From assembly GCA_003019535.1 (NCBI GenBank), contig NEXG01000001.1, positions 1 to 64,000 of the forward strand: a stretch of 64,000 bases of DNA, read 5' to 3'. Origin of the DNA: Candidatus Marsarchaeota G2 archaeon ECH_B_1 (lineage in GTDB: Archaea; Thermoproteota; Thermoprotei_A; Marsarchaeales; Marsarchaeaceae). The notes beneath the pieces were generated by a model. The model did no database searches. It had not been told where the DNA came from and saw only the letters and a list, made by a program, of their open reading frames with translations. The number at the start of each line of letters is the position of its first letter. Position 1 is the first letter of the stretch. A program made the position numbers and the translations under genes. Shown here piece after piece: positions 1-64,000 of the stretch.

Positions 1-110
1 ATAAACCCGAAGAAGACACTCTTTGCACCACTCGTGGACTTCCTCGAACTATTCATGCACTGGTACATTGAGTGGAGGTGACAAGAATTGGGCTTATCCG
101 GTCAGGTGCA
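1..110 (+). pseudogene. transposase C-terminal remnant with IS-end-like motif
   Basis: The window opens inside a reading frame of 26 codons ending TGA at 79-81. Its last residues (LFAPLVDFLELFMHWYIEWR) align with the tail of a second decayed copy ending at 490. Thirteen bases after the stop, TTATCCGGTCAGGTG (94-108) resembles the ends of a dispersed repeat seen at 502-539 and 6183-6252. The rest of the gene lies upstream of the window or is lost. The transposase nature is inferred from the paired decay and the terminal motif; I could not name the IS family. Confidence 0.4.
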
Positions 111-273
111 GGAATAGAGGAAGATTCCTCTGAGCTCAAGGTCATAGCGGTTTTGCGCAACGCTTTTAACCTGAACATCCACGATGAGATACCACGCAAC
201 GTTTTAAACTACCCACAGAGCTGGTCTCGAAGTCGTGCGTAGAGTTGTCGATAAAATTGAGTAAAAACTCGTG

Positions 274-539
274 TTTAAGCTAAAGCCAGGAAAGTATTTT
301 ATTATCACGGTAGACGGGGTAGTCGTTAAGTATAATAGTAGATCTTCGAGCCATTGCTAGTGGGTCACTTCTCTAGCCGTAAAAGATCGAAAAAGAAGCA
401 TCTACTACAAACATCCCGAGATAAACGCCATTTGAACCACTCTTAGACTTCCTAAAGGTATTCTTCGAGTTTTACACAGTGTTGAGGTGATGTGCGCCAG
501 CCTATCTGGACACTATACCTCCTTCAGTTGTCCGGATAA
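274..539 (+). pseudogene. second decayed transposase copy followed by inverted-repeat ends
   Basis: From 274 the frame reads through FIITVDGVVVKYN and a segment resembling a DDE transposase core (WVTSLAVKDRKRSIYYK), interrupted by stops and a frameshift. It ends TPFEPLLDFLKVFFEFYTVL before TGA at 488-490, parallel to the copy at 1-81. Then come CTATCTGGACACTATA (502-517) and TTGTCCGGATAA (528-539), two outward-facing copies of the terminal motif. Nothing here can be functional. The stretch from 111 to 273 shows only fragments of the same kind. Confidence 0.45.
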
Positions 540-609
540 TAGGTTGTAGAGCGCGCAATCTAGGCTTGGAAGCTTTTATTTAGGCGCTACCTAATTCACG
601 CATGACAGG

Positions 610-617
610 TTTAAATA
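610..617 (+). promoter_or_regulatory. box A promoter of the glycosyltransferase gene
   Basis: TTTAAATA lies 20 to 24 nt before the ATG at 634 and about 26 nt before a second in-frame ATG at 640, the spacing expected for a leaderless archaeal transcript. No Shine-Dalgarno sequence precedes either ATG. Confidence 0.55.
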
Positions 618-633
618 TGCACGGCTGGAATGA

Positions 634-1854
634 ATGGGCATGCGAAATGCAGTAGTTGGTCACCATTACTGGGACAGGCCGGGGGGCGGACAGCTTGTGT
701 GTGCATCTTCGGCGTACGCCCTTGAGAAGTCAGGTTATAATCCAGTGCTGACATCGACAACCAGCTTTAATCCGCAGAGCTACACTACTTGGTTCGGGAT
801 TGATCTCTCCAGCTATCCAAGAGTCAACTGGAACATAAGCTTAAGGATGTTCGGATTGCACTTGAGGCTAGTCGCTTGGAGACCCATGCTTAAGGCAATC
901 AGGGATTACGGTGCAAAGCTACTCTTTACCGATGAGGTTACATATAAACCACTACTCAAGCACAGAGTGAAGATGGGCTTCAGGATAATCGAATACATAC
1001 ACTTCCCCTATGAGGTTTCCACAGACCCAAGGTTCAGGGGTACAGGACTCAGTTATGGCGAAGATCCCTACGTTTTAGAGAGGTACGGTAATTTTCCCAT
1101 GAACATTTACTGGTGGAGCTACATAAAACTTTTGCCACACTACATGAGGGAAGATCCATTTGAATCTGCAGACCTCGTACTCACCAACTCTGCATGGACA
1201 GCTGAGCTGGGGAAGAGAGTGTACGGCAAGACTCCAGAAGTCCTGAATCCCCCGCTACCACCAAACGTGCCAGTTCTTAAAAGTGCAAGGCCATTTGAGG
1301 GGAGACAGAAAGCTATAGTGATGCTTGGCAGATTCAGTGAGGAAAAGAGGTACCACTGGGTTATAGGTGAAGTCATGCCGAAACTCGTAAAGGAGGTACC
1401 AGGAGTAAAGTTGCTGATATTTGGCGGTGCTGGCACGAGGACGGCTAAGGCATACATTGAAAGGCTCAGAAGGATGGTCAAGGAGAAAGGAATTGAAGAC
1501 ATGGTGATCCTTATACCTGATGCGCCGAGGCACGCTATAAATGAGGCCATGGATAGTTCAAGAGCTTTCTTTCACTCAACAATAAACGAGCACTGGGGAA
1601 TAGTGGTTGCTGAGGCCCTAGCTAGAAGGTTACCCATAGTGGTCCATAAATCAGGAGGCGCTTGGTCCGATATAGCAAAAAAGGGCAGATACGGTCTCGG
1701 CTATGAAAACACAGATGAAGCTGTACTCTGTTTATCTAAGCTACTGACAGACGAAAAGCTTTGGAATATTTATTCATCATCAGAAAGGGTAGAAGATCTA
1801 ACTTTGGGTAAATTTGTTGACAGGCTAGGGAGATTTTTAAAAGAATTAAACTAA
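634..1854 (+). CDS. GT4-family glycosyltransferase, ALG11-like
   Basis: A 406-residue retaining glycosyltransferase with two Rossmann-like domains. The N-terminal glycine-rich motif (WDRPGGGQLV) and the C-terminal EHWGIVVAE, a clean E-x7-E nucleotide-sugar signature, are typical of GT4. The segment EYIHFPYEVS and general layout recall ALG11 mannosyltransferases that act on lipid-linked oligosaccharides. No signal peptide or membrane span is visible, so it probably works at the cytoplasmic membrane face. With the flippase at 4513 and the second GT4 at 9673 it fits N-glycan or cell-surface glycan assembly. Donor and acceptor cannot be told from sequence. Translation may start at 634 or at the ATG at 640. 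Confidence 0.8.
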   Translation: MGMRNAVVGHHYWDRPGGGQLVCASSAYALEKSGYNPVLTSTTSFNPQSYTTWFGIDLSSYPRVNWNISLRMFGLHLRLVAWRPMLKAIRDYGAKLLFTDEVTYKPLLKHRVKMGFRIIEYIHFPYEVSTDPRFRGTGLSYGEDPYVLERYGNFPMNIYWWSYIKLLPHYMREDPFESADLVLTNSAWTAELGKRVYGKTPEVLNPPLPPNVPVLKSARPFEGRQKAIVMLGRFSEEKRYHWVIGEVMPKLVKEVPGVKLLIFGGAGTRTAKAYIERLRRMVKEKGIEDMVILIPDAPRHAINEAMDSSRAFFHSTINEHWGIVVAEALARRLPIVVHKSGGAWSDIAKKGRYGLGYENTDEAVLCLSKLLTDEKLWNIYSSSERVEDLTLGKFVDRLGRFLKELN

Positions 1855-2340
1855 GCCTTACAACGATTATGCAGTTTTTCTTAGTTAGTCAAGCAGTAAA
1901 GCCTTTAAATGAATTCAATTTCACAATAAAACGAAGTAATTTATCTATCATCTTAATCTATGAAGGTTGTTACCAGGTGTGTTAATAATAAACGTAGAAA
2001 TTAGCAAGCCAAGAGGAACTCTGGGTAACAAAGCCCTATCCAAAACGGACAGGGAACATAAAGCCTACTGTAGCCGAAGAGATTACTTTTAGGAAAAGCA
2101 ACTGTGTAGCATAAGCTACTAATTTCTTAACAACGCGCCAAAAATGTGACATAATTATCACACATCTTCCAAGAACTTTTGAGTTTACCATAAAGGGTAG
2201 GTTTTGGAAACTTTATGAGGCTCATCCAAGCGTCAGCGCTCAACACGACCTTACATGAACACCATCATCAGATCATACAGGCCGCGTAAAAACATAAGTT
2301 GTTGGTATGCGAACCGTTAAGCTGAAATAGTGTATCTCCG
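1855..2340. other. intergenic region without a recognisable gene
   Basis: AT-rich, with a few short open stretches (for example about 38 codons from 1979) that have no recognisable product. I see no tRNA fold and no IS ends. The only functional signal is the hppA promoter at its right edge. A minus-strand TGATGA/CTGA pair near 2235-2268 hints at a box C/D RNA but lacks the internal boxes. Confidence 0.5.
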
Positions 2341-2348
2341 TTTTATAC
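2341..2348 (+). promoter_or_regulatory. box A promoter of hppA
   Basis: TTTTATAC is centred about 24 nt upstream of the ATG at 2369. This supports a leaderless start there rather than at the upstream GTG at 2330, which would lie before the TATA element. Confidence 0.6.
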
Positions 2349-2368
2349 AGGAGACAGGGGATTCTAAC

Positions 2369-4444
2369 ATGGTCTATGCGACTGAGATAGTTGCTTTGGT
2401 TGGCGGCTTACTAGGACTGCTTTACGCGGGTCTACTAGTGCGTAGTGTTCTCTCACAAAGCCCAGGGAATCAGAAGATGAAGGAGTTGGCTGACTTTATC
2501 CGTGTTGGCGCCAACGCCTTTTTGAGAAGGGAATACACGACCATAATACCCATAGCGGTGGTGCTTACAGTGATAATCGGCGTCCTCATCCAGCCGCGCC
2601 CAATAGTTGCTCTTGGATTCGTGGTGGGCGGTTTACTATCAGCTTTGGCTGGTTACATAAGTATGGGTGTAACCGTCCGGTCGAGCTCCCGTGTGGCTGA
2701 GGCCGCAAAGAATGGTTTGGGAAGCGCCCTAACAGTTGCCTTCAGAGGAGGGTCGGTGCTTGGTATGACTGTTCCAAGCTTGGCACTCATCGGTTTAGGA
2801 GTGTTCTATCACTTCTTCCCACAACCCACCGCTCTCGTGGGCTTTGGTTTCGGCGCAAGCCTGGTAGCGCTTTTCATAAGGGTTGGAGGAGGAATATATA
2901 CCAAGGCAGCCGACCTAGGCGCTGACATAGTGGGTAAAGTTGAGGAGGGAATACCCGAAGATGACCCGAGGAACCCTGGAGTCATCGCTGACAACGTGGG
3001 CGACAACGTGGGTGATTGCGCTGGGATGGGTGCCGACGTCTACGAGTCATACATAGTGACGGCTCTAGCAGCTGTCCTCCTTGGCACATTTGTGTTCTTG
3101 GGGGGTGCTTCAGCCCTACTAAACCAGCCAAGACTAGTGCCGTACCCATTAACGATAGGGGGAATAGGCGTCGTAGCCTCAATACTCGGAGGGCTATATG
3201 TTCGTCGATCAAGCAAGGGTGAACCCATGAGTATCCTGAGCGGTGCATTGTATATTGCCGCCATCGTCGCAGTGGTGCTCGACGCGGCTTTTACACTCTA
3301 CACCTTCAGGGCACACCCACTCTTAGGTTACGCGCTCACGGGGGCAGTGATCCTCGGAATAGTTGTGGTTGTCATAATCGAGAAGATAACAGACTACTTT
3401 ACATCCTACTCCTATAAGCCGGTGAAGGAAGTCGCCGAAGCGTCCCAGACTGGGCCGGCCATAAACTTCCTGTCAGGATTCGCGCTTGGGCTCAGAAGCG
3501 CAGCTCCAACCGCAATCCTACTCGTGGTCGCCATAATAGCCTCATTTGCTGCGGGCACTTATGCGAGCGGGGGGAACTACTATTTCGGCGTGTACACAAC
3601 TGCTATAACAACCATGAGCATGCTTTCACTTACGGGCATCATACTCTCCATAGACGCTTTCGGTCCGATAACAGACAACGCCAACGGAATAGTTGAGATG
3701 GCGGGTGTTGAGGGTGTCAGGGAGGTGACAGATAAATTGGACGCGGTGGGTAACACTACTAAGGCGACCACGAAAGGTTTCGCAATAGGCACAGCCGCAC
3801 TCGCAGCGCTTTCACTCTTCATAGCATTTCAGGGCGAGGTTCAGCGTTACTATTTGGCGAAAGGCCTCAACCCGCCCGTATTTAACCTAACGAGCCCCTA
3901 CCTACTCATAGGACTACTCATAGGTGGTCTGCTACCATTCTACTACTCTTCGTTCCTAATAGGCGCTGTGAGCAAGGCTGGCTACCAAATGGTCAACGAG
4001 ATCAGAAGACAATTCAGAGAGATACCTGGGCTGCTTGAAGGAAAGGCTAAGCCCGACTATTATAAGTGTGTTGACATAAGCACAAGCGCAGCCCTCAGGG
4101 AACTCGTCAAACCAGCACTCCTCGCAATACTAACCCCCATAATCGTAGGCGTGATACTTGGACCGATAGCCCTCGGAGGAGTACTCATAGGCAGCGTGGT
4201 CTCCGGAGTTTTCCTCGCCCTACTGATGGCCAACGCGGGCGCCGCCTGGGATAACGCAAAGAAGTATATCGAGGCGGGCAACTTCGGTGGCAAAGGAACA
4301 CCCACACACGCCGCCGCGGTGAGCGGAGACACTGTGGGCGACCCATTCAAAGATACCGCTGGACCCAGCATAAATTCGCTCATAAAGGTTTTAAACACGA
4401 TATCCATAGTCTTCGTAGCAATCTTCGTACTCCTCCACCTCTAA
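2369..4444 (+). CDS. hppA: membrane-bound proton-pumping pyrophosphatase, K+-independent type
   Basis: Integral-membrane pyrophosphatase of about 691 residues from the chosen ATG. It hydrolyses cytoplasmic PPi and exports H+. The PPi-binding signature DLGADIVGKVEEGIPEDD is followed by DNVGDNVGD, and the C-terminal half carries the second acidic cluster (GDTVGDPFKDTAGPS). About 15 or 16 hydrophobic spans are visible, as in the family. The motif GNTTKATTKG has Lys and Thr at the two positions that are Ala and Gly in K+-dependent enzymes, so it should not need potassium and should pump protons. An in-frame GTG at 2330 adds 13 polar residues but is upstream of the likely transcription start. A T6 run follows the stop. 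Confidence 0.95.
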   Translation: MVYATEIVALVGGLLGLLYAGLLVRSVLSQSPGNQKMKELADFIRVGANAFLRREYTTIIPIAVVLTVIIGVLIQPRPIVALGFVVGGLLSALAGYISMGVTVRSSSRVAEAAKNGLGSALTVAFRGGSVLGMTVPSLALIGLGVFYHFFPQPTALVGFGFGASLVALFIRVGGGIYTKAADLGADIVGKVEEGIPEDDPRNPGVIADNVGDNVGDCAGMGADVYESYIVTALAAVLLGTFVFLGGASALLNQPRLVPYPLTIGGIGVVASILGGLYVRRSSKGEPMSILSGALYIAAIVAVVLDAAFTLYTFRAHPLLGYALTGAVILGIVVVVIIEKITDYFTSYSYKPVKEVAEASQTGPAINFLSGFALGLRSAAPTAILLVVAIIASFAAGTYASGGNYYFGVYTTAITTMSMLSLTGIILSIDAFGPITDNANGIVEMAGVEGVREVTDKLDAVGNTTKATTKGFAIGTAALAALSLFIAFQGEVQRYYLAKGLNPPVFNLTSPYLLIGLLIGGLLPFYYSSFLIGAVSKAGYQMVNEIRRQFREIPGLLEGKAKPDYYKCVDISTSAALRELVKPALLAILTPIIVGVILGPIALGGVLIGSVVSGVFLALLMANAGAAWDNAKKYIEAGNFGGKGTPTHAAAVSGDTVGDPFKDTAGPSINSLIKVLNTISIVFVAIFVLLHL

Positions 4445-4450
4445 TTTTTT
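4445..4450 (+). terminator. T-run terminator after hppA
   Basis: Six T residues immediately follow the hppA stop codon (TAA then TTTTTT), a typical archaeal U-tract termination signal before the independently spaced flippase gene. Confidence 0.45.
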
Positions 4451-4512
4451 AGACCATTTAATGGAGCCACGATAAGGATTAAATTGAATTAGCGGTCACA
4501 GGGTTTAGGCCT

Positions 4513-6078
4513 ATGCTTAAACAGAGGGCTGCTAGCGGCGCTGGTCATTTATTCGTAGGCAACACGCTATCACAGATAATCCAAGGGATAGGGATAATAT
4601 TGGTAGCCAGATTGTTGGGCGCCACAAACTACGGGCTCTATACCCTGCTCTTAGTCCCCTCAGCAACATTTTTTGTATTCACGCAGGTAGGGTTCGGGGG
4701 AGCGGCTACAAGGTATGTCGCATACTATAATGCTTTGGGTAAAAGAGCAGAGGCCGACAGTATAGCTACAACCACACTCCTATATGCCGCCATACTGTAT
4801 GCGCTTATATCTTTGATCTCAGCGGTCGCCGCCCCAGCCTACGCGTCATACGTGCTACACCAACCAGGCATATCCCACTTGGCCCAGCTTGCGAGCGTGA
4901 TAATATTTTTTCAAGGCTTGATGAATTATACAACAGCAGTCCTCAACGGCTACTACAAGACTAAGCAGGTTTCTGCCATTATGCTCATCCAGTCACTCGC
5001 CAAGACCACCCTATCCGTAGGCCTCATAATTATTGGACTACGCATATATGGTGCGCTGATTGGGACAATAATTAGCTTTGTTATCCCGGCAATAAGCGGC
5101 ACGATTTGGATCTTTAAGGCTGTCCAAACCAGAAAGTTCATGTTTGACGCGAAGATTTTCAAAACCATAACATCCTTCGGGTTACCAGTGTATGCTGCAA
5201 ACATCCTCAACGGTATCTCGCGGCAGATCCAGTTGGTGATCCTGGCGGGTTTCGTGAGCGCAGCCGCTGTGGGCGCCTTTACGGCCACCCAGAATCTAGC
5301 TACCCTTATCAGTGTTGTAACCTACCCCATAAGTACTATGGCTGGAGTGGCCTTCTCAGAGGTCTCAGCGCATAACAACAAGGTTAGGATCAGTTCATCC
5401 TATGTGAGTGCTACGAAGATAGCCACGATACTTGTGGTGCCAATAAGTATTTTCATCGCACTTATAGCGAAACCCATTGTTACAATTCTGTATGGTGCAG
5501 TTTACTCTAAATTCTACCTTCTACTATCCATATTCGCACTCGGATACCTCTCCGTGGGTCTGGGAGGACAAACCCAAAACCCACTCTTTGGGGGGTTAAA
5601 CAGTACGAAACTCAACACTTACTCGGCCGCAATCTCAGCGGTCTTACTCCTATCACTCTCTTTTGGGTTGGCTTTCAAGCTCAGCGTTTTCGGTGTGGCC
5701 CTCGCAACAACCATCTCAGCAATAACTACAGCCGCGGTAATGCACATACTCATCGTGAGGAGACTAGGCGTTAAGCTTTCCAAAGCCAAGTTGGTAGCCG
5801 TGTATCTAGCAAGCACGCTATCAGCTGTCCCCCTAATACTCATACCACAAAAAATTTTCCACCACGGTTTAATCGGCTTGATAGAGCTAGCGTCGTTTCT
5901 AGGTGTGTATGTAGTAATTTACTCCACAGTGCTACCGCTAGTAAGAGGAGTTAACGAGGATGAACTCACCCTCATATCGCATTCTTTAAAGGGCGTACCC
6001 ATACTAGGATATATATTGAGCGCTCTAACGCGCTACTCAAAACTCTTCATATATGAACACAAAGAAAAACCAAGCTAG
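4513..6078 (+). CDS. polysaccharide flippase (Wzx/MOP superfamily)
   Basis: A 521-residue polytopic membrane protein with 12 to 14 hydrophobic segments and almost no soluble domain. The N-terminal block (GNTLSQIIQGIGIILVARLL, then GATNYGLY) matches the RfbX/Wzx oligosaccharide flippases of the MOP exporter superfamily: a helix, a conserved Arg, then G-x-x-x-Y-G. It should flip a lipid-linked oligosaccharide across the cytoplasmic membrane. The glycosyltransferases at 634 and 9673 and the epimerase at 7784 would supply or build the substrate, although only loose clustering supports a joint pathway. An AT-rich element (TTAAATTG, about 4480-4487) is a possible box A. The ATG at 4513 is the only sensible start. 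Confidence 0.8.
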   Translation: MLKQRAASGAGHLFVGNTLSQIIQGIGIILVARLLGATNYGLYTLLLVPSATFFVFTQVGFGGAATRYVAYYNALGKRAEADSIATTTLLYAAILYALISLISAVAAPAYASYVLHQPGISHLAQLASVIIFFQGLMNYTTAVLNGYYKTKQVSAIMLIQSLAKTTLSVGLIIIGLRIYGALIGTIISFVIPAISGTIWIFKAVQTRKFMFDAKIFKTITSFGLPVYAANILNGISRQIQLVILAGFVSAAAVGAFTATQNLATLISVVTYPISTMAGVAFSEVSAHNNKVRISSSYVSATKIATILVVPISIFIALIAKPIVTILYGAVYSKFYLLLSIFALGYLSVGLGGQTQNPLFGGLNSTKLNTYSAAISAVLLLSLSFGLAFKLSVFGVALATTISAITTAAVMHILIVRRLGVKLSKAKLVAVYLASTLSAVPLILIPQKIFHHGLIGLIELASFLGVYVVIYSTVLPLVRGVNEDELTLISHSLKGVPILGYILSALTRYSKLFIYEHKEKPS

Positions 6079-6182
6079 CTACACAAGTGAGTAGACTTAT
6101 GCTAAACAGCAGATCAGAAATCTGTTCTCAAGATATTGATGTGTTTGCACGTGTTTTTCTGACTATTATATATTGACAGGGG

Positions 6183-6252
6183 GATAGTGTCCAGATTAGA
6201 ACGCGGCGACCTCTGTCTCCAGGCGTGGAGAAGCGTTATCCGGACACCATCT
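6183..6252. repeat. 70-bp MITE-like element with terminal inverted repeats
   Basis: The left end GATAGTGTCCAGATTA and the right end TTATCCGGACACCATC are imperfect inverted repeats (13 of 16 match). The element is flanked on both sides by ACAGGGG (6176-6182 and 6253-6259), a possible target-site duplication. It contains no coding capacity. The same end sequence occurs next to the transposase relics at 1-539 and in tandem at 20409-20515. The right edge lies only about 17 bp from the VKOR promoter. Confidence 0.55.
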
Positions 6253-6268
6253 ACAGGGGTTTGAAAAG

Positions 6269-6277
6269 TTTATAAAG
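6269..6277 (+). promoter_or_regulatory. box A promoter of the VKOR gene
   Basis: TTTATAAAG is centred 27 nt upstream of the GTG at 6300, consistent with a leaderless or near-leaderless transcript beginning at that codon. Confidence 0.6.
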
Positions 6278-6299
6278 CTAAAAAGCGGGTTCGGTGTGA

Positions 6300-6710
6300 G
6301 TGTTACCAATGAACCGTTTACAGCTGTTGGCTTTAGGGTTAAGCCTACTAGGCTTGGGTGTTTCAGCCTATCTCACGGCGCAGTCGTTCAACAGCCATAT
6401 ACCCCTCAGTTGCCCTTCCACAGGCATCATCAACTGCGCTAAAGTGACAACGAGCACATACAGCCATATCTTAGGCGTCCCAGTCGCACTCCTCGGAGCT
6501 ATATGGTTCATAGTTATAATAGCACTCGTCCTCCTTGATTTAAACTGGGCTTTACTGCCGTTTTGGACACTCGGTCTAGTTTTCGTAGCCTACCTAGTGT
6601 TCACCGAGGTCTTCCTCATCCACTCCATCTGTGTGTACTGCACCGCTGTGCACATAACAGTGCTCGTGTTGGGATATCCTGTGGGGAAGCTTTCGCTAAG
6701 CGGCGAATGA
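6300..6710 (+). CDS. VKOR-family disulfide-bond-forming membrane protein
   Basis: A 136-residue, four-helix vitamin K epoxide reductase homologue. It reoxidises a thioredoxin-like partner and passes electrons to a quinone. The active-site pair CVYC is at 111-114 and the loop cysteines are C38 and C46, so all four catalytic cysteines are present, along with the conserved loop Ser/Thr region. It is a minimal VKOR without a fused thioredoxin domain. The convergent neighbour supplies a membrane-anchored CPFC protein, the expected partner. The GTG at 6300 fits the promoter; an ATG at 6309 would shorten it by three residues. Its last 121 bp overlap the opposite-strand gene. Confidence 0.88.
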   Translation: MLPMNRLQLLALGLSLLGLGVSAYLTAQSFNSHIPLSCPSTGIINCAKVTTSTYSHILGVPVALLGAIWFIVIIALVLLDLNWALLPFWTLGLVFVAYLVFTEVFLIHSICVYCTAVHITVLVLGYPVGKLSLSGE

Positions 6711-7552
6711 GCGCCACCAGTGCCAAGCTCGCCCTCTAACGCAGGTATTGGTTGCCTGCCGCATACGCTTGAAGGCTTATTACCATCCACTTTACATATC
6801 ACCGCGGTTATAGCATTAGTATACTGCCTGATACCCACGCCTATCGATGTGTTGGAGCCTATGAATCCTGCTATTTGCGTCCAATTATAGTTGTGCCATG
6901 ACTGAGGTACAAATGGTGACGAAGCAAGCACGAACGAGTTGCCAAAGTCGATAAACGGGTAACCACCGCCGAATAGATTCCACACCTGCGAATAGTTTGA
7001 TGGGGGCTCCGCTATTAAGCCGTAATCCCTATTCTGAACTTCATACCCCTGAAACACGACGTAGGGGCTCGTATAAGAGGCGTAGCGAAAAGTGAACGTG
7101 GGAACATTATAATAGGACTCATTCACAGGGGGGGCGGAAACCATATACTCCAACCCCGTAAAGTTCCCGAAACGCATAAGCGCCAAAATAAGTGGCCATC
7201 TAGTTGCGGCGCAAAACGGACAGTACTCTGCACCTATAAACACTATTATCGGTTTACCCCCACTAATCCAGGGGGTACCATTATAAGGTTGGAACAACGA
7301 CATATTGGTGAGTGGACCTCCATATGTGCTCATCGCCAGCGAACTTAGCTCGGAGTAGAAACCCGCACTAACAGGTTGTCCAATATACGCCGTTATATTG
7401 GGCGTCGAACCAGAAAGATAATTCACGCCGTAGTAAACACCTATAAGCAAAACAAGCACTACGGCTATACCAACACTTAAGTAAATAGTCCTCTTTTTCT
7501 TCGCCTTTACAGACTGCTTCTGCTTCTTCTTCTCAAGCTTCTTACCAGGCAT
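6590..7552 (-). CDS. DUF929 membrane-anchored thioredoxin-like protein
   Basis: A 320-residue protein with a very basic N-terminus (Lys-rich, residues 1-21), one transmembrane helix (about 23-45) and a large outside domain with a CPFC redox motif at 111-114. This is the arrangement of the archaeal DUF929 family, known from thermoacidophiles. The outer domain has many N-x-S/T sequons and few charges, as in extracytoplasmic proteins. Two further cysteines (in VICKVDG and SSVCG) probably form a structural disulfide. It probably oxidises secreted proteins with VKOR as its recycler. The final 40 or so residues are encoded in the antisense of vkor and look unlike the family, so they may be a run-on tail. 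Confidence 0.82.
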   Translation of the reverse strand: MPGKKLEKKKQKQSVKAKKKRTIYLSVGIAVVLVLLIGVYYGVNYLSGSTPNITAYIGQPVSAGFYSELSSLAMSTYGGPLTNMSLFQPYNGTPWISGGKPIIVFIGAEYCPFCAATRWPLILALMRFGNFTGLEYMVSAPPVNESYYNVPTFTFRYASYTSPYVVFQGYEVQNRDYGLIAEPPSNYSQVWNLFGGGYPFIDFGNSFVLASSPFVPQSWHNYNWTQIAGFIGSNTSIGVGIRQYTNAITAVICKVDGNKPSSVCGRQPIPALEGELGTGGAHSPLSESFPTGYPNTSTVMCTAVQYTQMEWMRKTSVNTR

Positions 7553-7756
7553 ACTACTGAAAGAAATCTGCTACAACCACAATTAAATCTATCGTGTAAG
7601 AATGATGGCCACAGGGAGCACCAAAGCAGCCGTAGACTACAAACTAAAAACAATCGGACGCTCAAAGTTTTAGCCGCCACACCTGATGGGAAAGTGCACT
7701 CTTACGTACGTGGTTAGCCCAGCACCAGCAAACCTTTTCCCTAAGTGCGCTGCAAG

Positions 7757-7768
7757 TTGTTTTATTGG
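7757..7768 (+). promoter_or_regulatory. box A that decides the epimerase start
   Basis: TTGTTTTATTGG is centred about 22 nt before the TTG at 7784. The open frame extends upstream to a GTG at 7745, but that codon precedes the promoter, so the shorter protein is preferred. GGAGG at 7778-7782 is too close to the TTG to act as a normal Shine-Dalgarno. Confidence 0.4.
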
Positions 7769-7783
7769 GGGTTAGAAGGAGGT

Positions 7784-8713
7784 TTGAACATTCTTGTCGC
7801 GGGTGGTGCGGGTTTTATTGGAAGCAACCTTGTCGACGAACTCTTGAAGCGAGGCTTCGAAGTCAGGGTCCTCGACGATCTCTCCTCAGGAAAGCTGGAT
7901 AATCTAAGACACCACATGAATGATAAGGGTTTCGAGTTTTTCCAAGGCTCCGTAACCGACTACCCCACCGTTTTACGGGTTGCGAGTGGAGTAGACGCGG
8001 TCGTCGACTTGGCAGCTAAGGGAAACTTGGCTAAATCAGTGGAGGACCCAGTGAGCTACCACAGTGTTAACACGAGTGGGGCACTATACTTGCTCGATGC
8101 ATGCGCGCGAAAAGGCGTGGAAAAATTTGTTTTCACCTCTTCTGGCTCCGTGTATTCATCGGAGGCTACGGGTGCAATAGACGAGAGCACACCCTATGAC
8201 CCCGCATCGCCCTACGCGGCCACCAAGGTTTGCGCGGAAATATACTGCAAGACCTTTAGAAAAGTGTACGGGCTGAAAACAGTAATCCTCCGTCTTTTCA
8301 ACGTGTATGGACCCCGCCGCGAGAAGAGTAGCTATGCGGGGGCGGTGACCAACTTTATGCTAAAAATAATGAGGGGTGAGCCAGTCGAAGTCTTCGGTGA
8401 TGGCACCGATGTTAGGGACTACGTGTACGTTGGGGACGTAGTCAAAGCGATTATTTTAAGCCTTGAGAAGGATGTCTCAGGCGAGTACAACGTCGGCACA
8501 GGTGTAGGCACATCCACAAGCAGTTTGATCCAAATGATAGGTAAAGTCGTCGGTGTCCAACCATCCCTTATTAACAAACCCAAAAGACAGGGTGATACAC
8601 CCAGCAGGGTGGCCGACATCACAAAAAGTAGAAAAGAGCTTGGCTATACACCCGAGCACGACCTATACTCCGGACTCACAAAACTCAAAGACTACTTTTC
8701 AAAAGCAACGTAG
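7784..8713 (+). CDS. NAD-dependent nucleotide-sugar epimerase/dehydratase
   Basis: Extended short-chain dehydrogenase of about 309 residues. From the TTG at 7784 it begins MNILVAGGAGFIGSNL, a perfect GxxGxxG NAD-binding start directly after the first strand, as in UDP-glucose 4-epimerases. The catalytic triad is visible as Ser in FTSSGSVYS and the YAATK Tyr-Lys pair. RLFNVYGPR and the DGTDVRDYVYVGD region are hallmark substrate-binding segments. It probably makes UDP-galactose or a related sugar nucleotide for the nearby glycosyltransferases. Substrate specificity is not readable. A T-rich run follows the stop. Confidence 0.85.
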   Translation: MNILVAGGAGFIGSNLVDELLKRGFEVRVLDDLSSGKLDNLRHHMNDKGFEFFQGSVTDYPTVLRVASGVDAVVDLAAKGNLAKSVEDPVSYHSVNTSGALYLLDACARKGVEKFVFTSSGSVYSSEATGAIDESTPYDPASPYAATKVCAEIYCKTFRKVYGLKTVILRLFNVYGPRREKSSYAGAVTNFMLKIMRGEPVEVFGDGTDVRDYVYVGDVVKAIILSLEKDVSGEYNVGTGVGTSTSSLIQMIGKVVGVQPSLINKPKRQGDTPSRVADITKSRKELGYTPEHDLYSGLTKLKDYFSKAT

Positions 8714-8996
8714 CCACTTTTTGTCCTGAATTCATTCACGCCCAGCAGGCGGGTTTTGGGTTACACCAAGACCCGTTTCTCACCCATTGCGTGACTCAAG
8801 CGTGCGGTTTTAACGAGTATCCCTTAGTTCGACGTAAATGTTAGATCCCAACTGTATAATCAGTTGAATGGATTCAGCGCTTCTCACTAGCGGCTATTTA
8901 TAATATATCTAAAAACCGTTTGCAGATTTATGGTGTCAAGAATGAGCTACTTTTTTTAATAGATCAAGCGGAAGCCTAGTATAATTGTCCGAGCTT
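8714..8996. other. intergenic region left of the IS605 relic
   Basis: No gene is recognisable. It contains a short C/G-rich repeat-like stretch (about 8741-8800) and T-runs near 8951. The region ends at an IS200/IS605-type end that faces right on the minus strand, so part of it may be ancient insertion debris. Confidence 0.4.
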
Positions 8997-9290
8997 GTGA
9001 ACTACCCCCACCTAGAGGCGGGATCATACCATATCATGACACCACCTTGCCTCCCCTCTCCCTTGAGAGCTCTAGGACTGGTGAGGGAGGTGTTGGGTGG
9101 AGCCCCGCCACATGCGGACGCACCTGTGGGAGCGTGGTGCCCACCCTGCTCTACTAGGAAGAATCAGGGAAGCGTTGAGGTCGCTATCCAAGGTGAAGCC
9201 GCGGCGCGGCAGTGAAATACTGGGTTTTCCAAAGTTAATTTTTTGTTGATTCTTCGATTACCTACAGATAAGCGCTTCTCATCCTCATCC
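8997..9290 (-). pseudogene. decayed IS605 TnpB tail with right end
   Basis: Read on the minus strand, the sequence encodes RINKKLTLENPVFHC and, one frame away, GFTLDSDLNASLIL. These align with INKSLILEDRVFH and GFNLDHDLNACLFL of the TnpB relic at 21632-22907 and with the zinc-ribbon and last RuvC motif of TnpB. The first CxxC has been lost. The minus-strand end is a GC hairpin followed by GGGGTAGTTCAC (8997-9008), matching GGGTAGTTCAC at the right end of the 22.9-kb copy. It is a truncated, frameshifted fossil. A plus-strand reading frame of 76 codons across it is an artefact. Confidence 0.65.
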
Positions 9291-9672
9291 AACGCGAGGA
9301 TCTCTCTGTCCAACACGGGAAGATACTCCTATATTGAGATAAGGGACACTGCCCCCTTGGAGTGGAGTTCACCTTATCTTAGATTGACTTTAAAATAACA
9401 GTATTTTGACGTCGATAAGATTAGCTAATGATCCCAAGGTGTGTCCAAGTGAGCAACCCTTAGAGGTTTACGATGAGTTTCCCCCTTAAGGTTAAGGGAT
9501 TCGATTTTGATTAGTTCTCAGACAAAGTGAGACCAGCCCTAGATAAGCCAGACTGGCTGATGGTCAAAGTGAACCAAGCCAAAAGGTTCGTTGAGCAAAA
9601 CTACTCCTACCAAAGTATTAAGAATAGGGTATTAAGAATAGGCCAACACGGGCTCTTAATGATATACTCAAA
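9291..9672. other. intergenic region with a broken unidentified reading frame
   Basis: The left part may be further TnpB debris. From 9472 a plus-strand frame reads MSFPLKVKGFDFD, meets a TAG, then continues for about 50 more codons (FSDKVRPALDKPDWLMVKVN and onward) to a TAG just before the convergent glycosyltransferase. The composition looks protein-like but I recognise no family. It may be a small gene killed by one nonsense mutation, or chance. Confidence 0.35.
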
Positions 9673-10785
9673 CTAGGCTGAAGCCCTCTGTTTCTGAACC
9701 TCGCGTTTGAGGGTATCGAATAATTCGTTTGCTGTTCTGTCCCAGTTAAACTCCTCAGCCACCCTTCTTGCCTCCCTCCCGAGTTTATGCCTTACCTCAG
9801 CGTCACCCATAATAGAGTCAACCTTAGTTCTGAGGTCATTGGGGTCATTTTCAAAAAGCACCCCAGCCCTACCAACCACTTCAGGTATTCCCCCCGAGTT
9901 AAGACCTAAGACTGGTTTACCGCAAGCCATGGCTTCAAGGCAAACCAGTGGAAATGGATCACCCACACTTGTTACTAGGACCACAGAGGCCGCCTGGTAG
10001 AGCGCCCTAATCACCTCCATACTCGGGTTTTCCACAATCCTGATGTTTGATACACCCCGCGTTTCCTTCAAGATTTGCCCGTAATATTTGGTGTCATCCG
10101 GCGAATCCTTCCTTGCGTACCCAGAAAGAACCAAATTGTATTTTGAGCCTCTAAGTGCTCTAACCGCTAATAGCTGATTCTTATAGCGTTGAAATCGCCC
10201 ATTCAAATAGATGTACCCTTTATCCTCCCATGTGGGCTTAAAGAACTCGGTGTCCACCCCAGAATATAAAACGCGGACATCGGCGTTTGGCTCCAACCTT
10301 AGAATCATTCGCTTAGTAAACTCGCTGTTACATATGATCGGTTTATATTTGAGCGACTCCCTCTCAATTGACTCTAAGCGTGTGAGCCACCTGTATATAC
10401 GGTTCACCGGGCCGTGCTTTATTGGAACGGGCACATGAACCCTCGATACAGCGGGTGCATCTACCCCCTTTAGAATATACTTGGTCCATAGGAATCCTGC
10501 TCCAAGCATTATTATGTCTGGTTTCCACTCATTCGCCTTTAGCGTCGCAGCCCTAACTGCCTTCATAGAATAGTACATTCTAAACCTTCCAAACAAATCA
10601 AGCCGATGAGGGACAACTACTTTATCCATTTGAACAAGTTCCCTGAAAGCATTGGAGGGATCAAACCTATTACAGAATAACTTAACTTGACACCCAAGCA
10701 ATCTAAGTCTCTTTTCTGTTTCGATTATAAACCTCTCAACCCCGCCTCTTATGTCGGGAGCGATATAAACATAGGCCACTTTCAA
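9673..10785 (-). CDS. GT4-family glycosyltransferase
   Basis: A 370-residue two-domain glycosyltransferase. It starts MKVAYVYIAPDIRGGVERFI, the usual first strand plus glycine-rich donor loop. The second domain has LNGRFQRYKNQ (the family's GR.. .KN motif) and DPFPLVCLEAMACGKPVL, where the first acidic residue of the E-x7-E motif is Asp. It is a cytoplasmic or membrane-peripheral enzyme adding a hexose or related sugar to a glycan or lipid. The next minus-strand gene upstream, a histidine phosphatase, is only 35 nt away, so the two may be co-transcribed. Specificity is unknown. Confidence 0.85.
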   Translation of the reverse strand: MKVAYVYIAPDIRGGVERFIIETEKRLRLLGCQVKLFCNRFDPSNAFRELVQMDKVVVPHRLDLFGRFRMYYSMKAVRAATLKANEWKPDIIMLGAGFLWTKYILKGVDAPAVSRVHVPVPIKHGPVNRIYRWLTRLESIERESLKYKPIICNSEFTKRMILRLEPNADVRVLYSGVDTEFFKPTWEDKGYIYLNGRFQRYKNQLLAVRALRGSKYNLVLSGYARKDSPDDTKYYGQILKETRGVSNIRIVENPSMEVIRALYQAASVVLVTSVGDPFPLVCLEAMACGKPVLGLNSGGIPEVVGRAGVLFENDPNDLRTKVDSIMGDAEVRHKLGREARRVAEEFNWDRTANELFDTLKREVQKQRASA

Positions 10786-10820
10786 ACTGAGCTATCCCCC
10801 AATATATTTTAGTACCAGCG

Positions 10821-11429
10821 TCAAAGACCCTGACCTTCAAAGTACTCTTTTAGCGGTAACCAATTAACACAGTATAATCTGAGTGACCCAGCTGAATAAC
10901 CCAGTAGTGTTATTGAAGCATTGTTTATCCTAATGCGTCTAATCCACTCTCCATGGGTGCCAAGAGCCGCCGCGACAAGGGCTCTAATGGGTTCAAGGTG
11001 GGTTACGAGCACAACTCGCCTTCTACCAGCCGATGCGAGCTCTTCAACAAACTTCACCACCCGTTGCATCAGATCGGAAAACTTTTCAACACCATATTTT
11101 TGCTCGTCTGTAAAATATTCCCTGTACCAAAAAGGGTCGGATGACCTGATCTCTACATAGCTTCTGCCTGCGAGCTCTCCCAACTCAACTTCTCGTAATC
11201 TGTGTTCAACAGTCACGTCGATCCCAAGCTTACTAGCTATAATTGATGCGGTTTCCATAGTTCTAACAGTTGGGCTAGAGTATATTGCCTCAATTCCGAT
11301 ACCAGTTAGGTTTCCTGCTAGAAATTCAGCTTGGCTATAACCCCTAGGAGTCAACTTAGTGTCGTGTGTCGGAAAAAAGTTGGACACGTTTGCCTCGGTT
11401 TCAGCGTGACGCACACAGTAAACCAACAA
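10821..11429 (-). CDS. histidine phosphatase superfamily protein (phosphoglycerate mutase-like)
   Basis: A 202-residue branch-1 histidine phosphatase. The phosphohistidine motif is R7-H8-A-E-T, the second arginine is in SSPTVRTMETA, the acidic helper is in LREVELGE, and the second histidine is in VTHLEPIRAL. Enzymes of this fold act as phosphoglycerate mutases, alpha-ribazole phosphatases or sugar phosphatases, and sequence alone does not decide. The gene lies upstream of a glycosyltransferase in the same direction, so a sugar-phosphate substrate is a reasonable guess. The start is ATG at 11429. Confidence 0.8.
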   Translation of the reverse strand: MLVYCVRHAETEANVSNFFPTHDTKLTPRGYSQAEFLAGNLTGIGIEAIYSSPTVRTMETASIIASKLGIDVTVEHRLREVELGELAGRSYVEIRSSDPFWYREYFTDEQKYGVEKFSDLMQRVVKFVEELASAGRRRVVLVTHLEPIRALVAAALGTHGEWIRRIRINNASITLLGYSAGSLRLYCVNWLPLKEYFEGQGL

Positions 11430-11663
11430 CTCGCGTGGACACCCACGTAAACCTTCTTAGGATATCAATAATTTAAGCTTAGACCCTTAACTAATAAGGT
11501 TAGACCAAAAACTAATAAAGCAAAATTAGATGGATTGATGCACTTAAATAACCTTAGTGGTGATTGCTTTTGGGTCTGGCATGGCCGGGGACTGCGAAAT
11601 CCACTAGGGAGTTTGGGATACAAAGTTTCTTACACAAAGAGCCAGACTTGGGGTCGATGTATC

Positions 11664-14600
11664 GTGTTTAAGAAGCCATCTCAAAATCTTTTTGGGCCTA
11701 ACTGTGAGGTTGAAGTGCTCAGTTTTTGGAAGGAGAATAGGGTCTTCGAAAAAAGCGTTGAAACTAGACGTGGAAAACCACTTTTTCGGTTTCTAGAAGG
11801 ACCGCCGACAGCGAACGGGTTACCACATCATGGCCACATTAGAACTAGGATGTTCAAAGATCTGGTTCTCAGGTATGCGGCCATGCGGGGACACTATGTT
11901 CCACGTGTCGCCGGCTGGGACACTCATGGTCTCCCAGTAGAATTGGAGGTGCAGTCGGAGCTAGGGCTCAAGTTTAAGGAGGATATCGAGGCGTTCGGCC
12001 TCTCTAGATTTGCGGAGGAATGCAAGAAAAATGTTTTCAAATATGAAACTGAGTGGAGGAGGCTTACTGAAAGAATCGGGTTCTGGTTGGACCTTGAACA
12101 CGCTTACATAACCTTCAAAAACGAATATATTGAGTCTGTGTGGTGGTCGCTTAAACAGCTATATAATAAAGGGCTCATCTATAAGGGTTTTAAGGTGGTG
12201 CCCTACTGTCCGAGGGATGAGACACCGCTTAGTAGCCATGAAGTGGCATTGGGGTACGATGAAGCCGACGACCCTTCGGTGTACGTTAAATTTCGGATAA
12301 TTGAGGGACCTCACAAAGACGAAGTTCTCTTGGTATGGACAACAACGCCTTGGACCCTGCCTTCAAATGTTGGTATAGCGGTCAACCCTTCAGCCAACTA
12401 TGCTCTTGTTGAAGTAAACGGAGAGAAGCTTTTGTGCGTTGTGAATCGGCTGAAAGCGGTGTTCGGGGGCGTATCTCCTCTCAAATTATATAAGGGATCC
12501 GAGCTTATAGGCGCTCGCTACGCTCCTCCCTACGATTATGTTAAGTCAGATGGGGATAAGTATCGGGTTGTGGGTTACGAGAACGTGTCCGTAGAGGACG
12601 GTACAGGTATTCTCCATATGGCTCCTGCATTTGGTGAGGAAGACTATGAGGTATGTAGGAAAAACGGACTCGCTTTCTTTCAGCCAGTGGATTCGAAGGG
12701 TAGATTCACATCCGATGTGGAGTGGTTAAAGGGCGTGTTTGTAAAGGAAGCAGACCAGCAGATCATATCAGACCTCAAACGGAGAGGACTTCTAGTGAAG
12801 GCTGAGCGTATAAAGCACACCTATCCCTTCTGTTGGAGGTGCGGTTCGCCTCTACTCTACTATGCTTGGCCCACATGGTTTATCAGGACTACCGCGCAGA
12901 AAAGTAGAATACAGGAGTTGAATCAGCAGATAGAGTGGTACCCATCACACATACGGGATGGGAGGTTCGGTGAATTCCTCCGTGAAATGGTTGATTGGGC
13001 CCTGAGTAGGAACAGGTACTGGGGTACACCGCTTCCCATATGGGAGTGTGCGAAGTGTGGTAACAGGGTGGCTGTGGGTAGTATGAAGGAGCTTCTTGAA
13101 CTAGCTATCAAGAAGCCTGAACGATTGGAGCTGCATAGGCCCTTTGTAGACGAGTTTGTTCTCCGCTGCGGCGTGTGTGGTGGAGACATGAGGAGGGTGA
13201 GTGAGGTGATTGATGTATGGTACGATTCGGGTTCCGCTAGTTTTGCAAGGTTCCACTACCCATTTGAAGGCGTGGAGGAGTTTAAGGCGAACTATCCCGT
13301 TGATTTCATCTCGGAGGGTGTGGACCAAACACGCGGATGGTTCTACAGCCTCCACGTGCTCGGCACACTGCTCTTCGATGAGAAGGCCTACAGGAAGTGT
13401 GTTGTTATAGGATTAGTCCTCAACGAGAAGGGTGAAAAGATGTCGAAGAGCAAGAAGAACTTTGTTGACCCCTGGCTTCTCCTCGAACGCTACGGAGCAG
13501 ACCCCTTCAGATGGCATATTCTTGGGTCAACACCGATTTGGGAGCCAATCAAGTTCGGTGAAGCCGGTGTGGCCGAGGCTCAGAGGAGGTTTTTCAACAT
13601 ACTCGAAAACTCGATAACATTCTTCCTCACATACGCTGAACTGGATGGGTTTGACCCAAAGCTTAACGTGGTTCCACCCGAGGAGAGGCCCCCAATAGAT
13701 AGGTGGCTACTCACCGAGCTCTCAAACCTTGTGGGAAACGTCACTCTCTGGCTCGATGAATTCGAGGTTAATAGGGCTGTGATAGCGGCTGAGAGATTCG
13801 TGGTCGAGGACCTGAGCCAATGGTATATTCGGAGGTCGAGGCGGAGATTCTGGAAGGAGGAGAAGGATAGGGATAAATGGTCCGCTTACTCAACCCTCTA
13901 CGAAGTGTTACTCACGCTTTCAAAGCTGCTCGCACCAATAATACCCTTCACATCGGAAAAAATATACCAGACACTAAGGTCTGAGGGCGAACCGTTTAGT
14001 GTCCACCTTTGTGATTACCCAGTAAAGGGATTCGAGGACCACAAAGCACACTCAGGGGTAGCTGCCTCAAGACTGGTTGTTGAAGCGTTTAGAGCAGCTA
14101 GAAACGAAGCAAAGATAAAGACCAGAATGCCACTGAAACTGGGGCTTGTTTACTGCGAGGACGATATATGGAAGGGTGTAGAGGAGAACATGGACATAGT
14201 TTTGGATGAAGTGAATGTCAAGGAACTTAGGCGTCTAACTAGCCTTAAAGGGTATATAAAGTACGCTGTGAAACCAAAACTGGGTGCAATAGGTAGGAGA
14301 TTTAAGTCGAAGGCGAAGAGTGTTTTGGAGCTTATTGAGGCCAATAATGAGCAGCTAGCCGTTCAACTATCTGAATCGGGTAGTGCTAATCTCCTATTGG
14401 ATGGTGAGGAGGTCAAGCTGACATATGATGAATTAGAGCTCCTACTCGGCACCCAGCCCGGTTACGCTCACTATGGGAGGGGTGGTGTTCACGTGTTCCT
14501 TAACACCGAGGTCGACAAGAAAATGGAGAGGGAGTGGCTCATGAGGGAGGTTGTGCGCAGAATCCAGCTAACGCGTAAAGAGTTAAACCTGAAATACGAC

Positions 14601-14786
14601 GAGAAAGTCGGGCTACTATTATGGGTAGACGATGAGTCGCTTAAAAGCGTTATACAGGAGTACGCCGAGCACATAATGAGGGAGACGCTTGCGGAGAGCC
14701 TCGAGTTTAACGAGTCGGCTAAGAACTCGGTCAAACACCAAGTCGAAGAGTACACACTATGGGTAAAGCTTAAAACCCGTAGCTAG
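11664..14786 (+). CDS. ileS: isoleucyl-tRNA synthetase
   Basis: Class Ia synthetase that charges tRNA-Ile, about 1040 residues. The HIGH motif appears as HHGH at 55-58, KMSKS at 592-596, and GWDTHGLPVE and CPRDETPLSSHEVALGY mark it as IleRS rather than ValRS or LeuRS. The CP1 editing domain, the DVWYDSGSASFARFHYP block, a helical anticodon-binding domain and a C-terminal domain follow in order. The frame is open back to an ATG at 11535, but those 43 residues do not resemble any synthetase N-terminus, so the GTG at 11664 (VFKKPSQNLF) is preferred. The stop overlaps the convergent DUF4430 gene by 4 bp. Confidence 0.93.
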   Translation: MFKKPSQNLFGPNCEVEVLSFWKENRVFEKSVETRRGKPLFRFLEGPPTANGLPHHGHIRTRMFKDLVLRYAAMRGHYVPRVAGWDTHGLPVELEVQSELGLKFKEDIEAFGLSRFAEECKKNVFKYETEWRRLTERIGFWLDLEHAYITFKNEYIESVWWSLKQLYNKGLIYKGFKVVPYCPRDETPLSSHEVALGYDEADDPSVYVKFRIIEGPHKDEVLLVWTTTPWTLPSNVGIAVNPSANYALVEVNGEKLLCVVNRLKAVFGGVSPLKLYKGSELIGARYAPPYDYVKSDGDKYRVVGYENVSVEDGTGILHMAPAFGEEDYEVCRKNGLAFFQPVDSKGRFTSDVEWLKGVFVKEADQQIISDLKRRGLLVKAERIKHTYPFCWRCGSPLLYYAWPTWFIRTTAQKSRIQELNQQIEWYPSHIRDGRFGEFLREMVDWALSRNRYWGTPLPIWECAKCGNRVAVGSMKELLELAIKKPERLELHRPFVDEFVLRCGVCGGDMRRVSEVIDVWYDSGSASFARFHYPFEGVEEFKANYPVDFISEGVDQTRGWFYSLHVLGTLLFDEKAYRKCVVIGLVLNEKGEKMSKSKKNFVDPWLLLERYGADPFRWHILGSTPIWEPIKFGEAGVAEAQRRFFNILENSITFFLTYAELDGFDPKLNVVPPEERPPIDRWLLTELSNLVGNVTLWLDEFEVNRAVIAAERFVVEDLSQWYIRRSRRRFWKEEKDRDKWSAYSTLYEVLLTLSKLLAPIIPFTSEKIYQTLRSEGEPFSVHLCDYPVKGFEDHKAHSGVAASRLVVEAFRAARNEAKIKTRMPLKLGLVYCEDDIWKGVEENMDIVLDEVNVKELRRLTSLKGYIKYAVKPKLGAIGRRFKSKAKSVLELIEANNEQLAVQLSESGSANLLLDGEEVKLTYDELELLLGTQPGYAHYGRGGVHVFLNTEVDKKMEREWLMREVVRRIQLTRKELNLKYDEKVGLLLWVDDESLKSVIQEYAEHIMRETLAESLEFNESAKNSVKHQVEEYTLWVKLKTRS

Positions 14787-15289
14787 CAGGGTGGGGGTAC
14801 ACTCGTAGTGCCGTTAAACGGTGAATAATACCACACCACAGTCTCGTTGGGTAGTAGGTAGTAGGTGTTGGCTGCGCTCGGACCCTCAGCCCAACAGTTC
14901 TGGGTGCCTCCCAAATAAACCCAATACGTCCAATAGGTGCTCGCTGAGTTGTTGTTACTCAAACCGTTTATTGCGGTGATATAGTAGCCTTCGATTCCAT
15001 AGTTGGTATAGTTTATCCTCCACCCGGCTTTAACCATGGCCTGATATAGGTTGTAGCCCTCACTAACACTCATGTTGTACCACTCTATACTCTTGTTTGT
15101 ATAGCTACCTATACCTAGGTTAACCTTGATGGGTACATTCAAACTGGCCACTTCCTCCCTCAACGAGGCATTCTGTGTATAGAAGTAGGCTGAGAGGCTC
15201 CCAAAAACAATTGTGAGTACAACGAAGGCTAGGGCAATAGGCATCCACACGTTAGTTTTCCCGCTATTAGTGGGTTGCGACACTTTCAA
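14783..15289 (-). CDS. membrane-anchored DUF4430 protein, probable corrinoid binder
   Basis: A 168-residue protein with one N-terminal transmembrane helix (about 15-36) and an exported domain. YWTYWVYLGG and NTYYLLPNETVVWYYSP are the core of DUF4430, the fold related to the C-terminal domain of transcobalamin and intrinsic factor. It overlaps the upstream ECF S-component gene by 23 bp, so the two are translationally linked. The pairing suggests an extracellular binding protein handing cobalamin or a precursor to the transporter. Many Asn-x-Ser/Thr sites fit an exported location. No ATPase or T-component is in the window. Confidence 0.75.
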   Translation of the reverse strand: MKVSQPTNSGKTNVWMPIALAFVVLTIVFGSLSAYFYTQNASLREEVASLNVPIKVNLGIGSYTNKSIEWYNMSVSEGYNLYQAMVKAGWRINYTNYGIEGYYITAINGLSNNNSASTYWTYWVYLGGTQNCWAEGPSAANTYYLLPNETVVWYYSPFNGTTSVPPPC

Positions 15290-15836
15290 CCTTCACCTCT
15301 GAGCCTAGTCTTGTGAAAGCAGAGATCAGCACGGGGACCACCAGCATGAACACTAAAAAGTCGGATACCTCATGAATTATAGAGAAAGGTATACCCATGA
15401 TGAGTGAGTAAACCACCCGGTTCCATATGGGTCCAGCATAGAAGTATATTCCAGTGTACACATTTGTTATGAAGTCATATATCGCCGCGCAAACGAAACC
15501 CACGAACCCTAAAACAACACGCCGAGACATACCAGAGCCCACAGCTAGGTTGAGTCTACGCAACCCCCAACCCGCTAATGCATAGGTTGTCTCGCCGCCC
15601 ATAAGTACTAAGAGTAACCCTGGGGTGGCTGAGCCGTAGGGGTTGATTGTTCCATATACAAGCCAACTCAAGATGGCAACTGATCCACCCACTTCGAAAC
15701 CGAAGAGATTGGCTCCCAAGAACACTAAACCATCCATGAGTTTAACATTAGGAACACCAACTAACAAGTAATCGGTCGCGACACTCACTGCGGTAAGTAG
15801 CGCAATAAGCGAAACCTTGCGAGAAACATTCATCAT
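15267..15836 (-). CDS. ECF transporter S-component (substrate-specific membrane subunit)
   Basis: A 189-residue membrane protein with about six hydrophobic segments and the typical ECF S-component start (KVSLIALLTAVSVATDYLL), followed by a re-entrant glycine-rich region and a conserved mid-protein LVLMGGETTYALAG. It would bind one vitamin or cofactor and associate with a shared ECF energising module. The downstream DUF4430 gene points to corrinoid, but this is contextual inference. The box A GGTTTTTAATAC (15855-15866, minus strand) lies about 24 nt before the ATG. Confidence 0.75.
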   Translation of the reverse strand: MMNVSRKVSLIALLTAVSVATDYLLVGVPNVKLMDGLVFLGANLFGFEVGGSVAILSWLVYGTINPYGSATPGLLLVLMGGETTYALAGWGLRRLNLAVGSGMSRRVVLGFVGFVCAAIYDFITNVYTGIYFYAGPIWNRVVYSLIMGIPFSIIHEVSDFLVFMLVVPVLISAFTRLGSEVKVESVATH

Positions 15837-15854
15837 TGGATGGTTTATCCAACA

Positions 15855-15866
15855 GTATTAAAAACC
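15855..15866 (-). promoter_or_regulatory. box A promoter of the ECF-DUF4430 operon
   Basis: On the minus strand GGTTTTTAATAC is centred about 24 nt upstream of the ATG at 15836, giving a leaderless start for the S-component. Confidence 0.5.
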
Positions 15867-16049
15867 TTACGAACAATATTATTACTCCTAATGTTTTCTC
15901 CAACTGATACCACATGCTTCAGTGATTAATTAACCACCATCTGACAACGAGTTAAACAACAAGCGTTTTACGCATTTTCAAATCTATTGAAAAGTGTTAA
16001 AACAGCATAGCATTAAATCTACTAGGCGCGTATAAGTTGGTGACCTAAA

Positions 16050-16313
16050 ATGAACCCGTGTTTAATAGCGGCCGTACAGGTTTTGGGTACAGTTGCTGAT
16101 AAGGCGGCGCTATTTGTAGTATCAAGGAGCACGCCACCAGGTCTTAAAACAGCCCTAGAACACGTGCCTATATGGACTCATGCTCACCAAGTGCTCGAAA
16201 ACCACCTCTCACTATATACCAGTGGCGGGGCAGCAGGTGCGGTGGGTAGTGATTTGGCTGTAAAGAAGCTGATGCTGAAGAAAGCTCTAATTAGTAAGCA
16301 AACTAGCGGTTGA
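16050..16313 (+). CDS. small hypothetical protein
   Basis: An 87-residue frame with regular codon use. It is preceded by a box A-like GCATTAAATC (16010-16019) and a plausible ribosome-binding GGTGAC (16039-16044). No family is recognised. The product has no membrane span or signal peptide; it contains a hydrophobic N-terminus (LIAAVQVLGTVADKAAL) and a basic C-terminus (AVKKLMLKKALISK). It stands alone between the ECF operon and the DUF4443 gene. It may be a real small gene or a gene remnant. Confidence 0.45.
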   Translation: MNPCLIAAVQVLGTVADKAALFVVSRSTPPGLKTALEHVPIWTHAHQVLENHLSLYTSGGAAGAVGSDLAVKKLMLKKALISKQTSG

Positions 16314-16480
16314 ATTATATAGCAAGACTAAAGCTCTTTGACGGGTTTCGTAAGCAGCCGACTGCGAATAATACTAATTATCCTTATTTTTCATAAAGGG
16401 TTGTTGAGTTGAAGCGAATTTAGTTGATTATAAAGCCAATTCACACTTTTCCATACGCAGGATGAAAAAGTAATCGTTAT

Positions 16481-17122
16481 ATGTTTAGTAGTGCTGTTAA
16501 ACACGTAATGTTGGAGGCACTAATTCGAGGAGTGCGTGCGAGGGGACCGGCCGCTACGTTTAATGCTTACGATATGGTTGAGTGCATATTCCTATTGGGT
16601 GAGAAGGGGAGCATCGGTAGGGGTAAATTGGGGAGCGAGCTCATGCTTGGCCCAGGAGCTGTTAGAACCCTTATTTCGAGACTTAAAAGTAAGGGGTACA
16701 TCAGGGTTGATAGGAATGGTTGCAGGCTCTCTCCTAAGGGCTTGTCTCTATACTCTGAGCTCACCAAGAAAATCGTTTATAGAGGTGGGTTTAGATGCTG
16801 GGATAAGACTTTAGGTAAGGAGTGCTTCTTGACCTGCGTGAGGGGTGTGGACCCTAGCTCTGTTAGTGTGGTTAGTTTAAGGGATATAGCGGTTAAGGCT
16901 GGGGCTGACGGCGCGCTTATACTCAGCTATAATGCTGGAGAGTTCTACTTTGCTGGTGAAAACGTTTCATATGAGAAAACCCAGCCAGTTGAGTTTTGGA
17001 GGGAGATAAAGACCCACTTCAAATTCGGTGACGGCGACACACTCATAGTGGGTTTTTCGGGTGATAAGAGGTCTGCGAGAGACGGTGCGCTTGCAGCCGC
17101 GCTAAGCCTTATCAGGGTCTAA
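16481..17122 (+). CDS. winged-helix DUF4443-type regulator
   Basis: A 213-residue protein with an N-terminal winged helix-turn-helix (about 20-90: SIGRGKLGSELMLGPGAVRT, then LISRLKSKGYIRVDRNG) joined to an alpha/beta domain (about 100-213) with two cysteines in KECFLTC. The layout matches the archaeal DUF4443 family of putative transcription regulators. What the second domain senses is unknown. It meets the opposite-strand Mrr-like nuclease tail to tail with a 4-bp stop overlap. The start is the ATG at 16481. Confidence 0.65.
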   Translation: MFSSAVKHVMLEALIRGVRARGPAATFNAYDMVECIFLLGEKGSIGRGKLGSELMLGPGAVRTLISRLKSKGYIRVDRNGCRLSPKGLSLYSELTKKIVYRGGFRCWDKTLGKECFLTCVRGVDPSSVSVVSLRDIAVKAGADGALILSYNAGEFYFAGENVSYEKTQPVEFWREIKTHFKFGDGDTLIVGFSGDKRSARDGALAAALSLIRV

Positions 17123-17673
17123 CGCAGGACTCTGAGCATATCGACGTATTGATCGAGATTCAGCAGAAAGTCCCTGAGTGCATATGATGCTACAACGGGA
17201 ACACCATCTACGAACCCATTGAAGCCGAGTGTTACCATCAAAGGGTAAACCTCCTTATTACTGAGGAATTCTGCTAGGAGCGCGCTTCGTTCGACTTGTT
17301 TTTGAACGTACACCCCTAAACCGCGCGTCTTAGACCAGTGCTTACAGTCCACCGAGAAGGTTCGCCTACCCTGAATCGCTAGCACATCGATCTGCCGTCG
17401 CACTCCCCTATGTTTAAATCTGTAGTCATGTTTAACATTGTAGCCAAACGACTCGAAGACATTGGAAACAAACACCTCGAACTCACGCCACTCGAGGAGG
17501 CGTGTTACTTTATCAACACTGCAACCCATTCTGACGGCTTCAACCGCCAGCTCACACCTGTTCTGAACAACCAGAATTTTTCGGCCATCCAAATCGGTGT
17601 GCACAATCACACCTGGTAACTCGCCTTGAAAATCGCCTTCAAAAACGGCATTACCATTTCGCAAAAGACACAT
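17119..17673 (-). CDS. Mrr-like PD-(D/E)xK nuclease
   Basis: About 184 residues from the ATG at 17673; an upstream ATG at 17694 is possible. The C-terminal half holds a restriction-endonuclease-like core: a helix with WREFEVFVSNVFESFGYNV, then RQIDVLAI and FSVDCKHW, giving the catalytic D-x(n)-D-x-K arrangement of Mrr and other archaeal nucleases (Asp replaces Glu in ExK). The N-terminal part is a small beta-rich region of unknown role. No methyltransferase or specificity subunit is nearby, so it is not an ordinary restriction-modification system. A repair or methylated-DNA role is possible but unproven. Confidence 0.65.
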   Translation of the reverse strand: MCLLRNGNAVFEGDFQGELPGVIVHTDLDGRKILVVQNRCELAVEAVRMGCSVDKVTRLLEWREFEVFVSNVFESFGYNVKHDYRFKHRGVRRQIDVLAIQGRRTFSVDCKHWSKTRGLGVYVQKQVERSALLAEFLSNKEVYPLMVTLGFNGFVDGVPVVASYALRDFLLNLDQYVDMLRVLR

Positions 17674-17694
17674 GATTAAGGATAATGCCCCCAC

Positions 17695-18311
17695 TCTGTG
17701 CGTTTTATCTCAAAGTTAGGTGTTAACCCAAAGATATTAACATTGAGGTTCGTTTGAATTAGTAGTGTAGCCGTCGCCGCAGCCTCCTGCTACTAGGAAT
17801 TTGGGTTGAGTACCTTCTTATTAATACCCATAGGTTTTGAAAAGCATACTCGTACACGGAGACCCAAGCAACACTGCAGAAAAGCACATGGTAAGGCGGA
17901 TATGAGCAACCTATTGTATGGAGAAAAGTATAACTTTTTGGGTATACCCAAGTAAACATCAAACGTGTTGAATAGCCGCATACAAGATGATCAGCTCACC
18001 TTTAAGACGCGCCCATTAAACCCTGCACTTAGCCACAACACTCTCTACGGCGTATTATCCAGACAGCGTAAAAGTCCATGAATAGTTGGGTGGGACGCTG
18101 CTTAAGATTGGATTACTCTAGGTGTACACAGATCTTATAGTTTGATCTTATAGTTTAGCGTAGACATGGCTTAACCGCATTAGATTGCTTTAAGCGTGTA
18201 CTAGTCATACTCACACGGATTATTTAGAACCTCACAACCATTATAAAGTGCTTTAAGCATGTGGAAAACTAAGCTTGCAGAGATTCCTAGCTACCCTTGA
18301 GCACCAAATAT
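17695..18311. other. intergenic region with short repeats
   Basis: No convincing gene. Two overlapping minus-strand frames of 60-67 codons (17759-17981) look like chance. The stretch contains GTATTATCCAGACAGCG (18052-18068), which resembles the IS-end motif, a perfect 13-bp tandem duplication (18131-18156), and two copies of TGCTTTAAGC followed by A/G-TGT (about 18188-18200 and 18250-18263). No tRNA-like fold was found. Confidence 0.45.
18131..18156. repeat. 13-bp tandem direct repeat
   Basis: GATCTTATAGTTT occurs twice head to tail without a gap. It is intergenic and AT-rich, of unknown role; it could be a slipped-strand duplication or a protein-binding pair. Confidence 0.6.
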
Positions 18312-18506
18312 CTACGCCTTAAGTATGCCTCGCCGTTCCGCGTAGAGTATTATTACCGCGATGATACCAAAGAGGGCGAAGAGAGCTACGTTTAACTCGA
18401 AAGGCGGGGTCGTCCTATCATGGCTTCTAGCATATAACACGGAGGCTCCTAGGGGTACAAACGCGAGAAAAGCCAATATCACTTCGAGCACATCTGAGGT
18501 GTTCAT
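18312..18506 (-). CDS. small two-helix membrane protein
   Basis: From the ATG at 18506 the product has 64 residues with two hydrophobic helices (about 6-25 and 36-56) separated by a charged loop (YARSHDRTTPPFE), and ends in ERRGILKA. The frame is open 15 codons further upstream, but the box A GAGGTTTAAGTATC (minus strand, 18530-18543) falls inside that extension and places transcription start near 18512, so the shorter form is chosen. No family or function is recognised. Confidence 0.6.
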   Translation of the reverse strand: MNTSDVLEVILAFLAFVPLGASVLYARSHDRTTPPFELNVALFALFGIIAVIILYAERRGILKA

Positions 18507-18603
18507 TTTAGCTGTAATTAGCAGCCTAGAGTGATACTTAAACCTCTCCATTTACTGGAGTAAATCGAATAAGGACTTCTCCATAGGTGATATGTTCCGA
18601 AGC

Positions 18604-19686
18604 CTATACTGTTGGGGATAGCTGTTTGATTAACTCCTCTTTGTTTGCGAAGTGCTTGCGTGCTGGTTCAAGCATTTTTATTAGGCTCTCTGCGACTGTA
18701 GCCTTAAGGTCCAAGGGGTGTATTTCACCTTTCAGGTATAGAGCCTTCAATTCGGGCCATGTCACTTCGATGGGCCCCCCCTTATGTGGGGGTCTGTCTA
18801 CCAGAAGTGTCTGTGTATCGTCTCTAAGAATCAGGTGTTGAACATAGTCCACGATTGGATTGTTCTCGATAACCCTTTCAGGGCAATACGCCTTTCTTAT
18901 CTTTGAGCGGATTTCCTCAGGTGTGTCATGTATGAATATGGCTGTGTCGGGTTTGGATTTGGACATCTTGGATGATATTTGAGCGTCTAAGGCTTCATTC
19001 TCATCCATACCCATCTTTCTTGGACCAGAGAGCCCGGCGAGCAAGTGGTGGTGTACAGCTACGGGGGACCACAAGCCAAGAGTTGGGCCAACCTCTTTGG
19101 CAAGCATATTGGCCTTTCTCTGATCCATACCCAGCTGTGCTATGTCCGCGCCAAGCATGAATATGTCAGTCACCTGCATCATTGGGTAGATGTATGCACC
19201 GAACTTCAACGCCTCACTCTGAGTTCTACCCATGATAGGTAGGGCGCGCACAACGTGGTTCAGCGTAACACGGCTCGCCACCCGTAGCAAGGTCTCCCAA
19301 TACTCACTTCTGGATACCAAATCATCTGCCATAACGTATTCAACGGCTGAGGGGTCCACACCTAGGGCGGTCCATCCCTCAATGAAATATTTAGCCGCTA
19401 TACGAATCTTCTCCATATCCCCCCCAAACTTGTTGTTTAGCCAAGCGTGCCAAGTTGCAAGCAACACTTTATACCTTACGCCAGCCCTAACTAAATCCAT
19501 TATTTTTAACGCGGATAATAGACCTGTTCCAAGATGCATTAGGCCGCTTGGCTCAAAGCCATTGTACGCTACGGGTTTATCCTTGGATGCTAACAACTCG
19601 CGTAGCTCTTGGGGGGTGACTATCTCCTCGCATGGTCTACGCGCAATGAGTTCGACACGTGTGTCAACATCCATATGCGAACACAT
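18604..19686 (-). CDS. tyrS: tyrosyl-tRNA synthetase
   Basis: Class Ic synthetase of 360 residues, the compact archaeal/eukaryal type without a bacterial S4 domain. The HIGH-equivalent is HLGT in EPSGLMHLGTG, the KMSKS loop is intact (ISSKMSKSKPDTAIF), and MQVTDIFMLGADIAQLGMDQ gives the tyrosine-binding site. TrpRS is less likely because the HLGT and D-Q-R-K region follow the TyrRS pattern. Box A TTTATATCC (minus strand, about 19702-19712) puts the ATG at 19686 at the transcription start. Its cognate tRNA-Tyr is at 37950-38079 and keeps the C1-G72 identity pair. Confidence 0.92.
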   Translation of the reverse strand: MCSHMDVDTRVELIARRPCEEIVTPQELRELLASKDKPVAYNGFEPSGLMHLGTGLLSALKIMDLVRAGVRYKVLLATWHAWLNNKFGGDMEKIRIAAKYFIEGWTALGVDPSAVEYVMADDLVSRSEYWETLLRVASRVTLNHVVRALPIMGRTQSEALKFGAYIYPMMQVTDIFMLGADIAQLGMDQRKANMLAKEVGPTLGLWSPVAVHHHLLAGLSGPRKMGMDENEALDAQISSKMSKSKPDTAIFIHDTPEEIRSKIRKAYCPERVIENNPIVDYVQHLILRDDTQTLLVDRPPHKGGPIEVTWPELKALYLKGEIHPLDLKATVAESLIKMLEPARKHFANKEELIKQLSPTV

Positions 19687-19720
19687 TGTAGAGTATACTG
19701 AGGATATAAAAAATGATTGG

Positions 19721-20344
19721 TTAACCCATGTTCACTTGGTTAATGGTCCGCTGACCATTTGCATCAAGCTTGGACTCCGGCGTCAAGTGGGAGTCGCTCA
19801 CATCGTTGTAAACCCTAGTGAGTGATTCGTTTGGATCCCATGGCAGGTATACAAGTGAGGCTATTGTGCACCCATCCTTACCTCTGGGTACCTCCATTGA
19901 CTCAACAACATACTTGGTCTTGGTTATTGTGAGGCCGCGAACCTTGGCCATCTGCTCTAGCTTGTATTTTAGCTCAGCTGTGAGAGCACGCTCATCCTTG
20001 TAGCCGTGGGCTTCAGCCACAAGGCCATAACCCACGCCAGCGGGTGAAGAGCACAGAGCGTAAGCCACACCTGCTCCTATGGTTTCACGGCTCCCACCAT
20101 CCATCCTAGCCAGTACAGCGAACGTTATTGTTCCCGGTGTCAGCATCACGGGCTCAATCTCTTGGGCATCCGGTGGGAGTATGCTTGAAACAGATACCAA
20201 GTTACACTGGGTAATACCCGCCGCCATTAGTGCTTCGTCGAAGGCGTTAAGCGGTGAAATAGAGCTTGCGGCTTTACCCTTCGTAAGGAAGAAGTACTTC
20301 GGCAGAAATCCCCCGTGAATTGTTTTTTGTTTAACCACCTGCAC
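19721..20344 (-). CDS. pdaD: pyruvoyl-dependent arginine decarboxylase
   Basis: A 207-residue proenzyme that cleaves itself to create a pyruvoyl group and converts arginine to agmatine, the first step of archaeal polyamine synthesis. The self-cleavage site is NLVSVSSILPPDA, with the Ser53-Ser54 pair. The following block (MLTPGTITFAVLARM, then GAGVAYAL and a conserved Glu in VAEAHGYK) matches PvlArgDC. The C-terminus runs about 40 residues beyond the usual family end (from NESLTRVYNDV), a polar extension of unknown role. The gene is followed by tyrS on the same strand. Confidence 0.88.
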   Translation of the reverse strand: MQVVKQKTIHGGFLPKYFFLTKGKAASSISPLNAFDEALMAAGITQCNLVSVSSILPPDAQEIEPVMLTPGTITFAVLARMDGGSRETIGAGVAYALCSSPAGVGYGLVAEAHGYKDERALTAELKYKLEQMAKVRGLTITKTKYVVESMEVPRGKDGCTIASLVYLPWDPNESLTRVYNDVSDSHLTPESKLDANGQRTINQVNMG

Positions 20345-20408
20345 CTGGGGTCTTTTTCCTCCAACGTTAGTTTACTTCAACCACTTAAAAACCTTATGGT
20401 CACCTTCT

Positions 20409-20515
20409 GATAGTGTCCAGATAATTGTTTTCCACGCTTAACCACCACGCCTGTACACTTGATAATTCGGAAACCATCACTCTTCTCAGGGTGTTCGGAT
20501 AAGGGTCTCCCACGC
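20409..20515. repeat. tandem IS/MITE end motifs
   Basis: GATAGTGTCCAGATAA (20409-20424) followed by TTTTCCACGC, and GGGTGTTCGGATAAGGGTCT (20489-20508) followed by CCCACGC, are two same-direction copies of the terminal motif of the 6183-6252 element. They are about 80 bp apart. No coding sequence lies between. They look like one or two collapsed insertions in the gap between pdaD and the phosphorylase. Confidence 0.5.
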
Positions 20516-20638
20516 TTGGCGGCCAAGTGGCACAACGCATCATCCGCGCACCACCCATTTTCTTATAGGGTGTATCGTGCAAAAACTAAGTATGCAAAAA
20601 TCAAAGATCGCCTTGTTCTCTGGGTGTTGGGGTAAACG

Positions 20639-21412
20639 TCAAACGGTTTTGCTTGATGATTTGCTGCTGATCTCTAGTAGCGCTTCGAGTGAGGCCTCTG
20701 TTGCCTTATGGACGCCCTCTATCACTTCTGGCTCATAGGGTTTCTGTCCACGTAGAACTTCAGACTTCTTTTTCCCATATATTAGGTTACCATCGCAAAC
20801 TAGGATTGCGCCAGCCTTTACACCCTTTATACTCGATAAAACGAAAAGGCCTGAGGCCTCCATTTCCACACTCACCACGTTTAGGTCGTGCCATCTTTTC
20901 GCTACATCGATGGTTTCAGCATAGTATGCTTCGCTTGTCCACACTACGCCCTCGTGGAATCTAAGCCCACTCTTAGCACAGTACGAGCTAAGCGCTTCAA
21001 CAACATCCCTACTAGCCACCGCTGGGTATCCTAGCGGCGCATACATCTGTGTCCCACCGTCAGTCCTAACCGAGGCGGTGGCTACAACCAAGTCGCCCAC
21101 CTTAACATCGGGTTGAAGCCCCCCAGTGGTGCCAACCCGTATCAAAACCTTTGCACCCACTCTTAACAACTCTTCCACAGTGATTAACATGGCTGGAACA
21201 CCTATACCCGAACTCACGATGGACACGGGTAACCCCTTATAGTACCCACTCACAGTTACAAACTGTCTATTCTCAGATACCTTGACAGGGTTGGATAGAT
21301 GGGTCGCCATCAATTCAACCCTTTTAGGGTCGCCTGGGATAAGAACGTGCTCTGCTACGTCTCCCTTACCAACCATAAGGTGGGGTTGTAAAACGTCCCT
21401 GTTTGTAGCCAT
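20639..21412 (-). CDS. nucleoside phosphorylase (PNP/UDP family, uridine phosphorylase-like)
   Basis: About 257 residues. It cleaves a nucleoside with phosphate to base and ribose-1-phosphate. The PNP_UDP_1 signature is IRVGTTGGLQPDVKVGDLVV, the phosphate-binding GDPKR motif follows the start, and VSVEMEASGLFVLSS carries the ribose-contacting Met-Glu. The lead-in (GDVAEHVLIPGDPKRVE) is uridine-phosphorylase-like, but purine nucleosides or MTA cannot be excluded. The ATG at 21412 lies 26 nt from a box A (minus strand, 21434-21441); the open frame begins at 21424. Confidence 0.85.
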   Translation of the reverse strand: MATNRDVLQPHLMVGKGDVAEHVLIPGDPKRVELMATHLSNPVKVSENRQFVTVSGYYKGLPVSIVSSGIGVPAMLITVEELLRVGAKVLIRVGTTGGLQPDVKVGDLVVATASVRTDGGTQMYAPLGYPAVASRDVVEALSSYCAKSGLRFHEGVVWTSEAYYAETIDVAKRWHDLNVVSVEMEASGLFVLSSIKGVKAGAILVCDGNLIYGKKKSEVLRGQKPYEPEVIEGVHKATEASLEALLEISSKSSSKTV

Positions 21413-21454
21413 GCTGTAGAACATGAATTCTAAGATTTAACATTTATCATAATG

Positions 21455-22893
21455 AGGGCGAGGGGGGCGGAAGACCCCGCCCATTCCGTAGGGCGAAAGG
21501 GGGATGGATAGCCCCCTTCATTCATCTATCTATTATTAGGGTTTCCAAACCCCGCTCTCCCTGAGCGAGGAACGGGGATCACAAAGAAATAAATACACGT
21601 GCAGAGAAGATTAGCCTGCAGCGCGTGTGAGAGCATACAGGTTCAGAGCGCACGCTTCGAAGACTACGGCGGGGGTGTTGAAAACCCAGCTAGAGGTGGC
21701 CTGCGAGCCCTACAACACACTCTTACACGCCGAACAGCAAGAGCACGGAAAAACAAGCACACACTGAGTAAAAACGGGCTTCAGCAACTCGCCTTGGGCC
21801 TGAGAGAAAACAACGCGGAATTCCAAGTTCTCTACTCCTAGGTTAGGTTACATGGCAGGTGACTGAGAGACTCTACTAGGCCAAGCGGAGATTCTTCGAT
21901 GGACTAGCAAACAAACCAAGAAAAAGAAGCCCCACAAATACCTCTCACTGGTCTACCCTCAGAGTGGCTGGAGGCTTTCGAATATAAGGCGGGTTGGGCA
22001 TATGGTAAAAACCAAAGGAAAAAGGCCCGGCTATACTGATCAAAATCGGGTTTTTACATTAGTTCCCCACAGGGAGCTCCCAGTGGATCGAGTGTCTCAG
22101 GTGTGCGTCAAACTCGAACACTCCTGTCGAATCCACTTTGTGTTTTTGGTCAGGGAGCCCGAAACACAGGGGGAGCAGCCCAAAGAGGAGCCCAAGAAAG
22201 CCGTGAGTGTGGATGTGAAGCTCACGAGACTTACTCTCTGATGGCCGCCTCCTAGAGAATCTGAGACTGCTTGAGCGCGCTCTGGATGAAGCTTAGGATG
22301 CTTCAAAGAAGACTCTCTAGGAAGAGGTTTCTTTTGAGGAACTGGCTTAAAGCCAAAGACAAAACTGGCGATTGAGTATGAACACCTAAAGGACTTCAGG
22401 CGAGACTTGTTCTTTAAGCTGGGGCCCTCCTCAAACGATGAGTACGATGTCCTGATTCTAGAGGATTTAGATGCCCAAGGCTTAATCCAGAGAGGCGAAA
22501 CCAAGAAGAGGAGAATGAGGTTCTATGACTCCTCGATCTCAGAGCTAAGAAGGATACTGGAGTGGGAGTTTCAAAAGCGTGGGAAAATCGTGCTAGCCGT
22601 CCCAGCCTACAACAGCTCGCGTGAATGTTTTTTGTGCGGAAAAATCAACAAGAGTTTGATCCTGGAAGACCGTGTTTTCCACCGTCTCCACTATGGTTTC
22701 AATTTGGATCATGACCTTAATGCTTGCCTGTTTCTCTCCAAAGAGAGTAGGGTGGGTGCCACTCTCTCTAGGTGTGCCCGCTTAGGTGTTGAGGTCCCAC
22801 CCACTACCTCCTCTTCCCTCCCTGGGTTGGCGAGACTAGGCGGGGCCGTGATCCAGGAAGCCCCGTCCGCGGGGCTGGGTAGTTCACCGTATT
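21455..22893 (+). mobile_element. defective IS200/IS605-type element
   Basis: The TnpB pseudogene is bracketed on the left by a cluster of GC hairpins (about 21459-21580, including GGGGG/CCCCC and CCCCG/CGGGG stems) and on the right by a hairpin plus GGGTAGTTCAC (about 22857-22889). That is the subterminal hairpin layout expected of single-strand transposing IS605 elements. No terminal inverted repeats or duplication are seen, as is normal for this family. The left boundary is approximate. Confidence 0.55.
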
Positions 22894-22907
22894 ATAGCAC
22901 ACACTGA
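21632..22907 (+). pseudogene. tnpB: IS605-family TnpB pseudogene
   Basis: Pieces of one TnpB can be read across several frames. They run from an N-terminal start-like AYRFRAHASKTTAGVLKTQL through LSKNGLQQLALGLRENNAEF, YPQSGWRL, SVDVKLTRLTL, then an intact frame from 22407 with LILEDLDAQGL (second RuvC acid), YNSSRECFLCG and GFNLDHDLNACL (last RuvC Asp). At least three frameshifts or stops break it, and the second zinc-ribbon CxxC is lost (VFHRLHYG). It is therefore inactive. No TnpA gene accompanies it. A related but more decayed copy is at 8997-9290. Confidence 0.8.
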
Positions 22908-22917
22908 GTGAGCTGGG

Positions 22918-23640
22918 CTAGCTCAACACATGGATGTATTCTGAGCTGGTAAGCTTGGGCACCGTTTGAACGTCTTCTACAACAAACTCGTAGGAGTATG
23001 CGCCTGTACGCTTTTTTCGCCCGCTCACACTGAGCCTCTTATACTGGAATAGTGGACAGTCCAAAACCAAGCTCTCGTACTCACCCCCCTCCCCAATTAT
23101 ACTCACACCATAGCGTTGGTTAAGCTCGACGAGTTTTTGGAGGTCCTCCGCTTGAATGAGCCTCCCCACCCATGTGTCACTGAACCCGAGAGCGTATACA
23201 CCAGAGAACATGAATTTGAATCCATGGTCTAAGTAGGCCTTAAACAGCGTTTCGGGTTTCTTGTGCCAGAGGGGTGAGAAGCACCTCAGGCCAGCGGCCT
23301 CACACGCGGAGTCGAATCTTACGCGCTGGTACTCGCTCCACACCCCACCAGTCACTAAAGCTTCAAAGTCATGCTCCTCTTTCAGCCTCGAGAGTTGGGA
23401 TGAGAACTCTTTCACCTCCACTTCCCTGACTCCACTCACACTGAGGCTTGCAAGTGGTAGGTTAGCGCATTCGGCTTGTTTCTCGACGACGTGTAGGTTT
23501 ACTGTGTGGAACAGGTATGAGTCTGGGGCTCTGGGTAGAATCCTCACGAGGAGGATCGGCTCCCATCCCTGAATAGTCATATAGTAAGCTGCGAATAGAG
23601 AGTCTTTACCCCCACTGATTAGGGCGGCGAACTTCATCAC
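22918..23640 (-). CDS. diphthine-ammonia ligase (Dph6 family)
   Basis: A 240-residue PP-loop ATPase. The ATP-binding loop SGGKDS is at residues 9-14, and the family block GEGGEYESLVLDCP is near 192-205. Dph6 enzymes perform the last amidation of diphthamide on elongation factor 2. The fold and both motifs are clear; the diphthamide role rests on family knowledge. The start is ATG at 23640, with a second ATG directly after. It sits divergent from mtaD with a 37-bp gap. Confidence 0.85.
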   Translation of the reverse strand: MMKFAALISGGKDSLFAAYYMTIQGWEPILLVRILPRAPDSYLFHTVNLHVVEKQAECANLPLASLSVSGVREVEVKEFSSQLSRLKEEHDFEALVTGGVWSEYQRVRFDSACEAAGLRCFSPLWHKKPETLFKAYLDHGFKFMFSGVYALGFSDTWVGRLIQAEDLQKLVELNQRYGVSIIGEGGEYESLVLDCPLFQYKRLSVSGRKKRTGAYSYEFVVEDVQTVPKLTSSEYIHVLS

Positions 23641-23677
23641 GCTAACCTTTTAGTACACGAAGTACAACTCTATTAGT

Positions 23678-24967
23678 GTGGGTTTACTCTTAAAAGAGGT
23701 TTACGCAGCCTACGACCCAGATACGGGTAAGACACACAGGGATACAAATATTTACATTGAGGACGGCTCTGTGATCGAGGTAGGTGAGCATTTAGGTGCA
23801 TCGTGGAAGACTGATACAGTAATCGAGTGTAAACGCAAGATTGTTTTACCTGGGTTCGTGAATGCCCACACACACCTCGCCATGACTCTCTTACGCGGTT
23901 ACGCAGAAGACCTATCCTTACAAGCGTGGTTAAACACTAAGATATGGCCCGCTGAACAACGACTCGACCAACACAAAGTATACGTAGCTGCAAGGCTAGC
24001 TGGGCTAGAGCTCCTATACTCAGGTGTTACAGCTGTGGCCGACATGTACTTCTTTGAGGATAGTGTTGCTTCCGCCGTGACATCGCTAGGCCTTAGAATA
24101 CTTGCAGCGCCAGCTATTTTCTCCAGCGGCTTTATGGGCTCCAGCCTGAAGGAGGCCATCAACACTGTGGGCAGTATCAGGGAAAATCAGTTGCTCAAAT
24201 GGGCCCTTGGACCACACTCGACCTACTCCTGCAGCAAAGACACACTTGAGGAGGTAAGGGAGGCTGCGGAGGGGAGAGAGCTCAGAGTCCACATCCACGT
24301 GGGTGAGTCTAGGCGCTCACAAGTCACAGCTGAAACAATATATGGCAGGAGGGAGGTGGAGGTGCTCGGAGATTTGGGGCTCCTTTCACAGAGACTCATA
24401 GCGGCTCACTGTGTGTGGACCACAAAGAGAGAGATTGAACTGCTTGCTAGAGGTGGTGCTAACGTGGTCTTCTGCCCTGTGTCAAACGCGAAGCTCGCTG
24501 AGGGTGGCGTGGCACCGATCCCGGAGATGTTGGGTGCTGGGGTGAATGTGTGCTTGGGTACTGATGGACCAGCAAGTAATAACTCGCTGAGTATTCATGA
24601 AACAATGAAGTTTGGTTCACTAATACTCAAAAACCATCGTTGGGATCCCACTACACTAGACGCTGCAACCTCTCTTAGGATGGCGACCACTAATGGATAT
24701 AGGGCGCTTGGTTTCCCAGCACCCGGACTAAAGCGGGGGTTGGCGGCTGATTTCATAGCCGTGCCACTAACACCCAGCATCCACGGGCACCCCGCGGCAT
24801 CCATCCCGAACTTGGTTGTTTACTCAAGCATTAGTGTTTCCGACGTGGTTGTAAACGGGGAGCCAATATTGGTTGATTTTCACCCCGTTAAGATTGACGA
24901 GCAAAAAATAGTGGATGAATTTCAAATGGCAACCTTAGATTTGGATACACACGAGCTCAGCTCTTGA
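23678..24967 (+). CDS. mtaD: 5-methylthioadenosine/S-adenosylhomocysteine deaminase
   Basis: Amidohydrolase of 429 residues that deaminates MTA, SAH or related adenosine derivatives. Metal ligands are H64-x-H66 in VNAHTHLAM, the His in VHIHVGES, the His in LIAAHCVW and the Asp of GTDGPASNNS, all intact. LLRGYAEDLSLQAWL is the substrate-recognition region typical of MtaD/SsnA proteins. With mtnA at 42404 and the phosphorylase at 20639 it may belong to a methylthio salvage route, though the genes are dispersed. The start is GTG at 23678. It overlaps the convergent mutase by 11 bp. Confidence 0.87.
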   Translation: MGLLLKEVYAAYDPDTGKTHRDTNIYIEDGSVIEVGEHLGASWKTDTVIECKRKIVLPGFVNAHTHLAMTLLRGYAEDLSLQAWLNTKIWPAEQRLDQHKVYVAARLAGLELLYSGVTAVADMYFFEDSVASAVTSLGLRILAAPAIFSSGFMGSSLKEAINTVGSIRENQLLKWALGPHSTYSCSKDTLEEVREAAEGRELRVHIHVGESRRSQVTAETIYGRREVEVLGDLGLLSQRLIAAHCVWTTKREIELLARGGANVVFCPVSNAKLAEGGVAPIPEMLGAGVNVCLGTDGPASNNSLSIHETMKFGSLILKNHRWDPTTLDAATSLRMATTNGYRALGFPAPGLKRGLAADFIAVPLTPSIHGHPAASIPNLVVYSSISVSDVVVNGEPILVDFHPVKIDEQKIVDEFQMATLDLDTHELSS

Positions 24968-26336
24968 GGAGGGAGTCCGCAGCCTCCTTTAAACTATTAA
25001 GCTCAGACTGGTCTACCGCCTCAATATAGACGCGTATGAGGGGCTCTGTTCCCGAGGGTCTAAGGAGTATCCAAGAGCCAGATGCAAACTGGAGCTTCAG
25101 GCCGTCTATCGTAATCTTGCGGGTGACCTGCATACCCGCGAACACGTCTGGTGGGGATGCTCTCAGCTCATCGATTTTACGCCTAACTTCTTCCCTTAGC
25201 GGTAGATTGAACTGGAGATATTGGTTAAACCCGTATTTGTCGGCTATACGCCCCCACGCCTCGCGGAGTGAGCCGCCCATTCTACCTATGGCCTCACATA
25301 GGAGGGCGCCACTCATGATGCCGTCCTTCTCTGGCACCGACCAGCCGAAGCCCAAGCCCCCACTCTCCTCAGCGCCCAAAACCGCACCACTCATCAGTTC
25401 TTTTGCAATATATTTGAAGCCCACAGGTGTCTCTACAACCTGGACACCGTAAGCCGAGCAGAGTCTGTCTAAGGCGCTGGTTGTGGACACTGAGCGTGCA
25501 ACCCGTCCCCTGATATTCTTTACGCCGAAGAGGTAGTCGGCAATTATAAGCACGAGCTTATTAGAGGGATAGAAATTACCCTTATCATCCACCGCTGAAA
25601 ACCTATCCGCGTCGCCGTCATTGGCTACACCCATATCCGCACCGCTTTTGACAACGAACTCCGCTAGCTCCTTTGTGTTCGTTTCATTGGGTTCAGGGCT
25701 CAAGCCTCCAAAGTCTGGGTCGGGTGACCCGTGTATCTCTGTGACACTAGCACCCCTCCGTTTTAAAAGCTCAGCTAAGTAGCCAAAACCAGCACCGTAT
25801 AGTGGGTCAATCACGATGCGCATATCCCTAGCTACACTCAAATCCACTCTACTCTCTAAGAATTCGAAGTATCTCTCTTTTGGATCGAAGGCCACTGGAG
25901 GCTGACCCCTGACCTCCACATCGTGTTCTGGAAGGCGCTTTTCTATTTCAACGGTGATCTCAGGGAAAGCTGGACCGCCATAGCTGGGGATAAATTTGAA
26001 ACCATTGTAGACAGGTGGATTGTGGCTTGCGGTTATCTGTACCGCGGCCGAAGCCTTTCTATCCACAACACTGAAGGCTATAACGGGTGTAGGGGTTGGT
26101 CTACTAGTCATGTAAACCTTAAAGCCAAGGCCGCCTAGGACATCCGCCACGTTGCCCGCGAACGCTTCCGAATTACGCCTGGTGTCGTAACCCACCAATA
26201 TGCTACCCAACTCTCCCTTATCCTTCAGGTATGACCCGACCGCCAAACTCAGCCTACGCACATTGGCAACATTAAAGTCAACATCCATTCTACTCCTCCA
26301 GCCATCTGTGCCAAATCTAATCCTAGAGGTGAACAT
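24957..26336 (-). CDS. phosphohexomutase (phosphoglucomutase/phosphomannomutase/GlmM family)
   Basis: A 459-residue alpha-D-phosphohexomutase with the four standard domains. The catalytic serine is Ser104 in ITASHNP, the Mg2+ loop is D240-G-D-A-D-R-F, the sugar-binding loop is GAEESGGLGFG, and the phosphate-binding loop is RPSGTEPLIRVY. It interconverts hexose-1- and hexose-6-phosphates, feeding sugar-nucleotide synthesis for the glycosyltransferases. Whether glucose, mannose or glucosamine is preferred is not visible. Confidence 0.88.
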   Translation of the reverse strand: MFTSRIRFGTDGWRSRMDVDFNVANVRRLSLAVGSYLKDKGELGSILVGYDTRRNSEAFAGNVADVLGGLGFKVYMTSRPTPTPVIAFSVVDRKASAAVQITASHNPPVYNGFKFIPSYGGPAFPEITVEIEKRLPEHDVEVRGQPPVAFDPKERYFEFLESRVDLSVARDMRIVIDPLYGAGFGYLAELLKRRGASVTEIHGSPDPDFGGLSPEPNETNTKELAEFVVKSGADMGVANDGDADRFSAVDDKGNFYPSNKLVLIIADYLFGVKNIRGRVARSVSTTSALDRLCSAYGVQVVETPVGFKYIAKELMSGAVLGAEESGGLGFGWSVPEKDGIMSGALLCEAIGRMGGSLREAWGRIADKYGFNQYLQFNLPLREEVRRKIDELRASPPDVFAGMQVTRKITIDGLKLQFASGSWILLRPSGTEPLIRVYIEAVDQSELNSLKEAADSLLKS

Positions 26337-26457
26337 ACTTTACAATAACCACTAAACATGATTTAACACTTTCTCTACATCAATAATTAGGTAGACACTA
26401 TGAATCAACGAGACGTTCGTTCGTCGAGTTATTAATTGCCCATATCTGTGTTGGGTG

Positions 26458-28146
26458 TTATGTCTGGTTTATGTACCTGCGTAGTCTCTCGAGTTCTTCA
26501 TGTCCTCTTGCAGTCAGCTCTACAAAGGATATTCCGCTTTTCCTCTTCCTCTTAAGATAACCTAGCCTGATGAGCCTTGACGTTACCTCAACTGACTGGG
26601 TCTTCAACCCAAGCGCCTGGGCAAACGTGGTCTCTTCAACAGTGGTGTACTTTTCCACATAACTGAGTGCTGCCATGATTGAGTCGAGTTGCTCCCTCTT
26701 GAACACGTTTGGGAGGTAGGGTTTCTCACTGATATCTTCAACCTCTAGAGGTGGAGCGGATGTGTTAATCAGTTTTTCAAGCTCCTCAAGACTCACTTTA
26801 CGCGTAGCCGCCTGCTTTGAGAATGGGCTCAGCGAGCCGCTTCTCGTTAGCACATAGGATGCATTGTCAGCGATGGTTGAGTTGCTAGGGTTTAAATCAC
26901 TAACAATCTTCCTGAATTCGCCATCCGCACCCATATAAACCAGTGTGCCAAAACCCTTCAACCCGTCCCGTTTAAGCCTTCCCTTAGGTAGCAGGAAAAC
27001 CGTGTTGTGAGTCAAACGTAAATCGTTTAAAATGTGGGATACGACATTCTCCCTGAAACGTGTGAGGTCCAAGACCAGTGTTCTACCCCGCTCAGCCAAG
27101 CTTTTAGCAAGCGTATACATCACGAAGCAGTTTGCCTGCACGGCATCAATCTGTGAAAGGTCGACTATTAGGTTGGGAAGTAGATCTGGCGGATGATCCT
27201 TTACAAGGCCCCTCCACACGTTGTTCGTCTTTAAACTCTCTTGGAAGGCGTATAGCTCATCGTGAACCCTGGATGAGAGTCCGCGGGACTGTGTTTCAGC
27301 CTCCAAGATATCTCCGAGGAGGAAGGGATTCAGAGGCTGTCCCTCCTTGTTTGCTTTCGAGATGGTTGAAGCCAACACTAAGGCGGATTCTGTGCTAAGG
27401 CCATAGCAAACTTCGGCGACATCACTTATGAAACCCCCATCCATGTTCTGAGCGAAGAGGTTGAAACCGAAGTTATAGCCAAATCGGAGGACATGGGCAT
27501 GAGACCAAACTTGCTCGGGTAGAACCTCCAAAGCTGCTAGGATATGGGGCTTCTCAGCTGATAGTAAGACAAATTTGTCAGCGAAATCAAAAGCTTTGGA
27601 GACCGCCGCGCCATAGTCCTCTTCGGCGAAGACTATAACTATTGGGAACACCGTTTTGAACTGATTTCCACCTTCAGCTATAAGGGACTCATCCACGTTT
27701 GTGTCGGGCACAATCCTATACCCTTTAATACTAAGAAGAGAGACAACGCTCCTTATGGCAAACGAGAGTTTCTGTTTGGCCACTCTGTCAGTTAGTGCTG
27801 TTGTGTACAAAATAATCTTATGGGCCTGAACATCAGTGTTAGGCATCCTAGTCAAAACTGCGGTAGCCTTTACACCAAGTTCCTCCCCTAATGCTAGGGC
27901 ATACCTTACCTCTAAATCAGGCGCATCTGTATAGAATGATGACGCGTAACTTTTACGGAGCCTAACGATGGGTAGCCTCACCGATACACCAGACCGCCTA
28001 CTAAGCCATCTGTAAACGAAGAAGATCATGGGTAAAATGAGAAGTGTCACGCCTAAAACCAAATTATATGAACTAGCTAAACCCACGATAACGAGATAGG
28101 CGATCAAAGAAGCTACGTAAACCGCGATCCTTTTCTTACTGGCCAT
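26458..28146 (-). CDS. uncharacterised 562-aa membrane protein with C-terminal winged helix
   Basis: The N-terminus has two transmembrane helices (about 6-25 and 28-48). The long cytoplasmic part that follows lacks an obvious nucleotide-binding P-loop. The segment LLPNLIVDLSQIDAVQANCF and the region after it resemble the late part of HerA/VirB4-type ATPases, where a short 'I-D-L-S' strand leads into a helix, but Walker A and Walker B were not found. A winged-helix-like domain closes the protein (about 480-560: TVEETTFAQALGLKTQSVEV, SRLIRLGYLKRKRKSG). A degenerate relative of membrane-anchored DNA-translocase ATPases is one idea; the function is unknown. It stands alone, and a 14-bp palindrome lies in its upstream region. 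Confidence 0.75.
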   Translation of the reverse strand: MASKKRIAVYVASLIAYLVIVGLASSYNLVLGVTLLILPMIFFVYRWLSRRSGVSVRLPIVRLRKSYASSFYTDAPDLEVRYALALGEELGVKATAVLTRMPNTDVQAHKIILYTTALTDRVAKQKLSFAIRSVVSLLSIKGYRIVPDTNVDESLIAEGGNQFKTVFPIVIVFAEEDYGAAVSKAFDFADKFVLLSAEKPHILAALEVLPEQVWSHAHVLRFGYNFGFNLFAQNMDGGFISDVAEVCYGLSTESALVLASTISKANKEGQPLNPFLLGDILEAETQSRGLSSRVHDELYAFQESLKTNNVWRGLVKDHPPDLLPNLIVDLSQIDAVQANCFVMYTLAKSLAERGRTLVLDLTRFRENVVSHILNDLRLTHNTVFLLPKGRLKRDGLKGFGTLVYMGADGEFRKIVSDLNPSNSTIADNASYVLTRSGSLSPFSKQAATRKVSLEELEKLINTSAPPLEVEDISEKPYLPNVFKREQLDSIMAALSYVEKYTTVEETTFAQALGLKTQSVEVTSRLIRLGYLKRKRKSGISFVELTARGHEELERLRRYINQT

Positions 28147-28185
28147 TACGCATTAACATAACACCCCTTACGGAAAAGGCTTTTC

Positions 28186-28199
28186 GCTAAAATTTTAGC
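28186..28199. promoter_or_regulatory. perfect 14-bp palindrome, possible operator
   Basis: GCTAAAATTTTAGC lies about 40 bp upstream of the start of the 562-aa gene. The sequence is fully self-complementary and AT-rich, fitting a dimeric regulator site or an upstream promoter element. A second imperfect palindrome (CGGAAAAGGCTTTTCG) sits beside it. Confidence 0.4.
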
Positions 28200-28332
28200 A
28201 TTCTACAGAGTTGGAGGATTATCACACCTACTTCAAAACCCCCATGTATATTACTCTTAGGAGTGGCAAAACGTGTTGACGGAGAACCGAAATGGTGTAC
28301 GTTTCTAGTTGTTTATTCGGTGTATATCGGGT

Positions 28333-29154
28333 TCAACCGAGTATCCACGCAGTCTGTGAGAGTGCTATCAATAAAGCTTCTTCACTCCTTATCGTCTCCA
28401 CGCCTTGCTCCGGTAGAAGTCTGATCCTGATGTCGAATTTAACAGCTAAAAAGTCTTCTGGATCCATTTTCTGATTACCCACAAAGAAGATTATTTCTTT
28501 ATTAGGTGGATTCCGTACAATTCTTAAGGATGGCTCACCGCTTCTTGTTAGCTCAACCTTAAACAAATCATCTGGCAAGCGTTCGCCAACATCGTCCACA
28601 TCGATAAATTCTATTTTGGGCTCCAAGTAGATTTTATCCAAAGACAAAGGGTCCACTAGCTCGGTTAGGACTACTTTCCCTTGCAAGCCAATCACCTTAA
28701 CGTACACATGGTCCCCTATTTGGAGGTCACCACGATGTGGGGCCACGGTCTGCAACCTAAAGCCCGCGTTTAGAAAGAGCCTCTCACGCTCCACCCGTAT
28801 CACACTAGCCTTTCTTACTGGTTCTAGCGACGCTTCTTGGGGATTTTTGCTTACAGTGTGTATCGGTATCTTTATTGGCGGAGCCAAACCCACATATCTA
28901 AGATGGGGTTTCAAACCCATCTCCGCTTTGAGGTATGGCGGAAGCAAAAGGTATTCAAATACATCCTTTAGTTCCCCGTGTTGGGTGGGGTTACCACCAT
29001 CTAGTATTACCATAATTCTCCTAACTCTAAAAATGGAGCAGTAGCGTAAGAGACTGGCTGCCCTAAACGTCTTCTCCCTTAAATGTGTTCCAAACCAAAT
29101 AGAAGAAAACGGTAACGCCACTGATACACTCGATGGCTTAACTATTAACATCAC
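28333..29154 (-). CDS. SPOUT-class RNA methyltransferase (COG2106-like)
   Basis: A 273-residue protein matching the archaeal/eukaryal family of putative RNA uridine-N3 methyltransferases related to C9orf114/SPOUT1. The N-terminal block with VSVALPFSSI and the hallmark YVGLAPPIKIPIHTV are present. An inserted OB-like region (about 130-190: GDLQIGDHVYVKVIGLQGKV) and a C-terminal SAM-knot region (IFFVGNQKMDPEDF to GVETIRSEEALLIALSQT) follow. The target RNA is unknown. Two adjacent ATGs at 29151-29154 are alternative starts. Confidence 0.75.
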   Translation of the reverse strand: MMLIVKPSSVSVALPFSSIWFGTHLREKTFRAASLLRYCSIFRVRRIMVILDGGNPTQHGELKDVFEYLLLPPYLKAEMGLKPHLRYVGLAPPIKIPIHTVSKNPQEASLEPVRKASVIRVERERLFLNAGFRLQTVAPHRGDLQIGDHVYVKVIGLQGKVVLTELVDPLSLDKIYLEPKIEFIDVDDVGERLPDDLFKVELTRSGEPSLRIVRNPPNKEIIFFVGNQKMDPEDFLAVKFDIRIRLLPEQGVETIRSEEALLIALSQTAWILG

Positions 29155-29535
29155 TTAAACTACAGAATCATGCATATTAAAAACCTGTGTCAACCAACAT
29201 TCTCCATCCATACTATCCGCACTTTAATGGTGTGCCAACGTTTGGTGATGGTTTCACTTACCCAAGAGGAGCCTTTGAATATACCAGAATATTCTTCTCT
29301 GTTAGATATCAAAACCAATTATAAAGGCTTCAAACCTCTCTCCTTCTTAGTGGTGTTGATTGCGTTCCACATACGATTTCGAGTCTATAGCTTGGGGCGG
29401 GGTTTATCATAGAACACCGTTTTTACATCCAGCACATGCTCAATCCTCTAAGAGATCGAGATAATCCAAGCCCAGCACAGCGCTGCTATTTTTGTGGCTT
29501 CTATTACGCTAACCGTGCTGCCTAACTTATTAGGT
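29155..29535. other. intergenic region, no clear gene
   Basis: A plus-strand frame of 80 codons (29170-29412) starts ATG but has no recognisable family and irregular composition, and I do not accept it as a gene. No RNA gene or IS end is visible. The region lies between the divergently oriented SPOUT gene and the CARF-like regulator. Confidence 0.4.
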
Positions 29536-29565
29536 ATTTGAAATATTAAACGTAAATTTGAAATA
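29536..29565 (+). promoter_or_regulatory. phased direct repeats, candidate operator
   Basis: ATTTGAAATA occurs at 29536-29545 and again at 29556-29565, exactly 20 bp apart, or two helical turns. The pair ends 37 bp before the ATG of a winged-helix regulator, next to its TATA-like region. The arrangement fits autoregulation by a dimer binding one face of the DNA. Confidence 0.5.
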
Positions 29566-29602
29566 GCAAATCAATTTTTATTTTATTGGGTGAACACTAA
29601 CG

Positions 29603-30226
29603 ATGACACGTTATACTTTGATTGTCCCAGTTGGTAACAACATTCAGTCATTGTTTATCGGGCTCAGAGAGTTTCCAACTAGGAAGCTGGTCCTGATTTA
29701 TACGAAGGACAAGAAGCGGGACGTATCTTTATTAAAAGAACAGTTGGCTATATTTAGACTCCCCATTGAGACGTATGAGCTGAAGGACAACATATTGAAT
29801 GAAACATTAAACATATTAGCTAGACTACATAAGGAAAACGATGACCTCATAGTGAACACTTCTACCACTGACGCCTCTATGGCAAGCATAGTTCTGAGCG
29901 CGGCAAGCATTATAGGTATAAAGGCTTTCACCGTGTTTAACGACGTACCGTTTATACTTCCTACGTTTAAGGTCAATCTCTCTAAGCTCGTTTCCAAGAA
30001 GAAGTCAGAAATTCTTAAAGCCCTTGTAAACGGACCGCTCAGCCTCTCAGAGCTGGCTAAGAGGGTCAGATTAAGCCCCCCACTACTCTCCTACCATCTG
30101 AATGGTAACAAGAGGAACCACGGTTTGCTTGATATCGGACTGGTTAAAGTTCAGGGTGGCTTAAGAAACAAAACCGTTGCGCTAAGCGATTTAGGAAGCA
30201 TGCTAATAAGATTCTTGAATACTTAA
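29603..30226 (+). CDS. CARF-like/winged-helix transcription regulator (Csa3/DUF6293-like)
   Basis: A 207-residue two-domain protein. The N-terminal 125 residues form an alternating beta/alpha unit: first strand RYTLIVPVGN, a central DDLIVNTSTTDASMASIVL with the polar ligand loop seen in CARF domains, and a last strand AFTVFND. The C-terminal 80 residues are a winged helix (KSEILKALVNGPLSLSELAK with SPPLLSYHLNG). This is the architecture of Csa3 and of DUF6293 regulators, which can bind cyclic oligoadenylate or related nucleotides. No CRISPR array or cas gene is in the window. ATG at 29603 has GGTGA upstream. Ligand and targets are unknown. Confidence 0.65.
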   Translation: MTRYTLIVPVGNNIQSLFIGLREFPTRKLVLIYTKDKKRDVSLLKEQLAIFRLPIETYELKDNILNETLNILARLHKENDDLIVNTSTTDASMASIVLSAASIIGIKAFTVFNDVPFILPTFKVNLSKLVSKKKSEILKALVNGPLSLSELAKRVRLSPPLLSYHLNGNKRNHGLLDIGLVKVQGGLRNKTVALSDLGSMLIRFLNT

Positions 30227-30252
30227 ATAAAAAGTTTAAGTACTAAGAAAAA

Positions 30253-30300
30253 TTTATATTTTACCGAGCGTCTAATAATATTGTGGCTTAAGGGGGTGAG
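30253..30300 (+). promoter_or_regulatory. promoter and ribosome-binding site of the four-helix membrane protein
   Basis: TTTATATTTTA (30253-30263) is a strong box A. GGGGGTGAG (30292-30300) is an unusually good Shine-Dalgarno, spaced 5 nt from the GTG at 30306. This gene therefore has a leader, unlike most in the window. Confidence 0.6.
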
Positions 30301-30305
30301 GCACG

Positions 30306-30815
30306 GTGGAGATAAGGAGTAACACCGTAACTCCCTTAAGGTGGAGTAGCTCAGTTCTTTTGGGTTTGCTCGGAGGGTTAATCGGCTCACTGATTATGGG
30401 TGCTCTAGGATACCTAGCTCCTGCACCAAAGTTTGACTCACCCTTCTACGTAGCCCCCTTTATGGCGGTAGGGCTAAGAGGGGCCCCAGCGTACGCGGCT
30501 GGCTGGGTTCTTAACATAGTCGTGGGTCTGATACTGGGTGCAGCGTACGCAGCCGTTGCTAGTGGGGTTAAAAGAATGAGCGCCCACAGGCCGAGCAGGG
30601 GTATACCTTGGGGTTTGGGTGTAGGCGTAGTTGGCTGGCTGGTCTACGGGCTACCCGCAATTAGCTCAAGCGTTGGGCTTGGCCACCCAGTGCTTGTTGG
30701 ACTAGTGCTCGTGTTCTCACTGGTGTACGGCGCATTACTTGGAGCTATCTACTCTACGATAGCTTCAAGGATGGTTAGCACCTCTAGGGAACGCCCCCAG
30801 ACAATTAGCTCTTAG
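30306..30815 (+). CDS. four-helix membrane protein of unknown function
   Basis: A 169-residue protein with about four hydrophobic helices (near 14-36, 62-86, 101-122, 126-150). They are rich in Gly and Ala with repeated GLLGGLIGSL and GLILGAAYAAV patterns that suggest close helix packing. No catalytic motif is seen. It is expressed from its own promoter 79 bp after the CARF-like gene, and could be a target of that regulator, though nothing proves it. The 3' end overlaps the convergent glycosylase gene by 11 bp. Confidence 0.65.
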   Translation: MEIRSNTVTPLRWSSSVLLGLLGGLIGSLIMGALGYLAPAPKFDSPFYVAPFMAVGLRGAPAYAAGWVLNIVVGLILGAAYAAVASGVKRMSAHRPSRGIPWGLGVGVVGWLVYGLPAISSSVGLGHPVLVGLVLVFSLVYGALLGAIYSTIASRMVSTSRERPQTISS

Positions 30816-31722
30816 ACCTCCGGGTAAACCCTTTTTTGATGAGTTTTTTTGAGTGGTAGTAGAGTTGGTTTTGGGCGTATCCTGCATAGACGCCAAAATA
30901 ATTCCTCATTTTCTGAGAGATCGCTCGATAAACGCTGACACCCAAACTCTTCGACTCATCCTTTAGGACGCGATAAAGGTGTTCTCCAAGCAGGTGTGGG
31001 TATAATTCAGCTAGCACACGCCTAATCCAAGTGTCTATGGGGAAAGATTCTAGTTTTTCAAGTGAGAAGAGGCTGACGCAGTCAGCCACCTTAGGGCCGA
31101 CGCCCGGCAGACCAAGCAGCGTTGACCTTACTTCTTCATAAGGTTTACCGCGCAATCTACCGAGATCGACCCCCCCTTCTCTAAGGGCTCTCGCCAACTC
31201 TAACACATACTTAGACCTGTAACCCAAACCACATCCCACAAGCTCTTGTAGGGAGGCCGCTGAAAGACTTTCTAGCGTAGGGAACAGGTGGACAACGCCG
31301 AACTCGGTTTTCACCTTCTTACCGAAGGCCCTGTTAACGTTAAGCGTCATCTTAACTATCCTCTTATAATTGTTGTTAGTCGATAAAACGAACATTAATA
31401 GACACTCCCAAGGATCCTGCCTTGTAACCCTTAGACCAGGCTGACTGTTTATGAGCCTGCGAACAATTGGGTCGAAGCCTATTGATCTAATTATAGTTGG
31501 ATAATCATCGTCTAAACGGAAATAACTCACAGGATCCCATTCGCCTCCACCATAAACTCTGAACAACACAGTGTTCTGGGTTTGGAGTAGATAGACAACA
31601 CTATCACCTGTAGCCCCAATCCAGCCTCTCCCCCTCCTCACCCACTGGAAGGTTTGAGCGGAGCTTAGGGTGACACCAAGGTTCAGGGGGGTGTTTAGCG
31701 CTAAGCTGTCGGTCCGATACAT
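30805..31722 (-). CDS. ogg: 8-oxoguanine DNA glycosylase/AP lyase, Ogg1 type
   Basis: A 305-residue HhH-GPD glycosylase that excises 8-oxoguanine and cuts the abasic site. It has the Ogg N-terminal beta domain (SSAQTFQWVRRGRGW), the helix-hairpin-helix LLGLPGVGPKVADCVSLFSL with the catalytic lysine in GPKVAD, and the catalytic Asp in FPIDTWIRR. The length and N-domain match archaeal Ogg1 rather than Ogg2 or AGOG. It lies 9 nt after a small gene on the same strand, probably one transcript. Confidence 0.9.
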   Translation of the reverse strand: MYRTDSLALNTPLNLGVTLSSAQTFQWVRRGRGWIGATGDSVVYLLQTQNTVLFRVYGGGEWDPVSYFRLDDDYPTIIRSIGFDPIVRRLINSQPGLRVTRQDPWECLLMFVLSTNNNYKRIVKMTLNVNRAFGKKVKTEFGVVHLFPTLESLSAASLQELVGCGLGYRSKYVLELARALREGGVDLGRLRGKPYEEVRSTLLGLPGVGPKVADCVSLFSLEKLESFPIDTWIRRVLAELYPHLLGEHLYRVLKDESKSLGVSVYRAISQKMRNYFGVYAGYAQNQLYYHSKKLIKKGFTRRSKS

Positions 31723-31731
31723 GGATTCATC

Positions 31732-31947
31732 TTACTCTGCTTCTCCCTCATCAATAGCCCCAGGCTCCTCGACGAATCCCTGTGAAATCAGTTGCTCCAC
31801 GAATTTCTGAATAGCCTTCTGCTCCTCAGCGTTATCACTTTCCCCAATTATGCTAACCACAATCCTGTACGAACCGAACAGTTTAACAAATCTGCGCATA
31901 ATATACTTCCTAAAGCGAAGCTTTTTAGGTCTTCTGTTACACATCAA
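31732..31947 (-). CDS. small basic/acidic protein upstream of ogg
   Basis: 71 residues with an arginine/lysine-rich first half (RRPKKLRFRKYIMRRFVKLF) and an acidic end (EEPGAIDEGEAE). The centre (YRIVVSIIGESDN, KFVEQLISQGFVE) is consistent with a small alpha/beta fold. It is followed after 9 nt by ogg, so the two are likely co-transcribed. No family is recognised. Coding is supported by operon spacing and by a sensible ATG. Confidence 0.6.
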   Translation of the reverse strand: MMCNRRPKKLRFRKYIMRRFVKLFGSYRIVVSIIGESDNAEEQKAIQKFVEQLISQGFVEEPGAIDEGEAE

Positions 31948-32096
31948 ACTACGTATTACATTAAGCGAAAGCTTGATTGGAAGTAGCAGCCTCCTGTGTG
32001 AGCTTAAAAATCAAGTCTATCCATAAACTAGATTACGACTGACTCCCACAAGTTTGGACTATGGATTTTTAACCGAAACCCAGAAATATATGGTAG

Positions 32097-32750
32097 CTAC
32101 GCAAAATAGTGGGTGAGGGCTTCCACAACCCCCTTACCGTCCTCTTTGGCCGACACGTAATTGGCTTTCTCCTTAAGCTGCGCCACTGAATTTTTTAGCG
32201 CCACCTTTATACCGCATAACTCGAAGAGTGGGAGATCGTTTTCACCGTCGCCGATACACACCGTCCTCTCCCTTTCGACATGTAAAACTTCGAGCACTCG
32301 TAGTAGGCCGCTTGCCTTGTCAACGCCTGGGGGAAGAAGCATCAACCTATCCTTGTTTCTCTCTAAACGTCCCCCCGTTTTGGACGCCAACCATTGTGCT
32401 TGTTGGTGTAAATCTGCATCCATTGACACTATTATTTCTTCGCATCCCCCTATGAGGTTAGGGGGTAGGGTTGAACGTTTTGCTAGCCACCACTCTGGGG
32501 CCAAAACATGCTTTATGCCTTTGGTTACTATGATCGCACCGTTTTCCACGACCATCGCATCAAACAGTGCTGGGGGCACCATTGATCTAACATCACCCAA
32601 ACATCTCCCCGTGACCAACACGAAGAGGATGCCACGCCTGCGTAGCCTCGCGATACAGTCCAAAACCTCTGAGTCGACTTGTCCGAAGGGGGGTTTAATT
32701 GTTCCGTCCAAGTCGAGTGCGACTAGAAGTGGGTCCATGTGTTTGTTCAC
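32097..32750 (-). CDS. HAD phosphatase (archaeal phosphoglycolate/sugar phosphatase, Cof type)
   Basis: A 217-residue haloacid-dehalogenase phosphatase. Motif I is VALDLDGTIKP, motif II is VLVTGRCLG, a lysine precedes the C2 region, and motif III/IV is CIGDGENDLPLFELCG. The small cap domain is the C2b type found in archaeal phosphoglycolate phosphatase and sucrose-phosphatase-like proteins. Its start overlaps the mcm stop by 4 bp, so it is translationally coupled to mcm. An ATG at 32738 (MDPLLVALDLDG) is an equally good start. Detoxifying 2-phosphoglycolate from DNA repair would suit the context, but that is speculation. Confidence 0.8.
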   Translation of the reverse strand: MNKHMDPLLVALDLDGTIKPPFGQVDSEVLDCIARLRRRGILFVLVTGRCLGDVRSMVPPALFDAMVVENGAIIVTKGIKHVLAPEWWLAKRSTLPPNLIGGCEEIIVSMDADLHQQAQWLASKTGGRLERNKDRLMLLPPGVDKASGLLRVLEVLHVERERTVCIGDGENDLPLFELCGIKVALKNSVAQLKEKANYVSAKEDGKGVVEALTHYFA

Positions 32751-34867
32751 GTTCTTCTGATTCGACCCGGCTTCGGCTCGAAGAGCATCCCACCTCTCTT
32801 CCTCATCTCAAGAAACTTTTCAACATCCCTCTCACTGAAGCCCTCCTCCTTACAGCGCTGCTTAAAATCTGCCTCCAAGACACCCTCGCTACCAGCCTCC
32901 TCAAGCATCTTGGCGAGCAACACATCTATCCTGGCCATCATCCCCAACTCCTCAGATGTTTTTCCGACGTAAACAGTGCTAAGGTCGGCCTTTTCGCCAG
33001 TTAAGGTTTGAACACCTATTCCCTGGAGGAATATCTTGTAGAGTCTGATGGCGGACTCAGCATCCTCAGCAACAGCCACCTGGGATAATCTTAGCCTAGC
33101 GTTAGCCTTAGTGAGCCTCACAAGACCTTCAAGCTGCCTAGTAGTGATAACGATGGGTGAATCAGGCGACTCACTCTTACGCCTCATCTCAATATAGAAG
33201 CTATTGAGGCTTTCAGCGGCAGCTTCGGAAAGCTCTGGGTTACAATTCATGCGGGCATAGGAAATATACTTACGCATCGTGTCAGGTGAATAAGGCACAC
33301 TTATTTGACCCTGACCACGCACCTTCAAGACAAAGTCTGCTAGCTCCTTATCCCTTTCATCGTCTGGCTTGTCCTCAACGATGAATATCAAGTCAAACCT
33401 CGAGAGTATTGTGGGAGGAAGGTTTATGTTATCTGCCACACTCCTATCCCTAAGATACTTGCCGAATGTAGGGTTACCAGCCGCTATAACCCCGCAGCGC
33501 GCATTGAGCGTTGCGTGTATACCAGCCTTAGTTATAGTCACAGTCTGCTGCTCTAAAGCCTCGTGTATGGCGCTCCTATCACTTTCATCCATCTTGTCTA
33601 TCTCATCTATAAGACAAACCCCACCATCGGCCAGAACCATAGCCCCAGCCTCAAGCATAAACTCTCCACGCGTATCCTTCACCACAGCGGCTGTCAACCC
33701 AACACCGCTACTACCCTTACCACTCGTGTATATACCTCTTGGAACAAGCTTTGACACGGTTTGAAGCAGCTGGGACTTCCCAGTACCGGGGTCACCTATT
33801 ATAAGAATGTGGCTATCGCCCCTTACACGCGTATTATCAGGGAGATAAACCGGCGGCGCGCCCACAAGCGCAAGCAGTATGGCCTCCTTTATATCCCTCA
33901 AACCGTATATGCCGGGCGCGAGGCTCTCAATCATCTTCTCCTTCAGCCAAGGATCCGAAGCCATCCGCCTAATCTCCTCTAAGTCTTTTTGGGAGAGCTC
34001 CAACACGTCATAATCCTTCTCAGCCAACTCGAAGAAGTTTATCTCAAGAAAAGTCTCGAGGCCCCTCTCCGACTGCGTCTTAGCCGGCTTATATGCTCTG
34101 AATATCCCTGTGACCCTAATCCTACTTCCCGGCTTAACTTTGTCGACTAAGTCATCTGTTAGCATGGCCTGAACACCCCGGGGTAACACACCGCTCTCCA
34201 ACTCCTCCTGACGCTCCTGCAGGAGTATACGCTGATGATTTATAGAGTAACTCGAGGAGGCATCGAGTATCATGGGTCCATTACACTTATCGCCTTCAAG
34301 GATGTTGGGGCATCGCGCCGGAGCAAAAACCTCTGTGAGACCCACTACGCCAGGCTCCATGAAACCGCACTTAACACACCTGTAAACAGGTATAACGAGG
34401 TACGGTTTGGACACCGATACACGGAGCGCAACAGCCTCAACCTGTACCAGGGTGTCCACGTGCTCGGCTCCAAGCTCCCTCAACCTAACGGATGAGCCCT
34501 GAGGAAACCTGAACCTCACATTCAAAGGTATAAGCGAGGCGGCCTCAGCAAACCCACTCACCTCGCCTTTAATCTGCTGATTCTTTAAGGCCTTTTCACG
34601 CACCTCTCCAGCGTACTCGGGGTCCTGCCTCTCCAATGCCTCAAGCAAAGCCTTTTTAAGCGCTGGCATCGAGTAGTCGGGTCTAAGCTGAATCGACCTC
34701 GCAAGGTCACGGTCATGTTCTATGAGATGGTCGAAGTCTACAATCAAACTCCTAGACTTATTGGCCACCATCTCGTTAACCCTATTCTTATAGACTAGTT
34801 CCCCGTTGAATCTGAACTCTGTTAGAAACGTGAGAAATCTCCTTTGAATTGTGGCCAAATCAAGCAT
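32747..34867 (-). CDS. mcm: MCM replicative DNA helicase
   Basis: Hexameric 3'-5' helicase of the archaeal replisome, about 706 residues. The N-terminal domain includes the zinc-binding CVKCGF and CPN...GDKC cysteines. The AAA+ domain has Walker A GDPGTGKSQ near 358, Walker B CLIDEIDKM near 419 and the arginine finger SRFDLIF near 488. A C-terminal winged helix ends the protein (VLEADFKQRCKEEGFSERD). The frame extends upstream to 34900, but those 11 residues are hydrophobic and lie between a TATA-like element (about 34903-34910) and ATG 34867, so the shorter form is chosen. The HAD gene follows in the same operon. Confidence 0.94.
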   Translation of the reverse strand: MLDLATIQRRFLTFLTEFRFNGELVYKNRVNEMVANKSRSLIVDFDHLIEHDRDLARSIQLRPDYSMPALKKALLEALERQDPEYAGEVREKALKNQQIKGEVSGFAEAASLIPLNVRFRFPQGSSVRLRELGAEHVDTLVQVEAVALRVSVSKPYLVIPVYRCVKCGFMEPGVVGLTEVFAPARCPNILEGDKCNGPMILDASSSYSINHQRILLQERQEELESGVLPRGVQAMLTDDLVDKVKPGSRIRVTGIFRAYKPAKTQSERGLETFLEINFFELAEKDYDVLELSQKDLEEIRRMASDPWLKEKMIESLAPGIYGLRDIKEAILLALVGAPPVYLPDNTRVRGDSHILIIGDPGTGKSQLLQTVSKLVPRGIYTSGKGSSGVGLTAAVVKDTRGEFMLEAGAMVLADGGVCLIDEIDKMDESDRSAIHEALEQQTVTITKAGIHATLNARCGVIAAGNPTFGKYLRDRSVADNINLPPTILSRFDLIFIVEDKPDDERDKELADFVLKVRGQGQISVPYSPDTMRKYISYARMNCNPELSEAAAESLNSFYIEMRRKSESPDSPIVITTRQLEGLVRLTKANARLRLSQVAVAEDAESAIRLYKIFLQGIGVQTLTGEKADLSTVYVGKTSEELGMMARIDVLLAKMLEEAGSEGVLEADFKQRCKEEGFSERDVEKFLEMRKRGGMLFEPKPGRIRRT

Positions 34868-35051
34868 ACTAGCGACTTCGACTACCAAAACCACCACCAA
34901 TAATACTTTCAGCTGGAACTAAAAACTTGGTGCCCAAACAAAAGTCTTGGGAGACCCATCTAGGAAATCTTAGGTATGAAGGTATGCGGAGCAGGTTAGC
35001 CCTATTAATAAAACTTATTTTACGTTCAATTATCACACTAAGGGATACAAA

Positions 35052-35492
35052 ATGGGCAAAGTAACGATCGAGTCCTTGGGTTATAGGCCTAGGCCCATTG
35101 ACCCAGACTTCCTGAGTAAGAAGGATTTGTACCCGGAGACTGGTACGCACAATAACCACAAGGTGTACGGGGAGGGTGTGCAGAGGACTGATGAGGACGG
35201 TAAACCCTACCCCACGAAGCTGGGTATACACGGCACAATAGTGGCGGTCGACTTCGAAGCGTGCATAGCCGACGGCGCGTGCATGGACGCCTGCCCAGTA
35301 CAGGTGTTCGAATGGCTGCTCAACCAGGGTAAAATGGGCACAGGCCAAGACCTGGACCTAACAGACAAACCAGACCTCAAAGCCAAGTACGCATGCGACA
35401 AATCGGACCCAATCAGAGAATCAGACTGCATATTCTGCCTCGCATGCGAAAACGTCTGCCCAACCCACGCAATAAAAATAACACAACCATAA
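35052..35492 (+). CDS. Zn-containing ferredoxin (3Fe-4S/4Fe-4S)
   Basis: A 146-residue dicluster ferredoxin of the Sulfolobus/Thermoplasma type. The N-terminal extension carries the zinc ligands: H33 and H36 in GTHNNHKVYG, H60 in LGIHGT, and an Asp near 117-119. Cluster I is C71-I-A-D74-G-A-C77...C81, with Asp replacing the second cysteine, so a 3Fe-4S cluster is expected. Cluster II is C126-x2-C129-x2-C132-x3-C136, a normal 4Fe-4S site. It serves as cytoplasmic electron carrier for 2-oxoacid oxidoreductases. It is monocistronic and converges with tatA, 4 bp apart. Confidence 0.93.
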   Translation: MGKVTIESLGYRPRPIDPDFLSKKDLYPETGTHNNHKVYGEGVQRTDEDGKPYPTKLGIHGTIVAVDFEACIADGACMDACPVQVFEWLLNQGKMGTGQDLDLTDKPDLKAKYACDKSDPIRESDCIFCLACENVCPTHAIKITQP

Positions 35493-35496
35493 ATGC

Positions 35497-35826
35497 CTAA
35501 TGCTTATCTAGCATACGCTTCAACTCATTTATTTCGGCTTCAAGCTCCTTTATACGCATATCCACGGACGACTGATTAGTAATAGAGGTCTCCGCAGACT
35601 TCACACGGTTTACAATCCCAGCGTCAATAATTGATTCGGCCGATCTACTATCTTCTCTTTTGTTGACCATTGTGCTTATCTCCCTCTCAACCTCAATCTG
35701 AGCCTTTCTGAATTCACCCATAGCCCTGCCCAAGCCCCGGGCCAATTCCGGGATCTTGCTTGAACCGCCAAACAAGATCAGGGCGACCACAATGAATATT
35801 AACCAGTCGCTCAGGCTATCCAGCAT
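35497..35826 (-). CDS. tatA: TatA/TatB-type twin-arginine translocase subunit
   Basis: 109 residues. One transmembrane helix (about 7-21) is followed by the conserved hinge and amphipathic helix, ALILFGGSSKIPELARGLGR, the diagnostic FG and G-x-x-x-L-x-x-G pattern of Tat pore subunits. The long charged C-terminal tail contains a coiled-coil stretch (MRIKELEAEINELKRMLD). It works with TatC to export folded proteins. No tatC is in the window. Confidence 0.9.
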   Translation of the reverse strand: MLDSLSDWLIFIVVALILFGGSSKIPELARGLGRAMGEFRKAQIEVEREISTMVNKREDSRSAESIIDAGIVNRVKSAETSITNQSSVDMRIKELEAEINELKRMLDKH

Positions 35827-36201
35827 ATATCGACTGTTGCTTGGTGCAAGATATAAATGTAACCTCTTAACAACTGTGTATATATATCACTCAATTTATA
35901 GTATGCCCTATCTCTACGACAAGCTCTATAACTAGAAGAGAAACTTACGCGAAGGTGGAATTAATTGGGGCGACTCAGAAGGGCCTGCGGTTTTAAAGCT
36001 AAACACCGAATTCATAGAGGCCAAACAATCAGCGACCATATGGTCCCTGAAGGATTGTTATGCTCCCAGAAAAATCAAACCAAAACTCCTGTATGGCTAA
36101 GGTCAACTCGTAAGACTCAGCAGCCAAAAATGTACACTTTATCCATCGCGCTAAAGACGCCAAACTTAATGGTCACCCCGAAAGATGTGATTTGGTCGGA
36201 A
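35827..36201. other. intergenic region before a hypothetical gene
   Basis: The region is open in the frame of the downstream gene back to 35965, but that extension is compositionally unlike protein and begins far from any promoter. TATA-like sequences (TATATATATC near 35880) probably belong to the tatA side. Nothing else is recognised. Confidence 0.4.
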
Positions 36202-36564
36202 ATGTCTGAAGCGGAGACGACTAGTTACAGAATAATCAAGCTGGGAGATAAAGAAATAGAGATAAACCAAGAACTCTATAGAATTGTCCAAGACTATATT
36301 AAGAATAGCTACACGCTTGACACGCTCGCAGAGAAGCTTGGCCTCGACGGTTGGTCGGAGGCATATCAATTCATAGCTTCGCTGCCCCAGTGGGTTGTGT
36401 GGTTCACGGAGTCCCAACTCGAAGAATACCTGAGCCAGCCACACCAAGAGCGCCAACAGCAAGCTGGAACATCCAAACGCACAACGAGGCGACGCAAAGA
36501 GCAGTCTGAAGCAACACAGGCCGAAGACAAGAGTGTGGCCGCGGACAAAGAGGAAAAACAGTAG
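36202..36564 (+). CDS. hypothetical protein with charged C-terminal tail
   Basis: From the ATG at 36202 (MSEAETTSYRIIKLGDKEIE) the product has 120 residues. A compact helical domain (about 18-75: LYRIVQDYIKNSYTLDTLAE, then EAYQFIASLPQWVVWF) is followed by a low-complexity hydrophilic tail rich in Gln, Lys, Arg and Glu. The front part resembles a short helix-turn-helix-like bundle, but no family is identified. The upstream 79 codons of open frame are rejected. It could be a small nucleic-acid-associated protein; that is only a guess from charge. Confidence 0.55.
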   Translation: MSEAETTSYRIIKLGDKEIEINQELYRIVQDYIKNSYTLDTLAEKLGLDGWSEAYQFIASLPQWVVWFTESQLEEYLSQPHQERQQQAGTSKRTTRRRKEQSEATQAEDKSVAADKEEKQ

Positions 36565-36674
36565 CGACTTGTTGAATTCTGCACGATACGATCAGTATAC
36601 CCACAATTTTGCTTGGATTTTCAGTCGACAAATAATAACTTGTATAAGCAGTATGATTTAACTCACTCAAAACA

Positions 36675-36683
36675 CTTTAAACT
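36675..36683 (+). promoter_or_regulatory. box A deciding the threonine synthase start
   Basis: CTTTAAACT is centred 27 nt before the GTG at 36706. The open frame begins at a TTG at 36613, upstream of this promoter, so the longer form is unlikely. Confidence 0.5.
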
Positions 36684-36705
36684 CTACTGGTCTTTTATTA
36701 GCGAT

Positions 36706-37725
36706 GTGGACATAACTATTAAGTGTGCCCGGTGCTCAAGGGAGAGGGAGGGACTAGAGGTGCGATGTCCCTCCTGTAGTGGGCCTTTTAGGTTAACTGT
36801 TGAAGGCGAGTTTTCCCGGGAGCTTAGGCGTAATTTTCCATACGTGACTAAGTGGGTAAGCCTAGGTGAGTGGAACACTCCTCTAATATTCATGGATGGC
36901 TATTATATGAAGCTTGATTTCTTGAATCCCACTGGCTCATACAAGGACAGAGGCTCCGTCACTCTGATATCGAGGCTCCACCAAGCCGGCCTTACTAGAA
37001 TAAGCGAAGACTCTTCGGGTAATGCTGGTGCAAGTATCGCAGCTTATGGGGCTCAAGCGGGCATGCGTGTCTCGGTTTTTGTGCCCACCAGCGCGAAGGG
37101 TCAAAAAATAAGGCAGATCGAAGCTTACGGCGCACAGGTCACGCGTATAGAGGGTTCGAGGAATGATGTAGCCAAAGCCGCGGAGAATTCAGCTAACTAC
37201 TTCGCATCACACGTTTGGCAACCCGAGTTCAGGGATGGGATAAGGTCGCTCGCATATGAGATTGTCCGCGACTTGGGTTGGAGAAAACCCGACACAGTTT
37301 TCTTACCAACGTCCGCAGGCACCCTCCTCTTAGGGGTTTACGAGGGGTTTAAGCATTTGCTGAGCAGCGGTATCATCGACGCTATGCCAACACTCATCGC
37401 AGTGCAGACCGAACAAGTGTCACCCGTCCACTGCACACTTAAGGGTATACGCTACACGCCACCTGAAAAAGTGACATCCATAGCGGACGCACTCGTATCA
37501 ACCAACCCAACACTCCTCGACGAGATGGTGACGGCTCTAAAAGAGTGCGGTGACAGCGTCACCGTAAGCGAAACGGAAATAATCCAAGCTCACAACGAGC
37601 TAGAAAAGAAGGGTTTACTTGTAGAGTACAGCTCGGCCACAGCACTAGCAGCCGCCAAAAAATACGTTAAGAAAGGTGTTACAAACGTCCTAGTACTAAC
37701 GGGCAACGGCTTGAAAACACTTTAG
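36706..37725 (+). CDS. thrC: threonine synthase (PLP-dependent)
   Basis: About 339 residues from the GTG at 36706. It converts O-phosphohomoserine to threonine. An N-terminal zinc-ribbon ([20 protein letters not shown]) precedes the PLP fold, as in archaeal threonine synthases. The PLP lysine is in [11 protein letters not shown], the phosphate loop is [13 protein letters not shown], and the closing [10 protein letters not shown] matches ThrC. A cysteate- or diaminopropionate-forming relative is possible but less likely. It is monocistronic and followed by convergent tRNA genes. Confidence 0.85.
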
Positions 37726-37815
37726 TGATCGTCTGGGCTGTATAATCCCTATATTTAAGTAGACGAACGAAACACTTAGAAGAATTGGCTAGAAACGCTG
37801 TTTGGATTCACCAAA

Positions 37816-37890
37816 CGCCCACGCCGGGATTTGAACCCGGGTCAGGGGAGTGACAGTCCCCTATCCTGGACCGGACTAGACGACGTGGGC
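37816..37890 (-). tRNA. tRNA-Asp (GTC)
   Basis: 75 nt with a complete cloverleaf: acceptor GCCCACG/CGTGGGC, discriminator G, anticodon stem GGGGA/TCCCC around loop CTGTCAC, and T-arm CCGGG-TTCGAAT-CCCGG. No intron and no encoded CCA. A box A, CTTTTAAGTATGCC on the minus strand (37911-37924), lies about 28 nt upstream. Confidence 0.95.
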
Positions 37891-37910
37891 TCAAGCACTA
37901 TCTATTTTTA

Positions 37911-37924
37911 GGCATACTTAAAAG
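37911..37924 (-). promoter_or_regulatory. box A promoter of tRNA-Asp
   Basis: CTTTTAAGTATGCC on the minus strand is centred about 28 nt before the first base of tRNA-Asp. Confidence 0.6.
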
Positions 37925-37949
37925 CCCATCGTAACGTTCACTTGTGGCG

Positions 37950-38079
37950 TCGGGAGGGTGGGAATTGAACCCACGACCCGCCGGTGGCAGCGGCTGACGC
38001 GTGCACACAGATGCCTTTAGGCCACTCACACGCGCGGTTTCCCCTACAGCCGGCCGCTCTACCACTGAGCTACCTCCCG
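37950..38079 (-). tRNA. tRNA-Tyr (GTA) with a 58-nt intron
   Basis: Exon 1 is 38079-38044 and exon 2 is 37985-37950, joined after nucleotide G37. The mature form has acceptor CGGGAGG/CCTCCCG with the C1-G72 pair typical of archaeal tRNA-Tyr, discriminator A, D-arm GCTC/GAGC, anticodon stem GCCGG/CCGGC with loop CTGTAG-A, and T-arm GTGGG-TTCAATT-CCCAC. The intron (38043-37986) lies at the canonical 37/38 site and contains a CGCGTG/CACGCG stem. A splicing-endonuclease-like subunit is encoded at 41844-42419. No CCA is encoded. Confidence 0.93.
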
Positions 38080-38100
38080 CAACTCTGTGTTATACACAAT

Positions 38101-38110
38101 GGTATATCAG
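38101..38110 (-). promoter_or_regulatory. box A promoter of tRNA-Tyr
   Basis: CTGATATACC on the minus strand is centred about 26 nt upstream of the tRNA-Tyr 5' end. Another TATA-like stretch (GTGTATAACAC) is too close to the gene. Confidence 0.5.
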
Positions 38111-38181
38111 TTTTTCTTTGCCACTCATCTACACGTGTAGTTAAGCTCATTTTAGCCCCGTGTGAACTACTAACGATTGTT

Positions 38182-38523
38182 TTGGCAAATATAGGCAGGG
38201 CTTTCACAGCTGCTCAGAGGGTTTCTGCGGTTATCTTCATTGTGCTCACCGTCGCCTACAGCTTTACAAATATACCCATATTAGGAGCGTTGAGCCTAAT
38301 CAGCGCCACCCTCATAGTGGTTTTCTCATTGAAAACAGGCGGATGGGTCAAAGTTGCAAGGAGTATGGGCACGGGGCTAATGCAAGTGGGGCTACTCACA
38401 CTTATACTAGAGCTTGTCCGCATAAGAGTCATGTTCCTAGGTTTGGCGACAGCATACTGGATCACACTTATAGGTATACTTCTCAACGTGGGCTTAATAA
38501 TACTTGAAGGTGACGACACCTGA
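38182..38523 (+). CDS. small multi-helix membrane protein
   Basis: Open frame extends leftward through the tRNA-Tyr antisense, which cannot be coding, so I place the start at the TTG at 38182 (113 residues). Three or four hydrophobic helices fill the protein (VSAVIFIVLTVAYSF, LGALSLISATLIVVFSL, GTGLMQVGLLTLILEL, YWITLIGILLNVGLIIL). No motif or family is recognised. It is divergent from tRNA-Tyr and ends near a hairpin terminator. Confidence 0.55.
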   Translation: MANIGRAFTAAQRVSAVIFIVLTVAYSFTNIPILGALSLISATLIVVFSLKTGGWVKVARSMGTGLMQVGLLTLILELVRIRVMFLGLATAYWITLIGILLNVGLIILEGDDT

Positions 38524-38865
38524 GAGGACGAGTGGTGCTATATTAGGGAACACCTCTTAGAATTCTGATGACCGTGCATAACGCACGTATATGCGCGCAA
38601 GTGGGGGCAGCTTGGGCGGCACGGAGACTCCAAGTGAGATTGCTGGTTAACAAGCAATCTTTAAACAAAAACACGTCTTACTCTGGAGGCATGCTTAAAG
38701 TTTGATTAAAGGGTATACTGCACTATTGTGATGACATATACAAGTGCTCATCCCAACAGTGAAGAAGTTTGGTTCACACCCACTTGATGGATGCTGATGT
38801 TTACGTCAGATATTATCGAGTTCGCCAAACCCTAATCGACATGATTGTGCTTATGCTTGAGGTAT
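38524..38865. other. intergenic region between convergent genes
   Basis: Contains the hairpin at 38637-38660 and a GC-rich patch at 38593-38640. A GTGATGA (about 38728) with a later CTGA (about 38797) imitates a box C/D guide RNA, but D-prime and C-prime boxes are missing and the spacing is wrong. Nothing else is identified. Confidence 0.4.
38637..38660. terminator. hairpin terminator between convergent genes
   Basis: AGATTGCT (38637-38644) and AGCAATCT (38653-38660) form a perfect 8-bp stem with an 8-nt loop, followed by an A-rich stretch. It lies between the small membrane gene and the 3' end of the B3/B4 gene and could stop both transcripts. Confidence 0.5.
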
Positions 38866-39540
38866 TCAGGCCACCATGATTGGGCTAGGAACGCCACCAG
38901 AATACTTGACTGTGACCTCTATCGTGGATTTGACCGCGCGCTGGACTATGGCTGGGTCTACGCCCTCTACACCCGCACCCACGACTAGAACACTCTTTGT
39001 CCGACTGGTTATCTTTGTGCGTTGTGAGTCCCTGTGTGGGAAGAGGTGGAGGGCATGTTTGGGTTCGGCACAGTCTATAAGGATTGGTACACCTGGGGGT
39101 AAAGTTTCCTCAACGTTTGAGCCTATCGCCAAGAATAACTCACCACCCTCTGAGTGTTTGAGCATAAGACTACCAGAGAGTGTCAGAGTGTCGTATAGCC
39201 CTATTGGTACAAGTGTCTTGGCACTAACATAGTTTCCCGCGTCAACAACACTGTTTATCTTGGGAAGACGCCCACCATTAAGAACCCTTCTCCTCAGGGC
39301 TTCACCTGCTTGTCTAATCTTAGTGGGGTCAAGGCCGATGCTCCAGTAGAACCTCCTGTACGCCTGGGCCACTGGGTTAGCTTTTGTGTCACCTTCACAT
39401 CGAATGATTTCCTCTAGCTCACCCAATTCATTAGTAAACACATTACCGTTTTCCACCACGGTTACACCATCTATTACACAGTAGACTACGTAGACTCCCA
39501 GCCTTTTCAAGGAATCGGAGATCGTTATCAACACACGCAT
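38866..39540 (-). CDS. stand-alone B3/B4 domain protein (possible tRNA editing)
   Basis: A 224-residue protein corresponding to the B3/B4 domain of phenylalanyl-tRNA synthetase beta, without the rest of the synthetase. Conserved segments are AYRRFYWSIGLDPTKIRQAG, EALRRRVLNGGRLPKINSVV and DAGNYVSAKTLVPIGLYD. In PheRS this domain hydrolyses mischarged tRNA, so trans-editing or release of an amino acid is likely, but the substrate of free-standing versions is not settled. It lies downstream of hisS and tRNA-Arg in one minus-strand operon, which ties it to translation fidelity. Confidence 0.8.
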   Translation of the reverse strand: MRVLITISDSLKRLGVYVVYCVIDGVTVVENGNVFTNELGELEEIIRCEGDTKANPVAQAYRRFYWSIGLDPTKIRQAGEALRRRVLNGGRLPKINSVVDAGNYVSAKTLVPIGLYDTLTLSGSLMLKHSEGGELFLAIGSNVEETLPPGVPILIDCAEPKHALHLFPHRDSQRTKITSRTKSVLVVGAGVEGVDPAIVQRAVKSTIEVTVKYSGGVPSPIMVA

Positions 39541-39623
39541 ACACCCTTAACTGGATGCTGCCGCGCTAACCCCTATCCCCACCATACATGGACACACTCC
39601 GTTCGCCTTGTTTGCACGTGGAG

Positions 39624-39688
<65 letters not shown>

Positions 39689-39698
<10 letters not shown>

Positions 39699-40984
39699 GT
39701 GAGCATATCGAGTATTTCCTGCAGTGATTTCTCAACTTGAAGCCCGCTTTTAAGCTCTTTCAAGGTGTACACACCCGTAGACACCTCCTTCCTGCCAACT
39801 ATGAGGGCGTGGGTGTAGCTTCCAGCACCAGCAAAGCTAAGCTGCCTCCTCAAAGGCCAATCCTTTATTGTGTACTCAGCAACTATACCCCTTCTTCTCA
39901 GCGCGGTTGCGACGCCGATGGCGTCACGCCTTGTCTGCTCATCTGTGTTGGCCACGAATACTCGCACGGGTTTCTGCTCTTCCAGCTTGGAGAAAACACC
40001 AACCTGCTCGAGCGCCAGCATTAGTCGTTCTATACCCCCAGCCACACCAGTTGCTGGTAGGTGGCGGGATCCATATATGGCGGTGAGGTTATTGTATCTG
40101 CCACCCCCAAACAAGGAAAGGTTTGAGCCCTCAGTGTAGCCCTCAAAAACTATTCCATCATAGTAGTCTAATCCCCTCACGATACTTAAATCGAGCGAGC
40201 AACTCTGTTTCTTATCCAGTGAGCCAAGCTCGTCCCAGAGCACATCCAGCTCTCTGAGTGCATCTTCAACCTGTCTTAGCACCCCTTCGCCTAGTTTAGC
40301 CTTCAAACCGTCCAAGTCAGCCCTAGAGTAGACCAAGTCAACTAGAAGCTGGGAGCTCTCCGCTGGCAGCCCAGCGCTCTGCAGGAGTTGATTCAGTTCG
40401 TCGCGACCTATCTTCTGAGCCTTGTCGAGCGCATTAAAGCATCTTTTGACCTGCTCCTCGGTTTTGGCTCCAAGGACACGCACTACGCCCTCAAGCAGTT
40501 TTCTATGCGAAACGTGCACTGTGGCGTTGAGGCCAACGGACTTCATCACATCCAGCCCCAGTGAAATCACCTCTGCATCAGCGTAGGCTTCGGTTGGTCC
40601 GTATGTTTCGACATCCCATTGCCAAAAGCATCTATAACGCCCAGCTTGGGGTTCATCATATCTCCACATGGGTGATATAGCGTAGAGCTTTATGGGTTCG
40701 GGGGTTTTGAAGTCGTTGGCAACCATTCTAGCCATACCCACAGTGAGATCGAATCTTAGTCCAAGATCCCTTCCCGCCTTATCCTTGAAGTAATAGATCT
40801 CCTGGAGAATGGCCTCACCACTCTTGGCTTTGAGCGTGTCTAAATGCTCAATGAATGTCGGCTCAACCCGTCGGAAGCCATACGACCTAATCACAGGCTC
40901 AATCTTGGATTGAATCCAGAGCCTCCGCTCCATCTCCTCTACGCCTATGTCATTCATCCCCCGCGGAGTTGTGAACTGAGTCAT
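39689..40984 (-). CDS. hisS: histidyl-tRNA synthetase
   Basis: Class II synthetase, about 431 residues from ATG 40984; GTG codons 40996 and 40993 just upstream are alternatives. Motif 1 is at the N-terminus (FTTPRGMNDI), motif 2 is AISPMWRYDEPQAGRYRCFW, and the histidine-specific VRGLDYYDG and motif 3 (ATGVAGGIERLML) are intact. The anticodon-binding domain closes the protein (VRVFVANTDE, ALRRRGIVAEY). It lies 17 nt after ubiA in the same operon. The stop codon is inside tRNA-Arg. Confidence 0.94.
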
Positions 40985-41001
40985 CTTCACCACCAAGTGG
41001 G

Positions 41002-41847
41002 CTAGACGAGTGCGCCCGTGATAAAGGACACCATAGCCAAAAGCATCGGGAACTTATAGAGTTTTTTGACAGACTGAGCCGATGAGACATCCATGAGAAG
41101 CTTAACGCTGAGGTATACGAACAGAATATCGGTGACAAACACCACTGGTAAGTATCCCAGAGGTGACAGCCCCCCCACAAAGATGGGGATGGGGCTCAAC
41201 CCCACTGCGATAAGTGAAAAGGCCGACCCAAATTTGGCTGCCACCCTTGGACCGTGCACCCGGGCGAGGGTCCGAACAGATCTAAGCGCGTCGCCCTCGG
41301 ATTCCGCTATGCCCTTAATGATTTCTCTACCCGTGTTAGAAAGAAACGCAAGCAGGAAAAACGTGGCTAACACAATGCTTAGCTTGTTTACCACTAGACC
41401 ACCGTATAGGAAAGGTAGGGCCACGTTGTAGGACACAGCTAGGTTGCCACTCAAACCCCTCAGTTTAAGGGTCTTAGAGTAGAGGATTGAAAGAGCACAC
41501 GACAAGCCAGCCAAACCAAGCTCGATCACCCCATCGTAAGCCGCTAAACCCAGACCGACCACCGCAAGAATTAGGGCGTACACCCACGCACCCCTGATAG
41601 ATATCGCCCCACTCGGCAGAGCCCTACCAGGCTCGTTGACCCTATCAACATCTATATCGTATATGTCGTTTACAACCATGGCGAACCCAGCTATGGTGAA
41701 CGCTGTAACACAGGCCGCAACGAGTCTGGGTGTGGGTGGCGTAAGGTGGCGTAGGGCCACGGTCACCGCTACGTACACCGCCACGGAGGTCATAAAGGCA
41801 TTTAAGGGCCTAATCATACTGGCCACAGTGGCTATCCTAGACCTCAC
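41002..41847 (-). CDS. UbiA prenyltransferase, probable digeranylgeranylglyceryl phosphate synthase
   Basis: A 281-residue integral-membrane prenyltransferase with 7-9 helices. The first Asp-rich motif is NDIYDIDVDRVNEPGRALPSG. The second conserved acidic loop is in the ISNTGREIIKGIAESEGD-like region around residues 180-195. This pattern and the length match archaeal DGGGP synthase, which adds the second geranylgeranyl chain in ether-lipid synthesis; quinone prenyltransferases are the alternative. The GTG start overlaps the upstream endonuclease-like gene by 4 bp (GTGA), so translation is coupled. Confidence 0.85.
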   Translation of the reverse strand: MRSRIATVASMIRPLNAFMTSVAVYVAVTVALRHLTPPTPRLVAACVTAFTIAGFAMVVNDIYDIDVDRVNEPGRALPSGAISIRGAWVYALILAVVGLGLAAYDGVIELGLAGLSCALSILYSKTLKLRGLSGNLAVSYNVALPFLYGGLVVNKLSIVLATFFLLAFLSNTGREIIKGIAESEGDALRSVRTLARVHGPRVAAKFGSAFSLIAVGLSPIPIFVGGLSPLGYLPVVFVTDILFVYLSVKLLMDVSSAQSVKKLYKFPMLLAMVSFITGALV

Positions 41848-42419
41848 AGTGAACCCTCCTCGCCAGAGATTAGTAGCTCCTTAGATGGCGGCCTCGTGTC
41901 AACAGAATAGTAGGTGGGCGTCCCATGTTCGTCGACGATCGCGAGCACCGGTGTCCAGCTCCTCTCAACATAAGTTTTAGCCCTCGCCAGCAGATTCTTA
42001 AGAGTCATTGGCTTATCCAAGCTAAGAGGAATATAAACCATTTTTTCACCCTCCTTCTGGAGTATTATGCCCAGCTCGTCGTCATAGAAGATTTTTTTAC
42101 CCTGATTAGAGAGGTCTGCAAAAACCGCGTAAACAGTCCAGAACCCCCTTTTACGGGAGGATAGAGTCTTAATGATTTCCTCTGGGTTGTCTACCTCTAT
42201 TCTACCCCGAAGTATGAGGTAGACAGCCTCCATTCCCCCCAGCTCCACACCGGAGCCCCTCGGCGTCCCGAAACCACTATTCAGGAGAGTTGAGGAGAGG
42301 GGGGGCCCTACAAACAGGCCGTTAGGGGTGATCTCAAACGGTTTTTGGGTTGACACACCAACACACAAAACACTTTTTAACTCATGTGCTAAAAAGCGTA
42401 TTGATGATGGATCTAACAC
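41844..42419 (-). CDS. tRNA-splicing endonuclease-like subunit, apparently non-catalytic
   Basis: A 191-residue protein with the two-domain EndA layout: an N-terminal region, then GMEAVYLILRGRIEVDNPEE, then FWTVYAVFADLSNQGKKIFY. In catalytic EndA the following part holds a His and a Lys completing the Tyr-His-Lys triad; here the usual KFG.DF block and the His are missing. It is therefore likely the structural partner of a heteromeric (alpha2-beta2) enzyme, as in crenarchaea and relatives. The intron in tRNA-Tyr shows the need for such an enzyme. A catalytic subunit is not in the window. The GTG start overlaps the mtnA start by about 16 bp. Confidence 0.65.
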   Translation of the reverse strand: MLDPSSIRFLAHELKSVLCVGVSTQKPFEITPNGLFVGPPLSSTLLNSGFGTPRGSGVELGGMEAVYLILRGRIEVDNPEEIIKTLSSRKRGFWTVYAVFADLSNQGKKIFYDDELGIILQKEGEKMVYIPLSLDKPMTLKNLLARAKTYVERSWTPVLAIVDEHGTPTYYSVDTRPPSKELLISGEEGSL

Positions 42420-43429
42420 CAGTCAAATGGGAGGCGGGTTGTGTTTCAATATTAGACCAGAGGCTCCTTCCATTTAGAGTTGAGAGGATTAGGTGTACCA
42501 GAGTCGAGCAGGTCGCGGATGCGATAAGGACGCTGGCCGTCAGGGGGGCTCCAACGCTAGGTATAGTTGGCGGGTACTCGGTGGCGCTCGCCGCCCAGGG
42601 ATGCATGAGCAATGATTTTAACACATGCATTGAGTTCCTACAAAAATCGGGTGCTCTTATAAAGAGCACTAGACCCACTGCCAGAAACCTTTTTTGGGGT
42701 GTCGACCGAGTGCTAGAAGCAGCTAAAAGATGTGGAAGTGTCGAAGAGGTTAAAGCCACAACACTTGAGGAAGCGCACAGAATACTTAGGGAAGAGGTTG
42801 AGCGTGACGAGCTAATCGGTGGCTACGGTTCTGAGCTAATCAAGGACGGCGATCTCATTCTGACACATTGCAACACTGGCCAACTCGCCACGGGTGGGAT
42901 GGGCACAGCGCTAGGCGTCATAAGAGCTGCATGGGAGCGTGGTAAGAGGTTTAAGGTATTCGCCACGGAAACCCGCCCTCTTCTGCAGGGCGCCAGACTC
43001 ACCACCCTCGAGCTGGTAAACGCGGGGATACCAGTTACGCTGATAGTGGACTTAGCTGCTGGATACTTGATGCGCACCAAGAAGGTCGGGTTAGTCGTGG
43101 TTGGAGCCGACCGTATACTTGCCGATGGGTCAACCGCCAACAAGATTGGGACATACACGTTGGCGGTGCTCGCCAAGCAACATGGTGTTCCATTCTACGT
43201 TGCGGCGCCACTCAGCACGTTTGATTTAGAGTCACGTGAAATAACGGTTGAGCAACGCTCCCCCGAAGAGGTGCGTGGGTTTAACGGTGTAAAGACCGCG
43301 CCAGACGGTGTGGACGCGTGGAACCCGGCTTTCGACGTCACGCCGCCTACACTTATCAGTGGGATAATAACAGAGAAAGGCGTATTGGAACCTCCCTATG
43401 AAGAGTCAATAAGGAAGGCGTTCGCATAG
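42404..43429 (+). CDS. mtnA: S-methyl-5-thioribose-1-phosphate isomerase (or ribose-1,5-bisphosphate isomerase)
   Basis: About 341 residues from ATG 42404; an adjacent ATG at 42407 also fits. It belongs to the eIF2B-related sugar isomerase family. AVRGAPTLGIVGGYSVALAA, THCNTGQLATGGMGTALG (with the catalytic Cys), ETRPLLQGARLTTLEL and VVGADRILADGSTANKIGTY are all conserved. MtnA fits best by length and by the ETRPLLQGAR block; the archaeal ribose-1,5-bisphosphate isomerase is the alternative. A box A-like TTTTTAAC (about 42370-42377) precedes the start. It is followed by two genes 7 nt and about 95 nt downstream. Confidence 0.82.
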   Translation: MMDLTPVKWEAGCVSILDQRLLPFRVERIRCTRVEQVADAIRTLAVRGAPTLGIVGGYSVALAAQGCMSNDFNTCIEFLQKSGALIKSTRPTARNLFWGVDRVLEAAKRCGSVEEVKATTLEEAHRILREEVERDELIGGYGSELIKDGDLILTHCNTGQLATGGMGTALGVIRAAWERGKRFKVFATETRPLLQGARLTTLELVNAGIPVTLIVDLAAGYLMRTKKVGLVVVGADRILADGSTANKIGTYTLAVLAKQHGVPFYVAAPLSTFDLESREITVEQRSPEEVRGFNGVKTAPDGVDAWNPAFDVTPPTLISGIITEKGVLEPPYEESIRKAFA

Positions 43430-43436
43430 TTACCTT

Positions 43437-43904
43437 ATGATCCTCGCCCCATTCGACCGCACACCGCCAACTGTTGCGAGAGCGATGCTCAAACTCGCAG
43501 GTCTGAGACAAGGTGAGAGGCTGCTTGATGTTGGCTGCGGAGACGGAGTCATCATAGCTGAAGCAGCTAAGCTGGGCGCCACCGCGGTGGGGGTGGACAT
43601 AGAGGCTCGCCTAGTGCGTCAAGCTTGGGAGAGGTGCGCCAAGCTTGGTTTACTGAGCCGCGTACACCTAGTTGTGGGTGACTATAAGGCAGTGAAGAGC
43701 TGGGAGTTCAACGTCATCGCCCTCTACCTAACAACACGGGGCAACATAGCGGTGCTCGAAGACCTACTAAGCCACCCTAGTCCCACTAGCCAGCTACGTA
43801 TAGTGACACATGATTTTAGGCTACCAATGCTTGAACCCGTGCGGGTAAGAGAATTCGGGTACAGGAGGTTTGACAGACGCACACTCTATCTCTACACCAT
43901 TTAA
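43437..43904 (+). CDS. SAM-dependent methyltransferase, aKMT-like protein-lysine methyltransferase
   Basis: A 155-residue seven-strand methyltransferase with the SAM loop LLDVGCGDGVIIAEAAKLGA and the acidic strand end GVDIEARLV. The second half (VIALYLTTRGNIAVLEDLLS, then TLYLYTI at the end) aligns with crenarchaeal aKMT, which methylates lysines on many proteins. The catalytic Asn/Asp-Pro-Pro-Tyr motif of N6-DNA methylases is absent. It begins 7 nt after mtnA and is probably co-transcribed. Confidence 0.75.
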   Translation: MILAPFDRTPPTVARAMLKLAGLRQGERLLDVGCGDGVIIAEAAKLGATAVGVDIEARLVRQAWERCAKLGLLSRVHLVVGDYKAVKSWEFNVIALYLTTRGNIAVLEDLLSHPSPTSQLRIVTHDFRLPMLEPVRVREFGYRRFDRRTLYLYTI

Positions 43905-43998
43905 ATCCCTCACCAACACGTGTGGCTTACAAGAAGACATGGAGCCATGCGTTTACACGCCTATGCGAAAGACTCTAATGTTCACACGTTTATGTTTC

Positions 43999-45210
43999 TT
44001 GATTAACTTGGCTACTGATGATTGGATCTGCGGTTTCGAAGAGGTGCGTTCTGGCCTCACAACAGATGTTTACTTAGAGAGGATGATGGAGGCTCTACGC
44101 AAAGACGGTAAGGCGGACACACATGTTTGGGCTGAGTTTTCAGGCGACCTGCCGGATGGATACGAGTGGGGTGTCTTTGCCGGGTTAAACGAGGTCATGG
44201 GGCTACTAAATGGGAGAAATGTGGATGTTTGGGCTTTGCCTGAAGGAAGCGTGTTTCGTGGGGAAGACGTAAACGGTATTGAAGAGCCGGTGATGGTGAT
44301 TAGCGGCCCATACAGTGAGTTCGCCCTTCTTGAGACAGCCATCCTAGGAATTCTATCGTATAACTGCGGTGTGGCCACCGCCGCAGCTCGTGTTAAAGTT
44401 GCAGCAGAAGGTGCACCAGTTTTCGCGTTTGGGATTAGGCGCATGCACCCCGCGCTCGCCGCCGTGTCTGATAGAGCCGCGTACATAGGTGGTGTGGATG
44501 GCTTCAGCGGTGTGGGCGCAGGTAGAAGACTTGGAATAACACCAGTGGGCACAATGCCACACTCATTTATACTGATTTATGGACGCCAAGAGGATGCGTG
44601 GTCTGCATTCGATAAATACGCACCACCCGATGTGCCCCGCACACTTCTCTGCGACACACTTTCAGATGAGAAGGACGAGGTGATTAGGGCGGCCAAACTA
44701 CTCGGGGCAAAGCTTGCGGCGGTAAGACTGGACACGCCTAAAAGCAGAAGGGGGGACTTTGAACACATAGTACGTGAAGTGCGCTGGGAGCTCGACCGCC
44801 TAGGTTTCAAAAAGGTTAAGATTATGGTTTCTGGCGGACTCGACGAAAAAAGTATTCGAGGCTTAAAGAAGGCTGGCGCCGACATGTTCGGTGTGGGCAC
44901 AAGCATAGCCGCTGCAAGAGTAATCGACTTTTCAATGGATCTGTGCCAAGTTGGGGGAAAACCCGTATCGAAGAGAGGGCGTTTTTCGGGTGTGAAAAGC
45001 GTCTATAGGTGTACGGAGTGTTTAACCGATGTGGTCGTTGGTTGGGAAGACTCAGTCGAGAACTGCCCAAAGTGTGGGGGAATCATGGAGCCGGCTATGA
45101 TCAAGGTTATGGAGTCCGGTAAACCACTAGTTAACGAAGACATTCAAAAGATCAGGACGCGCTCAATGCAGCAAACATTAAAGCTAGGGCTAAACCTCGA
45201 TTCAAACTGA
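43999..45210 (+). CDS. pncB: nicotinate phosphoribosyltransferase
   Basis: About 404 residues. It makes nicotinate mononucleotide from nicotinate and PRPP in NAD salvage. The N-terminus NLATDDWICGFEEVRSGL, then TTDVYLERM, aligns with the archaeal enzyme from its first residues, so the TTG at 43999 is chosen although the frame is open back to 43870. FGIRRMHPALAAVSDRAAYI, RLDTPKSRRGDF and IMVSGGLDEKSI are the substrate and phosphate sites. A C-terminal zinc knuckle (CTEC...CPKCGG) is present as in Thermoplasma-type enzymes. It overlaps the convergent hel308 by 9 bp. Confidence 0.87.
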   Translation: MINLATDDWICGFEEVRSGLTTDVYLERMMEALRKDGKADTHVWAEFSGDLPDGYEWGVFAGLNEVMGLLNGRNVDVWALPEGSVFRGEDVNGIEEPVMVISGPYSEFALLETAILGILSYNCGVATAAARVKVAAEGAPVFAFGIRRMHPALAAVSDRAAYIGGVDGFSGVGAGRRLGITPVGTMPHSFILIYGRQEDAWSAFDKYAPPDVPRTLLCDTLSDEKDEVIRAAKLLGAKLAAVRLDTPKSRRGDFEHIVREVRWELDRLGFKKVKIMVSGGLDEKSIRGLKKAGADMFGVGTSIAAARVIDFSMDLCQVGGKPVSKRGRFSGVKSVYRCTECLTDVVVGWEDSVENCPKCGGIMEPAMIKVMESGKPLVNEDIQKIRTRSMQQTLKLGLNLDSN

Positions 45211-47379
45211 CGATGAAAGCTTAGAGGCTTGCTCCTTTATACTCAAGGCTAACTGGGTTGTCACACCTCTCAGTTGGGTGAGCTTTTCAACGGGAGCCTC
45301 GGCGACATCCTTTAGTGTTTTTATACCACTATTATAAAGCTGTCTGGCTCTAACTCTACCAATACCTCTAAGTCCAACGAGTGGTAGGAGCTCGGATTTT
45401 ACACCCGACTCGAGCCTGACGCTGAGATCAGTATAGGCTTTTACAAGGCTTCTATCTGACTTCAGTGTTTGGAACAGTGAGGCTATGCCCCTACTCACCC
45501 ATGATGCAGTGGTGTATAGTTGGTAGAGGTCTCCTGGTTGGACACCGATGGCCTCCTCTATCTTCGCTTCACTAACCTCGTTAACCCACCACTCTAAAAC
45601 CTTCGCGGCTTTCCAAGCACCCAGATACTCCTCATAGGGGTCTGGTGATAGGTCCATCATAGTCTCCACATACTCCTCGAGTGAGACGGGTAGTTCATCC
45701 TCCTCTTGATCAATCTCGTAGCTCAAATCTTCTTTCTCCTTCATACCCAATCTTGGCTTCGGCACCTCAACGCTCAAACAAACCAAGTGGAGGCTGTGCC
45801 TATCGACACCGCTAACGCCATAGTCAGCAGCCTTTTTCACCAAGATCGCGGTGTATGGGTGAAAGTATACCTCACTCGTCTTCTTACCGAAGGCCGTGGG
45901 TAGAAGGTAGCCCCCCTCATCTGTGAGAAAAGAGTTATCGAGAAGAAACTTTAGACATCTCGAGATAGATCTCCACATAGAGGGCTTAGAGGAAAGGGTA
46001 CCAGAGAATGTTTCCGAGAAAAACTCCCGGAGCTTCTGCTCATCAGCGGCATAACCAGACGTCACATTTGATAACACATGGGGTAAGAGAGTCAACTCAC
46101 CCAAGAGCTGTGGCTCAGCGGGTTCGGGTTTGGAGCGCACGTACTCCTCCAGTAACTCTTCAACCTCATCCGCTTTACGGGCTATAAGCACCGCTTCTCC
46201 ATATGGGTCCAGACCGGGCCTGCCCGCCCTACCCGCCATCTGGTGATACTCCAAAACGGGGATACGAACCCTCCCAAAACCCTGCTCATACCTAGTAACA
46301 TCATATATTATCACACGTCTTGCTGGTAAATTCAAGCCGGCTGCAAGTGTGGTGGTTGAAGCCAAAACCTTCACCTTCCTAGCCATAAACGCCTGCTCGA
46401 GGATTGTTCTCGCATCAAACGAGAGCCCTGCGTGATGGAAGGCTACACCCGACTTTATGAGGGAGACCAACTCATCGTGGGTTGGCCCTAGCTCGTCAAA
46501 AGAGCCAAGCTTCTTAGCGAGCTCGCTCAACTCCTTCTTTTCACCTTCAGAGAGGCTAAGCTTCCCAGTGAACTTTTTAGCCACACTCTCAGCCTGCCGA
46601 CGGGTGGAGGCGAAGATCAAAACTTGTCCTCCCTTGTTTATCGAATCCAATGTTAGGTCGACAACAGGCTCATCCCCAGTGTGTTTGACATTCACCGTTT
46701 CACCCGTATCAAGATGAATTAGGCCACCATAGTAGACTCCCTGCTTAAGTGGAACAGGTCTCCAATCACTCACAACTAGCTTAGAGGACAGCCACCGAGC
46801 GATTTGTGAAGCGTTACTTATGGTTGCACTAAGAGAGAGAAACCTTATCTCTGGGTTAATTTTCTTAAGTCTTGTTAACACAACTTCAAGGGGCGGTCCA
46901 CGTGACCTGTCGCCAACCAGATGCACTTCGTCAGCGACCACAACGTTAGTCTCCGTTACCCACGACTCAGTGGCTCTCCGCCTCAAAATCGAGTCACACT
47001 TCTCATAAGTCAAAACCACTATATCATAGTCAGCGAGCCACTTGTCATACCTATCAAAATCACCCGTACTCGATGCCACGCGTATCCCAAGCCTTTCCCA
47101 CTTCCTTAATTCTTCTAGCTTCTGCGCGGCGAGAGCTCTAAGCGGAACAAGGTATAGGGCTTTCCCACCCTTTTCAAGCAGTACTTTGGTTATCATGAGT
47201 TCGGCGATCAGTGTTTTACCGCTGGATGTAGGTGCGCTCACAGTCATGGATTCCCCGTCCAGCAACCCAGCCTTTATTGATTCAACCTGCGGAGGCCAAA
47301 GCTTCTCTATATGTCTTTCATACATCACCTCCTTTACTTGAGGAGGGATAGGGAGCTCGTCTATCGTCAATTCACTCAT
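45202..47379 (-). CDS. hel308: Hel308 superfamily 2 DNA helicase
   Basis: A 725-residue 3'-5' helicase acting at stalled forks. Q31 of the Q motif and Walker A APTSSGKT (49-56) are followed by a DEVH box (VVADEVHLVGD, near 147). Motif IV-VI includes FASTRRQAE, ASTTTLAAGLNLPARRVII and YHQMAGRAGRPGLD. The ratchet and C-terminal helix-hairpin-helix domain (LVGLRGIGRVRARQLYNSGI) complete the Hel308 architecture. It overlaps the GINS gene upstream by 8 bp, indicating one operon. Confidence 0.93.
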   Translation of the reverse strand: MSELTIDELPIPPQVKEVMYERHIEKLWPPQVESIKAGLLDGESMTVSAPTSSGKTLIAELMITKVLLEKGGKALYLVPLRALAAQKLEELRKWERLGIRVASSTGDFDRYDKWLADYDIVVLTYEKCDSILRRRATESWVTETNVVVADEVHLVGDRSRGPPLEVVLTRLKKINPEIRFLSLSATISNASQIARWLSSKLVVSDWRPVPLKQGVYYGGLIHLDTGETVNVKHTGDEPVVDLTLDSINKGGQVLIFASTRRQAESVAKKFTGKLSLSEGEKKELSELAKKLGSFDELGPTHDELVSLIKSGVAFHHAGLSFDARTILEQAFMARKVKVLASTTTLAAGLNLPARRVIIYDVTRYEQGFGRVRIPVLEYHQMAGRAGRPGLDPYGEAVLIARKADEVEELLEEYVRSKPEPAEPQLLGELTLLPHVLSNVTSGYAADEQKLREFFSETFSGTLSSKPSMWRSISRCLKFLLDNSFLTDEGGYLLPTAFGKKTSEVYFHPYTAILVKKAADYGVSGVDRHSLHLVCLSVEVPKPRLGMKEKEDLSYEIDQEEDELPVSLEEYVETMMDLSPDPYEEYLGAWKAAKVLEWWVNEVSEAKIEEAIGVQPGDLYQLYTTASWVSRGIASLFQTLKSDRSLVKAYTDLSVRLESGVKSELLPLVGLRGIGRVRARQLYNSGIKTLKDVAEAPVEKLTQLRGVTTQLALSIKEQASKLSSSV

Positions 47380-47884
47380 TTAGATTCATCCAGAAATCCA
47401 CTTTAAACCCTGTGGGATACATAAACCAGACGGGGTCAATCCAATCTTGGAAAAGCTTTCGATACTCTTCATACCAAGCTTTCTCTTCGGGTAATAGTGC
47501 ATCGAATGCCTCAGATTTTGCGTTGGATTCAGCCATACGCCTTATCTTTTTAATCCTCATTCGCAGGAGGTCTTGAAGCATAGATTGGGCGGCCGCGAAA
47601 TTAGGGTCATTCGACCTTAACATATCCTCTATCGGCTTCTTAAGCTCAGCGTAGTAATTCTCTGCGAGTTTTTGAGGATTTGTACCTTGTTCCTCCTGCC
47701 ATATACTCCTTGCTAGTTGTTGTCTCAACGAAGTTTGCTGAGAAGTGTACTCAGCATAACCCTTTTCTATGAGCCACTCCGCAAGCCATCTTGGAACATT
47801 TGTCTCATAGCCTTCTTCTACGGGTTCAGGGAGACTAGGAGAATAGTCAGACAAACCCTGAATGGTTTTCTTAAACCTTACCAT
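47372..47884 (-). CDS. GINS complex subunit (probably Gins23 type)
   Basis: About 170 residues from ATG 47884 (MVRFKKTIQGLSDYSP). A small beta domain with VPRWLAEWLIEKGYAEY comes first and an all-helical domain (YYAELKKPIEDMLRSNDPNF, RMRIKKIRRMAES, LPEEKAWYEEYRKLFQDW) second, the B-A order of archaeal Gins23. The subunit is part of the CMG-like helicase with MCM and GAN/Cdc45. The frame extends to 47947, but a box A-like element (47922-47931, minus strand) lies inside the extension. It is directly upstream of hel308. Confidence 0.75.
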   Translation of the reverse strand: MVRFKKTIQGLSDYSPSLPEPVEEGYETNVPRWLAEWLIEKGYAEYTSQQTSLRQQLARSIWQEEQGTNPQKLAENYYAELKKPIEDMLRSNDPNFAAAQSMLQDLLRMRIKKIRRMAESNAKSEAFDALLPEEKAWYEEYRKLFQDWIDPVWFMYPTGFKVDFWMNLNE

Positions 47885-47947
47885 AACTGGTTTTTGAAGA
47901 TACAGCAACAGAACATACCTATGTATAAGCCTAAAATCACGCGTCAT

Positions 47948-48541
47948 ATCCTCAAAATATAATATTCTCGGAAACTAATAAACTCAGTTTATAGCATGCT
48001 TGCCCCCACCGTAAACTCTAGATCAAAAATCATTTTAGTGTTCGTCGTTAATCAGCCACAGATTTTTGGTCTACCGTGAAGGGTGAGGCTTGTCGTTTCT
48101 TTCAAAATCCCCCGAGTTGGGTTTTTCGCTAAAACCAAAAACGTAGCCCAGACTAGAATCGCTATGTATCTATGATAGACGATGTCGGGAACCAACTCCT
48201 CAGCATACTGGCTGAGTCAACTTATCCTTTGGGGGAGGGGAGCCTGTGGTTAGAGGGGGAACTACCCTACTAATAGGGGTGGAGCTCACATTAGGAGAAG
48301 TATTATTCAGCGCTGGGAACCACAAGTGGCAACCAGACCTAGGGCGCCTCGCTTAAAGGAGCGGCTAAAACGCACTTTTTATTTCAGGTTTACACAGCAA
48401 CCTTAAACCTCACAACTCCGAGGATCAGTGGCGCGATGTGTAGGTAAGTTTAAGGAGGGGTTGACCATAGTGACAAGTGGGTTGGATACACAAAAGTTTA
48501 TTTCTTAAAAGAGGATATTCATTGGTAGCTGGTCAGCGTTT
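47948..48541. other. intergenic region between divergent replication genes
   Basis: About 590 bp between the GINS-hel308 and rfcS-rfcL transcription units. It holds a 13-bp inverted repeat (48019-48031 with 48061-48073) and a GC-rich stretch with CCTACTAATAGGGG and GGGAACTACCC (about 48257-48282), which faintly resembles an IS605 right end. The rfcS promoter region (AGTTTATTTC, 48496-48505) closes it. No gene is recognised. An origin role is possible but unsupported beyond location. Confidence 0.45.
48019..48073. repeat. 13-bp inverted repeat
   Basis: TAGATCAAAAATC (48019-48031) and GATTTTTGGTCTA (48061-48073) pair with a single mismatch around a 29-nt spacer. The same TAGATCAAAAAT recurs at 60401-60412. 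Role unknown. Confidence 0.55.
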
Positions 48542-49504
48542 ATGAGCTCCGACGAAGAGATGATCTGGACTGAGAAATATAGGCCCAAGAAGCTTGACGA
48601 CCTCGTTGGAAATGATGCTGTAGTGCTCCGACTCAAGCAGTTTGCTCGTCAAAAGAATATGCCGCACTGTCTTTTCATAGGTCCAGCGGGTGTGGGTAAG
48701 ACGACGGCGGCTATTTGCCTCTCGAGGGATATTCTTGGCGAGCACTTTAGGGAGGGTTACCTTGAGCTTAACGCTAGTTCGGATAATAGGATTGATGTTG
48801 TAAGAACACAGATCAAGGACTATGCTAGGACAACCACGTTTAGTGGAATACCCTTCAAGATACTGGTGCTTGATGAGGCCGATAATATGACGCCCGAAGC
48901 CCAGCAGGCCTTGCGTAGAACTATGGAGATATATTCTAATGTATGTAGATTCATACTTATAGCCAACTATTCTAACCGGATAATCGAGCCAATACAGAGT
49001 AGATGTGCGGTTTTCCGCTTTACAAGACTGTCGAAGAATGACGTCGTGGAGAGACTGAGGTATATCGCGGAGCAGGAGGGTTTAAAGTATGACCGTGAAG
49101 GTTTGGAAGCGATCTACGACGAGCATCAAGGGGACCTTAGAATGTGTATAAACACTCTTCAGAGTCTGGCGGTACTCAACAAAAAGGTGGATAAGCAGAA
49201 CGTGTTAGAGGTTTTGGGGTCTGTTTACTTAGCCGATATAAGCCAGATCATCGACCTTTCGCTCGAAGGCAAATTCAATGATGCCCGTAGGAAGCTCCAG
49301 GATGTGCTCTACTTAAAGGCGATCCCCCCTGAAGATGTGGTCAGACAAATATACCGGGAAATAGTCAAGAGTGGCTTACCAGATAAGGTGAAGGTGGAGG
49401 TACTTGGCTACTTGGGGGAGGTCGAGTTCAGACTAGTACAAGGCTCAGATGGGGAGGTTCAGCTTGATGCACTCCTAGCAAAGATGGCTTCCATTAAGAA
49501 GTGA
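48542..49504 (+). CDS. rfcS: replication factor C small subunit
   Basis: Clamp-loader AAA+ subunit, 320 residues. RFC boxes are complete: IWTEKYRPKKLDDLVG at the start, Walker A GPAGVGKTT (47-55), Walker B LVLDEADNM (about 109-117), the sensor-1/arginine-finger SRC motif (153-155) and the collar helices after residue 230. Four copies should combine with one RfcL to load PCNA. It is followed after 8 nt by rfcL. Confidence 0.95.
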   Translation: MSSDEEMIWTEKYRPKKLDDLVGNDAVVLRLKQFARQKNMPHCLFIGPAGVGKTTAAICLSRDILGEHFREGYLELNASSDNRIDVVRTQIKDYARTTTFSGIPFKILVLDEADNMTPEAQQALRRTMEIYSNVCRFILIANYSNRIIEPIQSRCAVFRFTRLSKNDVVERLRYIAEQEGLKYDREGLEAIYDEHQGDLRMCINTLQSLAVLNKKVDKQNVLEVLGSVYLADISQIIDLSLEGKFNDARRKLQDVLYLKAIPPEDVVRQIYREIVKSGLPDKVKVEVLGYLGEVEFRLVQGSDGEVQLDALLAKMASIKK

Positions 49505-49512
49505 GCTAGACT

Positions 49513-50754
49513 TTGAGTACAGCGATGTGGACAGTAAAGTATGCCCCGAAAACTTTGGAGGAATTCGTGGGCAACAAACAGGCGAAGACCGCTTTCTATG
49601 AGTGGCTCGATAAGTGGACCCCTAAAAACAGGTGGGCTCTACTAATAGGTCCACCCGGAGTTGGAAAAACCACGCTGGTTTACCTTGTGGCTAACACTCT
49701 TGGCTTAGATGTGATAGAGGTAAACCGCGAAAACATAGGTGTAAGTGTAACACTCGAAAAGCTCTCAGAGACGGCTTCAACCACGGCCACACTTTTCGGT
49801 GCATCACGTAAACTTATTCTAATCGAAGAGGTTGAGGTAACACTGAGCGCCTTTACCGAAACAGAACGCCTCTTCGAAGTTCTCAAAAACACCAGAGTCC
49901 CAGTTGTGTTCACGATGAACGACCAAGACGCACTCTACTCTAACCGCAAACTCTACTATCTAAGGCAGGAGTACTGTACCCAAATCAAGTTCGACAGGGT
50001 TCGCTCAGACCAAATACAGGGTTTACTGGGCAAGATCTGCCGCTCTGAGGGTGTGAGCGTAGAGCAAGAAGTGTTAAAGGATATCGCTGAAAACGCGGGC
50101 GGCGATCTGAGAGCGGCAATAAACGACCTGCAAGCGGTGTGCTCAGGCGAGCAGGTTGTGAGGAGTTCTGATATCAACTGGGTAACGAGGAGGGACACGC
50201 AGATATATGCGTACAAAACCGTGCTCGACCTTATACGCTCACAGTCCATCTACACCGCTAAAAACATTGTTACAAACAGCGTGGCGGATTGGGATACTAT
50301 TTACGCTTGGCTCGCTGAGAATCTGCCAGCTTACCCTAAACCCCCCGAAACAATACAAGAGTGCTGTGATGCGCTTAGTAAGGCTAGCGTATACGCATAT
50401 CGAGCAGATAGGTTCCGCGTGTATGAGCAAAGAAAGTTCGCTGAAGACTTCATGTGCTACGCTCCTCAGCTTCTGGGTGAGAAACCGTTCAGGAAGCTCG
50501 AATTCCCCCTGAGATTAAAGTACCTTTCAAGGAGTAGGGAAATCAGGATGAAACTCAACGCCCTCTCAGCTATGCTCTCAGACTATCTACACACATCGGA
50601 AAACTCTTACGTGGATTCCGACATGCCTTTTATAGCACTCTTCACGAGTGTAGATAAAACTTTCTCTGAATGGTTCGAACGCAGATTCGGTCCTGAGGCT
50701 GCAAAAACAATCGTCAGGATATTAGATAAAGGCGAACATACACCTATAGAGTGA
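49513..50754 (+). CDS. rfcL: replication factor C large subunit
   Basis: A 413-residue AAA+ clamp-loader subunit starting at a TTG 8 nt after rfcS; an ATG at 49525 (MWTVKYAPKTLEEFVG) is an alternative. Walker A is GPPGVGKTT (about 46-54). In Walker B the acidic pair is Glu-Glu (LILIEEVEV) instead of Asp-Glu. The C-terminal third is the collar and an acidic/aromatic tail, without the usual obvious PIP box at the end. Its last 33 bp overlap the convergent truA gene. Confidence 0.92.
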   Translation: MSTAMWTVKYAPKTLEEFVGNKQAKTAFYEWLDKWTPKNRWALLIGPPGVGKTTLVYLVANTLGLDVIEVNRENIGVSVTLEKLSETASTTATLFGASRKLILIEEVEVTLSAFTETERLFEVLKNTRVPVVFTMNDQDALYSNRKLYYLRQEYCTQIKFDRVRSDQIQGLLGKICRSEGVSVEQEVLKDIAENAGGDLRAAINDLQAVCSGEQVVRSSDINWVTRRDTQIYAYKTVLDLIRSQSIYTAKNIVTNSVADWDTIYAWLAENLPAYPKPPETIQECCDALSKASVYAYRADRFRVYEQRKFAEDFMCYAPQLLGEKPFRKLEFPLRLKYLSRSREIRMKLNALSAMLSDYLHTSENSYVDSDMPFIALFTSVDKTFSEWFERRFGPEAAKTIVRILDKGEHTPIE

Positions 50755-51495
50755 TAATAACCAATCTAAGTCTGAGATTTTAGATGAGAGATAGCGTGTC
50801 ACCTTAATTAGACCCTCCTCTAACATCACCCAGTTAGCGTCATCATCGATTTTAACTAGGATTAATCCTCTTGGCTTAGCTGAGTGGATACTTGAAAATT
50901 GTGTGGGGGGTGTTCCCATTAAGTCAGCTAGGGTTAAGTAGCCCACGATCCTTCTGACCTGCTGGTAGCCGAACCCCCTAGCCCTGAAGAAGATAAACTC
51001 ATTCGTAGTGGTTGAGAGAAACTCGATTTGACAGCCCTCGGAAGGCGGGGCTCCGCCCCTCTTGTATAGCTTACTCAAACCGCCTTCACGATTAAGCTTG
51101 GAATAAGCCTCATTAACCGCTTCAGGGTGTAGCCATCGACCTTTTTTGACGTACACATAGGTTTTGGATGACACTTCTCCTAAGCGGGTGGCATAGTGGG
51201 TGATGGCTACATCGTTTGGTAGAACCCTGTTAACCGCCAACGGCCTCACCGAGAACCCTTCGAGCGCGATAATCTGTGAAAGAGAGCTAACTCCCGCATC
51301 CGTCCGGCTGAAGGCCTTTATACGCTTAACCTCACAGCCTGTCTTGAGTAGGGCGCTCTCGAGGGCGCCCTGAACCGTTGGTTTATCTTTCTGCCTCGAC
51401 CATCCTGCGTAGTGAACGCCGTCGTAGAAGAGTTTAAAGTACACTTTACCGTTAAGCTTTAACTCTTGAGGTACACCTGATTTATACCCGCTCAT
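50722..51495 (-). CDS. truA: tRNA pseudouridine synthase A
   Basis: A 257-residue pseudouridine synthase that modifies the anticodon arm (positions 38-40). The catalytic Asp is in AFSRTDAGVSSLSQ, the opening YFKLFYDGVHYAGWSRQ and the later FGYQQVRRIVGYL are family blocks. It overlaps the stop of the upstream orc1 gene by 4 bp. The C-terminal 10 or so residues are encoded antisense to the rfcL end and may be a non-conserved tail. Confidence 0.9.
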   Translation of the reverse strand: MSGYKSGVPQELKLNGKVYFKLFYDGVHYAGWSRQKDKPTVQGALESALLKTGCEVKRIKAFSRTDAGVSSLSQIIALEGFSVRPLAVNRVLPNDVAITHYATRLGEVSSKTYVYVKKGRWLHPEAVNEAYSKLNREGGLSKLYKRGGAPPSEGCQIEFLSTTTNEFIFFRARGFGYQQVRRIVGYLTLADLMGTPPTQFSSIHSAKPRGLILVKIDDDANWVMLEEGLIKVTRYLSSKISDLDWLLSLYRCMFAFI

Positions 51496-52667
51496 ACACG
51501 ATGTTCATACCGTCTTGGCATATTTTTTATTTGCCTTCTTAGCTCGCTGATAAGTGGGTTCAAACTGTGGGGTACGGATATATTGGTGGTCCTACCCCTT
51601 TGACCCCTACCTCCAACAAAGGTGTCTATGATTCCTAAATCGTATAGCTTCTGCACATAGCACCACAGCTGGGTGTGCATTCTGGGCTTAAGATTAAGGC
51701 GCAGACAGAGGTCAGAGTAGGCGGATTCGGCTTCGCCCATACTCAATCTTGTTTGTTCTTTCGCGCTGAGTAGTGTACAAATAGAATAGAGCAACAACTT
51801 CTCGTGGATATCCAGCCTCCGCACAGCCATTGCCATTGAAACATCTAGATAAGATGCTTCAACTTGGGTGACGTGTTCTAGTCTTATTCTAGTATCCTTG
51901 AGTTGGGATGATAGGGTAAAGCTGCCTGCGAGCAACTCCATCGCGTATCCCATATCACCCCTTAATCCGGCCTGTGAAACTATGTGCTCTTTTGCTTGAT
52001 CGTCAACCACATCCTCAATACCCGCTAGACGCAACCTATATGTGAGGATTTCATCCACCTGAGTCTTACTGTAGGGCTTAACTTCCAATGTTCTAGTCAC
52101 ATCGAAACCCTGTAAACCCGCGGTTGCCGCGCGAGTGGATACTACTAGGCAAATCGGTTTAGATCGCACGCCATCATTCAGTTCAATCAGCCTATTTAAG
52201 AGACTCGTGGTTCCTTGGGTCAACCTCAATTGATCGAGCAAGACTATAAGACGTAAGTTGCCTTCAACTAAGCTCTCGCCTAACACGCTCGCAAGCTCGT
52301 TATCGGAGACGCCTACCGTTGTCTTAAACGGCGCCAAATAATTCAAAATCTCGGAGAGAAACCCGTGCACTGTTCTAGGCACAGTGTCCGTGATATGGAC
52401 GAAACACGTGCTCCTATCACCGTTTAGGGTTGGCGAAGAAGCAAGAACTCTTACTGTCATCTCCACCGCAGAGCTCTTACCAACCCCTGGGTCGCCAACA
52501 ACCATTATCCCGGTGTTTTTGTCAGGGGATTTTATAAACGCCCCCAGCTCATCCCCAAGCCATCTTATCTCCAAGTCTCTAAACGGGAGGGTGGGGGGTA
52601 GATAGTCCCGACTAATCCTATGGAGGTTAAAGATGCTTCTATATATTAATCCCTGTTTGAGGAGCAT
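51492..52667 (-). CDS. Orc1/Cdc6 family initiator protein with altered Walker B
   Basis: A 391-residue AAA+ plus winged-helix protein of the origin-recognition family. RDYLPPTLPFRDLEIRWLGD is the conserved lead-in, Walker A is GDPGVGKSSAVE (about 57-68), and the winged helix occupies about 300-385. The Walker B strand reads LIVLLDQLRL, with Gln where Glu normally activates water, so ATP may be bound but poorly hydrolysed. It is probably a paralogue of the main initiator, or a loader/regulator. An inverted repeat lies just upstream. Translation is coupled to truA downstream. Confidence 0.85.
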   Translation of the reverse strand: MLLKQGLIYRSIFNLHRISRDYLPPTLPFRDLEIRWLGDELGAFIKSPDKNTGIMVVGDPGVGKSSAVEMTVRVLASSPTLNGDRSTCFVHITDTVPRTVHGFLSEILNYLAPFKTTVGVSDNELASVLGESLVEGNLRLIVLLDQLRLTQGTTSLLNRLIELNDGVRSKPICLVVSTRAATAGLQGFDVTRTLEVKPYSKTQVDEILTYRLRLAGIEDVVDDQAKEHIVSQAGLRGDMGYAMELLAGSFTLSSQLKDTRIRLEHVTQVEASYLDVSMAMAVRRLDIHEKLLLYSICTLLSAKEQTRLSMGEAESAYSDLCLRLNLKPRMHTQLWCYVQKLYDLGIIDTFVGGRGQRGRTTNISVPHSLNPLISELRRQIKNMPRRYEHRV

Positions 52668-52692
52668 ACACTAACTATTTGACCCCAAACAT

Positions 52693-52741
52693 AATTAGTG
52701 TTGTTTAACCGGGTACTAGACCAACACGGATAACACTAATT
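52693..52741. repeat. inverted repeat beside orc1, candidate origin element
   Basis: AATTAGTGTT (52693-52702) and AACACTAATT (52732-52741) form a perfect 10-bp inverted repeat 29 bp apart, in the 172-bp gap upstream of orc1. Related GACCAA-type sequences flank it (52718-52724 and the complement at 52775-52781). No canonical ORB element was found. An origin or an orc1 operator are the two readings. Confidence 0.4.
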
Positions 52742-52839
52742 CATATTAAACTTCGCGGTGCGAGGGTAAAAACGTTTGGTCCAGCAGGTGATCGTAGGCT
52801 TAGATTCTCGCCAAGTGAATGACGCTGCTTGTGTGCTTC

Positions 52840-53313
52840 TCATATCCATTTTTCCCAGCATATAAAAGCCAGTTCCCCGAAAACCTCAACGCTTATCTTG
52901 GCTCGACGATTCGACTTGGCTTTTAACTGCTCGAAACCCTTTGACCTCTCCCTAAAGTTAATGGAAAAACTATTGTCGCCGATAGCCGAATACACTTCCT
53001 CAGCCTCCTTGTAGGGTCCACTGCAGAGCTTCAGCGAGCCTATTTCCTCTACACCCCTACTCCTAACCAGGGACTTTAAGTTTTTGACGCACTCAGCGGT
53101 CAAACCCACCACAAACGCTGTGTGAGAGCGGTTTGAGAGAGGGGTAGACCCACCGCATCCGCTTAGGATAACCAAATCCAAGAACTCAACCACCGCTTTA
53201 TGGGATCTACCCGGCTTCGATGTGGCCAATACAAACATATTAGGGGGGCTCCGCTCACTCAAGATCCTCATCACCAAGTCAGCTAGGCCGGAGCAGTCAT
53301 CGCCATAGAACAC
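52840..53313 (-). CDS. hypothetical protein upstream of orc1
   Basis: A 157-residue soluble protein. The first half (NMFVLATSKPGRSHKAVVEF, LDLVILSGCGGSTPLSNRS) and a Lys/Arg-rich C-terminal part (FRERSKGFEQLKAKSNRRAK) give no recognisable family. A distant Cgi121-like (KEOPS) fold was considered but the pattern does not convince. Codon use is regular. It transcribes toward orc1 but is separated from it by 172 bp, so it is probably independent. Confidence 0.55.
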   Translation of the reverse strand: MFYGDDCSGLADLVMRILSERSPPNMFVLATSKPGRSHKAVVEFLDLVILSGCGGSTPLSNRSHTAFVVGLTAECVKNLKSLVRSRGVEEIGSLKLCSGPYKEAEEVYSAIGDNSFSINFRERSKGFEQLKAKSNRRAKISVEVFGELAFICWEKWI

Positions 53314-53486
53314 TTGTAGACCAACAAATTAAGTTTTCCTAATACCCAAACTACACCATACATAGAGAGATACCCAGTGAAACCCTAATTATACGTGTCC
53401 GCGCAGAGTTTCTTTGAGAATCACAGGCGTCAACACTACTAAACCGCTTCGCTCTGCTGCATCCAACCCCAACATAACAAAAAAAT

Positions 53487-54356
53487 ATGTGTGCTAATCT
53501 AATAGCTAAAATGCTTGAATACCTAGTTTCAGCTTTGATGGTGGGTGTGTCCGCGCCCGTGGCGTATAAGGTTCGCTTTCTCGATGGATTAGGAACATTA
53601 ACCGCTTGCATTCTAGGATTAGCAGTGGGTTTCACGATGGGTCCAGTGTTCCTAGGCGTACTTATAATATTCCTAACAGTTAACAGCCTATTCACAAAGA
53701 TGGGTTACGTCAAGAAGGCGTTGCTGGGCGCGGCCGAACCCAAAGGTGGGGCCAGGACTTGGAGGAGTGTTGTCGCCAACGGGTTATCAGCAACGATATT
53801 CGCGGTCCTCAGTATTCTCTTCTATCGTCAAATCCTAGTTGTAGGCTTTATGAGCGCTATCGCAGCGGCCTCAGCGGACACGGCCTCCACGGAGGTTGGC
53901 CTGCTAAGTGGTTCAAAGCCAAGGCTGATAACTAATCTTTCCAGCGTTGAGCCGGGGGTTTCTGGTGGGGTGACGGCTCTTGGGTTAGTGGGTGGAGTGA
54001 TAGGTGCGATAAGTATAGGTATAATTGGGCTCTATGTTGTGCACGCCATATATGGTTTCCCCATGCTGAGGCTGCTTACTTCAAACGACCCATTTATCCC
54101 CACTAGTGGAATCACTAGGTACGCGTTAGCTATAAGTGTGGGGGGATTCTGTGCAGCTGTTCTTGATAGCGTGCTAGGCGCGACGCTCCAAGCTAAGTAT
54201 GTGTGTAGGGTGTGCTCTAAAAAGACAGAGCGAGCCGAGCATTGCGGTGTCAAGTCAACGCTTGTTGGGGGAATAGATCATCTAGATAACGACACAGTAA
54301 ACGTATTAGCAACATTTCTTGGAGCAGTAATTGGGGTTTTAGTATTCTTGGCGTAA
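53487..54356 (+). CDS. DUF92/TMEM19 membrane protein
   Basis: A 289-residue polytopic protein (6-7 helices). AAASADTASTEVGLLSGSKP is the conserved DUF92 block, followed by VEPGVSGGVTALGLVGG. A short cytoplasmic loop has a cysteine pair (CRVCSKK...HCG). Family members include plant VTE6, which phosphorylates phytyl phosphate, so an isoprenoid-phosphate kinase role is plausible. The ATG at 53511 (MLEYLVSALMVG) is a possible shorter start. Confidence 0.75.
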   Translation: MCANLIAKMLEYLVSALMVGVSAPVAYKVRFLDGLGTLTACILGLAVGFTMGPVFLGVLIIFLTVNSLFTKMGYVKKALLGAAEPKGGARTWRSVVANGLSATIFAVLSILFYRQILVVGFMSAIAAASADTASTEVGLLSGSKPRLITNLSSVEPGVSGGVTALGLVGGVIGAISIGIIGLYVVHAIYGFPMLRLLTSNDPFIPTSGITRYALAISVGGFCAAVLDSVLGATLQAKYVCRVCSKKTERAEHCGVKSTLVGGIDHLDNDTVNVLATFLGAVIGVLVFLA

Positions 54357-54395
54357 CATATTACCATTCAGTGGTTGAAGCCGACTTGGTGAGAT

Positions 54396-55004
54396 TTGGA
54401 AAACCATATACCTATGTGTCTTGAAGTTCTACATGTGGGGAGAGTATACATACTCACGCCTGGAGGGCAGTACAATCACCTTATATTTAGAAGAGTCCTC
54501 GAACTGGGCTATGAGGCATCCATGCGGCATTTAGAGATTGACTCTGAATCACTGCGTAACGCTGGTGCTGTAATAATCGGTGGTGGCCCGGGTAGATTGA
54601 GCCTCGACAACAAGGTGTCAGAATCTCTAAAGGATGTATTAATAAACGCACAGATACCCGTTCTCGGAATATGTTATGGCCACCAGTTATTGGCCCATTT
54701 ATTTGGGGGGGTTGTTGCGCCCTCAGCTAAGCCAGAGTTTGGTCCAGCCACAATAAGGGTGATTGAGAGGGATGAGCTGTTTGAAGACGTGCCAAACACG
54801 TTTACTGCTTGGCTTAGCCACAACGACGAGGTAGTAGAGCTTCCAAAAAACTTTGAGGTGCTCGCAGACAGCCAAGAGTGTGCGTTTCAAGCGGTAAAGA
54901 ATGTCAACTCGATGATTTATGGAGTCCAATTTCATGTGGAAGTTGAACACACACAGCACGGTAAACAAGTGCTTGGAAACTTCCTTAGACTCGCGAAGCG
55001 TTGA
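54396..55004 (+). CDS. guaAA: GMP synthase, glutamine amidotransferase subunit
   Basis: A 202-residue class I glutamine amidotransferase. The nucleophile is the Cys in LGICYGHQLLAHLFGG, and the His-Glu pair is in GVQFHVEVEHT. Archaea often encode GMP synthase as separate subunits; this one lacks the ATP-pyrophosphatase half, which is elsewhere. The ORF can start at TTG 54396 or ATG 54414. It converts glutamine to ammonia for XMP amination. Confidence 0.88.
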   Translation: MENHIPMCLEVLHVGRVYILTPGGQYNHLIFRRVLELGYEASMRHLEIDSESLRNAGAVIIGGGPGRLSLDNKVSESLKDVLINAQIPVLGICYGHQLLAHLFGGVVAPSAKPEFGPATIRVIERDELFEDVPNTFTAWLSHNDEVVELPKNFEVLADSQECAFQAVKNVNSMIYGVQFHVEVEHTQHGKQVLGNFLRLAKR

Positions 55005-55021
55005 AATCTACAACGCGTAAG

Positions 55022-55031
55022 TTTAATTTTA
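55022..55031 (+). promoter_or_regulatory. box A promoter of the ETF operon
   Basis: TTTAATTTTA lies about 24-33 nt upstream of the possible starts of the ETF beta gene (TTG 55050, ATG 55059). Confidence 0.5.
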
Positions 55032-55058
55032 ATGTAGCCTGAGCGTAGTTTGACCCAA

Positions 55059-55838
55059 ATGCCAAACATTCTGGTAACAGTAAAGCAGGTAGTCGATGTT
55101 GATTCGCTTAAAATCGATAGGGCTACGAACACTATCACCACAGTTGGGGTGCCAAGAAAGATGAACGACTTCGATAAGAACGCCTTAGAAGAAGCCATAA
55201 GGATTCGTGAAAAACAGGGGGGAAAGGTTGTTGCTGTTAGCGTAGGCCAGCAGAGTAGCCGCGATGTGTTGAAAGAGGCTTTAGCTATGGGTGCAGATGA
55301 GGCATATCTAATCACGGATCAGTCCATACCAGAATTCGATAGCCGTGCTGTCTCACATTTAATCTCTAAGTTTTACACCAAGTTTGGCCCCTTTGATTTA
55401 GTGATTATGGGTGAAGGAAGTGTTGACCACTTCAGTGTACAGGTGGGGCCTAGGGTTGCCGAACTCCTAAAGCTACCCCAACTCACGTACACCCGCAGGC
55501 TTGAGTACTCGGGGGACAGCGTGGTCGCTGAAAGGGACCTAGAGGATGGTTTCCATGTTGTTAGGAGTCCCTTACCCTGCGTTGTCACGGTAGCCCAAGA
55601 GATAAATCAACCCCGACTCCCCACACTGAAATCGATACTCGCCGCATCCAAAAAACCAATCAACCTGGTTCCCCCATCCCAGCTTGAAATCAATGCAGAT
55701 ATGCTACAACCAGTGGTCACAACGAAAACCGTGGTTCCCCCTAAAACTGAACGAAAAAAAGTCGTAATAGACGGCTCTAAACCAGAAGAAGCGGTGCAGA
55801 CTCTTATCAAACACCTTACACAGGAGGGAGTGATATAA
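55059..55838 (+). CDS. fixA: electron transfer flavoprotein beta subunit
   Basis: About 259 residues from ATG 55059 (MPNILVTVKQVVDVDSLKID). ETF beta subunits form an AMP/FAD-binding alpha/beta domain; conserved segments are NDFDKNALEEAIRIRE, GADEAYLIT and GEGSVDHFSVQVGPRVAELL. It pairs with the next gene, 1 nt apart, to carry electrons from acyl-CoA or other dehydrogenases to the quinone pool. No fixC or fixX lies in the window. Confidence 0.9.
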   Translation: MPNILVTVKQVVDVDSLKIDRATNTITTVGVPRKMNDFDKNALEEAIRIREKQGGKVVAVSVGQQSSRDVLKEALAMGADEAYLITDQSIPEFDSRAVSHLISKFYTKFGPFDLVIMGEGSVDHFSVQVGPRVAELLKLPQLTYTRRLEYSGDSVVAERDLEDGFHVVRSPLPCVVTVAQEINQPRLPTLKSILAASKKPINLVPPSQLEINADMLQPVVTTKTVVPPKTERKKVVIDGSKPEEAVQTLIKHLTQEGVI

Positions 55839-55839
55839 T

Positions 55840-56781
55840 TTGACTCACCGTGTCCTAGTATATTCGGATAGTCCAAAACATATACCTGAGCTATTAACAT
55901 ATGCCAACCAGCTTTCTGAGGGGGGCGGGGTCACCATGGTTACACAGGATGATAAGCTAGTTGATCTTTCATTCGAGTATGGAGCTAGCAGGGTTTACCT
56001 AACAGAACCCAAAAGTACCAGCCCATACGATGCTACAACCACTTCGGCTGCTATCTTCGAAGCCTATAATAAGGAGAAGCCAGAGTTAATCATCCTTTCA
56101 GCCACAAAGTTTGGGAAGGAAACCTCTGCGCGTCTAGCGGCGAAACTTGACGCTCCACTTGCCACTGAGTGTCGAAGTGTTAGTTTCACGGATGGCAGAA
56201 TTGAGGTTGAGAGGATGGTTTTCAGCGGCAACGGTCTTTCCACAGAGATTATTGGTAGGACACCCGCTATTGTAACCCTCCAGTCAGGTATCGTGGAACC
56301 TAGGAAGAATCCTCACAACGGGGAAACTGAGAAACTCAGTATAGAAGTTAAGCCAATGACTCAAACCCTCGAGGTCAGAAGAAAGTCGGAGACATCCGCA
56401 GCCAGACTCGAGGAAGCTGAAAGAATAGTCGCCGTTGGTAGGGGATTGCAACGAAAGGAAGACTTAGAGCTCATAAGACAGTTGGCAGAAGTGCTCCATG
56501 CAGCAATAGGGGGCTCCAGACCTCTTGCGGCTGACCTCGGATGGCTCTCAGACGATCAATGGATAGGCCTTTCAGGGCACAAAGTAAAACCCAAACTATA
56601 TGTGGCCATTGGGATAAGTGGTCAGATACAGCACATAGCGGGTATGAGGGATGCAAAGGTTGTTGTGGCCATAAACAAGGATCCAAATGCGCCAATGGCA
56701 GCCAATTCAGACTACTATGTGGTCGGAGACCTCTACACGATTGTTCCGGAGCTTATAAAACAGTTGAAACAAAGGGTGTAG
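55840..56781 (+). CDS. fixB: electron transfer flavoprotein alpha subunit
   Basis: A 313-residue FAD-binding subunit. The C-terminal FAD domain has PLAADLGWLSDDQWIGLSGH, KVKPKLYVAIGISGQIQHIA and VAINKDPNAPMAANSDYYVV, the diagnostic ETF alpha signature. It starts at a TTG immediately after fixA and is translationally coupled to it. It ends at an amber codon, TAG, after which the same frame stays open for 81 codons encoding a likely membrane protein. Confidence 0.92.
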   Translation: MTHRVLVYSDSPKHIPELLTYANQLSEGGGVTMVTQDDKLVDLSFEYGASRVYLTEPKSTSPYDATTTSAAIFEAYNKEKPELIILSATKFGKETSARLAAKLDAPLATECRSVSFTDGRIEVERMVFSGNGLSTEIIGRTPAIVTLQSGIVEPRKNPHNGETEKLSIEVKPMTQTLEVRRKSETSAARLEEAERIVAVGRGLQRKEDLELIRQLAEVLHAAIGGSRPLAADLGWLSDDQWIGLSGHKVKPKLYVAIGISGQIQHIAGMRDAKVVVAINKDPNAPMAANSDYYVVGDLYTIVPELIKQLKQRV

Positions 56782-57027
56782 CAAACGAGGAGGTCAACTT
56801 ATTTTCGTACACTCACCTATTTACTTATACCTCTTATTCTAGGGCTAGCGCTCCTCACTTATACCTCATATTCAAACACATGCGCATTTCCGTGCGGCAT
56901 AAACCACCCATACAGATTGTATGGTTTAATACTGATATTAGCGGACATATGCGCTTATGGCGGGGTTGTATACTGGTTCCGAGCCTCAACTTCAAGAAGG
57001 AAGCATACAAAGAAGGTTGATGCTTAG
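56782..57027 (+). other. in-frame membrane-protein-like extension past the fixB amber stop
   Basis: After the fixB stop the frame runs 81 codons to a TAG. It encodes two clear hydrophobic helices (TYLLIPLILGLALLTY and LYGLILILADICAYGGVVYW), a Cys pair in NTCAFPCG and a basic end (STSRRKHTKKVDA). GAGGAGG (56787-56793) would be an excellent Shine-Dalgarno, but no ATG, GTG or TTG in frame lies near it; the only in-frame TTG is late. It could be a real small gene with a rare start, an annotated-start error from a base change, or a stop-codon read-through. TAG is a normal stop in neighbouring genes. Confidence 0.4.
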
Positions 57028-57254
57028 CGCAACAAGAGTATTACCAAAAATACTGGCATAGTTCTAAACACACCAGCTTTATACATACGGTGGGTAGCCC
57101 CGATACAAATTAAGGATTGATGACTCCTCATAGTTTGGTGCTCACTGTTATGCATAGGGATGGCATCCGGCTAGGGAGCGATGATTGTGGTGATCAAGGG
57201 TGGAAAATTCTTATCGGCACAACATCTCCGAAACTGCTGGTTATGGCGCGAAAA
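57028..57254. other. intergenic region upstream of the 5S rRNA gene
   Basis: No coding sequence is accepted. A frame of 65 codons (57181-57378) covers the 5S gene and is an artefact. The 5S promoter occupies the right edge. Confidence 0.5.
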
Positions 57255-57263
57255 GCTTATACC
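57255..57263 (+). promoter_or_regulatory. box A promoter of the 5S rRNA gene
   Basis: GCTTATACC is centred about 26 nt upstream of the 5' end of the 5S rRNA, showing that the gene is transcribed on its own. Confidence 0.6.
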
Positions 57264-57284
57264 ATTCACAGACGGATTTGAATT

Positions 57285-57409
57285 AAACTCGTCGGCCATA
57301 GGTAGCGGGGAAACACCCGGTCTCATTCCGAACCCGGAAGTTAAGCCCGTTACCGTTACGTGTTCCGTTAAACCTTAGGTTTAGCAGGGCACGTAAGCCG
57401 ACGAGTTTA
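57285..57409 (+). rRNA. rrf: 5S ribosomal RNA
   Basis: About 125 nt with a long terminal helix (AAACTCGTCGGC at 57285-57296 with GCCGACGAGTTT at 57397-57408). The universal internal blocks are present: GCGGGGAAACACCCGG, TCTCATTCCGAACCCGGAAG and TTAAGCCCGTTACC. It stands alone, away from any 16S/23S genes in this window, as is common in crenarchaea-like lineages. The exact ends are estimated from the helix. Confidence 0.93.
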
Positions 57410-57737
57410 TATAATTTCTAGTTTGCCTCTTCTAATATGCGGAGAGAGTTAACGAAAACCTTAAAGTCCGTTTTAGAGCCACTAGTACCTGTGATGAGTT
57501 GGGTATCCACGCCTAGACACTGAGGCTAACGCAATCCTGCAACAAGGGTCGGGTGGTTGATGGGGAAGCTCAACCATCAATGATGGGTAGCTCACACGCG
57601 GCTATGATGATCCCGATCTCACACGGATCCCCTTTAAATGAAGTTGAAGAGCCGAGCTGAGCCGCGTTTAGCTATCTGATCACATTTAATCTCAGTAAAC
57701 GCTTTATTCGGGCTCATGGTTAGTGGTGGGATAGGAG
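57410..57737. other. intergenic region after the 5S rRNA gene
   Basis: No protein gene. It contains overlapping alternative hairpins (57555-57580) and several TGATGA-like sequences (57492, 57603) with a nearby CTGA, but not a complete box C/D layout. The dCTP deaminase promoter region (CTTTATTC, about 57702-57709) ends it. Confidence 0.4.
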
Positions 57738-58274
57738 TTGATTTTATCCGACTTTGACCTTAAGAACTATATCGCCGGTGGGCGCCTCTACATAGACCCG
57801 TTGTTCGACGACACAATCCGCGAAAACGGCGTGGACCTACGTATTGGTTCGCAGATAGCAAGGCTGATTTCAACCAGAGAAGTGTTTGATACAAGAGGTA
57901 ACGTGGACTCTTCAAGGTTTTATAGAATAATCGAAGCTGAAGAGTTCATCTTAGAAGCCGACGAAAAAATCCTAATAACAACCTTAGAGAGGGTGAGACT
58001 ACCATCTGACCTAATGGGATTCGTGCAGTTAAGGTCATCTTTTGCCAGAGCTGGACTACTCCTGCCCCCCACAATCATAGACGCGGGGTTCGACGGCAAT
58101 ATAACAATAGAGGTGAGGGGGACATCGTTCCCTGTTAAGTTGTATAGTGGTCAGAGGTTTGTTCACATAGTGTTCTCAAAACTCACAACACCCCTCGAGA
58201 AGCCTTATAGTGGAAAGTACCAGGGCCAGAAGGGCGTTACGCTACCCATATTTAGTGACCAAGTAAAGAACTAG
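57738..58274 (+). CDS. dcd: dCTP deaminase
   Basis: A 178-residue trimeric enzyme converting dCTP to dUTP (possibly with dUTPase activity). RSSFARAGLLLPPTIIDAGF followed by DGNITIEV contains the catalytic Glu and nucleotide-binding residues; IRENGVDLRIG is near the start. It begins at a TTG right after AGGAG; no upstream start is possible within the frame. Monocistronic. Confidence 0.93.
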   Translation: MILSDFDLKNYIAGGRLYIDPLFDDTIRENGVDLRIGSQIARLISTREVFDTRGNVDSSRFYRIIEAEEFILEADEKILITTLERVRLPSDLMGFVQLRSSFARAGLLLPPTIIDAGFDGNITIEVRGTSFPVKLYSGQRFVHIVFSKLTTPLEKPYSGKYQGQKGVTLPIFSDQVKN

Positions 58275-58370
58275 TGGTAAGAAGAAAAAATTAAGAGTCG
58301 GCGCAGGCATTATGATTTAGGAGCTGTGAAATATCAGAGTTAAGCTGATACGTGATGAGAAGGCATTTAT

Positions 58371-58889
58371 TTGAGCTCCGGGTTTTTGACCGTGAATAGC
58401 ATAGTCGTTGGCGCTATTGTGTATCTTAGGGATGAGAATGGTAGAATACTACTTCAGAGACGTAGAAGCGGTTTATTCAAGGGTTACGTTGGGCTACCGG
58501 GGGGGAAAATCGAATTCGGCGAAGACATCGTGGACGCAGCGCTAAGAGAGCTTAGAGAGGAAACGGGGTTGAAGGGTTTTCGGGCTAGTGCTAGCGGTGT
58601 TTACTCGGAAGTGAATTTTGACAACCAATCAACGAGCAATCACTTTGTACTCTTCGTTATCAGGGCAGGAGCGTACGAAGGCAACCTATTAGAGACAACA
58701 CCTGAAGGCCAAAACTTCTGGATGCATGAGGAGGACATAGATTCACTCGAACGTGTACTGCCAGACCTATTCTTCGTGCTCGACGCAATAAATAGGGCGC
58801 CTTTTGTAGAAAGCCTCAGACGATATAACGACGGCAATCAAACCTATGTGGTGACATCGGATGGCCGCAGATATCCTAAACAGCGTTAG
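58371..58889 (+). CDS. Nudix hydrolase
   Basis: A 172-residue Nudix protein. The Nudix box is complete: GGKIEFGEDIVDAALRELRE followed by ETG, matching G-x5-E-x7-R-E-U-x-E-E-x-G-U. It starts at a TTG. The substrate could be an oxidised nucleotide, ADP-ribose or a GDP-sugar; the N-terminal VGAIVYLRDENGRILLQRRR is GDP-mannose-hydrolase- or MutT-like. Its last 29 bp overlap the start of the tatD gene, and a hexapeptide transferase follows, forming a three-gene operon. Confidence 0.85.
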   Translation: MSSGFLTVNSIVVGAIVYLRDENGRILLQRRRSGLFKGYVGLPGGKIEFGEDIVDAALRELREETGLKGFRASASGVYSEVNFDNQSTSNHFVLFVIRAGAYEGNLLETTPEGQNFWMHEEDIDSLERVLPDLFFVLDAINRAPFVESLRRYNDGNQTYVVTSDGRRYPKQR

Positions 58890-59649
58890 AGCAGTTGACT
58901 GCCACGCCCACCTCTCCAGCAGTGAGTTCGAAGTCGACAGAGGGAGAGTGATTGAAGAGTGCGCAAGCAAAGGCGTACTGGTGGTGGATTCGGCTCTAAG
59001 CAAACAGGAACTCAAAACATCACTTGAAATGACTAAGACCTCCAGCTGGGTGAAAACCACAGCAGGCTGGGAGGCGCGCAACCTCGACCGGGAAGGCGCA
59101 CTCGAGGTGATAAAGCTAATAGAGTCCAATCAAGAAGTGATCAAAGCAGTAGGCGAGGTTGGATTGGATAGGTACTGGGTGCGTGACAGAAATCTTTGGA
59201 GCAAGCAAGAAGATATTTTTAGGATGTTCATCGACCTCGCTGACAGGCTCAAAAAACCCTTGGTGGTTCACTCTAGATCCGCTGGTCGGGCTTGCATAGA
59301 GATTCTCAACTCTTCTGGTTTCAACTCGGTTTTGATGCATGCCTATGATGGCTCTGTTGGCGACGCTCTTATGGCTGCCAAAAAAGGCTTCCTCTTTTCT
59401 ATTCCACCCTCTGTTGTCCGTTCAGAGCAAAAGCAGAAGCTCGTTCGTAGACTAGAACTAAAAAGTCTTATGTTAGAGTCAGACTCACCCGTCCTTGGAC
59501 CAGAAAAGGGTGTTAGGAACGTGCCAACCAATGTTTTCGTATCGGCGAACACGATTGCTCAGATTAAGCGTGTCCCACAAGACGACGTGTTACGCACCAC
59601 GCGAGAAACCTCATTGGCCTTCTTCGGTATTATGGGTGGTAAAAGTTGA
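58861..59649 (+). CDS. TatD-family metal-dependent deoxyribonuclease
   Basis: A 262-residue TIM-barrel hydrolase. The metal ligands are the HxH of VDCHAHLSS, the Glu of AVGEVGLDRYW, His in VVHSRSAGRA, His in LMHAYDGS and the Asp of ESDSPVLGP, all intact. TatD enzymes are 3'-5' exonucleases linked to repair and DNA turnover. It overlaps the Nudix gene by 29 bp and the next gene by 4 bp. Confidence 0.85.
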   Translation: MAADILNSVRAVDCHAHLSSSEFEVDRGRVIEECASKGVLVVDSALSKQELKTSLEMTKTSSWVKTTAGWEARNLDREGALEVIKLIESNQEVIKAVGEVGLDRYWVRDRNLWSKQEDIFRMFIDLADRLKKPLVVHSRSAGRACIEILNSSGFNSVLMHAYDGSVGDALMAAKKGFLFSIPPSVVRSEQKQKLVRRLELKSLMLESDSPVLGPEKGVRNVPTNVFVSANTIAQIKRVPQDDVLRTTRETSLAFFGIMGGKS

Positions 59650-60347
59650 GCTATGTATCAACCAAAGCTAGAATAGGAAAAAACGTGTTTTTTGAAGGAG
59701 AGTATAGGGTTTATGGAGCGACTGAACTTGGAGATGAGTGTTTCATTGGGCATTCCGTCGTGTTGGGTCATCCAGTAAGAGCGAACCTCCTTGAAGGCGT
59801 GCGGCATCTAGATAAGCGAAACCTTGATTCTATAAGTGAAGGATGTAGAATAGGGTCACAGTGCATTATCAGAAGTGGAAGCGTGGTGTACGAGCGCGCG
59901 AAGCTCTCAGACAAAGTCGAGACTGGGCATAGTGTACTCATCAGGGAAGACGTTGAGATTGGTGAGGGAAGCCGTATAGGGACTAGGTCAATCCTTGACG
60001 GTGGGGTTATGGTTGGCAAAAAGGTAAACATACAGTCCGGCGTATATTTACCACCAGGAAGTGTGGTGTGGGATGGCGTGTTTATTGGGCCGTTTGTTAT
60101 TGTAACCAACGACCTATACCCACCCTCACCTAAGGTTCTAGGTGTAAGGATAAATGAGGGAGCAACCATTGGTGCGGGAAGCATCCTAATAGCGGGTGTA
60201 AGCATAGGTAGGGGTGCTGTCGTGGGAGCTGGATCCATAGTGACGAAAGACATCCCCGAGAACGGTTTCGCATTAGGCACACCCGCTAAAATCGTTGGCA
60301 CACGCGAAACATACGAAGCGAAAAAGGAGAAATACCTAAAAGGGTAG
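59646..60347 (+). CDS. left-handed beta-helix acyl- or acetyltransferase
   Basis: A 233-residue protein built of hexapeptide repeats (I-G-x-x-x-x units throughout, for example IGEGSRIGTRSILDGGVMVG and IGAGSILIAGVSIGRGAVVG). The C-terminal loop GTPAKIVG is typical of sugar O- or N-acetyltransferases. It could acetylate a nucleotide sugar or act as a carbonic-anhydrase-like fold; the absence of the three-His zinc set favours the transferase. The TTG start overlaps the tatD stop by 4 bp. Confidence 0.78.
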   Translation: MSYVSTKARIGKNVFFEGEYRVYGATELGDECFIGHSVVLGHPVRANLLEGVRHLDKRNLDSISEGCRIGSQCIIRSGSVVYERAKLSDKVETGHSVLIREDVEIGEGSRIGTRSILDGGVMVGKKVNIQSGVYLPPGSVVWDGVFIGPFVIVTNDLYPPSPKVLGVRINEGATIGAGSILIAGVSIGRGAVVGAGSIVTKDIPENGFALGTPAKIVGTRETYEAKKEKYLKG

Positions 60348-60492
60348 GTGAAGGAACTGATTCCACTCCTCCTATACGTGAGCTATCACCTCATGAATGG
60401 TAGATCAAAAATTTTAGTTAACAATGGACGCTAAGACGACTTTAATCTAGCGGGGAAGGACGAGGTTTTGGAGCCTCAAAATTCGTTAGTTT

Positions 60493-61557
60493 CTATCTTT
60501 CACGTTTCCCCTCAATAAACTCCATAAATTGCTCTTTCGCTTCACTGTATGGAAGCTGAATTGGTGGGTGTTTCATAGTCCAAGCCGAAGCCGAAGTAAT
60601 CGCTCCTCCCACTCTTCTTTCAAGTCCGATCTTCGCGGCTCTGACCGCATCAATCATAACACCAGCACTATTATAGGCATCCCACACTTCCAGTTTGAGC
60701 TCGATCCTGATGGGGGCACCGCCAAAGTATTTCCCCTCTAGCACTATATACGCGTATTTCCGGTTTTCGAGAAACTCGATATAATCGGACGGACCAATCC
60801 TTGTCGGTACTGGATAGGGCACGAGGGATTGCACAGCTGAAGTCTTGCTTTCACGTTTGGTTTTAAGCCTTGATTCCTCAAGCATATTAGCAAAGTCGGT
60901 GTCACCACCGATATTCACCTGATATGTTCGAAGAAGTGTAACACCCCTGTCGACCATTAGCCTAGCGAGCGTCTTATGGAGTACAGTTGAACCCAACTGA
61001 CTCATGACGTCATCACCTATAGCCGGCAAACCTTTCTCTCTAAATTTACGATCCCATGCTGGATCGGAGACTATAAACGTGGGCATGGCGTTAATGAAAG
61101 CCACCCCAGCCTTCAACGCCTGCTCAGCGTAAAACCTTGCCGCCCTCTCACTACCAACCGGCACATAGTTTATCAAAACTTCGGCTCCGCTATCCCTGAG
61201 AGTTTGCGCGACATCCACTTCCGGTTGATCTGAAACTTCCACCATCCTACTTAGATATTTTCCAAGACCATCCAACACGGGGGCGCGGCTAACCACGACG
61301 CCCAACTTCCTCGGCGACACGATTTGGAGTGTGTTATTCGGCGGCGAAAATATCGCCTCACCCAAGTCTAAACCCACCTTACTCTTATTCACATCGAATG
61401 CGGCTACGAACTCAATATCGGAAGGCCTATACCCTCCCAATTCAGCGAAGGAGAGACCCTCCAAGTCACCGTCTTCCTTTGATTTAATCACACCTTGAAC
61501 AAGCGCCGATGCACAGTTACCAACCCCCGCTACGGCCACCCTAATTTTCTTAGACAT
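60493..61557 (-). CDS. ino1: myo-inositol-1-phosphate synthase
   Basis: About 354 residues from ATG 61557 (MSKKIRVAVAGVGNCASALV). It isomerises glucose-6-phosphate to inositol-1-phosphate through bound NAD. GVGNCASALVQG is the dinucleotide loop; INYVPVGSERAARFYAEQAL and GDDVMSQLGSTVLHKTLARL hold active-site Lys and Asp residues, and GGDTDFANM is family-typical. Product inositol phosphate feeds archaetidylinositol lipids or di-inositol phosphate solutes. Confidence 0.92.
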   Translation of the reverse strand: MSKKIRVAVAGVGNCASALVQGVIKSKEDGDLEGLSFAELGGYRPSDIEFVAAFDVNKSKVGLDLGEAIFSPPNNTLQIVSPRKLGVVVSRAPVLDGLGKYLSRMVEVSDQPEVDVAQTLRDSGAEVLINYVPVGSERAARFYAEQALKAGVAFINAMPTFIVSDPAWDRKFREKGLPAIGDDVMSQLGSTVLHKTLARLMVDRGVTLLRTYQVNIGGDTDFANMLEESRLKTKRESKTSAVQSLVPYPVPTRIGPSDYIEFLENRKYAYIVLEGKYFGGAPIRIELKLEVWDAYNSAGVMIDAVRAAKIGLERRVGGAITSASAWTMKHPPIQLPYSEAKEQFMEFIEGKRER

Positions 61558-61572
61558 ACCATGCGGATTCAA

Positions 61573-61861
61573 TCCACTGATTTAACAGTTACGCTTCCAA
61601 TATGGCAGTGTTACTATTCTTGTCCTACTATTTGGATACCCAGTTCAGATGTAGCCCACAGCAGTAAGTAACAAAACCAACTAGAGCCTTACCTAGGACT
61701 CATAGTTTCTCTGAAATACTCATCTATAATTGGCAAATGGCTCTATACACCAACAATGAAGAACCTTAAATCAGAATTTGAGCCTTCTAGAGATATTGAC
61801 GGCTAGTGTGCCTTAGATTTAACCCGACCCTATTTGCGGATAACTCATCTTATGCGGCACA
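61573..61861. other. intergenic region between divergent ino1 and trmI
   Basis: No RNA or protein gene is recognised. Only promoter signals of the two flanking genes are expected here. Confidence 0.4.
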
Positions 61862-61870
61862 CCTTAAATC
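61862..61870 (+). promoter_or_regulatory. box A deciding the trmI start
   Basis: CCTTAAATC is centred 28 nt before the ATG at 61894. The open frame begins earlier, at 61834, upstream of this element, so the longer form is unlikely. Confidence 0.5.
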
Positions 61871-61893
61871 TATGTTGCTATGAAGTTGAAGAG

Positions 61894-62772
61894 ATGGGCG
61901 ACTTTCAAAGAATAGGTGTCGGTGACCGTGTACTCATAGTTCTGAAAAAGCACTCTTATATCGTAAGGGTTGATAAAGGCAAAAAGTTTCATACACACGT
62001 GGGCTATATCAATCTAGATGACCTAATAGACGCATACTACGGCTCATCTCATAAGACAAGTTCAGGCGTTTCCTTCACTGTTTTGAGGCCGTCAAAGAAG
62101 GATTACGCGCTTAAATTACCCCGCTCAACCCAAGTAATATACCCTAAAGACGCAGCTTCAATATTGGTTTGGGCGAATATTAAGCCAGGGGACCGCGTGC
62201 TTGAGGCTGGGACGGGTAGCGGGGGACTCACGATTTTTCTCGCCGACGCTGTAGGAAGAGAGGGTGTGGTCTATGGGTTCGATGTCAGGGAGGAATCGCT
62301 TGAAAAGACAAGACGTAACCTTGAATCGGTTGGGCTACTGGATAGGGTTGAGCTACGCCGCGCCAACGTGCTAAATGGGGTTGAGCTGAATGGTTTAGAC
62401 GCAGTGGTGCTCGACCTACCCTCACCCTGGCTTGCGGTGGGTGTCTTAAAGAATAGCCTCAAGGGAGACGGTTACTTCGTGAGTTTTTCTCCAACAATCG
62501 ACCAAGTTGAGAAAACCGTTATAGCGCTACGCGAAAAAGGGTTCATAATGATTGAGGCGTTTGAACTCATACAGAGGTTTTATGACGCTAAACCCGATGC
62601 TACGAGGCCCAATAGCTTTGGGGTTCAACACACCGGCTACATTGTTTCGGCCAGGAACACGCTAGCTGAAGGGCCTGAGACTCCGCCAAGCGATAAGCTT
62701 AGTAATGAGGAGTCACACGCCCCCCATGAGTTCTTCGATTCTCTTACAGACAGCCCTGCTACCAACATATAG
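61894..62772 (+). CDS. trmI: tRNA (adenine-N1)-methyltransferase TrmI
   Basis: About 292 residues from the ATG at 61894. An N-terminal beta-rich tRNA-binding domain (GVGDRVLIVLKKHSYIVRVD) precedes a Rossmann methyltransferase. VLEAGTGSGGLTIFLADAVG binds SAM and AVVLDLPSPWLAV carries the catalytic Asp near the target base. It makes m1A at positions 57/58 of the T-arm. The protein ends with a polar tail; its last 60 bp overlap the convergent FBPase gene and may not be conserved. Confidence 0.9.
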   Translation: MGDFQRIGVGDRVLIVLKKHSYIVRVDKGKKFHTHVGYINLDDLIDAYYGSSHKTSSGVSFTVLRPSKKDYALKLPRSTQVIYPKDAASILVWANIKPGDRVLEAGTGSGGLTIFLADAVGREGVVYGFDVREESLEKTRRNLESVGLLDRVELRRANVLNGVELNGLDAVVLDLPSPWLAVGVLKNSLKGDGYFVSFSPTIDQVEKTVIALREKGFIMIEAFELIQRFYDAKPDATRPNSFGVQHTGYIVSARNTLAEGPETPPSDKLSNEESHAPHEFFDSLTDSPATNI

Positions 62773-63612
62773 GGGAGTTCTTTCATCGTGTCTGGTTACG
62801 GTTTTCTCAAGTATGGGTTGTTTACCGTCAGTCGCGTACCCGCCAGCCGCCTCCGCGATAAATGATATCGGACCAGCTTCGTATAGTGCTCTTAGCTTGC
62901 CGCTCGGCGAGTCACTTGTGGAGGGGTAAGAAAAAAGTCCACCGTAGTGTAGTACCTGATTGAAATCCCCCGCAAAAGACCCACCGTACCTCAACTTATA
63001 TCCCTGTGATTCTAGCTCTTCAACTAGCTTCTTAACCTGAGGTAACCATTTCACCCTAAGTCCACCCACCCCGTAGACTTCACCCCTCTCATGTATCCTG
63101 AGATTATCACTTGCTACGACAAACCGATTTCTGGACTCCCCACTCCTTGACAAAACAAACTCAGCGACCCTATTCTTGGTTGCAAACACCATGGTCGTGG
63201 AGGGGCCATACACTGTATAGAACGCGCAGACTTGACTAGCCGGTTTCAGAGGGAAGCTAAAATCCCTGTAGACACCAACGATTGTGCCCATAAGATTATT
63301 TGATTCAATATTCGAGCTCCCATCGAGTGGATCCATTACAACAGCAAACCCACTACTATTGAGCCTTAGAGGTTCACCCAACTCCTCGGTGGCTACGATT
63401 GAAACCACGTGGGTTGACTCGAAGCAGCGTATAAAGAGATCGTTTGCGACCACATCCAGCTTCTTTTGTTTTTCACCATAAATATTCGTGCCACCACTAA
63501 CACCTCTCGCCTCAGGTATTTCATCAAGCAAAGACACAACAGAGTGTTCGAACTCTGAAAAAATAACGCCCAACTCAGCGCTTATTCCGTTCACAAAATC
63601 GCTAGCATACAT
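62713..63612 (-). CDS. fbp: fructose-1,6-bisphosphatase, class I
   Basis: A 299-residue phosphatase. GGTNIYGEKQKKLDVVANDL, then ATEELGEP and VVMDPLDGSSNIESN, form the metal site of class I FBPase, and RYGGSFAGDFNQVLHYGG and ISFIAEAAGGYATDG match the rest. This is the bacterial/eukaryal class, not the bifunctional FBP aldolase/phosphatase used by most archaea. It is divergent from an aldolase gene, and the two would complete gluconeogenesis to fructose-6-phosphate. Confidence 0.9.
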   Translation of the reverse strand: MYASDFVNGISAELGVIFSEFEHSVVSLLDEIPEARGVSGGTNIYGEKQKKLDVVANDLFIRCFESTHVVSIVATEELGEPLRLNSSGFAVVMDPLDGSSNIESNNLMGTIVGVYRDFSFPLKPASQVCAFYTVYGPSTTMVFATKNRVAEFVLSRSGESRNRFVVASDNLRIHERGEVYGVGGLRVKWLPQVKKLVEELESQGYKLRYGGSFAGDFNQVLHYGGLFSYPSTSDSPSGKLRALYEAGPISFIAEAAGGYATDGKQPILEKTVTRHDERTPLYVGSRAVCKRIEELMGGV

Positions 63613-63655
63613 GGTTATCCAAAAGATTCACAGAGATTTAATCGTTTGGGATAAG

Positions 63656-63664
63656 CTTTTATTG
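63656..63664 (+). promoter_or_regulatory. box A promoter of the aldolase gene
   Basis: CTTTTATTG is centred 25 nt upstream of the ATG at 63685, a leaderless arrangement. Confidence 0.6.
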
Positions 63665-63684
63665 AATTTCATGCATATACTCTT

Positions 63685-64000
63685 ATGGTCGCATCGATGG
63701 AGCAATTTATGACGAATGGCAGAAGCCTGCTACTCGCCTATGACCAAGGCTTGGAGCATGGCCCAACAGACTTCAATCAGCAAAACTGTGACCCAGCATA
63801 CATAGTGGAGATAGCTCGAAAGGGGGGCTTTAACGGGCTGATACTCCAGAAGGGTATCGCAGAAAAGTACTATGACGGTAGTGTTCCCCTTATAATCAAA
63901 CTAAACGGGAAGACAAATATCTTTAAGGGTGAACCAGTTTCGCGCCAAATATGTTCGGTAGAGGAAGCGCTGAGCCTCGGGGCAAAAGCGGTTGGGTACA
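63685..64000 (+). CDS. fba: class I fructose-bisphosphate aldolase (DhnA type), 5' part
   Basis: 105 codons before the window ends. LLLAYDQGLEHGPTDFNQQN is the opening of the archaeal DhnA-type class I aldolase, followed by GLILQKGIAEKYYDG and LIIKLNGKTNIF. The Schiff-base lysine lies downstream of the window. It makes fructose-1,6-bisphosphate from triose phosphates, the step before the neighbouring FBPase, so the two divergent genes may be co-regulated. Confidence 0.9.
   Translation, partial: MVASMEQFMTNGRSLLLAYDQGLEHGPTDFNQQNCDPAYIVEIARKGGFNGLILQKGIAEKYYDGSVPLIIKLNGKTNIFKGEPVSRQICSVEEALSLGAKAVGY

Follow-up and report, generated by a model that had tools for sequence, protein, structure and literature searches.

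Detection of cyclic oligoadenylate (cOA), the alarm molecule of antiviral defence, is the role usually ascribed to CARF domains. The 64-kb stretch of archaeal DNA analysed here (the window) was predicted, from a first reading of its sequence, to encode at positions 29603-30226 a CARF-like regulator standing outside any CRISPR locus, which raises the question of what such a protein would sense and which genes it would control.

Architecture of the regulator

The gene lies exactly where it was originally placed, on the + strand at 29603-30226, with an ATG start and an intact open reading frame coding for a protein of 207 aa (P0001). An orthologue sharing 97% identity is encoded in a second species of the genus ('archaeon isolate B26', genome G001, locus L010; the sister species below), in which the order of the surrounding genes is the same. 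Nucleotide differences between the two genes number 4, 3 and 21 at the first, second and third codon positions, respectively, and this preponderance of third-position changes, together with the close orthologue, indicates that 29603-30226 is a genuine gene under selection at the protein level.

When P0001 alone was compared with Pfam, NCBIfam and the sequences in the PDB, only a winged helix was revealed, no CARF model in Pfam or NCBIfam matching at E<=1. The winged helix (residues 132-167; 29996-30103, + strand) matches the ArsR model HTH_5 (PF01022) with 35 bits against a cut-off of 22, and its recognition helix is located near SPPLLSYHLNG. The NCBIfam metalloregulator models score far below their cut-offs (22 bits for NF033788, cut-off 55), and the metal ligands of ArsR/SmtB metalloregulators, which are usually cysteines, are not seen in P0001, a protein devoid of cysteine.

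The CARF domain (residues ~4-125; 29612-29977, + strand), with six strands and four main helices, came to light through PADLOC clade models, the relatives of P0001 and its predicted fold. The PADLOC model CARF3--CARF (PDLC01866) matches residues 7-204 (E=2.4e-13), with further matches to CasR (3.8e-11) and Csa3 (3.6e-8), and the CARF3 models match 14 of the 14 aligned family members. The match to the CARF3 clade of PADLOC-DB is direct and spans the full length of P0001, yet the clade models cover many proteins, and the match carries no information on ligand or CRISPR role. In the originally suggested comparison with CARF, Csa3 and DUF6293, P0001 matches the PADLOC CARF3 and Csa3 models; the HFX_2341_N domain (PF19810, DUF6293) is matched by 12 of 14 relatives (best E=4.3e-9), and P0001 itself has no PF19810 match at E<=1. 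Curated Csa3 models are matched weakly by some relatives (Csa3_N, PF22662, by ten; TIGR01884 by six), while P0001 matches neither at E<=1 and reaches neither cut-off.

In an AlphaFold2 model built from P0001 and its near-identical orthologue only, the strands and helices of the N-terminal domain follow the order b1-a1-b2-a2-b3-a3-b4-a4-b5-b6, with moderate confidence (pLDDT 59 overall, ~80 over the first ~80 residues and poor in the winged helix). The top PDB matches of this model in Foldseek are the Csa3 structures 2WTE and 6WXQ (E=5-7e-7, probability 1.00), and 28 of the 29 matches at E<=0.001 are CARF proteins by name, the other being 1xmx (VC1899), which represents a CARF family in PMC4012209. 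With strand directions taken from the Csa3 match, the predicted domain has the five parallel strands, antiparallel sixth strand and intervening helices of the Rossmann-like CARF fold. On the clade models and the predicted structure, the N-terminal domain of P0001 is assigned as CARF; a different fold would have counted against the original prediction, and Csa3 emerged as the closest. Csa3 of Saccharolobus solfataricus (Sso1445) shares the combination of CARF domain and winged helix over its full length and is similar in size (212 aa). The Csa3-like layout first proposed for P0001, a beta/alpha domain followed by a winged helix, is thus borne out by the PADLOC, Foldseek and PF01022 matches.

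The motif 2 loop

The polar loop NTSTTDASMAS (residues 85-95; 29855-29887, + strand), noted at the outset as a likely ligand loop, corresponds in both the family and the profile alignments to CARF motif 2, in a degenerate form. P0001 has T89, A91 and S95 at positions where 12 of 12 other aligned homologues have G, K and C, so that the motif core reads STTDA in P0001 and GDK in the others; the orthologue in the sister species shares T89 and A91, and the branch leading to P0001 in the family tree is very long. The family sequence NVSSGDK is placed by the profile alignment on NVTGGTK of Can2, a cA4-bound CARF nuclease. In Csa3, motif 2 takes the form L93-x2-G96-hydrophobic-R98, and substitution of either residue (G96A or R98A) abolishes cA4 binding (PMC8844856). 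The glycine and the Arg/Lys typical of motif 2 in cOA-binding CARF proteins are lacking in P0001, and the replacement of residues essential to Csa3 makes cA4 or cA6 an unlikely ligand, contrary to the original suggestion. P0001 is predicted not to bind cA4 in the manner of Csa3, and would appear to have retained the CARF fold while losing the floor of the cOA-binding site. The cysteine found at the S95 position (29885-29887 in the window) in all 12 homologues adjoins motif 2 and may form a thiol switch in these relatives.

Neighbouring genes and candidate operators

Downstream of the regulator, at 30306-30815 (+ strand), a small integral membrane protein is encoded which is related to DUF6789 (E=2.7e-5, below the curated cut-off). 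This gene had been named as a possible target of the regulator, and the proposal is a plausible one, since genes of this kind recur beside members of the family in four lineages. Of 21 DUF6789-like genes in the panel, 7 are at most 4 kb away from a regulator, where random placement would give 0.12, as counted with a profile drawn partly from the regulator-adjacent genes themselves; the linked copies represent some four lineages (this genus, G005, family f28 and G381), giving an effective sample of four. Their recurrence in these lineages provides independent support for the membrane gene as a target. None of the 13 DUF6789-like copies in family f54 is linked to a regulator. Elsewhere in the host genome, a gene joining a C2H2 zinc finger to a membrane domain of the DUF6789-like kind (G000:C17:23004-23672; L083:2963-3673) lies ~14 kb from a paralogue of P0001, with an OsmC gene after it, and a similar fusion occurs ~2 kb from the regulator of G005. 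On the other side of P0001, a possible second membrane-linked regulator is encoded on the - strand at 26458-28146: the 562-aa product probably has membrane segments at its N terminus, and its C terminus weakly matches a winged helix (PF24409, E=0.017).

Two candidate operators flank the regulator gene. The first, a candidate autoregulatory site at 29536-29570 (+ strand), is a tandem 15-nt direct repeat, ATTTGAAATATTAAA / ATTTGAAATAGCAAA, with copies 20 bp (two turns) apart. Its 9-nt core, TTTGAAATA, occurs twice on the + strand of the 64 kb, both times here, and in the sister species the first copy has one mismatch in this core. The second, at 30220-30242 (+ strand), is a perfect 8-bp inverted repeat, TACTTAAA-N7-TTTAAGTA, which overlaps the stop codon of P0001 and is situated just upstream of a putative TATA-like element of the next gene, an A/T-rich stretch read by eye around AAATTTATATTTTAC (30249-30263, + strand). 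Such a repeat arises in ~1.5% of shuffles of the surrounding stretch, and comparison with the sister species, from 30221 onwards, shows no change in the palindrome. The stretch between P0001 and the membrane gene is 94% identical in that species, where the adjacency of the genes and both intergenic elements are kept. Both elements were chosen after looking at the sequence and are candidates only; neither was found upstream of the paralogues. Scans for sigma-70 promoters and terminators gave nothing above chance, as expected for an archaeal host.

The reading preferred here, and given slightly better than even chances, is that P0001 forms a dimer and regulates both its own gene and the DUF6789-like membrane gene next to it, as a member of a divergent branch that has lost cOA sensing. 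Its CARF domain would dimerise and hold an effector pocket, while the ArsR-type winged helix would bind DNA. Csa3 and the Methanosarcina mazei regulator MM_0565 are dimers that contact DNA through their winged helices (PMC8844856, PMC7465815), and MM_0565 also occupies its own promoter and has effects on many non-CRISPR genes (PMC7465815). The latter has the CARF domain and winged helix in common with P0001, but is located beside a type I-B locus and binds CRISPR leaders. P0001 would control itself by binding the tandem repeat in its own promoter, and the membrane gene by binding the palindrome. It would probably, unlike Csa3, be unresponsive to cOA, the glycine and the basic residue that hold the cA4 phosphates being replaced, and its signal may be a metabolite or a protein state connected with the envelope or with redox conditions, if a ligand is bound at all.

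The host genome encodes two further members of the family, on contigs C17 and C5, and homologues are mainly limited to the same archaeal family and, elsewhere in the phylum, to families f28, f54 and f18; a family-alignment search of IMG/VR found none in viruses. Neighbouring genes were compared for 18 further members, over stretches of at most 20 kb. At seven loci (L067, L068, L070 and L074-L077, in f54 and f28) a gene pair adjoins the regulator, one encoding DUF3179 (E=1.6e-102) and the other a small membrane protein, and in several of these DUF7482 and DsbA-like thioredoxin genes are close by as well. DUF7482 adjoins the regulator at other loci, and near four regulators a DsbA-like thioredoxin is encoded along with a small membrane protein. 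In a 14-genome panel, each of the 7 DUF3179 genes has a regulator no more than 1.9 kb away, where random placement would give 0.04 within 4 kb. Many f18 genomes hold DUF3179 and no regulator, so the association is local rather than universal. P0001 would be on a divergent branch within an archaeal family whose genes adjoin those for envelope and thiol-redox functions (DUF3179, DUF7482, DsbA-like thioredoxin and DUF6789-like). DUF3179 is absent from the host genome, and the redox link seen in the relatives extends to P0001 by analogy alone.

These neighbours also bear on an unlikely alternative, in which P0001 would sense thiols, metals or redox state in the manner of ArsR proteins and control envelope redox genes, its CARF fold serving for dimerisation only. 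The ArsR-type helix, the conserved cysteine of the 12 relatives and the genes adjoining them, namely those for DsbA-like thioredoxins, a cupredoxin and DUF3179, which was placed among the CxxC/UxxC-type redox families in a selenoprotein survey (PMC9312934), are consistent with such a role, as are the OsmC and zinc-finger DUF6789-like genes near one paralogue. The cysteine-free P0001, however, cannot sense thiols as its relatives might, and the NCBIfam metalloregulator scores likewise argue against a metal sensor.

CRISPR context and possible sensing outside immunity

No CRISPR array was found in the 64-kb window by a scan for short-spaced direct repeats, and of the window's 57 largest open reading frames PADLOC scanned 39 besides P0001 and identified no cas genes among them, in keeping with the original prediction. 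A helicase encoded at 45205-47379 (- strand) matches many DEAD-box defence models (HamB, BrxHI) and is probably an ordinary archaeal superfamily-2 helicase. The search for cOA-synthesising Cas10 or other cyclases that the original prediction called for yielded no match to Cas10 (palm), DAC or SMODS (CD-NTase) in the whole host genome, an assembly of 66 contigs that is 93% complete. Given this completeness, and the presence of Cas10 in the sister species, Cas10 is not proven to be missing from the host species. SMODS matches in relatives were considered as possible cyclases; the one in G500 is a CCA-adding tRNA nucleotidyltransferase, and the others are of similar length. A single Cas1 is encoded in the host genome, on contig 48 only (G000:C48:11882-12732; L084), where it is split in two frames by an insertion/deletion or assembly error and adjoins a UDP-galactopyranose mutase-like gene; the contig may carry a decaying CRISPR locus or be a contaminant. 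The single-contig genomes G411, G500 and G521 each hold one to three copies of the regulator family and neither Cas1 nor Cas10.

Whether P0001 could nevertheless serve as a working cOA sensor in trans was weighed against this background. As has been put forward for Csa3, it would change the transcription of CRISPR genes or stress genes on binding cOA, the source being a type III system located elsewhere in the cell or absent from the assembly. Its place in the CARF3/Csa3 clade, the glycine and lysine kept in motif 2 of its relatives, the Cas10 of the sister species, the split Cas1 and the incompleteness of the assembly speak for such a role. Csa3, however, resides with type I-A CRISPR-cas genes and binds cA4 through G96 and R98 (PMC8844856), whereas P0001 has no CRISPR linkage and carries Thr and Ala at the equivalent places; with no cyclase matched in the host genome and relatives persisting in finished genomes free of Cas1 and Cas10, a cOA sensor in trans is quite improbable.

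Least probable, and largely discounted, is a host gene still mainly devoted to defence as a distant repressor of cas genes, with coincidental neighbours, since this role, for which the cas repressor HFX_2341 (PMC11434293) and the HFX_2341_N matches of 12 of the 14 homologues provide a model, sits poorly with the three finished genomes and with a neighbour linkage well over that of random placement. The Csa3-like regulator HFX_2341 (DUF6293, PF19810) comes from Haloferax mediterranei, a species that has no type III cyclase, and, like P0001, combines a CARF-like domain with a winged helix and is encoded away from cas genes (PMC11434293), but at 308 aa it is considerably longer than P0001.

The absence of DUF3179 from the host genome, the partial origin of the DUF6789 profile in the neighbours themselves, the unlinked f54 copies and the lack of either operator upstream of the paralogues weigh against the preferred reading of P0001 as an autoregulated regulator of the membrane gene. 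In addition, its function may have drifted along the very long branch, the Cas10 of the sister species constitutes a source of cOA within the genus, and the precedents MM_0565 and HFX_2341 are both linked to CRISPR to some degree.

The occurrence of a CARF regulator outside CRISPR, put forward at first as new biology, has already been documented. Each CARF family has members unlinked to CRISPR-Cas, as noted in 2014 (PMC4012209); CARF homologues outside CRISPR-Cas are abundant according to a 2025 classification (PMC12669027), and HFX_2341 provides a further case (PMC11434293). No published description was found of the motif 2 loss in P0001 or, among the papers listed on DUF3179 and on CARF in Thaumarchaeota, of an archaeal CARF branch linked to DUF3179, DUF6789-like and DsbA-like genes. 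A more tentative reading, held possible but rather doubtful, extends to the family as a whole: this CARF branch may have withdrawn from CRISPR signalling and may couple the envelope or thiol-redox state to the transcription of DUF3179, DUF6789-like and DsbA-like genes through a ligand other than cOA, P0001 being a further derived copy minus the phosphate-binding motif. In the 2014 survey, cas1 and cas10 were both missing from only 9 of the 145 genomes encoding CARF proteins (PMC4012209). A family that thrives in genomes free of Cas1 and Cas10, with fixed envelope and redox neighbours and one branch devoid of the cOA-binding residues, would allow CARF sensing outside immunity to be put to the test, and the present locus supplies a defined motif difference together with candidates for the regulon and the operators.
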